From: Ilex aquifolium
Taxonomy: Eukaryota > Streptophyta > Magnoliopsida > Aquifoliales > Aquifoliaceae
Reading direction: 5' to 3'
Length of the DNA: 64,000 nt
NCBI GenBank assembly: GCA_951799425.1
Contig: OX637395.1
Location: 888,501 to 952,500 of the forward strand
The position numbers and the translations under genes were made by a program. The notes below the pieces were generated by a model. It ran no database searches and was not told where the DNA came from. It saw nothing but the letters and a program-made list of their open reading frames with translations. Below, one piece after another: positions 1 through 64,000 of the stretch. Every line of letters starts with the position of its first letter. Position 1 is the stretch's first letter.

Positions 1-638
1 CTTTTGCACTCCTACTCTTGATGCGGAGTGAACTAGAGTAGAGCAGAGTCCATGAACCATCCAGTTAGACTAACGGGCCACTGGGCAATGAATCAACCAA
101 GTAGCCCATGGACCCATTTGACCCGATGGACTGGCCCATTTATGGCCCACAGCCCAACTCATTTGGCCCATAAAATCCAACAAAATGGTTAATAATAGGT
201 CAGATTTAAAATGGTCTAAAGACTTGATAAACCATTCGTGTATCTCAGAGAAGCTAAGAAATGGAAATAACATGATCAAGCTTTGTCAATGTGAAAGTAT
301 ACAGCAAGAGCAGGGCATTAATCTCATTAAGTGGAAAATTACATGCTTTACATACGAAAGTGCATAAATGCACTTTTGGACAACAAATCAGCAACATCAG
401 ACATAACACCTTGAAGATAATGAAGCAACTATACGACATTGTGGACACACCAGTAGTAATCGAACATCATCTTGTCTGTCGTCTAAAGCACTGCAAGAAG
501 AACTTTTCAGGTTTCCTTTTCATAAATTGTCAAGTCAATGTGAACTGTGCAGTTCAATTCCTTGACAGAACACATCTTCAAGATCTTTCAAGACTCAGAA
601 GCAATGACGGAAGCTCGTTGTCCCAAGAAAAGCGTCTC
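1..638. other. 3' flank of the zinc-ribbon gene
   Basis: Non-coding sequence downstream of the stop codon of the minus-strand gene that ends at 639; its 3' UTR must lie here. A short stretch at about 70-180 repeats the word GGCCCA/TGGCCC several times, which looks like a repeat remnant. No coding frame here resembles a protein I know. Confidence 0.5.
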
Positions 639-3600
639 TTAAGCAGCCGTTCTTGGTTTCATGCCAAATCCATGCTTTAACTTCTCAACCCTGTTCAAAA
701 GTTCGAGTTAGTCATGCTTGGAATCATTCCACAAATAAGTAATATCGTTTTTTGGCTATCATATGCGCAAGTTCTTCCGCTTACTGAGCAATCTAAGACC
801 CACATAAATGCAAATAGAAATAATTTAAGGCTAAATCACAGCCACATTTTTCGTTACGAAAATATCAGGGCCATGACAGCAGTTGGCTGGCTACAAGGCA
901 CCTCAGTTGACAGAGCAGTTTAAAACATGGAAATAAGATCAAGTATTTAATAAACAACCACAAATACTAGTATGCATGGGGATTTTCTGAGTTCAAATAG
1001 AATGCATGAGGGGTTTTTTTTTTTTTTGGGAGGGGGGGTTTGGAGTGTGATAGTCGTTGCTATAGTTGTTCTTGTTATGTTTGCTAATCTTTAGAGTGGG
1101 ACTAGAACGTAAATGGCAGTTTTGTAAACAGCAAGTTGAAATGATTCTAGAATGTAAATGGCAGAAGCATGGCTTTAGGTTCATAGCAGCAAGTTAAAGG
1201 CGTCTTAGTAGTTTCTATTTCTGCAACAAATATTGTTAACCTGTTGACAGAATGTCAACAAATTGTTTAGTGACTCCAATCCATCTGAGGGCCCTGCTAG
1301 TGAGATATATCTAAGCCCAAGGGCACTCCCATTTTTCAATTTGAAAGGTAAAATTTTTACTAGCTGAAACTCAATCCGGTGGCTCAAGTCACATGTTATT
1401 TGAAGGATCTGACATGATGCTGGAAAAGTATTCAACTGCTCCAATTGCGTATGCTTTTATTAAATAGCATACTAAAAGGGATTCGAGTGATCATTAGACA
1501 CGGGAAATCGATAGGAAGCAGAAATCAATAGAACTAATTCAGGCAGCTAAAGTTTCAATAACCAATGGAAGCATCATTCAGTTAACCGAGGCTTACGTTG
1601 GAGCGAGTTTGCCAAGACTTTCAAGCTCTTCACCAGAGTCCTCATCCAGGACTCTCCCAGATATCTCAACAATGTAAGATCTATCTCCATCAGTTGGGAG
1701 CCCTCTACTTCCAAGCAAATTCAAATCTTTTGGGTGAAGCTCTCTCCCATTCACAAAAACACCGGTGGTTCCACCAGCACAATTTTCTGGCATGGGATAA
1801 TTAAATTCTTCAATAAATGGCTGCAACAAAATATTATTTTTTCTGGTTAGCATCACTGGTTGTACAAGTTATCACTATAGACGAGCATTTGTATGTCTCC
1901 ACGAATTTAGTTAATCTTACAGGAATAATGCCAAGACAAGGCCCACCCATAACACCCCAGAATCCAGCTCGGGAATCATACCTGGAAAGGCATATTGAGA
2001 AAGGAAAAACCATTAGTACTTAAAAAGTGAACACACAATTCTGCATCAAGTACAACCGTGAGATACAGCAAACAATCTGTAACATACCTGTTTTAACTTA
2101 AAAACAAGCTTCATGTTTATATGTACTAGAGTTCATTAGAAAGCCAACCAAGCAGAAACAGTCAATCAGAATGAGATCAAGTCGTACGAAATGAATCTAC
2201 TTCAATCATTCAGGGAATTTCTACAATTTTGGCTTAATTGATTTGCACCTCCATAAGGCCCTATTTTGTTTAAAACCTCAACATATGATGAAATAAAATA
2301 AGTTCATTTTATTAATTCTTTAGATGTGGCTGTCCCATTTCCAAATAAGGCAACAGTTTTGTTTTATATATGACGGTATTTAAGCCTAGAAATTAAATAC
2401 CGTGCTAAAATTGTAAACCTATAACAGATTGAGTCAACAAACAGGCATTATCAATCTGTTACTTCTTCAGTCTAATAACCTATTTGAATTTTGGAAAGTC
2501 ATTGAATTGTCTAATAAAAACCTGTCATGGGACTGGATTGGCTTCGTACCAAATCCTTTGTACACCTATCTACTGGAGGAGCAAGCAGTAGTGAAGTTAC
2601 CCCATGTTTCCTCTAATGAGTCTAGAACTCATTGCATGGCAAAACCAGAGTTGATACCCAACGCATACAACTAAGGTATGCAGGTTTGTAGTACGACTAA
2701 TACTCATATGATAAAGAAATCTCGAGTGCAAATTTACACACAAAAGAAAATGAATATGAACGGTCTGGGTGGTTACATCTGCACGTACTTACCAGTATTG
2801 TCCGGGATGGATTTGTCCAGCTAACTTTTCAGCCTTCTTAATCAACCGCTCTGGTATAGGATGCCCATTCACTGTAACATTGGTACTGTCCTCCTCATCA
2901 GTTTGACTAGATTTAGAAGAGTCCCTGAAGCTCTTCTTGATAATGCCGGCAAAGAATGATTCAGCTCTTTTGTTGGCTCTCAGTTGACCTTCTCCTCTAC
3001 TCACATCACTTGAATCTTGAGATGTCCCAGTATTGGAGTAGTCATTGGATGATATATCAATCTCAGTTGCGAGTGATGAATCTTTCATAGAATTTTGCCA
3101 TGAAACAACCCTCTTTGGCATCTCTTTCTCCTGTTCTGAGCGTCCACTTACATTTCCCTTTCCAGATCGATGGTATTTAGTAGAGTAGTCAAAATGATCT
3201 TGAAGGGGTGAACCAGCAGCTGGTGGTGACGCATCAACTTTAATTGGCAGCTCAGCAGAGATGGCATTTTTTCTTGCAGCAGTCAAACTCTCTGGATCGT
3301 CCTCATCGTCAGAAGTACAGGAAGGTGTAGCACGAAGGCTCTTCATTTCTGCTGACTTGTTTGAGTTAAAACCCTGAGCTGTCGATGATGAAACCAGTTC
3401 TCTATCCATTGACTGAAAATCATAACCAGAATTATCATAATCATCGGATGAAAAGTTCATGCTAGCCCCAGTTAGATGGCCATGGTTATGTGAATTACCA
3501 TCTTTCTTCACTACATTAGAGCTATTATCAACCTCTGCAAAAGTTTTCTTTGCTTCTCTAGCAACAGAAACAAGAAGTCGCTTGTTGGTAACTTCATAAA

Positions 3601-5483
3601 GGATGACCGTAGAGCATGCCCCACATCTCATCTCCTTTTGAATTTTTCCCATAAGCAAAACTTTCTTAGGCAGTTTCAGCAATTCAAAACAATTGCAACA
3701 TGCCACAAATGGAGCAGCACCAGCTATGGGGCGGCAATGCCGCGCACCAGGGGCTACCGCTACCCTTGGAGGACGGCGATGAACAAATCCACCCACTTCA
3801 GAATTAACATCACTGGACCATCTTGTATGGAATTGTTGATTAGGATTATTAAATGGAGGAGGATTGGAAATTTTACTATTATAATGCTGTGGACCAAATG
3901 CACCAAGGTGTTCATGATGAGAGAACATCGGGTCGTTTGGGACAGTTGAAACCCTTTTGTCATAGAAGCCAGTAGTTCTAACAGGTGGAGGAACTTGGTG
4001 GTATTTGTTGTAGCAATGGAAACAGGAGCAAGATGGATGATGAGGGTTCAAATCAGGTGGGTATGTTTCATACGGATCCTTCTGGACCATATCATTGTCC
4101 ATATAGAGCCCGGAATAGTATGGGTGAGGTGGTTGCTGTTGGAAAGGACCTGGTGCTTGGAGGGGTGCTCTCCTTGGCATTTGGGATCTAAAAGGATCGC
4201 CAAATCCTTGACTTTGATATGATCTATGAATTGGAGGGTAAAAATTATGCATAAGCATTTCCTGCTTACTTGAAAAAGGAGATGGTTCGGCATAAGGACT
4301 AATATAAGGAGGTCTTGCAACATGTTTATCAGCTACAGGATATTGCATTGAAGCTCTTTTCAACCCCAAAGGGACATCAGGAAACCAGTACTCAGAACCA
4401 CTATAAGGATCCTGATGAACTATCCTCCTGTCTGGAGGAACCTTTTCTTGGGGTTTGTCGGCTACATTACAAGACCTACTAATTTGATCCTTCAGCTCAT
4501 CAATTTTCTTCAAAAGCTCTGCTCGATCTTGTTCATAATACTCCACCTTATTAAACCCACTTGAGTCACTCCTATTCTTCTCTGGCTCATCGTAACCATA
4601 ACTGGACCCTAACTGTAACTGGTAATTCGATGGACTCTCTTCAGGATACTTTGACGATGAATATCTCACATCCTCTACATCAAACCTTTCGGTCCTCCTC
4701 AGCCCCTCCATCTCACCACTCTCCCCAAATCTCCAATCTGACATTCGCCTTCCTGACCCAGTTGCATTTCCCTTTTGCAGTCTCAAGTTCTCAAATTCTT
4801 TTGACATCTTTGCATGACCCAATTCATCAATATTCTTATTGATCTCCAGATCATTTTCAACACCCCACTTATCAGCTCTTATCACCGAATCTTTCCTCTT
4901 CTCAGATCTACCAGAACTACCATTCGACTTACAATCATTCTCAGACCCATCACTGAAAACCTCCCGCTTCATCATTCGTTTATCCAAAAAGTCAAAATTC
5001 TCTGATTTCTCAGAAAATTTCTCTGAAACCCCTCTTACCCTTTCTTCATCAGACTTCTCTGAGAATGAATCTGCCTCAACATTATTATTCTTCGCTGCAA
5101 ATTAAAGAAAAGGAAATTTCCTATTTTACAACATTGCACATATGCGAAAGAAAATACAGAAAGTAGAGGAAAATAAAAGGAAATATAACATCTTAATTTC
5201 AAGTTCTTAACTTTTTCCCAGTATTTAGGACCCAACAAAGCAAGAAAACTATACCCAAAATCAACAAGAACAAAACATATAGTTATGACTGCAATTTTTC
5301 CGATCTATTAGTAAGTATTCCCGGGAACCAAACAGAAAATAACAAAGAGAGAATTGAAGAAAGCGTACATCGAAGAACAGCACCACAAGCACCACACTGA
5401 TAAACAGAGTAATCAGTGACCTCTGGTAGTAGGTTTTCGCACTTTGGGCAACGAACCAGACGAACTTTCGCTGGTTCAGACAT
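639..5483 (-). CDS. Zinc-ribbon (DUF3133) protein with XLG-like C-terminal domain, EDR4 family
   Basis: Five coding exons on the minus strand: 5369-5483, 2793-5094, 1921-1981, 1597-1820 and 639-690. All introns are GT-AG and the sum is 2754 nt, giving 917 residues in frame. Residues 1-38 hold a zinc ribbon, Cys12-x2-Cys15 and Cys30-x2-Cys33, with the phrase VRCPKCENLLPE typical of ENHANCED DISEASE RESISTANCE 4 relatives. A charged, low-complexity middle contains a short coiled coil (about 223-245) and a Pro/Tyr/His-rich part. A second zinc ribbon, the DUF3133 core, has cysteines near 504-507 and 529-532 (PFVACCNC, then MRCGAC). The C-terminus reads HPGQYWYDSRAGFWGVMGGP and later GVFVNGREL. 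That resembles the segment ahead of the G-alpha domain in plant extra-large G proteins, but no GTPase follows. From memory the closest Arabidopsis protein is At4g01090, annotated as extra-large-G-like. Function is unproven; membrane-trafficking or immunity roles are by analogy with EDR4. The start at 5483 is the ATG directly before the conserved zinc ribbon. Confidence 0.93.
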
Positions 5484-5728
5484 TGTTGTAGATTAACTTC
5501 AAATCAAAAGCTTATTCAAAAATATAAACGATATATCATTCCAAGAAATCGAAATATATGAACGGTTCTGCTTTAATTTCACTCAGAAATCTAACAGAAA
5601 CATAGAAGCTGTCAAAACAATACCGAAAGAAAAAAAAAATCTCTTGCTTCGAAAAAGCGAGTTCTGAGAAAATCAGAGTTTTTCTGAAACACACACAGCT
5701 TTTCCAAGCTGCTGACGAAAAATGAACA

Positions 5729-5747
5729 CGAGAGAGAGAGAGAGAAA
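5729..5747. repeat. GA dinucleotide run in the 5' leader/promoter of the zinc-ribbon gene
   Basis: A pure AG/GA run about 250 bp upstream of the start codon. Read on the coding strand it is a CT-rich leader, common in plant promoters and 5' UTRs. A second GTGTG/GAGAGA run lies at about 5995-6031. Confidence 0.7.
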
Positions 5748-5789
5748 GGTCTAATGTTTCTGCGGCTTTTCTTTGTTTCACAATTGTAT

Positions 5790-7639
5790 GTGTTTTAGTT
5801 TAGAATATAGGTAAGAGGTGAGATAGGAAAGCACTCTCGGTGGTGTAATTGAAGCAAATGGTGATATTAGTTAGAAAAAATTTCAGTTACACCCCTCATA
5901 AATAATTGTAATTCTAAAACATAAAATATTTTATATCAATCACCACCACCAACGCTTCACACTTCCACAAAATATTTTTTCTTTTTCCTTTTTGTCTGTG
6001 TGTGGTGTGGGTGTGTGAGAGAGAGAGAGAATTCAAGAAAAGAAATACAATATCTTTAAATGTAAATCCATCTCAATTAAATTAGTCCTCTAAAGGTCGC
6101 AAGGTCAAACTCAAAGCACACAATTTTTACCTATACCAATTGAGGTGGTAGTTGCAACGAGAGATGGTGGAGAAGACGCGATAGTATGATATATCTTTTT
6201 CTCTATATCCATAATATAAATAATTTAAGTATGATAAACATGAGATAAAATCTAATTTAGCTATATAATTATTTTTTATGTATTTTATCAAATGTTTTAA
6301 CGAAAATATTTACGTTCAACACATGTGGTACATTGTTAGTCATATAAAAAATATCAAGTCTATCCATCATTAATATAGCAAACCATAAAGGGATATCAGT
6401 GTAATTTGTCCTAAAATTTACCAAGTTATACTCTTCTGCACAACATGGTGACATGTTCTTGCTCACGCAATGAGATAGATGAAACAACACTCACAATGAA
6501 TTGAATTTTCCAAGTCAAACTAGGGGCCTAGTCAATTAATATTTTCAAATTTTTCTTTTTTGGATGGGCCGAGGCCTAATATTAAATAAGTTTAGCTACA
6601 TGACCAATGACAACTTCTAAGCAAACCATGACCATGAAATAGTCTAAGACAAATTCGAGAACAAAATCGATAGATTCAAATGATAGAAGGTAATGATCAG
6701 AATGTAACGACTAATTCAGACATGAGGATATAGGATAATTTGAACACCCTAAAAGTCACCGACAAATATTAAAATTGTAAACATTTTTCTTCTTAATTTT
6801 GTAAAACATTTATATGAAAATTTCTCCTAAGTGCATTCCACAATCACCTTTTAGGGTTAATTACAAAATGCCTCTTCAAAATTACACAATCTCCTAAGTA
6901 TTTCACCTTTTAGGGTTTTACCTGTCGGGGTTTGCTGACTTCTTGGGGATATTAGGGTTGTTGGTTACAAGTGGGTGGATGGGTTTGCAGAAGAGGGGTT
7001 GGGGGTTGGGAAAAAATATAAATAATGCCAAACAATTTAAATAGAATTCAAATACATATCATCTCTTAGATAAGAATTGGGTATAACTGTTACACTGATA
7101 GGGGGTTGGGTATAACTGTTACACCACATCAGTAATGTAATGACTTTGGATCAAGTGACCAACTTCTCTTAACTGTTAATGGTTAGATTAACGGATTTGG
7201 AGTAATTGATCTAATATTCAAACTTGAAGGGAATAAATTGTTTAAATTGAAATTAAAGAGATCTAATTACAATATGAGCCAAACTTTGGCGGGATATTTT
7301 ATAATTAACCCAATTTTGTTTTTTCATTGACCTTATGGGCTTGTTTTTCCAGTGAGACAAAGAAAAGCATAGTTTTGACCATTTCTGAAAAGATGTGAGC
7401 GCGTAAGGTCACCACAATGTCATTTTAGAACATTACCGTGTTATATTTAATCCCCAATCCTTCACTACCAAACACTCCTAATCAATCAGCGGGACCCGAC
7501 TCTTGTTTCTTGTGCTACTTCTGTCACTGTTGCTCTGGCCCACCACAGCACCCCCTCCTGGAATATGTCAAAAAGGGCGAAAAAAAAAAAAAAAAACTTT
7601 TACCCAATTTTAGAATAACATATTGCCTGTCATAAATAT
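5790..7639. other. Intergenic, upstream of the zinc-ribbon gene
   Basis: AT-rich non-coding DNA. A piece at about 7025-7075 resembles the left half of the 170-bp MITE family annotated at 7791. The words GGGGGTTGGG and TATAACTGTTACAC recur at about 7000-7125, suggesting a small local duplication. No coding signal. Confidence 0.5.
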
Positions 7640-7790
7640 GTGTCAAAGTAACGTAAGGGATATCTCAAGTAATAATCATGAATTTTTTAATTTCGACGTG
7701 GATGAATTGTCTTTGATCAATTCGGGAAGGGATTAGTCGAGGTGTTCCCAAATTGACCCGGACACCCTTTATTATTGAACCAAAAAAATA
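7640..7790 (+). mobile_element. tRNA-derived SINE, 3' portion
   Basis: Shares the body of a SINE family found about nine times in this window: a word like GACGTGGATGAATTGTCTTTGAT, then AGGGATTAGTCGAGGTG, then an A-rich tail (seven A's at about 7782-7788). The 5' tRNA-like head is missing or too diverged to see. It lies directly beside the MITE that starts at 7791. Confidence 0.6.
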
Positions 7791-7955
7791 AGAAAAACAC
7801 TACACAACCTAATTGAAACTAAAAATTATAACTCAAATGCATATCATCTCTTGAATGAATATGTCTCACTGAAAAGGTTGATGGAATGACTATGTATTTG
7901 AATTATAATTTTTTTGAATTTTATTTGTATTGTGTAACATTACTCAAAAAATAAA
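7791..7955. mobile_element. MITE, 170-bp family, copy 1
   Basis: Short element with imperfect inverted ends: left ACACTACACAACC...GAAACT and right ATTTGTATTGTGTAACATT. The core CAAATGCATATCATCTCTTG is shared with copies at 18185 and 34833. No coding capacity. The superfamily cannot be set without a clear target duplication. Confidence 0.65.
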
Positions 7956-9726
7956 TATGTGTGAGAGCTATTCTTTTCTATAGAAGTGGACATGTATTAA
8001 TAATATGTGATTTCTTATTAAAAAGATTAATAAAAAATGTTGTAGAGAATATTTGATTTAATAAATCTCACCTACATGGGATAGAATTATCCCACCTCCA
8101 AGATTTTTTTATACCATTCACCCAAGTGCAAGATATAATTCAGGGTTTATCTTGAAACTGAAAATTGTGCTCTTTTTTATTCTATTCACTTGCGCTCAAG
8201 ATAAACAAACCCTAAGATAAAATTAGTCAAATCTCGTGATTATATTCACGACTCGAACACATTGTCAAGCTGTCCTTGCTCAGATCAGTTTTACTTTTTC
8301 CATGTCAATTTTTTCAACCATGGTAGGTGGGTAAGACCCCCATCTTTGTCAATGATGTTGCCTGATTGAACTTCTGGATTATAGACACATGCTCTGCATG
8401 TAAATTCTTCCAAATTCATTGGATTAGTTGTGTATTTTGTGGTCGAAAAAGGTCTAAATTTCTTGGCATAATTGGGAACTTTTCAAAGAGAAAGAAAAGG
8501 GTTTTGACGGAGTATATCATAGCTCATCTCAGCCACGAATAGAAGGGATTCCTAGTGAATGTTCATACAAGTTCAAAGCACACTCTTAATCTCTCTTTCT
8601 GTAAACATTTGGATGGAAAAAAATGAGGATCGAAGAATTTAAACCGATATTCTCTATTCTAGTTTAAAGATATGATATTATGACGTCAATTACAACAATA
8701 TCGTTTCAATTGTGGAAGACCATAATCAAGAGTAATTCAAAAATTTCATAAATCTCAAGGCACATGTGACGTATCAATAAAATTAGGGAAGTTGATGGAA
8801 TTAGGCTCTACAATCTTCTTTTTCTTATTGTGACGCCTATGTAAAAAGAACATACAATGGAGAATGGAGAAGTTATTATTATCTACTTGTACCCCATTCA
8901 AGATAAGAAAATTAACAAGAAAGATAAATAAAAGAAATGTAGTAGGAAACACTCAAAATGAAAAGGAGTTAGTTGCCTTAAAATACCATTGGCTTGGAGA
9001 TATGGGTTATCTAGAATGAAAACATGATTTTTTTCCCCCTTCTTCAAGCATAATGCAATTGAAAAAATTGTTTTTTTTTATCGCTTAAGCGACGGTGAAT
9101 AATATAATTCTGATTATAATGTCAAACTACTTGGTAGTTTCACCTTTAATCCTAACTAAAAAATACCTGTTAATCCATTAATGTATATGTGGATTATGAA
9201 CCACAAACTAAGCCTAGAGATAAACGCTTTATCACTCAAACATGCCACTGAAAAGATACAAAGATGAATTTTTTTTCCTTTGGTTGAAATACCAAACTTC
9301 TTTTTTTATTGTATTTACAACTTGCATCCTATTTTTCTTCAAAAAATGAGTATTTTTTTTTCAGATCAAGACTTTTGTCTAGGAGATTAATCTCATAGTA
9401 GATGAACCTTCTAAATAAGGGGCAAATGAAGAACCCTAATTTTGTAATCATTTTAAAATCACCAGGTCAAATTTCTAGAAAGTCAATGTCAAAGAATGTC
9501 AATTTTGATCCTCTTGTCGGCTTGTGATATTTTTTTGGACCTCAAGTAAGGTTGGGGAACTAGTCAACATTTATTAAAAAAAAAAAAATGGTATCTTGTG
9601 GTTGTAGGGTCACTCTCTTATTACATTTCATTCTTATCAGTTGGCATAGTTAATTATTATTCAACTACTATGGAAATACATACATTATAATATGACAATG
9701 ACATTGCTGTTGAGGCTCCAGGGTCT
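7956..9726. other. Intergenic, no gene seen
   Basis: AT-rich sequence with many homopolymer runs (for example A runs at about 9575-9588). I see no conserved coding frame, tRNA or complete element. Confidence 0.5.
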
Positions 9727-9850
9727 AGGGTAATTTTTTTTTGGTTCAACGGTTAAAGGTTTTCGAACCAGTTTACTCACACCTCAACTAATTTCATTCC
9801 CACTGCGATCAAAGAAAAGTCATCCACTCCACCATCCCCACAACAAAATA
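9727..9850 (-). mobile_element. SINE fragment (3' part)
   Basis: Begins with a T run (the A tail on the minus strand), followed by the family body: GGTTCAACGGTTAA, CTCACACCTCAACTAAT and GATCAAAGAAAAGTCATCCA. The 5' head is absent. Confidence 0.55.
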
Positions 9851-9982
9851 AGTACTTACATATGGTGTCACTCTATTGAAATGATTAAATTTTTAATAAA
9901 GTTTTTTATTGAACATGTTACTGTTTAATATTACTATTTTTTTGTTGAGCGTGTTAATGTTTAATGTTACTATATATATATA

Positions 9983-10160
9983 CTAGTTATTGCATGTGCC
10001 TGAAGGCACATAATAATAAAAAATGGTAAACAATAAATATATTTGTATCCAAAATTAAATCACAAATATAGAGGAGAGATAAATGAATTTAAGCATCGAT
10101 TTGTAGTGGGGGTGAGAGGTGGTGGGCGGCAATGGTGGTGGTAGGAGATGGTGATGGTTG
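9983..10160 (-). mobile_element. Helitron-like 3' terminus with start of a TGG tract
   Basis: Read on the minus strand the end is GTGCC-TTCA-GGCAC (5-bp stem, 4-base loop; plus-strand 9996-10009), then about 9 bases, then CTAG at 9983-9986 next to a T. This is the classic Helitron 3' end. It shares about 110 bp of subterminal sequence with the elements at 36083, 42310 and, inverted, about 13860-13960. A GGT/TGG-rich tract begins at about 10105. The 5' partner is unclear. Confidence 0.65.
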
Positions 10161-12650
10161 TGGTACGTGGCTAGATCGGTGCATGGAGCTCAGAGCTCTC
10201 TTTATAGAGGGTTCTGACCCTTTGTGATTATGGGACGTCTCACCGCGTCTCATGTCATGAAGAGAGACTTTGGTGGTTCAAGTCCGGATTGTGAGCTTCT
10301 CGAAAGGTGACGTAGCTGCTAAGCGGCTGTGATTGATCAGGGGCCAGAATGTGGATGGATGGCCGTCCTCTCTTGTTCCTTCCGGATACTTTGATCTGCC
10401 TAATGGCTGAGATCTATGATTAAAAGAGAAAAACTAGATTTAAGTCCCAGGTGGACTGGTTGTTCTACAGTAAAGACCGATTATAGACTATTGTGTTTGG
10501 TCTTTTGATTTGTAGATCTTTCTGGTCCCCAAGCCTGTTCCTTGCTTCATCCACCGTCTAATAGACGTCGTCCCTTTGATTTTCTTTTGAAGCTCAAAGG
10601 AGGAATGTTTAGACAGGAGTTGTGAATTTGTGGTGACTGGGGTGAGGATGACTTCTTCATTCTCAGATGGCGTTTAACCTATAAGAATTTAGTCTTCGAC
10701 TGGGGTGATGAATTGCTCCTCTAGCTTTCATACCTGCTCGAGTGATGCAACGTGGCATCATGGCAGGTCACACCGTCATTGGTGTGATATTACTCTGACT
10801 TCCACACTTTCTTCAGATAAGACGCTTCTATTTGAATGAAGACAGGGTTTGACAAACCACGGCGCCACCCCATGGCTTTATCCCATTTAGGAAAGTGTAG
10901 TTGTATTTTCTGTTGACATTTGATCGGCCTTATTTTAGGTCCCATCGCTACCAACATTATACAACTGCTGGGCGGGAAGGATTTAAATGAAACCCTTCCG
11001 GTGACCAAGGCGGTAGGTGGATTATGACCAAAATACCTTTCCCCTTGTTCATACACTAGTTGTCTTTCACCAGACCTGCAATCGCGGCTATCTGCCCGTG
11101 GTGAGTTTTAGAATGAAAATAGGGGCTTACAGTTTCACTGCACTTTCAAAATAAGCAGTGAACGGATTCGTCCGTCTAGCATATAATGCTTTTCGGGACC
11201 GCTTGGCCGATTCCCCTTTCTTGAATCCTTGACCTGTTCAAGGTCCTACTTCTATCTACCTTACCAGATTTTGAGTTATATAGGGTAGGCTAGAAACAGA
11301 AGTGGATTAGGGTTGAGGGATCCACTATCTACTTCCCAGTATTTGGGTCGGAACCCTCTTCTCAAATGTTCCTCCTTGTAGGGTAACCACATGGAGTGGT
11401 CCTATGGAGATGTGCACCTTGGTTACCCTCACTTCTGTATTTTGTATACTGTGGGGGCGCCCTTTAATGAGGAACTTGCCTTCTTGGTTGAATAAGGCAA
11501 GAATTATGGATAAAGTTTTGGGGTTATTACCTGCTTGCTCCACTATATAATTCTGTTTTCTGGAGTTACGATAACACAACTGTTCCTTGTGAGGGGTCAG
11601 GTGTAGTTCAAATGTCATTTAGTATGCTACCTGTCATAGCTCTGACAGGGTGTCGATGCCCATATCCACCAGTTCTGGTGGGTATGGAAACCGGAAGTCT
11701 CATGTTGTTCGTCAGCACTATGGCATGATCGGATTGTACCAGTGACAAGTGTTTCGGTGGTTAGTTTGACATTAGGATCCTCTCAGCTATCTAAGTGCCA
11801 CTCGTTGGAGTGTGGTACTTGCTTGACAGCTGGGATCTTTCCTAGGTGATGGCTGGGACTGCGTTTTCTTTGGGGACGCAGGTTTCCATCTGAATTGGAG
11901 GAGGCCTATATAAAGAAATTATTTACAGTCTACTTTGCTGGCCTTGAATCTTCTTTCTTGAGTTTGACTGGCTTAGTAGCCACCTGGGCAACCTTTGACT
12001 CTGAAGGGAGGTTCAAGGTGTTGCACAAGCTCCTTGGGGGGCACTTGACTTGGGGGGGAGTGCCCGCACCGTTAAGGGAGTCTTTGTGTGGCTCAGGTTA
12101 GATTATGCCATGGTTATCTCCTAATGAGTCTCATCTTTATACTAAGCGGACTATTAGTTTCAATCTTTTATTGAACTAGTCGTTCATCAAAGCTTCCGGG
12201 TGAAAAGCTAGGTGTAAGTCCTTATATTCGGGGCTTACCTAGGATACATACAGACCTGCTATTTGCTATGGTGAGCGCGGCGTAGGTTGACAAGCTTGTC
12301 GCGGATGACAACTGATGATAAGACTTTATGGCTGTCAGCCGCAACTAACTAGAGATAGGGGAGGCTGATTATCTGTGTGACATCGATTCGGTGGTTAGAG
12401 AGGTTAGTTCAAGGCCCTGATAATCATAACCGGGCGTCTGACACCAGAGCGATCACGACATTTACTCGGGTTTAGCCTAGACAACGGTTCAAGGATTATC
12501 TTGTCCTTGGTGACGTTTGGCATCGGGATCGTAAGGTCGTTGTTGAATATAGGAAGATCTTAGGCAATCAGGGGGTTTACTCCAATCGGAAGACTTGCTT
12601 TTCCATAGGGATTGAATGCCGGATTAATCACTTCACGGATATATATATAG
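10161..12650. other. GC-richer segment, unclassified (possible captured or inserted DNA)
   Basis: About 2.5 kb with visibly higher GC than its surroundings, between two inverted Helitron-like termini. Open frames of 60-97 codons (for example minus 11325-11618 and plus 11895-12101) match nothing I recognise. A TATA-like word, CCTATATAAAG, lies at about 11905. It could be host DNA carried by a Helitron, or the remnant of an LTR element; I cannot tell which. Confidence 0.45.
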
Positions 12651-12659
12651 TAACATATA

Positions 12660-13960
12660 TATATATAATAAAATACAATATAATTCAAATCTCAAAAGAT
12701 AAACAAAATGACTTTTGCTATTCGCGATTGAGATATCTTTAAATTTTACTTTAAAATTAATCTGACGGCTAATATTAAAACCCTAAATTTAATAAGAAAA
12801 ATAGGGCCTAAAGGTGTGTTTAGAGTAACTTTTTAAAAGTGTTTTTAGGAATTATTTCTCATAAGTACTTTAAAAAAAAATGTGTTTGGAATCGCTCCAC
12901 CACTACGTCTACCATCATCACCCCCACTGCTCCACCATCATCACCACTACCACCACCACCACCATCGCCGTCGCCGTCGTTGCCGCCACCACCGTCGTCG
13001 TCACCGCCACCACCACCACTATCGCCACCCCTACCACCACCACCACTACCTCCTCCACCGCCCTACCACCACAAACACCACTGCCCCACCACCATCACTA
13101 CCACTATCACCACCACCACTGCCTTACCACCACCCCTTCACCACCACACCCACGATCATCACAACTACCACCACAGCCACTGCCCCACTTGGACCTCCAT
13201 CACAGCCACTGCCCCACCCCACCCTCATTGTCCCACTGTCACCACCACCATCATCGTCACCCACCACTAATTGTTACCATCGTCGTCAACTGCCACCACC
13301 TACCACCATCATATTATTCTTATATTTATTTCCATTACCACAATCATCCCACTACCACCGTCACCCACCGTCAACACCCACCACTACCATTGTTGCCCAC
13401 TGTCACCCATTACCACAACCCACCACCACCTGTCGTCGGCCACCAGTCACTATCACCCACCCCCCACCATACCTACCACCACCACTTATCATCGCCCACC
13501 ACTACAATCACCCACTATCACCTACCCCCACCACACTTACCACCGCCATCATTCGCCACCACTCATCATATTGTCGCCTATAAGCACCCATTGTCGCCCA
13601 CCACCACTATCGTCATCGCCCACCACCACTGCCAACCACCATCACCATTGTCCACCACCTCCCACACCCACCACTACCACCGCCATCACCCACGACTGCC
13701 ACTACCATAATCGACACCCAAAAATCCACCACCACCATCAATGTTGTCACCCACGACTGCCACCACTACCACTGTTGTCGCCACCCACCACAACTATCAC
13801 CGTCTTCTACCATCACCACTGCCGTCCACCACCACTAACACCGCTCACCCCCATTACAATCGGTACTTAAATTTATTTATCACTCATTTATGTTTGTGAT
13901 TTGATTTTGAATGTGAATACAAATATGTTTATTGTTGATAATTTTTTTTTTACTCCATAT
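12660..13960 (+). mobile_element. Helitron-like element with 1-kb CCA/CAC tract
   Basis: The first 220 bp match, in reverse complement, the tail of the element at 36083-36882 (shared words AAATCTCAAAAGATAAA, TTTAAATTTTACTTTAAAATTAAT, CTAATATTAA). About 12,890-13,850 is an almost unbroken CCA/CAC/CCG-type tract, and the last 100 bp match the common 3' terminus. The final CTAG has decayed. The tract is open in all plus frames, giving Pro/His/Thr-only pseudo-proteins that should not be called genes. Confidence 0.6.
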
Positions 13961-14509
13961 ATATATATATGAGTTTTTATATTTGAAAACATTGAAACTA
14001 ACAATGATAGACAATATTTATAGTAAGGGTAATTAGGTAATACAAAAAAAAAAGAATTTGAAATGTGTACTTAATGACAATAATTTGATAAAAAATATGA
14101 TTTCATGGAGTATAAATATGACTGTGATACTTAAATCCAAATAAGTTCTAAAAAAGGTACTTACGACCAAATATCCATTAATTCAATGTCTTTCCTAGGC
14201 CTTGAAGACAGGGCTGCCCATTCCCAGAGGCCCAAAGTTTTAAAAGTTGGAGTCCAACTTGGTCCCAAACTTCCTTTAAGCCCAAATATACTGGGTCTAA
14301 TATTGGGCTAGATGTGTGCCTAAATAGAACACACTATAGCGAAGAGGCCCAAAAATAGAAATAATAGCTCCATGGTGACCATGCATGGAAGACATCCATT
14401 ATGTGCCTACCACTTTGGATAAAGACTTTTGAAAGTGTCCCATATTATTCTGTTAAATCCACGTTTGATGCTGAATCAACTAGGAACTGTATCAATCACG
14501 TTGGCTTGA

Positions 14510-14731
14510 ATACATTAGATACTAACTCAAAGTGGGTGCAGGGACGATCTGTAAATTCAAACGTCTTGAGTTTAAATTTTGACAACTCTTTGAGGTCAAG
14601 TCATGAGGGATTTTTTCTCATAAATACCCTAGTCCCGTCGTAGATGGTTTACCTTTGATCAGACCTAAGAGAGAATTAGTTAAAATACGTGTAAACTGGT
14701 ATGAACACCCATGACCGTTGAAAAAAAAATT
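14510..14731 (+). mobile_element. tRNA-derived SINE, near full length
   Basis: Plus-strand copy of the SINE family. A decayed B-box-like word CTTGAGTTTAAATTTTGA lies at about 14565-14582. It is followed by the body words CATAAATACCCTAGTCC, GATGGTTTACCTTTGATCAGA and TAGTTAAAATACGTGTAAAC, and the copy ends with an A run at about 14720-14729. Confidence 0.6.
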
Positions 14732-15572
14732 AGATACCAATAGCTCGAAATTTAAGTCCGAGTCTTGCAGGAATCGACATGTTTCAATTATCGTGTATGT
14801 TTATGAACAATTGTGTGTAACTCGTATTTACTTAATAATTACAAATGTAATATAATTGAGACGATTCCCAATTATGGACTAAAAAAAAGAGGTAACACCG
14901 TACACACAATACATTATAATATGTGCTATAGTCATATAATCAAAATTATCACCAATGTAAATTTGCTTCCATAATATTCAATAGTGACTATAGTCAAAGA
15001 ATTTTAGCCATTTTCTTTCTAGAGGCCCCTTGCCCTCTATAAAATACATGTTAAACAACATCATAGTTGACCTCAAATTGGCTCTGTAAGTCCACCAGAA
15101 GCCCTTTTCCTGTCTTAAAAGAACTTACTAAAAAAAAAAACTACAAATTTAAACTTATAATTTTAAATTCTTTTTGTTTATCCAAAAGTTCTCATTCCTA
15201 AAATACTTTCAACATAATTTTGCTATTTTATTTGATCGCAAGCAACACTCTAGAATTTCTCTGTGCTTATTTATAGTTCATTTAGTGTTTTAACAAGGAG
15301 TATAATTTGCATTAATTGGAGAAACGTGTTTACTATTAATCATAAATGAGTGTTAACTGAAAACGAACTAGAAATATTATGTCTTACCCATCGATTACAC
15401 GTGGAAAAGCGTAATTAGGAGGAGTGTCTCAATTAAATCTCCCGCGTAAATGAAAACTTCATAAATTAATCTAAAAAATCATTTTATGTAGAACCACACA
15501 ATTAGAAAACGACTTTAAAATCAAGAACCACATGCATAATAAGGCATTTATATACCACAATGCCTTTTATAG
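14732..15572. other. Intergenic, 3' flank of the small gene at 15573
   Basis: AT-rich with no gene seen. Its right end must include the 3' UTR of the minus-strand gene that stops at 15573. Confidence 0.5.
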
Positions 15573-15950
15573 TTAGTTGCCCAAACATTTCCTCCATGAA
15601 CTAATCTTATTACAACTTTTGTAGATCTCATGTTTCACCTTCTTGGGCTTGTCTTCTTTTCCTCCATCCATCTTCCTCTTCCACTTCCACAGAGTCTTCC
15701 CCAATAATTCAGTCAACAAGGACACCACAGAAGACCCTCCGATCTTTCCCGAGACCCCGACGTTCGATGGTGATAGCATCGAAGGGAACACGCCCGATCG
15801 ACCGAGAGATGGTGGTGTCATAAGATGCCTATCAATGTGATTGATAATTGAAGACAGTTCATATGAATCATACAATGGGCTACCACAATCCCATATCTTT
15901 ATTGCTTCATCTTCTTCTCTTCTTTCATCAGATTCTTCTGTTCTTTTCAT
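15573..15950 (-). CDS. Small plant-specific protein with WDCGSPLYDSYEL motif
   Basis: A minus-strand frame ending in TAA at 15573-15575. The first ATG (15948-15950) gives 125 residues. An acidic/basic N-terminal part (EESDERREEDEA) is followed by IWDCGSPLYDSYELSSIINH, then a Pro/Ser/Gly-rich stretch (PSLGRSG), a hydrophobic patch and a Lys-rich tail (WKWKRKMDGGKEDKPKKVKHE). The IWDCGSPLYDSYEL phrase is familiar from uncharacterised plant proteins; I cannot assign a function. The frame stays open upstream to 16061 and reads NGWPHRNCQFVLETLINLSHP, which looks coding but lacks an ATG. Either the real start is in an upstream exon (an AG acceptor-like CTTAG lies at the boundary) or translation begins at the ATG given. 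No transmembrane segment or signal peptide is visible. Confidence 0.65.
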   Translation of the reverse strand: MKRTEESDERREEDEAIKIWDCGSPLYDSYELSSIINHIDRHLMTPPSLGRSGVFPSMLSPSNVGVSGKIGGSSVVSLLTELLGKTLWKWKRKMDGGKEDKPKKVKHEIYKSCNKISSWRKCLGN

Positions 15951-16828
15951 CAGGACAGTGAAGTTTCTCTTGGAGTCTTGAGGATGAGAGAGATTGATGA
16001 GAGTTTCCAACACAAACTGACAGTTTCTATGTGGCCAACCATTCAGATTCTCTCTAAGAGTTCAAAATTTAAGCCGGTCACATGAGTCAGCACATCTATT
16101 TTATTAAATTAGACACCCTTTGTAGGTTAGGAAATGACATAAAATTCTTAATGTACCCTTCATGGAAAGAGTTGAGTCTGTGTTACGTCGTAGGGATAAA
16201 ATTGTCTTTTTATGACAGATGAGTACCCCATGGCCATTAGATTTAAGTCACTTGCCAAATCAGAGTCTGGAGGTTGTTAGAGAAAATGACAGTCCTGCTC
16301 ATTTATTAATTTTTGTTAGTAGTAACCCAAAAAATCAAAAGTGGCCATCAAGTCACCCCATATTTGGAATATCTATGTATCAGGAATTGAAGATTGGGAT
16401 TTTTCTAGGGGCTTCTAAGAAAAAGTCGGTTTTTTCAAAAACACTCCAAACGGTTCCAAGAACTTTTTTATCTCTGACTTTTTTCATTTCACTTTTGAAA
16501 TCTCTTTTTTGCACCCAAACGGGCTAAATATAAAGGCAATGTCCATATACATCGTCGTTCGACTCTCTCACCTTTTTAACCCTAATGCAAAATACACATT
16601 TGGGTGCAGAAAAAGAGTGATAATATACCCCGTTGGTACTCTATGCTTCAATTAAAACAATTTAATTGAGAATTATTATTTACGAAAAAAAATTGTAAGA
16701 GATTTAGATTCGGATAGAGGTAGGATAGTTTTGCAAGTTTCGGATAGCAAAATCATTGATCAAACCCAGAAGATCCGAAATCGTTTCTTTCTTTAATCAG
16801 GGAGACCGACATCGTTCTGATCGTATTA

Positions 16829-17208
16829 GAGCATCTCCAACAGACGCTGTAAATCATCAAAATAGGTATAATTTAGCTAATCAAAACCACTTTTCATGCT
16901 CCAACAGATGCTCTTCATAATAGTTATAATGCATTTTTGCTACAGTGATTCTCTAAATATAGAGAATCACTGTAGCAATATGTAAACATAAATATATATT
17001 ATTTTCTCTCTCTTCCTCTCATTTCTTTCATTCTCTCTCTTTCACTATTCCCAAAAAATATAATACAAAAGAGATGATAAATAATATTTAAAAGGAGTAG
17101 TTAAAAATATAGAGAATCTGTTGGAGTGTGTATTGAAAAAGTGAATAGCTAAAATAGAAAAAGTTGTTTTTTGGGTAGCTAAAATAGCTACTATTGTTGG
17201 AGATGCTC
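16829..17208. mobile_element. Tourist-like (PIF/Harbinger) MITE, 380 bp
   Basis: Terminal inverted repeats GAGCATCTCCAACA and, at the far end, GTTGGAGATGCTC, flanked on both sides by TTA (16826-16828 and 17209-17211). The TTA duplication and this end sequence are typical of plant PIF/Harbinger-derived MITEs. No coding capacity. Confidence 0.85.
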
Positions 17209-17324
17209 TTAGGGAACAACTAGCTTCTTCTTCAATGAATGGTAGTACCCTGGTGGGATGGGTCACTGGGTCTCTATAAATAATGACTGGAGAGACCCAT
17301 TTATTTATGGGCCGGTCTAGGACC

Positions 17325-17875
17325 CAAGACAATTGGGTTTAACAAGCCGTGTCCAAGTACTTCTGCTTTCTGCATCATAATGGGTATTTATGGGCCGGTC
17401 TAGGACCCAAGACTAAATGTATGTCCAAGACCATTGGGTTTAAAAAGCCCAGTCCAAGTACTTCTGCTTTCGGCATCATAATGGGTCTTTACACAACTTT
17501 AATTGACTGAGTACCATCGGGTGTAAAAAGCTGGGTAGTCCAAGAACTTCTCCATCATAATGGTCTCTACACGACTTTGATTGAGCTGTCTACTGAGTAC
17601 CATTGGGTTTAATGAGCCCAGTAGTCCAAGTACTTCTGCATCATAATGGGCCTTTACACGTCTTTAATTGATGTGGCCTACTTAGTACCATTGGGTTTAA
17701 TGAGCCCAGTAGTCCAAGTACTTCTGCATCATAATGGGCCTTTACACGTCTTTAATTGATGTGGCCTACTTAGTACCATTGGGTTTAATGAGCCCAGTAG
17801 TCCAAGTACTTCTGCATCATAATGGGTCTTTACACGACTTTAATTGATGTGGCCTACTTGGTACCATTCGGTAAC
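17325..17875. repeat. Tandem repeat array, 88-bp unit
   Basis: About six units containing CATTGGGTTTAATGAGCCCA, AGTCCAAGTACTTCTGC, ATCATAATGGGCCTTTACAC and TTTAATTGATGTGGCC. The phrase CATTGGGTTT starts at 17601, 17689 and 17777, an exact 88-bp period. The central units are nearly identical, so this part expanded recently; the left units are diverged and partly rearranged. Confidence 0.9.
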
Positions 17876-18184
17876 ATTTTCTAAAAATACTCACTTTTTT
17901 CGTGTGGGATTTACTCTCATAATGTACAGGATAATTATTTATATACGAAATATTATGTATTTACATCACTGTTATAAAATAATAATTATATATGCTTTTA
18001 CTTTATTTTAAAAAAAAAAGTATTTTACCAATGATAGCTAAGCTAATTATGACAAGAGAGGAGGAAGGTAACAAACTAGTACGAATTTGAAGTATTTATT
18101 CCTAATAAATTTATCAAAACAGACCTACAACAGACTGAATAAGAGTTTGAAATGATCAAACAAAGAGTATTTATCTTTCGAGCA

Positions 18185-18358
18185 ATGTTACAAAACTCAA
18201 ATAAAACTCAAAAAATTACAACTCAAATACATATCATCATTTGAATGAGTGGGTCCTACTAATTTTTTCAGTGAAACTCACTTATCTCACACTCATCTAA
18301 AGAACGATATATATTTAAATTTAAATTTTTGGGTTTCATTTGGGTTATGTAGTATTTT
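18185..18358. mobile_element. MITE, 170-bp family, copy 2, in the 3' UTR of the JAR1-like gene
   Basis: Same family as 7791: left end CAATGTTACAAAACTCAAAT, core CAAATACATATCATCATTTG, right end TTTGGGTTATGTAGTATTTTCC. It ends about 14 bp beyond the stop codon of the minus-strand GH3 gene, so it must lie in, or have replaced, the 3' UTR. Confidence 0.7.
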
Positions 18359-18371
18359 CCTAATCTCCAAT

Positions 18372-21300
18372 TCAACCAAAAGCAGTACTAAAGTAGCTCT
18401 TGACAACATTGTTACAAAGTATCTGCAAGACTCTACTATTACTGGCCCCGACACATCGAGGCGTTTTGAACTGGCTAACAGCACCCCCTAATCCTACATA
18501 ATGATCTATAATCTTATGGAAGGTACCTCTCTTCACGACTCGGAGCTCCAGTGCCCCAATGGCTTTGACCTTGCGAGAGCTCACATACCCTACATCAACA
18601 AATGATCCGTCCAAACAATTGCAGCATTGCTTCAAAACTTCCTCACTTGCTTCACCACTCACCTCCCAGAAGATGACATAGTGGCCAGGTTCTGTGGACA
18701 TGTCGACCCGGCTCGTGAAATCGACCACTTCTAGCTTTTCTTCTGCTAAGAGCTTGGCTGCTGCTTCCACAGCTAGCTGTAAATCTCTCTCTGTGTTCTT
18801 GTCAATGTTGATGGTGAGCAGAAGATTTCTCCTGCAAACGAAATGGAGTTCTGGGGTCGAGTTGTGGAAGCCCATTACCTTAACCACATCTCCCAACCTA
18901 TAACGATATAAACCTGAAAAACAATTTAAACTATTTATATCTTAAAATACATGAACATAAAAATAAATATAATTTAGTTGGGTTGGTTCATGTGCGCACA
19001 AACGAGCACCTACCGCAAGAGCAGGAAACTATGACCAATAGAGTCAGACACTTAGTTATATCTGCACGCAAAAATAATGTTATTCTGGTTGAGGCTTTCT
19101 TTCACTTATTAGTAAAAGGAGAGTGGCATGTTCGCGAAGTCCTTGCCTTCTGTACCACCACAAGAACGTTCTTGGGCAGATCCAACTCCTAAACTCTCAA
19201 GTTGAGCAAAATTTGGCTTAAAAAAAGCTAATTGTTCCCTCGTTGTAGTAATAATTGAAATAAGAATCAAACAATCACATTAACTTGGCAACATTTAAGG
19301 TACGTCTTCAAAGATTGGTGAAAAATGAGTAAATTGGATTTAAATACTGGAATGCAAGAAGTTAGAAGTGGATCACATCAAAAACTGCTAGTATAATTGT
19401 ACTATTCATCCCCTGTTAATCAAGGGTTTAGAGAGAAATAGACTAGATATAAACCTAATTTTTGACCTTATTTAGTTCAAGTTCTCAAATTAGAATCTAC
19501 CACCTCGCAATCATTCACCCAACACTTTCACCAATAAAGTTGAAGATGACCCCAGTCAAAAGTACCAAAATGTGTTGCTTTCCTTTTATCTCGCTATCGT
19601 TATTTATTGTCAATAGCTTTAATATTTGACTTCTAAGTAACTAAATGTCGGATTTTTCCTACTTAAAATTTCAAAGAAACCCAAAGGTCAAGTAGTCTAT
19701 TTCATCCAACATTAACAAATAATAGAGATCATAATGGGTCATGATCCCTGACTGAATATCCAGATACGTATATAGTCATCTAAATACATAGATAGTGACA
19801 ATGAATTTCAACTCTTGTGAAGCCATATAATTATATTCTTTAGCGTAATGGGATGCACATGGGACCAAAAATAATATATAGAAGATAGAATCATACTGAT
19901 ATTGCGTAAGTATCGGCATCTGTATGTCTAAAAATATAATCAACTAGATGCAATTATAAAAAATACGGAGACTATATGCTAGGCAGAGTACGAATAGACA
20001 TGGTTAATATGGACCAAACCCTCGAAAATATTTTCATTAACCATGGTGCATTGGTAGGAGACCCTTTAACAGAGACAGTATGCCAAATTTGAACTTAAGG
20101 CAAAAAAATATATTAAATTGAATCTAAAGTGCAATAAAACTGATCTTTTTTCTTACTATTGTGCCACCAAAAGGGGGGAAAATAAAAGATGGCACATGCC
20201 CCTCTTCTAGCCTAGTGTAAAAGGAATCTCATCTGTGGAAAAACTAAAGAGAAACAGATTAAAGATTGAGAGAAACGAGACAGTATGGGAAAGAAGACAG
20301 ACCACAAGGACACAGAGATGGGCTCTCCCTCTTTCCAACACCCACATGCTGAGTATTTAAGGAAAGTTCCTAGCATCCACTAAATGGAAGCCAGTGAGGA
20401 ACAGCCTAGTTTTACTAATCCATTGGTTAACTATCAATTTAAAGGTTAAAAAAAGTGAATTTTCCCAAGTATTGACCATGTTCGTTTTTCATATTTTAAT
20501 TATGAGATGGATAAATCATCTCTCATTGTCATGCTTTTTTGATAAAAAGTGTAAGCAACTTTATAGATTTGCGCTGATGCAGGAAGAGACAATAGTTAAA
20601 AGCATCAATTTTGAGCGGGGATAACGCATGACCGAAATGAATGGCGAAGAAGGACTCATATAGGCGATCACAAATGATTGCGACATAAGACTTGATTTGG
20701 TTTGGTTTTGTTTATCGACTCTAAAATATGCATGCCTGTAATAGTTAAAAACTTTAGTACCTGCAAAATTGGTGACCAATATCTCATACTCTTCGCCAAC
20801 CTTGACTTCAGTCAGACCAACTGGATCGGGCTCCACTGAGAGAAACAGGGACTCATCTTTATTTAGTTTCTGACCCTGACCATTATCCCTCAGAGGAATA
20901 AATTCATAATAACCAATATTAGGAAGCACTGCAAAAGTGGCTAACTCAGGAGGCAAATTTGGGTTGACATTAGCTCCAATCCACCCTTCAGAAGACCCAT
21001 AATCTGCACTCAGCAAGGGTATCTTCCCAGCATAATGCCTTAATTTTTTCAAATAGGGTTCCATTGATCCAGTCATGATTCCATATATATACTTCACATT
21101 GGGAAATAAAGCTGGTATTAAACCATACCAATTACTTAATCCCATGCACTTTTTATGGATCATACTCGCCAATTCAGGGTTTGGCTTTAGCAGCTTCGAC
21201 ATAGCTGTCCGGACGGATGGCACAGTAACTTGGCTGGCTAGGACCCCATCATGGATATCAGTACATAGTTCTTCCCAAACTTGTTCAAAGGTTCGGAAGG

Positions 21301-22904
21301 CCTGGATGATGCTGTGCGCAAATGCAGAGGAAATAACTTCAACTTCATCCCAATAAATAAGTCCACAAAGAAGATGGCAGTATAAGGATTGGTGAAAATC
21401 GGGGCCAAATATCACTTCGTCGGGACTACAACATGGGGTTTGCATTGCCTTCATTGTTTTCTTGTACTCTGAACTACGATACACATTTGTAGTAGCAGTT
21501 CCTGCTGCCAGACCCCCCTTTGTTTTAAACTGCTTGCTACTGTAGATAAAATTCAAGGCTTTGCCATTGCCAATTGGAAATTCTCTGCAGAAGATAGTTC
21601 ATAACATAAGCAGATAACTAACACAGACCATAAATAAAAACAAACACATTAACCGCAAAAATGAAAGCAAAATGAAGTTTTTTAATAATAAGTATAAGGA
21701 CGAAAGGTTGATGGCATTCTTTGTTTGTATCCTTTGGGTTATAAGGCCTGCTTAGCTTTCTATCATTTATCCATTTGGACGGCCATGAAAAGACCCAAAG
21801 AAATTTATAATAATAGAAACATTAATCATCTAGTCTAATTTCCACAGTGAGGATGTATCAAAAGTGAAATGACAATGTTTGTTACTCGCAATATCCTCGT
21901 TAAATAGCACTAGCTCAAAGATTATGGCAGATCATGTTTACCAAGAAATGACCCGAAATTAGATCTTGTTCTATTTGAAATTGTTCCTTTTAATCGTACT
22001 CAAAGATTTTTTCTCGTCTCTCTTTCTTTTCTAAACAAATGGGCATACAGGATACTAACATGAAATTTGGATAAGAAAGAAGGGCATTCTCAGTATTTAG
22101 AAACATAGAGCAAAAAGTTGTTTGATAGAAAGTCGGATACGTTTGATAGTATGAAACCTTTAATCGAATAGGACATTGAAAAGAAAAAAGGAGAGAGAAA
22201 TTCTAGTAGATATAGTAAAGCTGGACATCTGTCCGAATTGACAAATCACAACAACTCTAAACTCTGGGAAATAATTCTCGCAACTCCTCAACCAAACCCC
22301 CCACCCCACCCCAAAAAAGAAGACTCTAGAGCCTAAGGTCAACAGAAAACAAAAGGTCTCTCAAAAGAATATAAAATGACTCTCTGCAATACACAGATGT
22401 ATAGTACCTGTTTCTAAACGCAAAAGATGTCTTAAATATCTGCATTGTGGATTCCGTCAATTCATCATTAAAAGGGACAAACTTGGGCTTTCCCTGAGTA
22501 GTACCAGAACTGCAAAAAGAAAAAGGAACAAAAAAAAAAGAGATCAACACCTTAAACTTACTTAAAAATAATGCAATTTAAAAGGTAGGAGAATCAAAAG
22601 AAAAGTACGTTAATGAGATACACGTTATTTGTTTTCCGGTAAGAATTGGGGAAGCATCACCATCCACAATCCGCTGAATGTATGGTTCCAAATCCTTGTG
22701 ACTAACAAGAGGAACACAAGCCTTGAAACTCATAGTATCCGTTCTTCCGTTAAGACCCCATTTCTGCAAATACTCCGTCTCACCATTTTCTTCCAAAATC
22801 TTCCGAAGGGTCTCTCGTTGAACTATCTCAGCATCCCTCGTCAGAGCCTCAAATTCTTCTATAACTTCGTTGATGTCCAATTTTTCATCCATCTTCTCTA
22901 ACAT
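18372..22904 (-). CDS. JAR1: GH3 family jasmonoyl-amino acid synthetase (JAR1/GH3.11-like)
   Basis: Four coding exons on the minus strand: 22609-22904, 22408-22509, 20761-21584 and 18372-18913. All introns are GT-AG; 1764 nt encode 587 residues, against 575 for Arabidopsis JAR1. The enzyme adenylates jasmonic acid with ATP and couples it to isoleucine, making JA-Ile, the ligand of the COI1-JAZ receptor; it is cytosolic. The three GH3 nucleotide-binding motifs are present: TSGTTQGKPK (99-108), YGSSEGW (328-334) and LYRYRLGDVV (409-418). The first residue of motif I is Thr where JAR1 has Ser. MTGSMEPY (303-310) and the C-terminal NIDKNTERDLQL and FWEVSGE phrases match JAR1-type enzymes more closely than auxin-conjugating GH3s. 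The start is the ATG at 22902-22904; a GTG two codons upstream was ignored. The last intron is 1.85 kb. A CTTGTAG acceptor-like site about 14-20 bp upstream of the ATG suggests a 5' UTR intron. Substrate choice cannot be proven from sequence. Confidence 0.94.
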
Positions 22905-24084
22905 GGTCACTGACCTTCAACAGCTACAAGAATTATCAACAGATTCTAGTAAGTTTCAATTTGAGACTTCAGAAAATACCCCCAAAAATGCAGAAAATTG
23001 AATTATGAACAGAGTTGAAATTAACCAACAAATGACAGATAAAACAATTTGAGCACGCGTAATTTTGCAGTCAACAGAATCAAAACAAAAAATAAAAATG
23101 ACCAAGTTCAATGGCAAAGAAATGGAATCTGTCAAACACTTTCGTCTTTTTATGAAACTTACAGAACGCGAACAGAACTATGGTTCCACCTCAAAAAGTG
23201 ATAAATAAATAGAGAAGAAAAACGAAGTCAACGTTTCAAAGGAACAGCGAAAAGGCAAGAAAAAGTTCACGGAAGATGAGAACCAATTCCTAAAAACAGA
23301 AGTATCCAGTATTTACTCGGTCCCAATTCTAAGTATGAGCACCGCCTCCTCGTTGAATGGAGTCAACTTAGTCAGCCGTTAAAAATCGCTACAAAAGAAA
23401 AAAAAAATTGGAGAAAAGAGTTAATTCATGAAACTTTTTCCTAATAATAATTGTTGCACATAAAATGCAAAAGAAATATAATTTTCAGTCAACAATAAAT
23501 AAAAAAAGGCCACAAATTTCAAATATCAGCCTAACCACAATTGACAATTATGTATTGATTTATATACACTTCTATGTATATTTTTATTTATATAAAAACA
23601 GAAAGGTGAGTAACACGAGAATCAGACCAAAAACCAAAAGTTCTCGAGAAAGATCGAAATTAAGATATTTTCGGAAGAAAAAAAATAATCACTTCACTGA
23701 TCAAAAGACTTGGTAGTTAAGGGTCAAGACATCAAGATGAACAATCTATACAGAAGTTGAAATGATGGATTGAAAACTCTGAATTCAACAGAGAAAATTC
23801 AAATACAAACAGAAGACCTCACATCAAAATTCAATACCAAAAACACCAGTACCAATCAAACCACAGCTCGCAGACACAGAATCCTCTGTTACACCTCCCG
23901 TAAATAGCAAATAGATATAGAAATATAAAGCACAGAGAGATTTCGACGGTTACAAATGGAAGATGTAGTGGCCGGCTCCGGCTCAGTGAAACTTTCCACG
24001 AGGTTGAAAGTGATCTCGATCTGGAAGTCAGTCAGAACAGCAGAGACCGTAAGACTGCGTGCGTTTGTGTGTGTGTGTGTGTGT

Positions 24085-24123
<39 letters not shown>

Positions 24124-24739
24124 TTGTAGAATTCACCACTTCGATACTGGCTTGAGCTCGAACCGTGAGGTACAAATGGAGAATGAGACAAACACTAAGC
24201 TGCTTTCTCTCAATACTATGCATCCATTTTTGCGTGAGACATAGACTTTTAGGAGAGAGAAACAGAGACAGAGAGAGAGAGGAGTTTTTATAATGGTTAT
24301 TGGGAGTTGTCTTCCATCTCCTCGGTTGGAAGGTTTAGGATAGGGAGGGAGTGATCGAAGATTCTTTATGGTTTTTGGATTTATATATAGGCGTTACGAC
24401 GCCGTCCATTGAATGGGCCGTAATATGTTTTACCCAATATACCCATGGTTTGTCTGTGGAATTACGGGGACAAAAAAAATCAGAATCTGGTACTTGGAGA
24501 TTCCATTATTATTATGTTCAAATTCCAATGTTACCTCTCCATCAAATATACCAAAATATGTTGAGACATATTTAAATTTTTATTTTTTTTAATATTAAAA
24601 TTCTGATATTTAATCATTAGTTTGTTTTAATTTCTATAAGAATGAAAATATTTCGATATTTTAATACAAAATATATATATATATATATATTTTGATCCTT
24701 GATCTCAAAATTACTATGTATATGTTCCTGTATGAGACA
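22905..24739 (-). promoter_or_regulatory. 5' UTR/promoter region of the JAR1-like gene with CT/AC microsatellite
   Basis: Non-coding. A compound microsatellite at about 24063-24123 is GTGTGT... then GAGAGA... on the plus strand, so CT-rich then AC-rich on the coding strand. A second GA-rich run lies at about 24256-24280. A leader exon here, spliced to the ATG exon, would explain the acceptor-like CTTGTAG near 22920, but no cDNA is available to prove it. Confidence 0.45.
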
Positions 24740-25551
24740 TGATGGTGCTCGGATTCAGCTAGCCCAAGTCTAAACCGAGGCCTGCCGGCCCAGAGGGAGT
24801 ATAGAGTAAAAGTAACGGCTAAAAATGGATAGAACAGTGAAAAGAAATCGAAAACATGATATAAATGATTCACCTCAATCGAAAGACTAAGACTACATCT
24901 ACTGTAAGAGAGTCTCTTACTCATCAGAATTGTATATTACTCTATGTATGGTGAGTATAATGACATTTCTGACTCAGGGCCTTCACAAGAGTAATACTCA
25001 GATGAGATTAGCTGGTAGAGAGCTTGATACTGCGATTGAGGAAGAAGAAGAAGATCCCCTATGTTAGGTAACAGTATCCTATTTATACAAGTCATCTCTC
25101 TAGGGTTTCCTGTTGCTCCTTCATTTTTGCTGATTTTGTGAGTCTTTCCACTTTTGTCTTGTAGCAATCTCTGTCATGTGGCGCCGCTATGCCCACGATC
25201 CTTAGATGATTATGCGCACCAACACCCTCTACATCAGGGAGTGCGTGATTGACATGGGTGTCAAAAGTGGTCTCTCTGTCCTCAGGACACGTGGTGCAAC
25301 AGGAGTGCTCCAGGATAGACATTGGACTGGGCTCATTTATCCTGAGTTGTCCCTTAGCGGGATTGGATTAGGGCAGCCGACTTTAGGTTTTCTAGTACTA
25401 TTGGGCTTTACCTTTTGGATTCGGTCCACTCTGCTCTTGGCGTGGACAGGTTGTGGGCGCTCTTATTTAGGCCATTATGCAAGCAAACATTTCCTGGGCT
25501 TATTGGGCTCTTTGATAATGGCGGCCCATGCCCAAAATTCTATCATTATCA
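24740..25551 (-). mobile_element. Solo LTR (812 bp) with 5-bp target duplication AGACA
   Basis: Starts TGATGGTGCTCGG and ends TATCATTATCA, so it has TG...CA ends. It is flanked by identical AGACA at 24735-24739 and 25552-25556. Read on the minus strand it has a TATA box (TTGTATAAATAGG, about 25080-25092) and a transcribed-leader-like 3' part, so the element points left. No internal retrotransposon sequence flanks it, hence a solo LTR formed by LTR-LTR recombination. Frames inside it (for example at 25206-25592) are not genes. Confidence 0.85.
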
Positions 25552-25556
25552 AGACA

Positions 25557-26048
25557 AATTTTTTGATTCAATTTATTTCAAGTTTTAAATAAACAAACTT
25601 TGAGCAAGTTTTGATTTGCATCAAATCTCAAATTGTTCATGGCTCGATTCATTTGCAACCTTACCTCTTAATAATGGTATGTAGATTATAGACGAGACAT
25701 TTAAATGTGTATCACATTTCTTAATTTAGATTAAGATTTTCTCTGTTACACTTTTATTTAATTTCATTCAATAGTAAATAATTTATTATTAGTATACATG
25801 AGACTTACTATTTATTAGTGAGTTACTCATCAATACACGATGAATAATTTATCATTGAATAAAATTTAAAAAAAGTGTAATAAATAGAATCTCAATACTT
25901 TAATTTAAAGTCAAAACAAATTGGCACGGATTTGAAGCTTTTCAATATAAATTTTTTTTGGTAGCGTGTAATCAATCCGCACATGGTTTGTACACACAAC
26001 TTAGAAGTTATTGGTTGTCAACTGTATTTTAACCACCAAACACAATTG
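25557..26048. other. Intergenic, AT-rich
   Basis: No gene or complete repeat seen. Confidence 0.5.
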
Positions 26049-26230
26049 TTTTCTTTTTTAGTTTAACAATTAAGATGTTCGGTTCAATTAACGTGCACCT
26101 TAATTAATATCTTTTTCGATCCTGTCAATGGTAAATTATTCACGTCGAGATTATGATATTCCTGAGAATCTCTCATGGTCTGGTCATAAGAGATTGTTAA
26201 AATTCGAATTCACGACGTGTGGATATACAG
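26049..26230 (-). mobile_element. SINE, diverged copy
   Basis: T-rich start (A tail on the minus strand), then family body words GATGTTCGGTTCAATTAACG, GGTAAATTATTCACG and TTAAAATTCGAATTCACGACG, the last being the B-box region in reverse. More diverged than the copies at 35098 and 53878. Confidence 0.5.
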
Positions 26231-26532
26231 TGAAGCCAAATGCAATTTATGTGTCTCTAAAATTCATGAATGACCCCTATAATCTTAATTAATTAAATTT
26301 AACAATCTGCCTTGATTTTATATTGCTTAGGGAATAAATGGAATTTTTTTTTGGTCGAGGAGGGGTATTTTGTGTAAAAACTGAGATAGTTTGTGTTTTG
26401 GTTCAACCACTTTGAAAAAAAAAAAATACAAAGAAAGTGATGTGTTTGGGTGTTGTTGAATAAGCCGCAAAGTGGGGCAGCTGTTGAAATAAATATTATT
26501 TGAGGGGAAAACAAAAAATATCACAAACCTTA

Positions 26533-26933
26533 GGCCATGTTTGGTTAGCTTTCCGGAAACTGTTTTTTGTTCTCAAAATTTAAAAAACACTCAAAACCTG
26601 TTTGTTTAGCATTTTTGTTCTCAAAATTTTGAGAAAAAATGAGATTTGAGTCAAAGAAACAGAAAACAAGTTTAGCTTGTTTTCGGAGTTTTCTTTGAAA
26701 ATTTTGAAAACAAGGAGAACAATTTTGGAATTTAATGAGATCTGCCCTTCGAGTCTCCTTAGCAGCAAATTTCTTTCCTTTTTTTTTTTTACTTCTTCCT
26801 CTCTCTCATAATATACAATATATATATATATAATAGATATTATAATATAATATATTATATAATATTCTATTATATTATATAATATTATAATATAATATAT
26901 AAATATTATATTATATAATATTATTAAAATTCG

Positions 26934-26964
<31 letters not shown>

Positions 26965-27534
26965 TTATTTATAAATTCGTATATAAATATATATATATAT
27001 ATATAAATTGGTATATATATATATATATATATATACATATATTTATACATATAAATTGGTATATATATGTATATATATATATAAGAATTTATATATATAT
27101 AAATAAATATATATATGTATAAATATATTATATAATATATAATAGAATATTATAATATATAAATATTATATATTATATAATATATAATATTATAATATAT
27201 AAATATAATATAATATTTATTATAATATAATATAATATATTATATTATAATATATATTATATTTTTAAGTTTGGTTTATTGAATTTTTTTTTTATGAAAT
27301 TATCAATCTAAAAATAACTTTCTTATATTTTTTTATTAATGTTTGAATTACTGTTCAAACATATATTTAGACTGTCCAAACAGGTTTTACTATTTTCTGT
27401 TCTGTAAAACTGTTTTTGAAATCATCTAACCAAACAAGTTTTTTATCTCAAAAAATATCAAAATCATTTTCTTAAAACTCTTCTCAAAAACTGTTTTCGG
27501 ATACCTGTTTTTGAAACGCAAACCAAACAGGCCC
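26533..27534. mobile_element. MITE/DNA transposon remnant (1.0 kb) with AT-repeat core
   Basis: Ends GGCCATGTTTGGTTAGC and GCAAACCAAACAGGCCC form imperfect inverted repeats. They are flanked by TTA at 26530-26532 and 27535-27537, as in PIF/Harbinger elements. Inverted subterminal parts also pair (AAACTGTTTTTTG with CAAAAACTGTTTTCGG). The middle, about 26815-27255, is almost pure A/T made of TA runs and ATATTATA palindromes, probably expanded after insertion. Confidence 0.75.
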
Positions 27535-27902
27535 TTACTTCTTATGAATTTGAGGGGAAGAAGAAACAAAAAATTAGGTGGATGGACCTTTTTACCCTTA
27601 TTCAAAAATAATACATGGTATATCTAAGTCCAAAAATAGAAAAATTACTTGATTGCCTAAATATACATAGGATTCGAGAAATCAAATTTAAACATGTTAT
27701 CCAAGTTCTAACAATTAGAATGTTTTCGCTTTCTTCCTTCCCGTTTTGGCATACAAGTTTTAAAGGTCCCATATGACTGGTTTGGCCATCTTATTTTAAA
27801 ACATTATGTGTACATTTGAGTACACACCTACCTTTGTAAATAGTGTAGAACGACTTACCTATCATGGGTTGAAACAATAGAACATGTCTTGATTCCTTTT
27901 CT

Positions 27903-28037
27903 TTCTTTTCTTTTTTTTTAACTGTCACGGATGTTTGGATCAATTTACACACACTTCGATTAGTCTTCTCTTTGGTTTGATCAAAGACAGACTATTCATG
28001 TCCGGTGTAAGGTATTTATGAAATAGCATGACCCTAA
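27903..28037 (-). mobile_element. SINE, 3' part, interrupted by a MITE at 28038
   Basis: T run, then ACTGTCACGGATGTTTGGAT, CAATTTACACACACTTCGAT and ATTCATGTCCGGTGTAAGGT, ending ATGACCCTAA at the MITE boundary. The missing half resumes at 32747 (see there). Confidence 0.75.
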
Positions 28038-28456
28038 TGCTCCGTTTGGTATGAAGGATTGAAAGTAGGAAGGATGAAAAGTATGAGAAATACATTTTCT
28101 ATCCCTCAAGGAACGAAAGTATGAATGATACACTTTCCTTCCTTTGTGTTTGGTTGGATGGATAGAAAATAAAAATGACTATTTTTTTTTTGTGCTGGCT
28201 AAGATTAGGGGTGACAATAGAGTTGTGTCGTGTCAAATTCGTGTTGAGTTATTACGGGTTTGTGTCGAACATTAGTCAAACCTAACTCAACTCATTTAAC
28301 TAATTGTGTTGTGTCGAGTTGCGAGTTGACCTGTTTATTTTTATTTTTATTTATTTTTATTTTTATTTTTTAAAATTTTAAAATATATATATATATAAAT
28401 ACATATTTTATTATTGTATTTTTATATGAAATTAATGTATATATAATATATGTATA

Positions 28457-30016
28457 CTAGTCATTACCCGTGCCTGAAGGCACTATACAACAAACAAAAA
28501 AATCTTAAATAATTGCCCAAATTAAAAATAAATGGCCTAAAAATATTCATTCCAATTCTTTTTTTAAATGATTCGAAATATATCGTCAATCATATTCTCC
28601 ATATTAATGGAAGTGTCATAAAAATATATAAAAACTCCCAAAAACAACACCATAGATATAAATGCCTCTGAAAAAAAAAAAAACAAATACTAACATAACC
28701 CATTGAAATTTATAATCTTTAAACAATAAATAAAATCTTGCTCATTTATATGACTCACAAATTTATCACCTCTACTACCACTCAATCTAATAATACAAAC
28801 ATAATTTTAAACTAAACTACCATATTTAAAATTCACTATATCCTCATGTAATAAATACCTCAAGTAAAAAAAAAAAATCTAACAGAATACAATTAAATTC
28901 ACAATCTTTAAATGATAAATAAAATTAATCAAATCTTGCTTATTTATAGAACTCATGAATTTATCACCACTATCACTATTCAACCCCAAATGACACAATA
29001 TAATTATAAATTTAATCACCAAATGTCCAAATCCTCCACATATAAATATACACAGAAACATACACACACACACACATTTCTTTTTTCATTACCAAAAAAC
29101 CCTCATAACCAATAACTATTTTGATTAGAAATACAATAATTCAAGTTTTTAAGATAAAATAATAACAAATTAATGTTTAATTAAAAAATAGGGAAAAAAT
29201 CACGGACATCCTCTGAGTTTTGACAATATTATACGGACACTTCTAGACATTTTATAAATAACACGGAGACCCCCTAAGGCTTGAAATTCATTTATGTTTT
29301 CTTTCCGTCAATATTGCTAACAAAATTTGATATTTTAATCCCAAAACTTTATTATTTTTACAATTGTCATTTTCCAAATTTAGTATCAAAAAAAATTAAA
29401 ATTTTAATAAAATCAAATAAAAAATTGATCTAATTTAGTACTCTAAAAAATTAATTAAATGAATTTTAATATTAATTTTATAATAATAAAAATGAATTTA
29501 ATATTAATTCGACAAAGTTGAATATAAATTGGACAAAATTAAATGTCAATTTTAGATAAAATTATATATTAATTTAAAATATAAGGTTCATTTCGTGTTG
29601 AATATTATTTGGTGTTTATAGTTCATGTGCTATTTTTTATTTTTTTCGAAAGGTACGCTATTTTTTATTTACATTAAGTGTTATTTACAAATTAAGAAGC
29701 AAGTGGCAAAATATATATCGTCAAATATACATAAATTTTGAATTAGTTTCATGGAATAAATAATTGTATAACATGTAGTTTCATCTATGTTATGGAATAA
29801 ATAATAACAAAAATAACACAAGGGAAACGAAAAAAAAGATAATAGTATGAGATGGAGAAAGGGAGAGTATAAGATAGATAGATTGAGAGAGTTATATAAG
29901 AGATAAAAGTCTTAGAGTTGTAAAAAGAATGAAAGTCTAATTAGAACCATCAGATCAAAACGATCTGAGCCGCGAAAAGCTCAAGACAAACCAAGCTAGC
30001 TACTTTATTATATAGA
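28457..30016 (-). mobile_element. Helitron A (1560 bp, non-autonomous)
   Basis: On the minus strand it starts TCTATATAATAAAGTAGCTA (5' end at 30016) and ends with the hairpin GTGCC-TTCA-GGCAC (plus 28470-28483), then GGGTAATGA and CTAG (28457-28460), next to T. No Rep/helicase frame is present, so it is non-autonomous. The interior is AT-rich and strongly similar to the left half of Helitron B. Confidence 0.85.
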
Positions 30017-32228
30017 CTAGTCATTACCCGTGCCTGAAGGCACTATATAACAAACAAAAAAGTCTTACACAATTGTCAAAATTCAAAAAGAATGGGCCAA
30101 AAATATTCATACAAATTCTTCTTTTAAAATGACTCGAAATATATCGCCGATCATATCCTCCATATTAATAGAACTGTTGTAAAAATATATACAACTCTTC
30201 AAACAATACCATATATACAAATGCCTCCGAAAAAAAAACAAATATTAACATAATCCATTGAAATTTACAATCTTTAAGTAATAAATACAATTTTTCTCAT
30301 TTATAAGACTCAAGAATTTATCACATTTACCACCACTCAATCCAATAATAGAAAATAATTATAAACTTAATCACCATATTTTCAATCCACCCTATCTCCA
30401 TGTAATATATATCTCAAGCAAAAAAAAAAAAAAATTACTAACATAACACAATTAAATTCACAATCGTTAAGCGATAAATAAAATCAACCAAATCTTACTC
30501 ATTTATAAAACTCAAGAATTTATCACCACTATCACCATTCAACCCCAAATGGCACAACAAAATTATAAATTTAATTAACAAATTTTCAATCCTTCACATA
30601 TAAATATACACAGAAACATACTCTCGTACATTTTTTTTTGGCTACCAACAAACCTTCCTAATTAATAACTGCTTTTATTAAAAATATAATAATTCAAGTT
30701 TTTATGATAAAATAATAATAAATTAATATCTAATTAAAAAATAGGGAAAAAAATACGGACTTCCCCTGAGTTTTGACAATATTATGAAGACACCCCCTGA
30801 TATTTTATAAATAACACGGAAATCCCCAAAATTTAAAATTTATTACACAGAGACCCTTTTGTCTCCCTTCCTTCAATATTGCTAACGTAAAGTGATGATT
30901 TTATCCCCAAAAAAATATTATTTTTATAATTGCCTTTCTCCAACTTGAGTACCCAAAAAAATTAAAAATTTAATAAAATAAAATAAGATTTGATTTAGTA
31001 CCCAAAAAATTGATATAATTTAGTACCCCCAAAAAATTGATTGAATGAATTTTAATATTAATTTGATAACAATAAAAATTAATTTGATATTAATTTGACA
31101 AAGTTGAATATAAATTGGACAAAATTAAATGTCAATTTCTGACAAAAATATATATTAATTTACAATTTAAGGTTCATTTCGTGTTTAATATTATTTGTTG
31201 TTGATTAAACCAACATGAAATTGACCTTAAATTCTAAATTTTTTTGTTGTATATAAACTTAAAAATTTGTATTTTAACCCATATAATTTAAATACAGATT
31301 TTTTCATAGCATAGCGTATTCTCACTTACTATATAATTTAATTATTCTTTATTATTTTTACAATCAATTTCAATTTTGACTTCAACTTTGAATATTCATA
31401 AAATTCAAGCAAAGTTAAGTTTAAACAAAAATATATACTTTATACTTGACAATCAAATTTAGATAAATTCAAATTCTAATCATAATCACGTCAAACCGAT
31501 AATTGAGTAAACCGGTAAAAAATTTTAACACGAACCATTTAATAAACAGGTAACACGGCATGACTCGTTTAACCCATTTATAAAAAAATAAAAAACAAAT
31601 ATTATTTTAATAAATTTTTACACTCCATTTATTTGCTTCCAGCTGTACTTTCCTCAATTGAAGGAATTCCAGCCAACAGCTCACGTGAAAATCACACCAC
31701 AAATGTTGGTTAAAATGAGAAGTTCACTACCCTTTTTATAGGCAACTGAAGTCTCCCCTCTCCACTCCTTGTCGATGTGGGATTCAAAGAAAAGGAACAA
31801 AAGGCAATTCAATGCCTCAAGGCTCAAAATTTCACTTTCCTACTATTAATATGCTTATTTTTTTTTTTAAATGTTTTTTTTTTTTTTTTTTTTTTTACTC
31901 ATTCATTATTTTATATATATATAATTTATTATTATATTAAATTTATTTAAACGGGTTGACAGGTCTCACCCGAATATGACCCGTTTATTAAACATATGTT
32001 AATAAACCTATACTTTGTTAGCGATAATCCTTGTTATTGTACTATTATTTTGTTAATTTTAAATTACGCGTTTGAACTGTTTATTATATAAATTGAATTA
32101 TACATATAGATATAGATATCAATATAGATATATAAATATGACGGCATATGTTAATGAACTTATATTTTTTTTAGAGATAATCCTTATTATTAGAGTTTTA
32201 ATAGATTTTAGATATATTTTATTTTTAT

Positions 32229-32259
<31 letters not shown>

Positions 32260-32508
32260 ATAACTGTCCAAGTCAATCTCTCCCATGGTTTGAATGGAAA
32301 TGAGGAGAGATAAAAAAGAATGTAGTAGAGTCCTGTAAGGATGTAGATATCTCTCCAATGGTTTGAATGGGGATGAGGAGAGATAAAAAGAATGTAGTAG
32401 AATCCTGTAGGAATGTAGATTAATTAGAATCGTTGGATCAAAAACTTAAAAACGATCTGAGCCGCGAAAAGCTAAAGACAAAGAAATCTAGCTACTTTAT
32501 TATATAGA
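30017..32508 (-). mobile_element. Helitron B (2492 bp, non-autonomous), head-to-tail with A
   Basis: On the minus strand the 5' end is TCTATATAATAAAGTAGCTA at 32508, preceded by A. The 3' hairpin is at plus 30030-30043 and CTAG at 30017-30020 is joined directly to the TC of Helitron A. The first about 1.2 kb matches A. The rest (about 31215-32440) is extra and includes CGGGTT/ACGGGT-rich repeat sequence, a T run at about 31876-31895 and a short duplication of about 73 bp (about 32277-32420, unit with TCTCTCCAATGGTTTGAATG). Confidence 0.85.
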
Positions 32509-32746
32509 TATTAAAAGATATATAGACAAATAAGATACATTTCAACACAAATAATTAACTTTCCATCAACTTTCCTTCCGATTTTGGAGGGATTGATTTT
32601 GGTGAGTTAGAAAGAAAGTTAATTCATCAACTTTTTCATCTTTCCTACTTTCCTTCCTTACTAAACATGATGTTTTATTTATTCCTCCCACTTTTCATCT
32701 TTCCAACTTTCTATCTTTCTATTTTTCCATTGTACCAAACGAAACA

Positions 32747-32810
32747 TAAGAAACTGTCAAAATTCAAATTCAAATGTCTGAATTTATAACTTGTGAACGT
32801 AATTAAAATG
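32747..32810 (-). mobile_element. SINE, 5' part resumed after the MITE
   Basis: Continues the copy at 27903-28037: AACTGTCAAAATTCAAATTC then AATGTCTGAATTTATAACTT. These are the B-box-side words seen in intact copies at 46292 and 53878. The TAA at the junction is the MITE target duplication. Confidence 0.75.
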
Positions 32811-33214
32811 AAATGGATAAGTTTGAGCCATGATTGTCATGGATCCAGGAAAGGCAAATCAATCACAATTAATGGTTTGTGATTCTTGTAGTTGCCTCAC
32901 CCAGATTTGCTAACTACATTGTCCTCATCAAAAAAAAAAAAATCTGGTGAACTGTACAATTAATTAAATTGTACTTGAATTTGGTGATGGAAGAAGAAAG
33001 TCAACAGCGATAGTTTACCCTCTCATCCTATCGGAATTTACCATCTAATCAAATTAAACTATAATTCATAAAATTGGATCAAATAAAAATTCAAGCTCAT
33101 TAAGTTATGATTTAATGGGATCAATTACGATTTATAATAAAAAAAAATTTAATTCTATTAAATTATAATTTTAACTTGTTTAATTCGTAATTTAATTTGA
33201 TAGAATAGAGGTTT
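32811..33214. other. Intergenic, AT-rich
   Basis: No gene or complete element seen. Confidence 0.5.
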
Positions 33215-33426
33215 TAATAAGGCACTAAACTCATAACTTAGTCTTTTCATACTCTCCTAAAAGTTATTTTATGGCTGCTGGACTATTTGCTTTGCTTGCT
33301 TAATTGAGGGATGATACATTTAATAAGGCACTAAATTCATAACTTAGTCTTTTCATACTCTCCTACAAGATATTTTATGGCTGCTGGACCATTTGCTTTG
33401 CTTGCTTAATTGAAGGATGGTACATT
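33215..33426. repeat. 106-bp tandem duplication
   Basis: Units 33215-33320 and 33321-33426, each beginning TAATAAGGCACTAAA and ending GGATGRTACATT, differ at only a handful of positions. This is a recent local duplication. Confidence 0.9.
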
Positions 33427-33438
33427 GCTGCATTATTA

Positions 33439-33500
33439 TTTTTTTTTTTTGAGTTTCACGGTCAGGAATGTTCGGATTAATTTACGTCAATGTTACATTA
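33439..33500 (-). mobile_element. SINE fragment (3' end only)
   Basis: T run followed by GAGTTTCACGGTCAGGAATG and TTCGGATTAATTTACG, the 3' end of the SINE family; the rest is absent. Confidence 0.5.
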
Positions 33501-34213
33501 TACTTAAAATTGCTTTGACTACAGTATCGAAAAAGAATAAAAAAAATATTTAGTATTGTGACATTTATTTATTTTTTGGGGTTAAACTTACTAATTTTTA
33601 AGGTGCACTCATTTTTTAGGATCACTTGTCATTTTTCGAGTTTACTTTGTATCACTATTTGGGTGGAGTTTATCATTTTTTGGGAAATGGAAGGGAAAAT
33701 GGAAAATGGAAAATGGAAGGGAATAGAAAGGAAATTGAAAAAGGAGGAATGAGACTAGAATTTTACAAGTAAAATAGGTTTTTCTTTTATGACATCTTAA
33801 GAAATCCGATGATAACCGTGGAGTCGTGGACATAGAAAATTGGTCGGTAATTGGCTCTATTGATGACATATCAATAATCAACAAAACAAATTCATCAATC
33901 AAAAAGGCCCGACGACATACTAATTTCCTTTGTTGGATTACATTATCCTATCTTTCTCTTATGTTTGTAACCCCTCATTTGAACCATTTCTTTTGATTAA
34001 TGACGTGTTTATTAAAATATTTATCAAATATTATTTATAAAATAAATATGGATAGTTAGATCAGTGGATCTTCTTGAGGATAGTGAATGAGATAAACTGA
34101 TACAACAATCAATATGATTTGGTAAAAAAAAAAATTGGTAAACTATTTAGTAAGCATAGCAATGCTCATTTAGATATGAGATATGTCCACAAGGATTCTA
34201 TAAATAGCATTGA
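33501..34213. other. Intergenic
   Basis: Contains a GGAAAATGGAAAATGGAA-type short repeat at about 33680-33730. No gene seen. Confidence 0.5.
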
Positions 34214-34222
34214 TTTATTTTT

Positions 34223-34555
34223 GGGTTAATAGTATTTTTTGTCTCTAAATATGTATTTTTTTGTCAGTTTAATTTTCATTGTATCAATTTTGTCCTTAAA
34301 GTATTCATTTCGTATCATTTTGGTCCATACATAGATAGACCGTTAAGTTTTGATGAAATGATTACGTGTTGAGCACGTGATACAGTCTAAAAAAATGGCA
34401 CGATGTCACTTTCGTCAAAAAATTTGACGGATTATCTAATTAAGGACTAAAGTAACACGAATTGAATATTTTAAAATTTAAATTAATAAAATTAATATAT
34501 TTAAGATTAAACTAATAAAAAATACATATTTTAAAGATAAAAATACTATTAAGCT
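34223..34555. mobile_element. MULE-type MITE (333 bp) with 9-bp target duplication
   Basis: Inverted ends GGGTTAATAGTATTTTTTG and ATAAAAATACTATTAAGCT; the pairing extends through AATATGTATTTTTT. Identical TTTATTTTT flanks occur at 34214-34222 and 34556-34564. A 9-bp duplication points to the Mutator-like superfamily; the low-complexity flank lowers certainty. Confidence 0.75.
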
Positions 34556-34832
34556 TTTATTTTTAAAGGGTCCCTAAAAGAGAAGATACTCCCTTTAAAA
34601 TAAAGAAAAAGGTAGCTCGATAGAAAGATACTCTTTTTTTCTCATTAATCATTAATAGTAAATGTTAATGGGATCTCAGTTAAAGTTTTCGGCTCATGCC
34701 TTTACTTACGCACATGCCTCTGTTTCATTAGAGTGTTCCTGTCTGCATGATTGACCAGCAATTCCTTTCACCCTTCTATACTACATCTTCTATGCATTTT
34801 TATTTTTGGAGCTGACAACACGTATTATTAGA

Positions 34833-35018
34833 AGGAGTAATACAATAAAACTCAAATAAAATTTAAAAAATTGTAACTTAAATGCATATCATTTCTCAGA
34901 TGAGTGAGTCCCATTAATTTTTTTTCAGTGAAACTCACTCATCACACATTTATCCAATGAATGATATACATTTGGGTTTTAACTTTTGGATTTCATTTGG
35001 GTTATATAGTATTTTCCT
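34833..35018. mobile_element. MITE, 170-bp family, copy 3
   Basis: Left GGAGTAATACAATAAAACTC, core AAATGCATATCATTTCTCAG and GTGAAACTCACTCATC, right ATTTGGGTTATATAGTATTT. Same family as 7791 and 18185. Confidence 0.7.
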
Positions 35019-35097
35019 TATTAGAAACACACTCTATAGTGTGAAGAGAAGTCTGCATATATCTGGGGGGTTTAGATTAGCTTATATGTATTTTGAT

Positions 35098-35252
35098 TAA
35101 TTTTTTTTTATTTGGTTAAAGACAGATCATTCACACTAAAATTAGGGTATTCATGGAAGGATTGATCTCAATGGGTTTTCAAAATTCGAACTCAAGACGT
35201 CTGAATTTATGACTCGTACTTGTTACTACTTGAACTACTCCTTAGAGTTAAT
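35098..35252 (-). mobile_element. tRNA-derived SINE, 5' truncated body with clear B box
   Basis: T run at about 35099-35111 (A tail), body GGTTAAAGACAGATCATTCA, then in reverse complement a B-box-like GAGTTCGAATTTT (plus about 35183-35195) and an A-box-like AGTTCAAGTAGTAACAAG (plus about 35227-35244). The two boxes about 40 bp apart are what a tRNA-derived Pol III promoter looks like. Confidence 0.7.
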
Positions 35253-35569
35253 TAACTCATTTTCCAACTTTCTATCTTATATGGATGGGAAAAAAATCTA
35301 GAGGGTATACAACAATAGTTAAGCCAGCAACAATTGAAGTAAAAAAATCGAATTGAATGAAATTAAGTATTATTGAAAAAATCTACCACATTATCAAAGC
35401 ATTTTTCTTCTATTTCTTTTTTTTTTTGTTGGCAATACTTTTGTTTATTTGTGATCGGTAAAAATTGGTTCAATTGATTAAAAAAAATTGAATATACAGC
35501 ATATATCAAATTATATGCTCAAATACTTATCAAATTATACTTTACAAATAGATATTCAGAATAAAAACT

Positions 35570-35925
35570 AGTTCATTTACGGGATATACATATTTTTAAA
35601 TTATAGAATACGTTCAATAATGATAAACGTGTTACACGATAACACTAAGGAGGAATCTTATTTTTCATAGATCAATGAATGAGTAGAGTTGAATTTTTTT
35701 TGTGTACCCATTTCTCAAATGTCAATGAATTGAGACTTACAACCCCCTTTTCTTTTTCAGTTCATTTACGGGATATGCATATTTTTGAATTCTAGAATTC
35801 GTTCAATAATGATAAATGTGTTACACGATAACACCAAGGAATCTTATTTTTTCATAGATCAATGAATGAGTTAGACTAGAATTTTTTGTTTGTACCCATT
35901 TCACACCCCCCCCCCTTTTCTGTCT
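35570..35925. repeat. 190-bp tandem duplication
   Basis: AGTTCATTTACGGGATATRC starts at 35570 and again at 35759, followed in both by GTTCAATAATGATAAA and TTACACGATAACAC. The second copy has small deletions. It ends in C-rich runs, and another C run lies at about 35969-35979. Confidence 0.85.
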
Positions 35926-36082
35926 TTAGCTCTATATAATCTGCATGCAATGATGCACTACTACCCCGCCCCCCCCCCCCAAAGGGCACTTAATACTTGC
36001 ACTAAAAGAGGGCAACTTTGTCACGGCTTGGTAGCTTAAAGGTTAATAAGGATGTGTGTCACTTAGTCCCGTTTTAAAATTA

Positions 36083-36882
36083 CCATTTATTGTTTATGTT
36101 TGAAGGTATAGAATAATAAAAAAATGGTCAATAATAAATATATTTATATTCACACCTAAAATCAAATCACAAATATAGATAAGAAAGAAATGAATTTAAA
36201 CACCGGTTGTAATGAGGGTGAACGGTAATAATGGTGGTGGTGAGAGACGGTGATGGTTGTGGTGGGTGGCAATGACCGTGGTGATGGTGGCAGCCGTGAA
36301 TGACAACGGTGATGGTGGTGATGAGTTCTAGACGATGATGGTGGTAGTGACAACTATGCGTGATGACGATGGTGGTGGTAGTGGGCGACGATGATAGTAA
36401 TTGACAGTGGTGGGGCGACGATAGTGGTGGCGGTGGTTGGCAGTGACAGGTGCTTCTGGGCGACAGTGGTGCTAGTGGTAGGTATGGTGGGGGTGTGTGA
36501 CAGTGGGTGGGTGATGACGGGTGGTGGGGTGACGGTAACGGTAGCGGCGATGGTGGTGATGGTGGTAGGGTGGTGGTAACGGTAGCGGCGACGATGATGG
36601 GGTTGCCGGACGGGTGGGGGTGGGGTAGTTGTGGTGGTGGGGCGGTTAAAAACACTATTTTTTTTAAGGTACTTATGAGAAGTTATAAGTTTTAGTAGCA
36701 CTTGTCACCCTAAAGGCCTAAACACACTTTTAAGAACTTATTTTCTTTATTAAATTTAGGTTGTTAATATTAGCCATCAAATTAATTTTAAAGTAAAATT
36801 TAAAGAGATTTTAACCGCAAAAATCAAAAGTCATTTTATTTATCTTTTGAGATTTTAATTGTAGTATACCTCATTATATAGA
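36083..36882 (-). mobile_element. Helitron-like element with TGG tract (800 bp)
   Basis: On the minus strand the 5' end reads TCTATATAATGAGGTATAC (at 36882) and the 3' end is a decayed form of the hairpin-CTAG terminus (plus 36083-36110). The middle (about 36225-36645) is GGT/TGG-rich. It equals the reverse complement of the element at 12660-13960, so this is one family with an expandable CCA tract. Gly/Val-rich or Pro/His-rich frames here are artefacts. Confidence 0.7.
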
Positions 36883-38069
36883 GTTATCGTACCCAAAAAC
36901 TTAAGTTGTCAAGTGAAAAAAATAAAAATAAAAAAGTGAAGAATTATCAAATATCTTATAAGCACATATGACACCTCTACCCAAGTGGTCTGCGATGCGT
37001 GACAAACTATTCATCTCTCTCCTCCATTGCAAATCTCTCTCTTTCACTTAGGACTATCAAACGAGTCGAACTACTTAGAATTTAACTCTAATTTACTTCT
37101 GTTAAATTCATATGTATTAGAAAATAAAGCGAATATAATCGATTTTTTTTTTATCTCATTTAAGTGGAGTTCTAGTAATGTGCCTTTTAATCCTTGCAAA
37201 TTAAACATTTACTCCCAAATGCAAAGTAGTAAGATCTGCTCATCTATACACTTTCATTGCAAAATCTCTCTTTATTTTTGTTATTTTTAATTCATTGGTC
37301 TTAGAAAATAAAATCAAATTTGTAATCTCGTCCAAAATTAAGTTCAAATAATTTTCTATTTAATCTTTGTAAATTAGGCATTTAATCACTTTCCCCCAAA
37401 TATGATATGAAATACTGAAATTCCAAAGACCCACAGAGAGATTTTTCCAGCTAAAATTCAATAAAAAGCCAAGTTAAGGTTCTACAATTGATTGATAATT
37501 TGGATTGACATTGACAATGCGTGGCCACAGTTGAACCATTGGAGGAAAGATAAAGAAAACAAAACCCATGCCTTCTTTGAATTTATTTTCTAGTGTGCGG
37601 CACACAGAATTTGCATCTACCATCGTTCCGTTTCATTCCATTCCATTCTAAAATTTCAAGAATAGTTAAAACAAAATTATAGTACTTTTTTTTCCTAAAA
37701 AAATTAACAAGTAGTTATATACATGAAAAAATAGATATGTGGACATGTGATAGTTTTTTATAACACGAAATTAAATAAATATTTTTAAAATCTCACAATT
37801 AAAAGTTTAGGTAAACGAAAACTTTATAATAAGTCTCTCCCATAATTTCATTTGTGCATACAGATTGATAGATTTATGCAATTTGACTTTGGTTTCCTGG
37901 TTTTCTAGGCTCTCATTATGGTATTGACAAGAATTTTTCAGCATCATACCTCCACTTTTGGACTAGTATATATGTGTCATGTACACAATTTTTTTTTTTT
38001 TTATATTTTTGATCAATGATTATAAATTATTTGATTCAAAATCCATGAATAAAATTTATGAGGCAAGTT
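36883..38069. other. Intergenic
   Basis: AT-rich, no gene seen. AAATCTCTCTTT- and CTTTCATTGCAAA-like words recur at about 37030 and 37250, suggesting an old duplication. Confidence 0.5.
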
Positions 38070-38960
38070 GGTGTTGACAGAATACGAAGCGACAATCGTA
38101 TCAAATCACAACAGATGGATATAAATAGACCGAGCCCAAGGTCATAATCCGAGGGCATGCTGAGGGGTGAATGGAGCACCCAAAACTGAGCATTTAATGC
38201 CAGGTAGGGATGAGGGGCCACCATGACACAACAAGTCACAGAGAATGATGATCTCCGCCAACATATCATACCAAATTGAATCTCAAATCTCAAGAAATCC
38301 AAATATAGGCATGGCCAGATTGGCGTGCATCTCTGGGGAGAAAACATACTTAATTATCAGAATTAACGTAATGAGTGTTTGGAATGACTCAATAAATATC
38401 TTTTAGATATCATTAAATGTTAAGGGGACGTGCATTGAATACTGGACACCCCGAACTCGGTAATCATTGCGGGTACAGACCTCAAAGTAATGCCGACCTC
38501 CCCCAGACCTAATAATTGTGCGGCTCAAAAAAAATATAGCTCGCTGATGATTATCTTTATGAATGTTCTTTCAACCGGCTTGATAGGACCCTTATAATAC
38601 CACGTCACCCTATTAAAAAGTATAAATAGTCTAATAAATTAAGTCTCAAGTATGTATAAACAGGTAATCTTGCACAGTAAATATATTATCCTCATTTTAA
38701 ACACCTACTGATTTAGCTATCGAAAAAGATAAGTCGGACACGTCTCTTAATATATTATCCTCATTTTAAACACCTATTAATTTAGTCATCGAAAAAAATA
38801 AGTCGGGCACGTCTCTTACTCCTTCCTTCCAACTTTTTTCTCTGTTGTTGCCGTTGCAAATCGCACCACCTCCATTATAGTACACTTATCTCAAATCATT
38901 GGAGGAATTCTCCTAAGCAAGTACCATAGTCTTTCCCCATTTTCTAATGGGGTGTCGAAT
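38070..38960 (+). mobile_element. Probable LTR remnant
   Basis: Organisation resembles the solo LTR at 40383: a GC-richer left part, a TATA box (AAGTATAAATAGTC at about 38619), then CTGATTTAGCTATCGAAAAAG, the counterpart of CTGACTTAACCGTCGGAGG in the other LTR. A 69-bp unit is duplicated (starts 38680 and 38749). TG/CA ends and target duplication were not found, so limits are approximate. Confidence 0.5.
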
Positions 38961-40382
38961 CCACTAAGGCAGGAAGTGGAATGTAGGGATGGATGTGTTA
39001 TCATGACATGTTAGGCACCATGTATGTAATTGTAAGCCACCGTACCAGAGGCACACAATGTGGCATCCAGGTAATTGTGCCCTCTCCAATTTAAGCGACA
39101 AAAAAAATTGCTGATGCAGACAACTGTTTTCGAGGATAGTAGAAAGGACAAGTGGGGGTGGAATTTAATTCGGTTGGATTTATCGGGTTGAAAGGTCAAT
39201 TCAATAATTTCTTAAAAGTACAAAAATCCTCTATTAATACGTAAAATTTTAGTATTTCAAGTAACATTCATGTTTATATGTTTAATTTGAATTGATAAAT
39301 TTAATGGTCATAAGCCGGATCGAAAATTCATAATAATATTCTTAATAAAGATATACATTGAAATTTTTCACGAGAAAAATACTAAGAATACTAAAAATAT
39401 TTACGAACTTAATTCTTCATAGATTATAGATAATTTTTTTAGAGACTGAGAGATGTTTGTAAACATGAATAAGAAATGGGGTCTCTTAGGTAACTTATAT
39501 CTCTCTCACCGGTAACCAACTGCCTTAATCAGTAATTATTCCCTCCCATTAAAGAAATTGTCAGGAAAACTAACAATTACTTAAACTGTTTTCTTATACG
39601 TAGGGCTAGGAACACCATTTTCACAAGGAAACTGTTCACTTACCAAACCAACGAAGGTTAAGTCTTTTAATTAGGATATATAACCCAAATCTGTATCTTG
39701 TCAATTGTGGTCCATACATGGGTCCCACCAAATAAGTCCCAACATGAATTACACTCATCGATTCAGACCGGAATAGGAAAGAGGAGATCAGAATCAAAAA
39801 GAATGATAGCACCAAAGTGAAAGACCTACTTCAAGGCAAAAAGAACATATCAAGTCAAAGGAATAAATTTGAAGGAACCAAGTCAGAAAGTTGAAGCTCA
39901 AGGACAAATTTTGGTTGATTTTTTGGATTTGCTAATTCTGATTAGGTCCAAAAAAGTTGACATTATTCAAATTCAAATTGTATTGAGATTGTTTACTCAA
40001 ACCCAATCCAAATAAGCATGATTTTTGTTTCCAACTCTAAATATTTAACATTGAATTCCGGTTCAAGTCGCACCCCTAATCCAACCCGATCAATTTTAAA
40101 CCCTAACACCCCCCCCCCCCCCCACCACTATAACCAGCATGGTTTCTTCAGGAGATGCCTTAAACTGTAGCTTGGTGATAATAAATATTCTTCGGCCATG
40201 GAAACTGGTCATGTCTCCGTCTTGAATAGATCTCCACTCCTCCATGTTGTATTATGCTTTTTTTTTTCTCCAAGAGAGAAGCGATAGACCAATCAATCCC
40301 TTAATACTTTTTCCTAAGTGGATTCGCCATTGTCGGAAAAGCTTTATTTCATTGGAAAATCACACAGATATTTGAGGGAAAC
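38961..40382. other. Intergenic
   Basis: No gene seen. Contains a run of about 14-16 C at about 40108-40123. Confidence 0.5.
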
Positions 40383-41491
40383 TGATGGGACATTTTGTGA
40401 AAGCCTCACAATGACGACACGTGGCCTCGGCACAAAAGTACCACCGAGAATTGTGGAGACGACACGTGGCCTCGGCACAACAGCGCTACCGAGAGATAGG
40501 GAGACAACACGTGTCCTCAGCGTCATGGGTGCTCCACTTTTCCAGATGGCAACACGTGTTCTCGGCACCAAAGGATTTCAGTGTTCCCCCAGCTCTCACG
40601 TGGCCTCTGCTCCAAGTCTTCTCGGAATGCGAAGACCCGACTACACGTCATCTCGGCACCAAAGACGCCCCGACGCCTTCAACCTATTAAACTAAGTCAA
40701 GAAATGAGTCACTAGCCTGTCTTTTCCATCAAGTTAGAAAGGCAGGATAAACAGAGCTGGCAACCAAGAGGGTAAGGACACGTGACATTATGAACAGAAC
40801 CGTACACAGCTTTACAGAAAGGTGGTCCCAGCCACTATGCAGCTGTGCAGGGGATCATTTAATAAATTCCCAGAACGATGGGACGTTTATAATGACTGAT
40901 GGAGCCCGGAAAGGGGCGCATTAAGTGCCTCAGAGATCAGGCATTTAATGTATTTACATAGAAGAAAGAGCATTTATTGCTCGGGCGCTAGGGAAAGGGA
41001 TCATTGATTGTTCGGGGTGCCAAGCATTTAAGGACCGACAGTCATCCCTGTAAAAGGAAGAAAGCACTTCCCCATGACTGGCACAGCCTATTACTCACTA
41101 GCTTATAATGATTACTACCAACAAATGTATAAATAGTCTTCTAAGAGACAAAATAAGGACACACAAGATACAAACAAAAAAGGATTACACTGTGCTCCCC
41201 ATATTCCCTCTCTCAAAATCGAACTGACTTAACCGTCGGAGGGGATACGCCGGAGACACTCCGGCGCCCTTCTAACTCTTCTTTTTGTTTCCAGGACACG
41301 CCGGAATATACCATTGCCTGTTGGAATCGAACCAACTACCCCGGAGAGGAGCCGCTGTTGACCAAACAAGTTCTCTTTGCTTACTTCACGCCTCCCCCTT
41401 TATCACGAGGACCGGACGTCAGAGGTAAATACGAGTTCACATGTGTCATGTTTCTACTCATACATCTATTGTGCAAAAATCGGTACACACA
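40383..41491 (+). mobile_element. Solo LTR (1109 bp) with 5-bp target duplication GAAAC
   Basis: TGATGGGACATTTT at the left and CGGTACACACA at the right give TG...CA ends. GAAAC flanks both sides (40378-40382 and 41492-41496). TATA box ATGTATAAATAGTC at about 41127. Downstream is the motif CTGACTTAACCGTCGGAGG, a conserved leader seen in many plant Ty3-type LTRs. The U3 part has repeated ACACGTGGCCTCGGCAC-like words (about 40418-40600). No internal coding region, hence a solo LTR. Confidence 0.87.
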
Positions 41492-41496
41492 GAAAC

Positions 41497-42309
41497 CATT
41501 CACAAAAAAAGTGAATTAATTTTTATTTAGATATCGGTATTGTACTGAAATTCGTTCATAGTCATTTGATTTTGATTTGAATTATCTATCATTGTTAAAA
41601 TAATAAAATTTTACACATTTGAATGGAGTATAATATTGAAAAACTAGCAATAAACCCATGCCATAAAAAACTTTATTGATTGTGCGATATTTATATTTTA
41701 AATAGTAAAACTTTTTTAACTACGTATTTAAAATTCAAATAAAAGAGAAAAAAATCAGAGGGAGAATACAGATGTAGGTAAATATTAGTGTAGTTGTTTG
41801 ACATTGAGAAGAGTGTTGATTAAATTGTCTGACATTGAAGACCGTACATAAAAAATGGTTTTGAGCCGAAAAAAAAAAAAAGATAAATTGTGTACTGTTG
41901 GATCAAAATGAATGAAAATTAAATTAACTTTGATCGTTATTGTATTTTTATAAATTGAGAATTTAACTTTTTCATCGTAATATTAGATAGATTTTTTTTG
42001 ATGTAATAGTTGAACTCTTTTTCTTTGTATGTTTTTCCCTAATTTTATCATAGAAAAATGAGAGATATGTCCTAGTCACTTGTCTTTGTTGCATTGTAGT
42101 TGGTGAAGATTCATAAATGTTGCAGGGAATCTTCCATTGTAGGATGAATATGTGACAAAGAGAGCCAATGCCCATGGCGATAATGTCAAAGAGATCAGAT
42201 ATGTTGGTCTACCTAACATCTTTATTTTAAGTGTTTGCTTTCGTAAGATAACAACCGAATACAAGTGGGGAAAAAAATCTTGTATTTTGTTATTTTATTT
42301 TATTTACAA
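41497..42309. other. Intergenic
   Basis: AT-rich, no gene seen. Frames at 41972-42264 have no protein features. Confidence 0.5.
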
Positions 42310-43151
42310 TTAGTTATTTCTCATGCCTGAAAGTATAGAGTAATAAAAAATAATAATCAACAAATAAACATATTTGTATTTACACTTAAAATCAATTACA
42401 AAGATAGAGGAGAAATAAATGAATTTAAGAACTGGTTACAGTGAGAGCAAGCGGTGGTAGTGATTGTGGGCGGCAATGGTGGTAGTGGGAGACGGTGATA
42501 GTTGTGATGGATGAGGACAACCGGTTGTAATTGTGACAACTATAGGTGACAATGGTGATGGTGGTTAAGGGAAATGGGGGTGGTGGTGGGATAGTGTTTG
42601 AAACCACCCCATCACTACATCTACCGCCACCACCACCACCACTGCCACCACCGCCACCATTGCCATCACCGCCTCCACTGTCGCCACCACCACCACTACT
42701 ACCATTACCACTGCCATCGCCGCCACCACCGTTGCCATTGCCGCCGCCGCCGTCACCACCACCCCGACCACTGCTGCCACTACTACCACCACCGTCGTCG
42801 CCGCCGCCACCACTGCCACCACCGCCTCCACTACCATCACCACCACCGCCACCTCCACCACCCACCGTCGCCGCCGCCGTCCACCACCACCACCAACACC
42901 ACCGCCCCTGTCGCCGCCACCAGCGCCATCGCCGTCGATGCCATCGTCACCGCCACCGCGGTCATTGCCACCCACCACAACCATCACCGTCTCCTAACAC
43001 CACCAGCTCTCACCCCCATGTCACAATAGCATTAGTGAAATTCATTTATCTCTCCTCTATGTTTGTGATTTGATTTTGGATATGAATACAAATATGTTTA
43101 TTATTTATCATTTTTTATTATTCTATGCCTTTAGACACAGGCAATAACTAG
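42310..43151. mobile_element. Fold-back Helitron-like element with two 3' ends
   Basis: Both ends carry the same about 120-bp terminus, inverted. On the right, plus strand: CACAGGCAATAACTAG (CTAG at 43148-43151, then T). On the left, minus strand: GAGAAATAACTAA (plus 42310-42313 reads TTAG, preceded by A). The middle goes from a TGG tract (about 42450-42590) to a CCA tract (about 42600-43000) joined at about 42590. Frames across the tract encode only Pro/His or Gly/Ser runs and are not genes. Confidence 0.7.
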
Positions 43152-46100
43152 TACTACTATAAAATGTCAATAAAAGTGAAATTTTTTTGATTGACCTAAA
43201 TAACTTTAATAAAAGAATTAATACTTCTTATATCCTACCCTTTCACACTCCTCTCTTTAATTTTCTTTTAATGCTAATTTATATTAAATTCATATATATT
43301 TGTCTATCTATTTATATCTATATATATACTACTTCTAAAAGTATCTTACAAAGAAAAAAAAATTATTTTCCTCTTCTATCCTTAAACAATTATATAAAGA
43401 CAATCATATCCTATTTTTTAATTTAACTCTTAGACAATTCATATTTTAGGAATAATTATTCAATTATAAGTGTAATGAATAAATCTATATCTATATCTAT
43501 ATCTACTACTATAAAATATAACTTAATACTAACCTTATTTAATAGAATAATGAACCTTATCTAATTTTCATCCAACCTTTTCGTTTTCTTATTTTTATTT
43601 CTAAATAATAGTTTTAAATAACCTTATCCTTTTTCCCACTTCTCATGCACCCCCTTACATGTCTCTCCATCTGCCTTCTTTATTCTACTAAATGTGGGGC
43701 TCCCTTTTTTCCTCTCTTTCCAATTGCCTCCATTTCTACCTTCCGCCCAAAATTTTGTCATCTCATCTTCGGGAAAGATCTCATAAGATACATAGCATAA
43801 AGGATCACATGTTATTGGGTATTTGTTTTTTTCGTGTTCTGGATTTGATTTTTGTTTACAATTAGTGGGTTCTCATAAACACGAATTGATTGTCAACCAT
43901 TATGTTGGATTTCAAAAGATTAGGACATAAGGCTTGGCTTGGTTTGGTTTGATTTATATTGGATTTCAAACTTTTTTATATCCAATTTACTCTACCAATC
44001 TCACTAATTTACTTGTCCTCCAAAATTGTGTTCAGGTTTTCTTTTTTGTCATGTTTGATTATTTTATTTATAGTTTATCGTTTTTTTTTGCTTGGTTATT
44101 TTGCAGCTTCAAGTTTACAATTAGGGGCATTAAAGTTAGACAACTGGTGGTTATGTATGCTTGGGACAAGACATTGACCGTGAGTGCTCACAACACCAAC
44201 CACTGTCATAGTATTTGATTATGCATTCAATTACTTGATGTTATTGAGATCTTTTTTGATTATGCAATGAATTTTACCTGTTCAATTACTTAATTTTCTT
44301 TGGGATCTCTTTTGATTACGCAATGAATTTTTTGGATTAGATATTGGCTACTGATTTGTTTGTAATTAGTTTTCTTATGTGGTGGTATTATTTCCAACTT
44401 TTTCAGGTTTATACAATCAAGAGTTAAATTGGTATCAAATACTGAATACTTTTAATTTCCTAATAATCTTCTTGAAGTTGGTACGAATATAGTATCATTG
44501 CAGGCATAGTATGGTTGCTAGGTATCTCTTAGATGACCTTATTCATGAGAGGGCCAATGCAACCCATGAAGCAATATGGTACTTTTTTTATTTTTTAGTT
44601 GTTACTAATGGAAATTTTTTAATTTTGTTATCAAGTTTTTGATGTTGTTATTATGTTTTGCGTATTCCTGTTTTATAGTTTGTTTCTGACCCATATTCCT
44701 ATGTATAATGTCATCTATCACATGGTTATGTCATTCTCCAATTTCTTTTGATATGATTCTATTAAAGTCGGTCAATCCTAAACCAATGTTGAAACCATGA
44801 TTCTATAAATCCAACTCAATCTTATAACAATGAATTTCATTTTTTTTTCCTGGCCACTTATTGATATGAATTATGCAGTAAAAGTTGGGTGGGTCAAATT
44901 TCAAGTACCTATCCTTCTCTTTAAACTATTTTTTTCAAGTTCTGCAAGCATATCATTTTTTAATTTATTCTATCTATTTTTTATTTAACAAATTCTTAAA
45001 GTTATTTAAAGTTCATTTACAAGGAAACGGAAAAATCGTCCTTCTATCTCCCCCAAAAACTTGAATATGATCTCCTTTCGGGTCCTAAGAAAGCCTAACT
45101 AATTATGTTTTCAACTAAGAGCTACTTGTTTGTGGTAAATTGATTGCATTGGTGTGTGTTTGTGAGTAATATGTGCAAAATATTGAAAGACATTAATATG
45201 AGAAAAATAAACTTTGTGCAACCAAATGAGAGTTATTGGCAATAAAAACTTTGCCTATTAATCATATGAAAATATTTTTTAGATCTAAAGGGAAGCAAAA
45301 TATTTCAATATTCAAGATGTCGAAATTGGTTGGCCCACTAAGGGTGGCCACATAACCCATTGTTATTTTTCTTTGCACTCCCTCCACGTTAGTTTTCTTG
45401 AGAAATTCAAAATCAGATTTCTTATATGCTTTAAAACTTGGTTTCACTTTAATGTTCTATTTCTATACACTATTCTGATAAACTTAGACAATATTTCAAT
45501 TATTTTAATTTTTTATTGCTATAATTTGGTTTGAAGTCAAGTGGATATTATTGTCCGTTTTATTATGATAACACTTTAAACAATATTTCATCAAGACTTT
45601 TCATGTTTTATTTTTCTCTTTATTTTTGTAATCTCGCATTTGCTTTTTTAAAAATTATGTTATCTTTTACCTATTTTTGGTCTAGGAGCTGAAGAGACTT
45701 TCTTAAAATTACAAAGTTTTTTTTTTGCAGGAATACTTCAAACTAAATAGGCTATGATATTCAATTTATGAATTATTTCTCAAATATACACTTGTTCTTT
45801 TGTATTCACTTCCAAAGTGTCATGTTCCTAAATAATAAATAGTACAAAAACTATAGCTAAAACCTTTGTTGCACAAATAAACATTAAAAAGCATATAAAA
45901 TAAATAAATTAAAATTATAACTCAAAATTATTCACGTGTGTACACTTATTAGTAACTAATAATTGAACAAGTGGGGGGTGTTGTTCTTCTTTAATCTCTT
46001 TCAACTGCCCATTAACTCAGCATGCCCACTTTGTCTCCCTCCTCCTCTCATACAAGCACATCAATTGAATGCCCGTACAGTATTGTTTTTTAGATAAATT

Positions 46101-46291
46101 TACTGAACTAATTAATTATTTTCATTGAATTGACGATAAACTCCAATATTAATTAAAGTTAATTATCAATTTAATGATTATGATGCATTAAGTTTGCAAA
46201 TTTTATTCAAATAGTATTTTTCATACAGTTATTTCTATTTAGTTAGAAAATAAACTCAACATACATTTTCTAGTACACCGAAAAAACATAT

Positions 46292-46500
46292 GGGTGATCT
46301 TTTTTTTTTTTGTTTAATGGTTAGAGGTATCTGGGTCGGTCTATGCGTACCTCGATTAATCCCCTCTCTGGTCTAATCAAAGATAGGTCATCCACGCCGG
46401 GTCTAAGGTATTCATGAGGGATAAATCTTTGATGGCGTGATCCCAATGAATTACCAAAATTCAAACTCATAATGTCTGAACTTATAACTCGTCCCTGTAT
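46292..46500 (-). mobile_element. SINE nested in Helitron C
   Basis: T run, then GTTTAATGGTTAGAGG, TAATCAAAGATAGGTCATCC, GGTCTAAGGTATTCATGAGG and CAAAATTCAAACTCATAATG, which is the SINE body and B-box side in reverse orientation. The 5' tRNA head is shortened. Confidence 0.7.
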
Positions 46501-47003
46501 TTTTTTTTTCTTTTTTAATCAAGCAACTCGTCCCTGTATGGGTCATCATATGAAGCAGAATAAAGAGACATTCATGCCTTGTCTATTGAGTCGCACACCT
46601 ATAATGTGACATAATAGAGAGACATACACGTCACTTACTATTAAGTTGTACACATATTATGTGTGTCATAGATTCTAGTTTGTTTGCAAACTGTTACTTG
46701 TGGACTTCTTTATATAGTTCCGTATGCAATATGTCTTGATATTTTCGGATCATCGATAACTTCTAATGTTAGAACTGTCGAGGGACATGGTGTAGATTGC
46801 ATGAAAGGGTCGTGAATTAGGGATGGAACATAGGTAGCCAAGATAGTTAGTTGTTCCTATCATTTTTCCCATAATATTGAATCACTAGATTCCAAATGAC
46901 AAAGAATCTATACTACATATTATACACTAAAAGAATCAATTTAGAAGAGAGTTTGAGAGAAATTTTTCGTCTCTAAATCATATTTTCTCATAATTTTGAT
47001 ATA

Positions 47004-47271
47004 CTAGCGATATCTCGTAACTAAAATTACAGTACACTGAACTATGACATTGTATGTGCATTGAAGTGTGTGTACAACTGGAGTGTGTATATAATGAGTG
47101 TCTGTTTGTGTATGCAGCTTTGTGTTATGGAGTGTGTATGTTGAGTTTGTGAATTTGTAGGAAAAAGTGTGTTGGGTATTTGAAATTGGGTGGGTGGGTG
47201 GGTGGGGGGGGGGGGGGGGGGGGGGGATATACCCCCATAAGTTTAAAAACTAAGCTATCTTATTAGATAGA
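47004..47271 (-). mobile_element. Mini-Helitron E (268 bp)
   Basis: On the minus strand: 5' TCTATCTAATAAGATAGC (47271, preceded by A) and 3' CTAG at plus 47004-47007 next to T. The body, with TGTGTGTACAACTGGAGTG and GTTGAGTTTGTGAA-like words, matches the copy at 47679-47971. Confidence 0.65.
47188..47226 (+). repeat. G-quadruplex-type G run
   Basis: Four GGGT units followed by about 23 G, inside mini-Helitron E. The absent counterpart in copy D shows the run expanded after insertion, if it is not an assembly artefact. Confidence 0.8.
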
Positions 47272-47678
47272 TTTAATTAGTCTCCTCTAATTAAATTCTA
47301 ACATATGACCAATGTAACCACTTCAATCTTTTTTTGATAACTATTACACATTTGAATTTATCATCATTTTTATTAACTATTTTACATTTAAATTTTTGTA
47401 CACTATCAATTTATCGTATTAATAAGCAATTTTCTAATACTGATATACAACAAATTTCGTGCGTCGCACGGGTCTGATTGCTAGTTGATGTATTTGACTG
47501 ATTTTTTGGACAAATTATAGTTTGCACTGTTAAACTATTAACATATCTGATCACCTCTTTAGTGCCACGGGAAATTTTCTCTTTTTCTTTATTATATTTT
47601 TAGGGGAATGCCTCAAATTCGTTATTTAGATCTCAACGCTTTAAAAAATAATACTATTAGATCATATTTATTGATCAA

Positions 47679-47792
47679 TTAGTGATACCCTGTGCCTAAA
47701 GATATTGTGCACTAATTTAAGATATTGTGCATTGATTTATGACATTGTGCATGTGTTGGAGTGTATATACAGCTAGATAGAGTGTGTATATA

Positions 47793-47841
<49 letters not shown>

Positions 47842-47971
47842 GGAGCATATGCATGTGCAGTTGTGTGTTGGGTTTGTGAAATTCGGGAAAAAAATGTGTG
47901 TTGGATGTGTGAAATTTAGGGGGAAAAATATACTCTCATAAGTTCAAAACCTAACTATCTTATTATATAAA
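47679..47971 (-). mobile_element. Mini-Helitron D (about 290 bp)
   Basis: Sister of 47004-47271: left TTAGTGATACCCTGTGCCTA (decayed CTAG end) and right AACTATCTTATTATATAAAT (decayed 5' TC end on the minus strand). It contains a GT microsatellite at about 47796-47840. Confidence 0.6.
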
Positions 47972-48333
47972 TTTCAATTCTAATGCTGCATTGTGGGCAC
48001 GGTTCAAAGTTACGACATCGGTCATTAATTTGGAAGACATTAGATCTTTGCATATATTAGATACGACTTAGTCGATTCTAATTAGTATCACCTGATAATT
48101 TGAACCAGGATTGTAACGTTGTGATTCACTGATCCAACTACGACAATCAATATCGACAAATGTGCAAAAAGGCAGAATATGATGTGAAGCATCTCTATTA
48201 TTCTTGTGAGTAGGACTGTTTACACTGTTTCAAAGGCCTCATTGTGGCTGGTGACCTTCTTATACACAACTACGAAAATGGCCTAGTGGAGGAGAGAGAT
48301 TAGTCAGTCAATTCTACTGAGAAGATATTCCAA

Positions 48334-48359
48334 GGGGGGGGGGGGGGGGGTGGGGGGGG
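48334..48359 (+). repeat. G run (G17-T-G8)
   Basis: Homopolymer run likely to form a G-quadruplex; length is unreliable in sequencing. Confidence 0.8.
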
Positions 48360-49280
48360 TTTCAAAAGACTTTTTTAGCATTTGTCATTTTCTTCTTCCT
48401 CCTGCTGCTGCTGCTATGTTGTGTTGCTATCAGCCGTTTTCAATTCGAAATCAATCAGTGGGAGTAGACAAATTCCATTCATTGACTTTTGACAATGTTT
48501 CGTGATTGATTTTTTTTTTTTTCAACATATAAGGTTGCCATTTATTTCATTATAGTTTTATTCTTTTTTTTTTCATGAGTAATTCTGCATATAATACGGC
48601 GACTTTTTCTCTCTAGAGATAGTCTTTTTTTATTTTTTTGAACAATGAGATAGTCTTTCATTGTATTTTTTTCATTAGCAGGATAAATAATAGCGGATAT
48701 TATCATTTCTTTAAAATAAGTTCAGTGTCTAACTGTGACAATTCTACACAAGAGATCACAAAGTCAAGCTCGAAAATGGTAAAATATTTTCTCATACGAC
48801 TCAATACTCTTTCTTCTATATCTCTGTGCTCGTAATTTTTGTTATTGATGTATATGGTCCTCTACCCCTAATATGTATATTATATACACATTTCTTGGAT
48901 GCTTGGACATAATGCAACTTGTATGCTTATTTTATTTGCTTGAAATTTTGGGTCCTTATTACCTTTCAACCTAATTATCAATAATTACGAAATTGGCAAA
49001 GTTTAAATTTAATTAGGATACAATCAATTTCTCCCTCGAGATAAGAAGTTTAAATTCAAAGAAAGTCTAATGGCAATGCTTAGAACAATGAGTTCTAGTT
49101 CAGTACTGGGAAATCGTCTAGTTAGCACAAATTCAAACTGTGTACACCAGAAACAAATTGGTGCTAGCTATACTGAGCATCTTTCTCCTAAGTCATTCGA
49201 TGAAATTAATTAAAGATGAGCGAAAATCTTAATCAACAATCAAGACCCTCTAACATTAATTTTCCAAAAATAAAGGTAAC
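48360..49280. other. Intergenic
   Basis: AT-rich with a CTGCTGCTGCTG run at about 48403-48415. No gene seen. Confidence 0.5.
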
Positions 49281-49410
49281 AAATTAAACAAAGTAAAAGT
49301 CTTAATCTTGATTGACATTTTGGAAAATTAAATAAAGACCCCAATAAATTAAACAAAGCAAAAGTCTTAATCTTGATTGACATTTTGGAAAATTAAATAA
49401 AGACCCCAAT
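49281..49410. repeat. 65-bp tandem duplication
   Basis: Units 49281-49345 and 49346-49410 (AAATTAAACAAAG...AAAGACCCCAAT) differ by a single base that I can see (GTAAAAG against GCAAAAG), so the event is very recent. Confidence 0.93.
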
Positions 49411-49650
49411 ACTAGTAAACCATCATTTGAAAGAGATCTGACGATGAGGGCCACCTATGAACTGAAGCCTATCTCTATCTGCATTATATTGTATATATAT
49501 AAGATTGCCACGATTAACATATGCTGGTGCTCATCATCTCACTTGTCACTGCTCTTTATTTATTTATTTATTTTTCGTGCAATCGAAGGCAAATTATGAT
49601 TGATAATGCATGAGGGTTTATCCCTATTTCTGTCATTTTCTCGTGCAGAG

Positions 49651-50112
49651 GGATATTATTGCATAATTTTTTATGTTGAAAATTGGTGTCCCGATTCTAC
49701 GTCGGTACAACAGGGGTGATCGTTCTTAAAACGTCGCTACATCACTTAAAAAATGACATTTCTTTTCAATTGATGCAACATCATTTTAGGAACAAAAAGA
49801 CGAGCTGAACCAGTCCAAAAAATAATTTTATAATATTTTTTAAGAAGTTCATAGCAATACTTGGATAATTATTCATCCATCAGGGTGAATATGAATTCAC
49901 CCTGGTGTAGTGGAATATTATTGCATAATTATTTATGTTGAAAATGGGTGTCTTGACTTTACGACTATACAACACAGGTGATTGTTCAAAACGTTGTTGC
50001 ATTAAAAAATGACATTTATTTACAATTGATGCAATATTGTTTTAGGAACAACAAGAGAGTTGAACCAGTCCAAACAACAGTTTATAATATTTTTTAAAAA
50101 GTTCATAGCAAT
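49651..50112. repeat. Direct repeat, about 260-bp period
   Basis: GGATATTATTGCATAATT...GTTCATAGCAAT at 49651-49855 recurs at about 49911-50112 with many substitutions and small gaps: an older duplication. Confidence 0.8.
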
Positions 50113-50443
50113 GGGTGAAAATGGATTCAAACCAAAAAATATTCAGTTAGAGGAGAAAAGTTTTGAGTCGTTTTAGAGACTAAATGAGGCCTCTGTTTAG
50201 TATGTGGGACAAAAGGGGATTAGGGAGATGGGTTGAGAATAAAAGTCCACAAAGCCCATCAAACCCATGTTTGACAACTATATTTTTAGCCCAATTTATC
50301 AAACCCAGTCCGCTTTAGGCCCGCAATTTAAACTCATGTTCATGGGTTTCATGAAACCCGGTGGAGGGTGGGTTTCATATGGGGGTTAAAGGGTTGAACA
50401 TACAAAATGACATTTATACCCCCGTAAAACCCATATACCCCAA

Positions 50444-50518
50444 ATAATCAAATATTAATCAAATAATCAAATATTAATGAAATAATCAAATATTTATACC
50501 CCAAATAATCAAATATTA
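50444..50518. repeat. Short tandem repeat, AAATAATCAAATATTAAT unit
   Basis: Four imperfect copies of an about 18-bp AT-rich unit. Confidence 0.8.
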
Positions 50519-51988
50519 AAATCATAAGGACACAAGAAAATGTACGTATAAAAACATGAGTTTAGATTAGATTGTTCAGGAGCACAATAGTCATTTATAT
50601 ACAAATATATTATCATAATAGTGATATATCGTTGCGTATACTAAACATGGGTATGAACAAGATTGAATATTGAATCTCATCTTTATAAAGAGAGGTTTAA
50701 GTTTAGAAAGATTTGGACAAGTCAATACAAGCCCCTCCCAAAAAATCAACCAAATATGCCCTAAAAGAGTAAAAAGAAAAGGAGTTAGAGAGTAGTGGTG
50801 TAATTATTTTACTAAAATATCACAATTTTAAATATATTTACCAAGTTACTGGTCTTTCAATAAAAATCCATTTTCAAAACACGACTTCCAATATAAAGTT
50901 CTGCTTGAGAAACACTTTTAACGCAAAATCTTGAAAAACGTATTTTTAAAACATACCTTAACATCGAAAATCGTATTTCAAAAACACGCTTTTGTTGACA
51001 AAACAACAGTTTTGTAAATAAATTTTAAACAACGATATATATTTTCATAACATAAATTACAAAAAAAAAAAAAAATACAGTAAAAAAGTACAAGTAGTTT
51101 CCACTATTATGCCAGCTCAAGATCTTCTGACAATTAAGTAATAGATTCTATGGTTCGACAAAACTAGACTAGTAACCAACCCTGTAAGCCATGATTATTG
51201 TCGGATCATGTATCCATAAAACGACCAAAATCGTTGCATATTATGTTGGAATCGTACACACATTTTGTCAATGGCATGGAATTAATTTAAAGGCTTGGAT
51301 AAGATTACCGTGCCCAAAAGAAAAATGTACGTAATATTATAATCAAATTAATTTAGATACTTTTTAGTACATTATTTTTATCGTGATTTTTCTACCAAAG
51401 GAAAAGTACTTCTCTTTTGGGCGATTGTGGGCGATGACGGTTTCGAACTCTAGACATCGTAATTTATAGTTGTAGTCAACGTGCGCTAATACATTTGTTA
51501 TGATTTTATTAAATTAGACAGTGGACTACATTATAGACAATGTTAAAAAAAAAAAAAAATCATTCAAGAGATAAATTGAGAATTTTAATAACTTTCAAAA
51601 AATAAAATAAAATTTATCTTAATATTAAAAAGTTACTTGTTAATATCGTAACGAAAACCTAAAAGTGGCGACAGAGACACCCCAACATAGATTTTTTGAG
51701 TGGGAATTGGCATGTGAACAGCCGGTGATTATGGGTGACAAAGATTCACCCCAACATATCACGTTTGATTCTAATTGAAGCAAATTCTTCAGGCAACAAA
51801 AATCCAAATACATGACTTGTTTTGGTAGCCACAAAGATAGTTTTGGCTAAACAAGCTCTGTTTGGGGTCTAGAGGAATGTCACAAGTCAAAGAACCTTTC
51901 CAATCAGTTACAAGTTAGGTCGGGCCTACCTTACCTCCTAATCAGCAACGTATTTTCTTCCGCAACTCATTTTCGGTGGAAGAGTGCC
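50519..51988. other. Intergenic
   Basis: AT-rich with A runs at about 51060 and 51550. No gene seen. Confidence 0.5.
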
Positions 51989-51996
51989 GCCGTGAT

Positions 51997-52747
51997 TAGG
52001 GTGTCTATGGGCCGATTTATCCACGAATTTCGTTATTCGGCCTGAAAATATAGACCTGAAACTTGATAGGTCTAATAATTAGCCCCCCCGAACTCGAGTT
52101 CAATATCCTTAAAAAAAGGGTTTGGATTTGCCCCCAAACCCATTACTCAGCCAGAAGCCCGGCCCAAGAGCCAAGCCCAACCCACCCACATTGCCCACTC
52201 ACCTTTCATTTGAAAAAAAATTATACTTTTAAATCATTAAATTTGAAATTTTGAAATAAGTCTCCCAATGTCGAAATTTGAAGTTTTAAAAATTAAGATA
52301 CTGTAAATAATGTATTATTTTATTTTTCATATATTAAGCATACAAGTTTTACAGGGTAGAGTAATGCAAATGATAGATAAGTGAGTAGGTGTCAACCTAG
52401 TTAAGATGTATTCATTCTATTGGATATAATTCATCCCCTAATTAAAAATAAAATTATTCATTATTTTATTTTTATTCATTTTGACTCTATTTTTTATTCA
52501 AAAATATAATTTACACAAATATTAAATTACAAAAATATTTATTATTTTTAAATAAAATTGTATATAAAAAAGCCCGCAAGCATGCCCACCCAATAAGCTC
52601 GCGGGTTGGGCTGCGGATAGTCTACCCCTACCCGAAGCCCAGTCCGACCTGTCCGATAACTCACTTGGGTAAGGGCTTAGGTCTATACTACGAAAAACCA
52701 ACCCCAAAAAAATTTTGCGGGCCTAACCCGACCCATTGACACCCATT
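51997..52747. mobile_element. hAT-type MITE (751 bp) with perfect 8-bp target duplication
   Basis: Ends TAGGGTGTCTATGGGCC and GACCCATTGACACCCATT pair as inverted repeats. GCCGTGAT is duplicated at 51989-51996 and 52748-52755. An 8-bp duplication is diagnostic of hAT elements. The interior is GC-richer near both ends (GGCCCG/CGGGCT words) and AT-rich in the middle, with no transposase. Confidence 0.9.
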
Positions 52748-52959
52748 GCCGTGATATCACCATTGTCACAGTATTACAATAATGCTATTTTGACCTAATT
52801 TTGTTGACATAATGATATGACTTCAGTAGAATCATTGGATCAACACCAAGTTCTAATATTTAATGGACCCCACAGTCAATTCAAAAGTCATAGTGAATTA
52901 AGTCCCAATAGCATTGTTCCACAGTATTATCATCTAATAATAAATTTATTAGTAAACAA

Positions 52960-53205
52960 AGTCGGGGTGTCAAAATATGACATGACACAAACACGACACG
53001 AAATTAGAAGATTTGAATTTTTTTTAAATCATCTGTTTTGTCAAATGAGTGAACCTGACACGACACGATTAATAAGTGAATCAGGTATGAGTTAAATCAA
53101 TCAAAAAAAATATACGACACAACTCGTTTATATACCGGTTATACATAATTGATACACGACACAAACCCAATATAATATGACCTGAACTCGATATGATAAG
53201 CTTAG
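52960..53205. mobile_element. Repeat with CGACACGA words, probable DNA-transposon remnant
   Basis: Starts GTCGGGGTGTCAAAATATGA and contains ACACGACACGAAATTAG, CCTGACACGACACG and ATGACCTGAACTCGATA. It resembles, in style, the GTGTCG-rich segment at 28205-28330. Ends and target duplication are not resolved. Confidence 0.45.
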
Positions 53206-53877
53206 TTGAACCTTATTTTTTTATTTGGGATAATTATTCTCTGATATGATTAGAGTAGTTATTAAATTAAATGGAACCTACTTACTTAGGTATAAATTTA
53301 TTATTGAATAGCGATATTATATAACAACGATGGTGTGATCGATATTTTCTCCACAAGTAGGGCATCTAGGCCATTAACGGATTAGGTAGAGCCAGCCCCC
53401 ATGGTCCTACTCTTCAAATTTCTTCCATAAATTTTCGTATCTATTAATTTTGTTGGTCAAATTATATCTTGGCCTTGTTAACTATGAACTAAGTTTCACT
53501 TACATCCGATGTGTTGGGACAAAGCAAAAAAATTACACAGTTCGAGTGACAAAACAAAACAACTTTTGGTTAAACTATTAACAAATATTAATAATTGGGG
53601 TGATGTAAAATTAACTCATAGTTGAGGGGTACAAAATACAAAATATGGTAGTTGAGGGGTAATGTGTGAAAACCAAGTTTGTTTCAACTCTGTTAGGCTA
53701 ATGGACTGGGCCGCAAGACGATCGAGCCTAACTGCCAAATGTCACGATCCACTGCCCCCTACCTGTTGTACTATTGAGCTGCCCAAGAGCCACCGCGTGA
53801 TGGGTCCCGACATCTTATGTCCTGGTGGGCTACTGCCTACTAGGTTGATGGACTACTTCGTGGACCATAAATCATTT
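53206..53877. other. Intergenic
   Basis: A GC-richer patch at about 53695-53870 has an open frame of about 60 codons in the plus strand but no recognisable protein. No gene called. Confidence 0.45.
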
Positions 53878-54110
53878 AATTTTTTATTTTTTGGTTTAAT
53901 AATCAGGGGTGTTCGGACTAACTTACACGCATCTCGATTAATCTATTCCTTGATTCAATCAAAGACAAGTCATTCACACCAGAACTAAGGTAATAATAAG
54001 AGATAAATCCCTCATGATCTGGCCTTAAAATATTATCAAGATTCAAATTTAAGATGTCTGAATTTATAATTTATTTTTATTACTACTTGAACTACCTATT
54101 GGAATTATAA
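53878..54110 (-). mobile_element. tRNA-derived SINE, best preserved minus-strand copy
   Basis: TTTTTATTTTTTGG start (A-rich tail), then AATCAGGGGTGTTCGGAC, TCTCGATTAATCTATTCC, AATCAAAGACAAGTCATTCA, AAGATTCAAATTTAAGATG and, at the far end, the A-box side TTACTACTTGAACTACC. It serves as the reference for the other copies. Confidence 0.7.
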
Positions 54111-55660
54111 ACCATTTATCGAGGCTCACCCTACCATCATATAAATTATCGAAGTTAATATGCCTCCCACTACTCATTCAGGTTGAGCTTGTTAAAAATA
54201 AGTTCAATGACCCAAATGGGAAAATCTTATAAATTACTATTTCGAGGTCCCAAATATGAGTCGGGACGGTTCTTCATTGGCAAGAAAACATGAGCACGTG
54301 CATGCAATTGTTGTTGCCGTTGAGGCCCAACCCAAATTGGCCTGTCACCCAACTTACTGGATCCAGATTCAAACTAACGAAACTGGGTTGTTGCTGGCCC
54401 AACTCAATCCATCATGATGCACCAAGTTATGGTACCTAGTTTACATCAAAGTAACTTGGTTGATAATGACTTGTCGGATCTAGTGGCCATTTATCGATCA
54501 CACATCATTTTAAGAGGTTATCATTTCAAGAAGATGAAAGAATGGAAATCGTGGGAAATTTAGTCGTGTGTAGGGACCAAGTTCTGTGCAAATTTAACCC
54601 TTGAATTTTTAAGCATCTAACTAAGGATAATTAATCACAATTATATAAACTTCGCTTACCTTCTTTTTTACGTAATTATTTGATAATTAATTTGTATTTG
54701 TTGCATTAAACTTTACACCTGACCTGAATACACCCAACCACAAGACCAAAAATAGTTATAATAATTTCCCATTATTTAATCTTTTATTTTTAGTCTTATT
54801 TTCTAATCAGTCTAATATTACTCATTAAAAAAATATTTATTATTTACACTTTAAAACGGGGTTACACTGATTTGGATTTTAAAGTCTCTTCCCCCTATTA
54901 TTATGTTATAGGTGGCCGGCCGTGGGGTACTTCCACGCTTGACTGTGTCTAAACCCGCACGGCCACCCATTTCCTTATAAAGACATTAATACGGGATTTA
55001 ATACCTCTTTTTCAGCTGATCAAGTGTTCCAAAGGACACCAACGACTATATAGTCTTCTCTCACCAAATGAACCCAATCACTTCTAAAAATTATGCTCAA
55101 ATCACTAACCCCAACACATGAAACAACGACAAATAGTCAGATATTTTTGAATTTTTAAACGCATTTAATATACACATAAAATTTGAATAATATATTACTT
55201 GACTCGAAAAACTCGAACTCTTTGTATCCATAGTAGTGTGTCAGAACACTTGTCGTAGCGGGTTAGACAATTTAACTTTTTGATCTGAAGGTTGTAGATT
55301 TGAATTTTATTACAATCTAAATAAAACTAAATTTTAAAAAATTTTGATCGACGCTGTCCGATTAAAGTCTCAATAAAAGAGGGAAAAGATCTTCAAAAAA
55401 AATTATTAAATTTGATATAGTGTTGTAAATTTTGGTTTACACATTTATAATTATGGATTATATGAATAATAAATTATTTTTTTATTGAACAAATGAAAAA
55501 AGTAGAGATGCCATTGTTATGTCCAATCAAAACTAATCAGCGGAAGTTATGGGCACTTACGGTGGTCCTCATAAACACCCGAGTAACTCCCTTGAATTCC
55601 AGCTGGTTGAGTTTGTGTAGCGAGTCTCCAATTACTTCATACTCTAGCGAGTATGCGTAC
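54111..55660. other. Intergenic upstream of the ADNT1-like gene
   Basis: No gene seen. It contains GGCCCAACCCAAATTGGCC-like words at about 54320-54350, similar in style to other CCCAA repeats in the window. Confidence 0.5.
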
Positions 55661-55668
55661 TTCGTATG

Positions 55669-55680
55669 CTATATATCAGA
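55669..55680 (+). promoter_or_regulatory. Putative TATA box of the ADNT1-like gene
   Basis: GCTATATATCAG lies about 230 bp upstream of the ATG. A GA-rich leader (about 55738-55757) follows, as expected for a plant 5' UTR. Position only; no transcript evidence. Confidence 0.45.
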
Positions 55681-55901
55681 AACGCCGTCGCATAAAGCAT
55701 TCGTTGTGCAGCATTCCAGCTACCACTACCACCACTGTGAGAGAGAGAGGGCGAGAGAATGCAGAGACCTCAATAGTCGCCGCAACGCCGATTGATTATC
55801 GTCGGGAACCTGACGGCAAGTAAGATTGATTCAGATCCTTGACCGAGGGTTCCGGCGAGAACTTGATCGAGTTTCTGAGTTTTCCAGAGGTTTTTCTCTC
55901 T

Positions 55902-58900
55902 ATGGCTTCGGAGGATGTCAAGACGGGTGAATCAGCGGTTTCGACGATCGTGAATCTCGCCGAAGAGGCGAAGCTTGCGAGACAAGGAGTGAAGCCTACG
56001 AGAGAGCAGATCCTCAGTATCTGCAAGTCTTTGGTCGCCGGAGGCGTTGCCGGAGGCGTGTGAGTTTTTATTTTGTTATCCAAATATCAATTTACGAGAA
56101 AAAAAATGCAGTAAAGATTATATTTTTTACACATTTTGTCTGGTTGCTGAGAAAATTTGGAGGTGGAAATGAGAAGTAATTTGAAAGATCACATGATTGC
56201 ATTACGCTTAGCTACTTTATAAGCTTTTCTTGTAGTCTTTGAGTTACTTCTTGATATTGATCGACTTGCTGTGTGTATATCAGGTCACGCACTGCTGTAG
56301 CCCCATTGGAACGATTAAAAATATTGCTCCAGGTTGGCTAGTTTTGCTTTGAATTTGTTGATTTCCTTGTCCATTGAATCCCCATATCCATGCTTTGTTG
56401 TGCAACCATCACATCCCCAACTCCAGTCCTTACTCATTATCAAAGGTTCGGTAGCATAGTTACATCTGTGTTTACATAAAGCATATGTGCATATTTTCGC
56501 ATCTAGCTAGACTATCGAAGCACAGGTGTAGTAAGTAATTATGCCATATAGGAACAGTTGATAAAATTTTAGTTGACAATAGCAATAAAATTCAGTCTTT
56601 GAATGTCACATAGATGCTTCCTCTCTTCCTTCCTCTCTCTTACTGTTTGTGTACTGCAAATAAGGAATCTCACCATTGCCATGCGGTATACTCTACTACA
56701 GTCCATCTAATTTTCACTTTGATATGGTAGGACGTGTCAGTTATATGGTGGTTCAAAGGCACTTCTTTTTTACTTTTCCTGGGTAATCTAATTGTGTTGG
56801 CAAAGTCTTCTAATTTATCAATCTAATGGAAACCTTTTAGTTTCTTATTTGGCCATCATTTGTAACTATTCCTTCATTTCCATTGCTAGTAGTAAATCAT
56901 GGCATTTGTCCATGGTTGTAGCTTGATTTTAAATTTTTACACTTTTTCATCTAATTTTACCCTGTCACCAATGCAAATCACTGGGCCTTTTTTCTTGTTG
57001 TGGTAATATATATTACATTCGTGTTGTGAAGAAAATTTGTGAACCCACTTCAAGCTGTAAAAAAGATGATTCAAATAGTGGATTGCTTTCATGTCATGCA
57101 ACCAGTGCAATGTTGTACCAGCAGCATCAAAATGTTCATGCCAGACTTTTAAATGATTTCAAATTAATTTTATACTTTTCTGGTTTTCAAATGAATTGCC
57201 TAATATATTTTTCTTATGAGTAAATTGAACTTCTATATCACAAGAATATAAACGGTCTGGCATTTTGATCAACTGGTACCATACGGTCTGGCATTTCTGG
57301 TTTTTTTTCTTAAATATATGCGTTGAAAGAAAATTTTGATCAACTAGTACCATACGTATTTCATATATTAAGTGGCACTTTCAATATGCAGGTTCAAAAT
57401 CCCCACAGCATAAAATACAACGGTACAGTTCAAGGCTTGAAATACATATGGAGAACTGAGGGCTTCAGGGGATTGTTCAAAGGCAATGGTACTAATTGTG
57501 CTCGTATTGTCCCAAATTCAGCTGTCAAATTCTTTAGCTATGAGCAAGCCTCCAAGTATGATCCTTTCTTGAATGGCATTTGCATTTATATACTCTATGT
57601 TGTTGGTTGATCTTTTTTCTTTTGTGATTGTTTCCCCAGAAAGAAGTCCAATGTTTAACATTAGTGTGTAGGATTTTAAAGTTGACGGGGAATGATTTCA
57701 TTTTCTGACGTAAAATTGTTGGATTTTGGCTTTATTGAGTTCATTTGAGTATGCAATGTGGCCCTTATAGTCCCAAGTTCCTGTTATTTATAGAAATAAT
57801 ACAAAGTCTGACCCCAAAAGATTGTTTAAAACAAACATTGTGGTCTGATTAGCTATTGACATAAGAAAAATCTTAATGAGCCACATACACTGAAAAGCAT
57901 ACATGAAAATGTTTTTGAAACATGAATTATCTGAGAAACTATGTGAAATAATTGCTTGATTGGGCTGAAAAATGTGCAGTTTTACTGACCTGGTTTCTTT
58001 CTGGAATGACTCTGGATATTTAGAACTTAGGTGCTTCTAACAAGTTTGATATTGTGGCAAATGCATTTCTTATGACGATAATGGGCTTTTGTTTTTGAGG
58101 CAGTTAAAGTCTTATATGAGGTTCTCCCCATATGGAAGGACAGGAACACATAGCATAAGTTGTGTTCTGTTTTGTTCATCTATGGGAACTCGGTTTTGGG
58201 TGGGCCAACAGCATCTTGTTGCAGCAACTGAAAAACAAAATATTAAATTTCTTTCACAACCTCTTTCGTTTTATGGTTTCTTAAAAGCTTTAGGGCATGA
58301 ACTTCTTGGAATTTTTGCCTTTTGTAAAACTCTTCAGTCTTTTTTCTTTACCTGCCAACTCATTTCTGGTGAATCTCATCTTGTCTCAGAGTTCCCCTTA
58401 AACTCTTTACCACCGGGAATCCCTTTCAGCATTAATATTAATATTGGACAGCATAACTGGATTGGGCCTGGACAAGGGATTGGGATTGGGCTTGGGCAGG
58501 GGCAGCTTCTTCAACCCTTTGGGTTGGCCCCTTGGCCTTTAACTAAAACAACCCACCCACAACACTGTTCTACCTTTTAGACATCTTGAGGAGATGTCTC
58601 TTGTTTTACGAATTTTAAATTTCAGTGGACTCCTACAATCGGGAAACTGCAAAGTCAAGTGTCTTGGTTGTCTACATACTATAGAAACTATCATTAGATT
58701 ATTATTATTTAACCTTCACGATCATTTACCTATTTGTATTCCATTTCATTTCGTTACTTATCCCAAGCAACGGAACAGAAATCTTCTTGCTTATTTTAAC
58801 TCTTCTTTGTTATATGGCGACAGGGGTATATTATTGCTATACCAACAGCAAACTGGCAATGGTATGTCTGTCATCCTTTAGCTCTGTCTCTGTGTCATTG

Positions 58901-61900
58901 TTCTTGGGGTCGGAAAATCATCCCTACATGATTTCTATCATGCTGATAGTTTTAAACATTTTTGAATGTTGGGGTATATTTATTTTGGTTCTTGAGTGGG
59001 TGCTCATCTCACATTATATAGCTCGTAGATTAAATATGACATGTTCTGTCATATTCCATGTGTGGTTACATGGTAGTCCGGCTTGAAACTTTTGCTTTTT
59101 CTTTTTGTTGTTAATATTTGAGCTTCTAGCAGAATAAATGAATAATTGCATAGTTCATTTATCGCCAAGCAGTTGCTTGCAGTGGTATTTACTTGGCTGC
59201 CAATCTTTTCAAGGCCAAGAATATGTCCTACTAATGCAATTCTTCAGTATTTTTTAGATGCCAAGATTTGGTAGATATGAAGGTGATAGGTCTTTCATCT
59301 TCTCCCCACATTGTTAGCTTTTTGGTTTATTCACTTTGTGGCAAGGAGCCATAGTTGGTGCATCATTAAAGCTCAACGTGTCAAGCATGAGAATGCAGGT
59401 TTGACTTGTGGGAAGGTACTTTGTGCATAAAGCCCGAGTTTAGGTCTTTACCTAGTTCAACCTTTTGAGCTTAGCACAGGCATTATTACCATAAGATTCT
59501 CACCAGTCCAGATGTATTGGTGTTTTAGCCATGCATCCATGGATGCAGACAGACAGCGGGTAAACTAGGTTTTTTTTATATTCCTTCTCGAAGATAGTTA
59601 ACGGCTGAACTTAGCATAAATGTGTCTAGTAGTTAGTCCATTGCTCGTACTATTTTCACATACGCTTTCTGGTTGTAAAGCACTGCCGGTTGTAAAGCGC
59701 TGCCTTAGAAGTATTGTTAATGGTTAATGTACCAGTTAATGAGAATCTGCATCCCTCACATTTCTTTGATGCTCATGATATGTGTTGTCCTGTGCATCTG
59801 CTGAAAGCAATCCAAAAAGTTCCTTCCGTGAGCTAGAAACTAAGATATAAACAGCTCTTACTAGAAAAACTGGGGGACCATTTGTGTCATTATTCTCGTT
59901 ATGTTTTGCAGAGGATGCTCAGTTAACTCCTGTATTACGCCTTGGAGCTGGAGCTTGTGCTGGAATAATTGCCATGTCTGCAACTTACCCAATGGACATG
60001 GTACGAGGCAGACTGACTGTGCAGGTTTGTGAGTCTTCTTGAAAAATTAGAGCCTTTTAAAGTTTTGTGGGTTCTGTTTACGAATACCTGGCAGTTTTGT
60101 TTGGTTCTATTGCACTAGCATGAAGTCCTTTCTTATTTTTCAGACAGAGAACTCACCTTATCAGTACAGAGGAATTGTCCATGCTTTATCAACTGTGCTC
60201 CGGGAGGAAGGCCCACGGGCTTTGTATAAGGGCTGGCTTCCTTCTGTCATTGGAGTTGTAAGTTTCGTGATGATGGTGATACACTTTCTAAACTTTGTGT
60301 GTCCAATAATCAATGTTGTAATATGTGAAGTAAAGACCTATTTCTGCAGTTGTGTTCATTTAAAAGTTCAGTTTTTCCATTTTGAGGACTTTGTCGGCAA
60401 TCTTGAAATGGCAGTGGAGGAATCTCCTGGCAATTGGAGCCTACATAAGAAACGAGAAGTTTGATCTTTTTTATTTTGTCACTTACTCCCTATAAAAATG
60501 AAATCTACTTGATGAATCTTTTTGGCAATGATCAGTCCACCTTCACTGTGAGAAGAATTCTTTCTTGCTAGACATATCATTAGTAAATCTTTGTCACACC
60601 ACCCTTATTTTCTACTGTCAAACTGGGGGAAACTAGAATAGTTAAACTGAAACTTGCTTTACATAACAAGCAATGACATTCTAGAGAATAACATGGTTGT
60701 TATGCTAAACCTCTATTCTTCAGATGATACTTCGATTTTTTATTTTGTAATCGGTTTTTCCTCTATTCTGGATTCTTTATATTTGAACTTTATTTCCTGA
60801 TGCCTACCGACACTTCCTTGGCATTCCTATCATGAAGATGTCTATTCAGCCTAATTTTTTGCCTTTGTTCTTCCCTCGTGTGGAACTGGATGTTTTAATG
60901 CTAATTCTTGGAAGGTTTGCCACGTTATCTAGGTTTTACCAGGGTTAGGACTCTTTGTACCAACCCTAGTGTGGGTTACCTCAAAATCCTCATTTCATGA
61001 ATTATTCTTCTAGAGTCTCTATATTTCCCCGGTATCCTTTTTTTCATGGTAAGCTGGGACTGATAAGCAGACAATCCAGATTTTCTTCATTGTGCAACCA
61101 GTTACAATGTCAGTGCCCCGGATGGATAAAAGAGAAAAAATGAAAACTGATCAGTTATAGTGACATTCTAAAACTGAGTGTTGAGCCCGAGATATGCACT
61201 TTATAAGGTCTTCAATTAAGATTAATGCCTTTCTGGATCTTTGTTCTGCTGTTGGCATGGAGCATGGTAAACAGAATCTTGACATCTATTGACACCACTT
61301 TTGCCCCCATCCCTGGAGATGTTTGACCAAAATCATATTCATGCTCTTATGTTCAGTTACCAGATTAAAAACATCACATCAGGAAATGTATTTTCTCCTC
61401 AGTCTTTTTTGTGGAATTTATAGTTTCATTTGGTGTTTGCAGATTCCATATGTGGGTCTCAACTTTGCCGTATATGAATCTTTAAAGGATTGGTTGATAA
61501 AATCTAAATCTTTTGGACTTGTTGAAGATTCTGAGTTGGGTGTCACCACAAGGCTTGCCTGTGGGGCTGCTGCAGGAACCGTTGGCCAAACTGTGGCTTA
61601 CCCTCTCGATGTCATTCGTCGGAGAATGCAGATGGTGGGATGGAAAGATGCTGCTTCCATTGTTACTGGTGACGGGAGGACCAAAGCTCCCCTCGAATAC
61701 ACAGGCATGATTGATGCTTTCAGGAAAACTGTTAGGCACGAGGGCTTTAGAGCATTGTACAAGGGTTTGGTCCCCAATTCAGTGAAGGTCAGTCAGATAT
61801 TCTCATCCTATAACGTGACTTATATTGTTCCATCATTCTGATCACTACCTCCCAAGTAAAATTCCAAGGCTGGACAGATAAATGGTAATTGTTAAATGAA

Positions 61901-62669
61901 GGTTGTGTGGGGACGTGCCATTGTCTCAGGATATTGTTCACAAATTGATTGTGTCCGGTATTGTGTGTCATGGGTTAGCTTGTTTCGGAAATTATTGAAA
62001 CAATTTCTCTTGATAGCTTATCATAGAAAACCATCAATTACTCTTTTATACATGGGTAGAAATGGAAGATCAAATAGGGCTAGCACTCGGAGAGATGGTA
62101 ATCGTTTAAAAATGGTTTGATTGTTCATTCCATCACTGGCTTAACGCTCAGGACAGTTAATTCTGCACTTGATTCTGTGTGAAAACATGTGCTGAACCAA
62201 TCAACTCATAGCAATATTGGTATGCAATTGGTACCAAAAGAAGTTGTTGATACCTTATAGAAAGATGTTATTACTTACTGTAAGGGTCATGTTGTCCCAT
62301 GTCGGGTGAAGAGTTTGAGTCATTGTGGTAAGACCCACTGCCTTGAGCCTTGGGCCAAGTTTGGTTCCATTTGAGCATACAAAGGCCTTCTAGTGGTTGT
62401 GTGTTACTCACTAACACTTGCCTTTATAAGTTACTACCTGCATTTGGGTGCATGGAGGTGAGAGTGGAAAAAGGAGGGGGTTGTTTACTTTGTTAATTCA
62501 TTTGCTTGGTTAATAAGGTGATTTGTTATTGTTTTCATACAGATAATGTCCAATAATGTGTTAACTTTGCTGTTACCTGGTTCAGGTAGTACCATCCATA
62601 GCCATTGCTTTTGTGACATACGAACAAGTTAAGGACATATTGGGAGTTGAGATAAGGATATCAGACTGA
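55902..62669 (+). CDS. ADNT1: Mitochondrial adenine nucleotide carrier (ADNT1-like, SLC25 family)
   Basis: Eight exons: 55902-56059, 56284-56332, 57392-57555, 58824-58861, 59912-60024, 60144-60257, 61443-61787 and 62586-62669. All junctions are GT-AG with the frame kept; 1065 nt give 354 residues, against about 352 in Arabidopsis ADNT1 (At4g01100). The protein is an inner-mitochondrial-membrane carrier that exchanges adenylates (AMP, ADP, ATP). Three repeats each carry the SLC25 signature: PLERLK (60-65), PMDMVR (163-168) and PLDVIR (266-271). The matching even-helix signatures are YIWRTEGFRGLFKG, VLREEGPRALYKG and TVRHEGFRALYKG. The N-terminus MASEDVKTGESAVSTIVNLA and the C-terminus VKDILGVEIRISD match ADNT1 closely. 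Exon 4 has only 38 bases and can be missed by gene finders. Stop TGA at 62667-62669. Introns 3 (1268 bp) and 6 (1185 bp) contain long spurious frames that are not genes. Confidence 0.96.
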
Positions 62670-62917
62670 TGGGCAGGAAGCTCTGAAATTTGTTTGTCGA
62701 GTGTGCCACTAAATTATGGTTTTCCTCGACCAGGTCGGGTATATCTCGCCACCTTCCCGCTTCCATCGGAGGATGATGATCGAGACCTGTTGTAGTCTTT
62801 GGTTATATTGCTTCCCCTTATTTAGCAGTGTATCTTTCATTTTGAACATGTTTTAGCTTTTAGCTTTCAGCTGCTTATTTAGATGCTGTGTCAATAAGTA
62901 CTTGCAAAGAATAATGC

Positions 62918-62923
62918 AATAAA
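62918..62923 (+). terminator. Putative polyadenylation signal of the ADNT1-like gene
   Basis: AATAAA about 250 bp after the stop codon, with an AATAATG near-match just before it. The 3' UTR would then be about 62670-62945. Confidence 0.5.
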
Positions 62924-62945
62924 TGCATTTGCAAGAAGTGATGTT

Positions 62946-63294
62946 TAGGTAAATAAAACATCTCTTGTCCTCAATGTTACGACTGATTTGATACAGCAAT
63001 TCTCTTATTCTTGCTTGATATTTGATTTCATTTTCATGTACCACTATAGGAATCCGAACCGAATCTTATACTGCACAGCAGAGATGCTATTCCTCAAAAC
63101 GACATGTGTACAATGGCATCCTTTTGCGTTTTATGTGTAAAATGGCGGAACACGTCAGAGGATCTGTCTCCCCACTATAGATCTAGCATATTCCTAAGAG
63201 GAAAAGAGGGACCGATATGCGATTGCTGTGTCTTGATGCCATGTTGTGCTTCGTCGTGGACATCTGCTCCCCCAATTGCGTTCAACCATTTTAC
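62946..63294. other. Intergenic
   Basis: No gene seen; a plus-strand frame from 63104 runs into the next repeat and resembles no protein I know. Confidence 0.45.
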
Positions 63295-64000
63295 TAGAGG
63301 TGTAATTTGGGTGGGTCAACCCGAATTTAACCCGGGGAAAAAAAGACTTGAGTTGAGGTGTTTAATACTTGGGTTGGGTCTAGGTCGAAAATACTCAACC
63401 CGAATTCGATTTGAGTTGATGTTTATATATATACATAAAGCATAACACAATTAGGGTTCACCATTCACTTCAGCGCTTCCCTCAGTCTCTCGCTCAATCT
63501 CTCTCACTCTCTTGCTCAGCTTCTTGCTCACTTCCTCTGCCACTCTGTTAGTCTCTCACTTCCTTCGCCACTCTTAGCTTCTCTTTTAGCCTCTCTGCTT
63601 TGCGACTATTGTTGATTGACTGCTTTGCGATTGTTGTTGTATATTTGTATGTGTATGAGATTAAAATTGATTTTGTTGTTAGAGAAAAACCCTTTTGTTT
63701 TTATATTTTCAATTGAGTAATTTTGAAGTTTATATAGAAGGTTTGTGGTTGCTGAAACGAATCTTATTATTGTTATTATTTGTTTTTTTTTTATTACTGT
63801 GATTACTCTCTCTTTGGGTTTATGCGTTGAATGTTGATGTAAAAAACCTTAACCTGAAATAAGCGCGAATTAAGTAACCAAAATTGAACTTGAGCCCGCC
63901 CGGATTTAACTTGGACAGTACTCGGGTTGAGTACCTCGGATTGAGATTGGGTTAGGGTACTTCTCAACCCATGCAACTCGAGCATCAACCCCCCCAACCT
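63295..64000. mobile_element. Probable hAT-like repeat, right end outside the window
   Basis: Starts TAGAGGTGTAATTTGGGTGG with CAACCCG/CGGGTTGAG words near both sides (about 63318-63420 and 63855-64000), the inverted GC-rich ends plus AT-rich middle seen in the MITE at 51997. A CTCTCTC-rich leader-like stretch lies at about 63465-63600. The far terminus is not in the window. Confidence 0.4.

Follow-up and report, generated by a model that had tools for sequence, protein, structure and literature searches.

The repeat cluster around positions 27903 to 32810 is a stack of nested transposons of an ordinary sort, and we read its two uppermost layers, with a probability of roughly 0.8, as serial insertions of related non-autonomous Helitrons. 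It lies in the window, by which we mean the whole stretch of 64,000 nucleotides of Ilex aquifolium DNA that was analysed (C5:888501-952500; the genome comprises 103 contigs and 800 Mb). The original prediction, a four-layer nested stack of a SINE, a MITE and two tandem Helitrons, was confirmed by alignments and by direct reading of the sequence from 27601 to 33200, which supplied the coordinates in Table 1. On the minus strand, the layers follow one another as SINE half, MITE half, Helitron B (32508 to 30017), Helitron A (30016 to 28457), MITE half and SINE half.

Table 1. Components of the nested stack (positions are those of the window)
Feature	Position	Strand	Remarks
SINE-like 3' part, A-rich tail	27903..28037	-	last three bases are the first TAA; once joined, the halves align to three window copies
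TAA, left MITE target site duplication	28035..28037	.	direct reading
MITE left part, 419 bases	28038..28456	.	begins TGCTCCGTTTGGTA; final base is the target A
Helitron A, 1560 bases, downstream (probably older) copy	28457..30016	-	5' TC 30016-30015, 3' CTAG 28460-28457
Helitron A 3' hairpin GTGCC-TTCA-GGCAC	28470..28483	-	13 bases from the 3' end
Seamless CTAG|TC junction, B 3' end / A 5' end	30015..30020	-	recurs genome-wide
Helitron B, 2492 bases, upstream (probably younger) copy	30017..32508	-	5' TC 32508-32507, 3' CTAG 30020-30017
Helitron B 3' hairpin GTGCC-TTCA-GGCAC	30030..30043	-	13 bases from the 3' end
MITE right part, 238 bases	32509..32746	.	first base is the target T; terminates in an inverted copy of the left end
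TAA, right MITE target site duplication	32747..32749	.	direct reading
SINE-like other half	32750..32792	-	likeness to window copies stops near 32792

The outermost layer is a degenerate SINE-like copy, whose A-rich tail appears on the plus strand as a T-rich stretch (approximately 27896-27919). When its two halves are joined, they form one continuous member that aligns to three other copies in the window (53882-54072, 46302-46492 and 14552-14728), with 68-69% identity over 177-192 columns. An A-rich tail at the 3' end, together with copies of comparable extent scattered elsewhere, is what one expects of a SINE, and the A-rich tails on the minus strand would fit this identity. A B-box-like stretch was spotted in the copy by eye only. 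The break in the SINE had been placed at 28037/32747; the element does stop at 28037, but positions 32747-32749 are the second TAA and the SINE restarts at 32750.

The MITE has, as described earlier, TAA flanks and inverted ends, the latter 14 bases long (TGCTCCGTTTGGTA and TGTTTCGTTTGGTA, with two differences), and so carries the terminal inverted repeats and the 3-bp duplication by which MITEs are recognized. The re-joined element (656 of its 657 bases) was used as a query in a genome search. All 40 scored candidates, out of 3912 in the first look, matched it at 88-91% identity and each ran straight across 28456/32509; the remaining 12 of the 52 listed matches were shorter pieces. These relatives show the empty site and establish that the MITE was split between A28456 and T32509, as had been proposed. 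A fifth layer inside the MITE, considered for a GTGTCG-rich stretch from about 28208, was ruled out because the scored relatives align through the stretch. The MITE is presumably Tourist/PIF-Harbinger-like, having in common with that superfamily short terminal inverted repeats, a 3-bp TAA duplication and many copies. A second Helitron insertion in the same MITE family was seen at C13:24997060-24997130 (L149), where the 3' flank of a B copy is 94% identical to the first 48 bases of the MITE right part.

Identity to relatives rises inward through the stack, from 68-69% for the SINE (window copies) and 88-91% for the MITE to 94% for the nearest relative of A and 98% for that of B. Since this inward fall of divergence matches the nesting, it supports the predicted succession of SINE, MITE and Helitrons, which the nesting itself shows.

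Read on the minus strand, both Helitrons have the form 5'-TCTATATAATAAAGTAGCTAG ... GTGCCTTCAGGCACGGGTAATGACTAG-3'. They possess the 5' TC and 3' CTRR ends that are canonical for plant Helitrons, and most of their relatives share TC...CTAG. In each, a 5-bp hairpin stands 13 bases from the 3' end, within the usual distance of about 10-15 bases. Host A precedes B and host T follows A (A28456|T32509), as in A/T insertion without target duplication. The CTAG of B meets the TC of A with no base between them, in agreement with the original reading.

A and B share their 3' half, where identity is about 82% (85% on the tree alignment); at the 5' end, their outermost 60 bases are 93% identical. The comparison originally proposed, 28457-30016 with 30017-31215, took B only as far as 31215; the element continues to 32508. 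Much closer relatives of each copy exist elsewhere: the best relatives of A reach 94, 93 and 92% (40 of 2550 candidates scored), and for B there are 35 further copies of nearly full length at 94-98%, the best at 98% (40 of 4289 candidates scored). In a tree of the 3' half comprising 67 sequences, A and B fall in different clades and are not sisters; their terminal branches measure 0.042 for A and 0.005 for B. Their description as members of the same family is accurate for the ends and for the 3' half, with the two copies in separate clades. Given the low identity between A and B and the closer relatives that each has elsewhere, these sequence comparisons argue that A and B are not recent tandem copies of one another. 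The B subfamily has been active more recently, and B is probably younger than A, nearest-relative divergence being only a rough guide to insertion age.

These features suggest the following course of events. The MITE entered the SINE at a TAA target; a TA-rich A|T step inside the MITE would then have received Helitron A. As insertion occurs between A and T without target duplication, and as the element itself begins with T, host A and element T together make A|T again. Helitron B could then have entered at the step made by the host A and the first T of Helitron A; a new copy at this regenerated A|T would yield CTAG|TC without an intervening base. The regenerated context, ATATA|TCTATA, is near the preferred ATATA|TATATA of the B subfamily, so the 5' boundary of a resident copy would remain a good target. 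We consider serial insertion into a regenerated A|T the best account of the window dimer, and one that is probably correct.

For 36 B copies of nearly full length, the one in the window among them, we surveyed the sequence on either side, the only criterion of choice being similarity to B; this gave 35 five-prime flanks and 25 + 10 three-prime flanks. From these, 13 five-prime and 4 three-prime flanks (of 35 each) were left out where the end motif was damaged or a Helitron lay directly alongside; the remaining solo flanks carried A in 22 of 22 cases and T in 31 of 31. In sequence, the 5' end of the element itself (TCTATATAAT) resembles the right half of the preferred target, and such target mimicry may be what causes the seamless junctions. 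A position model built on these solo flanks scored the 5' boundary of a resident copy at about 1099 and the 3' boundary at about 0.1, relative to a background of 1. An earlier mixed sample of A-type loci and ten B copies (27 and 25 flanks) had given 93% A and 92% T, with model scores of 199 for the 5' boundary and 2.1 for the 3' boundary.

The junction is found throughout the genome. A 29-base junction word, allowing up to 3 mismatches, occurred 408 times in 800 Mb, some of the looser occurrences possibly being TA-rich host sequence, whereas the same word read backwards, at the same length and tolerance, occurred 0 times in the whole genome. Together with the cases that have exact ends, this excludes chance as the source of the junction. 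Genome-wide, 813 exact 3' ends were found; in 57 of them the bases immediately before, on the pattern strand, are TATATAGA, the extreme 5' terminus of a further copy. Two of the 57 are doubtful (C2:43533702 and C6:29419066), with a recognizable 12-base 5' end lying 8 or 18 bases away, which leaves a cautious frequency of 55/813, or about 7%. The class with one mismatch was set aside, as it is polluted by host TATATATA. Within 30 loci drawn from the junction-word matches, a 21-base 5' motif was present at the junction in all 30 with at most 4 differences, 12 of its 21 bases belonging to the search word itself.

Among the first 100 of 124 matches with exact ends, the gap between partners was 0 in 66, 2 in 1 and 4 in 29; the rarer gaps were 6 (2 matches), 8 (1) and 18 (1). 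The neighbours exactly 4 bases apart thus form a second sharp class, in which the spacer is mostly TATA (e.g. L036:496-500, L038:496-500, L143 and L157); the last two are B copies of the survey. The position model predicts more of gap 2 and less of gap 4 than was seen, and a smooth build-up within TA repeats at every 2-base register was rejected because the gap classes are mainly 0 and 4.

When the 36 B copies were inspected for neighbours, 3 had a seamless or near-seamless one upstream (on C12, C1 and C9, the last without TC), in addition to the degraded L117, and 3 had one downstream (the window; C12, without TC; and C13:17071402, in which TC reads TA), in addition to the doubtful L139. The apparent age order in these dimers varies. 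At the window it is as serial insertion predicts, with B upstream and younger than A. The C1 upstream copy has relatives at 99-100%, compatible with the same order, and C9 is ambiguous, its upstream copy having a best relative at 96% and its B partner lacking TC. In the C12 dimer, the nearest relative of the upstream copy is at 92% (40 of 1495 candidates scored) and the 3' half of the downstream copy is 99.4% like window B, so that the older copy apparently lies upstream. Plain re-insertion would give no account of this order; a lost parent, or relatives beyond the 40 scored candidates, could explain it. A rule that the upstream copy is always young therefore had to be abandoned. We also rejected the C9 pair as a second copy of the window dimer, because its order is the opposite one and its A-like copy matches window A at only 81%.

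We then compared partners across 30 dimer loci (window included), taking 1.5 kb from the end of one copy and 1.5 kb from the start of the other, a comparison that can miss sisters if they are long. In no locus did the downstream copy match its partner best overall. When only upstream regions were considered, the partner came top in 2 (L072, where it was the sole match, and L078) of 17 matching loci, the other 13 loci having no match. Partners were nevertheless more alike than shuffled pairs, with 11524 bits summed against a shuffled mean of 5407 (P = 0.0003) and 11 pairs of at least 200 bits against 6.3 (P = 0.0023); a few pairs (L071, L074 and L078) were 93-96% alike. This excess points to shared activity of subfamilies or to a number of old tandem copies, and it speaks against full independence of the partners.

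The seamless junction had originally been given two possible origins, of which a second insertion at A|T fits the locus. The other, rolling-circle read-through or integration of a multimer that made A and B together as a tandem copy, draws support from Helraiser circles, for which exactly this CTAG/TC junction has been demonstrated (PMC4778049, 2016). The excess likeness of partners and the arrays of near-identical units on C4 and C12 also speak for such a process in this genome. For the window dimer it is nonetheless quite improbable: A and B are far less like each other than like their relatives and belong to different clades, and in none of the 30 dimers was the partner the best match overall, subject to the reach of the 1.5-kb comparison. 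A misjoin of two separate Helitron loci in the assembly is a kind of error to which such repeats are prone; here the MITE resumes at T after A28456, the SINE resumes past the MITE and the junction word recurs at many further sites in the genome, which makes an artefact practically negligible.

Several observations do not sit easily with serial insertion into a passive A|T target, namely the age order at C12, the absence of head-to-head pairs, the spacing of the gaps and the excess likeness of partners, and the first three leave room for a more active role of the resident ends. The transposase might nick the 5' or 3' end of a resident copy and the incoming strand join there, in the same orientation and on either side. 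The model would expect head-to-head pairs at about 9% of the head-to-tail number, and a genome-wide search without mismatch found 0 exact head-to-head junctions, compared with the 66 same-orientation pairs at gap 0 among the first 100 of 124 matches. End-directed insertion would also explain why B copies abut partners upstream and downstream equally often, some of the 5' ends being damaged, and why the C12 copy that appears younger lies downstream, at a G|T step; maize lines with the upstream partner only have been interpreted as possible G|T insertion (PMC2267711). Against it, the discordant age order comes from a single dimer, for which a lost or unscored parent of the upstream copy would account, and A|T is the sole step seen at the scored solo flanks of B copies. 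Solo targets disfavour a G at position -2, a bias that lowers head-to-head counts as well, and the head-to-head search admitted exact matches only. As an explanation of the window dimer we regard this as unlikely. The broader proposal, that Helitron ends attract new Helitrons through a nick at the resident 5' or 3' end, giving seamless same-orientation joints on either side, is rather doubtful; if it were true, end attraction would place about 7% of the group's intact 3' ends in CTAG|TC chains, and composite elements could form.

The near-identical arrays differ in look from the window dimer. At C4:11236468-11240858 (L160), three 3'-truncated units of 1451-1487 bases are 98.1-99.9% identical per aligned piece; they are of the C1-upstream type of Helitron, and the A before TC is kept at each joint. 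From its sequence, this array appears to be of the rolling-circle or unequal-crossing-over kind. At C12:23273000-23276700 (L088), tandem units of about 745 bases, some four in number, stand beside a full B copy and alternate two Helitron 5' ends, of the TAGCTAGATTTC and TAGAGCGAAGTT types; in ungapped 300-base stretches they are 75-99% alike, mostly 95-99%.

Adjacent Helitrons at the maize r1 locus were reportedly studied by Du. One pair lying head-to-tail has been described there, with CTAG followed directly by TC and both orders of insertion considered (PMC2267711, 2008). As in the window, the partners differ and consecutive insertion was concluded, re-insertion at host A plus element T being among the two models given. 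The maize case is single, with its order left unresolved and different gene fragments inside the elements, whereas the window offers an age-supported order and many junctions genome-wide. Tandem Helitrons of Myotis lucifugus, with perfect head-to-tail junctions (Pritham and Feschotte, as cited in PMC2267711), were read as tandem repeats, while the window partners fall in different clades. Truncated Helitrons inserted in tandem in plant centromeres, cited in a Fusarium study that also lists tandem insertions for bat, fly, rice and maize (PMC5148889), resemble the C4 array; in the window dimer the ends are intact and the partners have diverged. Preferential insertion near other Helitrons is cited in a 2025 review (PMC12477314), and an AT preference is given for wheat Helitrons (PMC13286980). 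The window dimer is therefore of a kind already known from maize and bat, and is unusually well sampled in this genome. The literature searched, mostly at listing level, yielded no genome-wide frequency of such junctions, which may still be in print. Whether tandem Helitrons stem from rolling-circle multimers or from serial insertion has been debated over the bat and maize cases, and many junctions alongside contrasting near-identical arrays in one genome make a statistical test possible. If insertion regenerates its own target, unrelated Helitrons would have a simple route to composite units.

Two further observations concern the Helitron ends. Weak matches, with 4 mismatches each, to a related Helitron 3' end and 5' end were noted in the window at 9983 and 47951. 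In L078, the upstream copy is 95% identical to the 5' part of B to within about 30 bases of its 3' end, as though a new 3' terminus had been gained by B.
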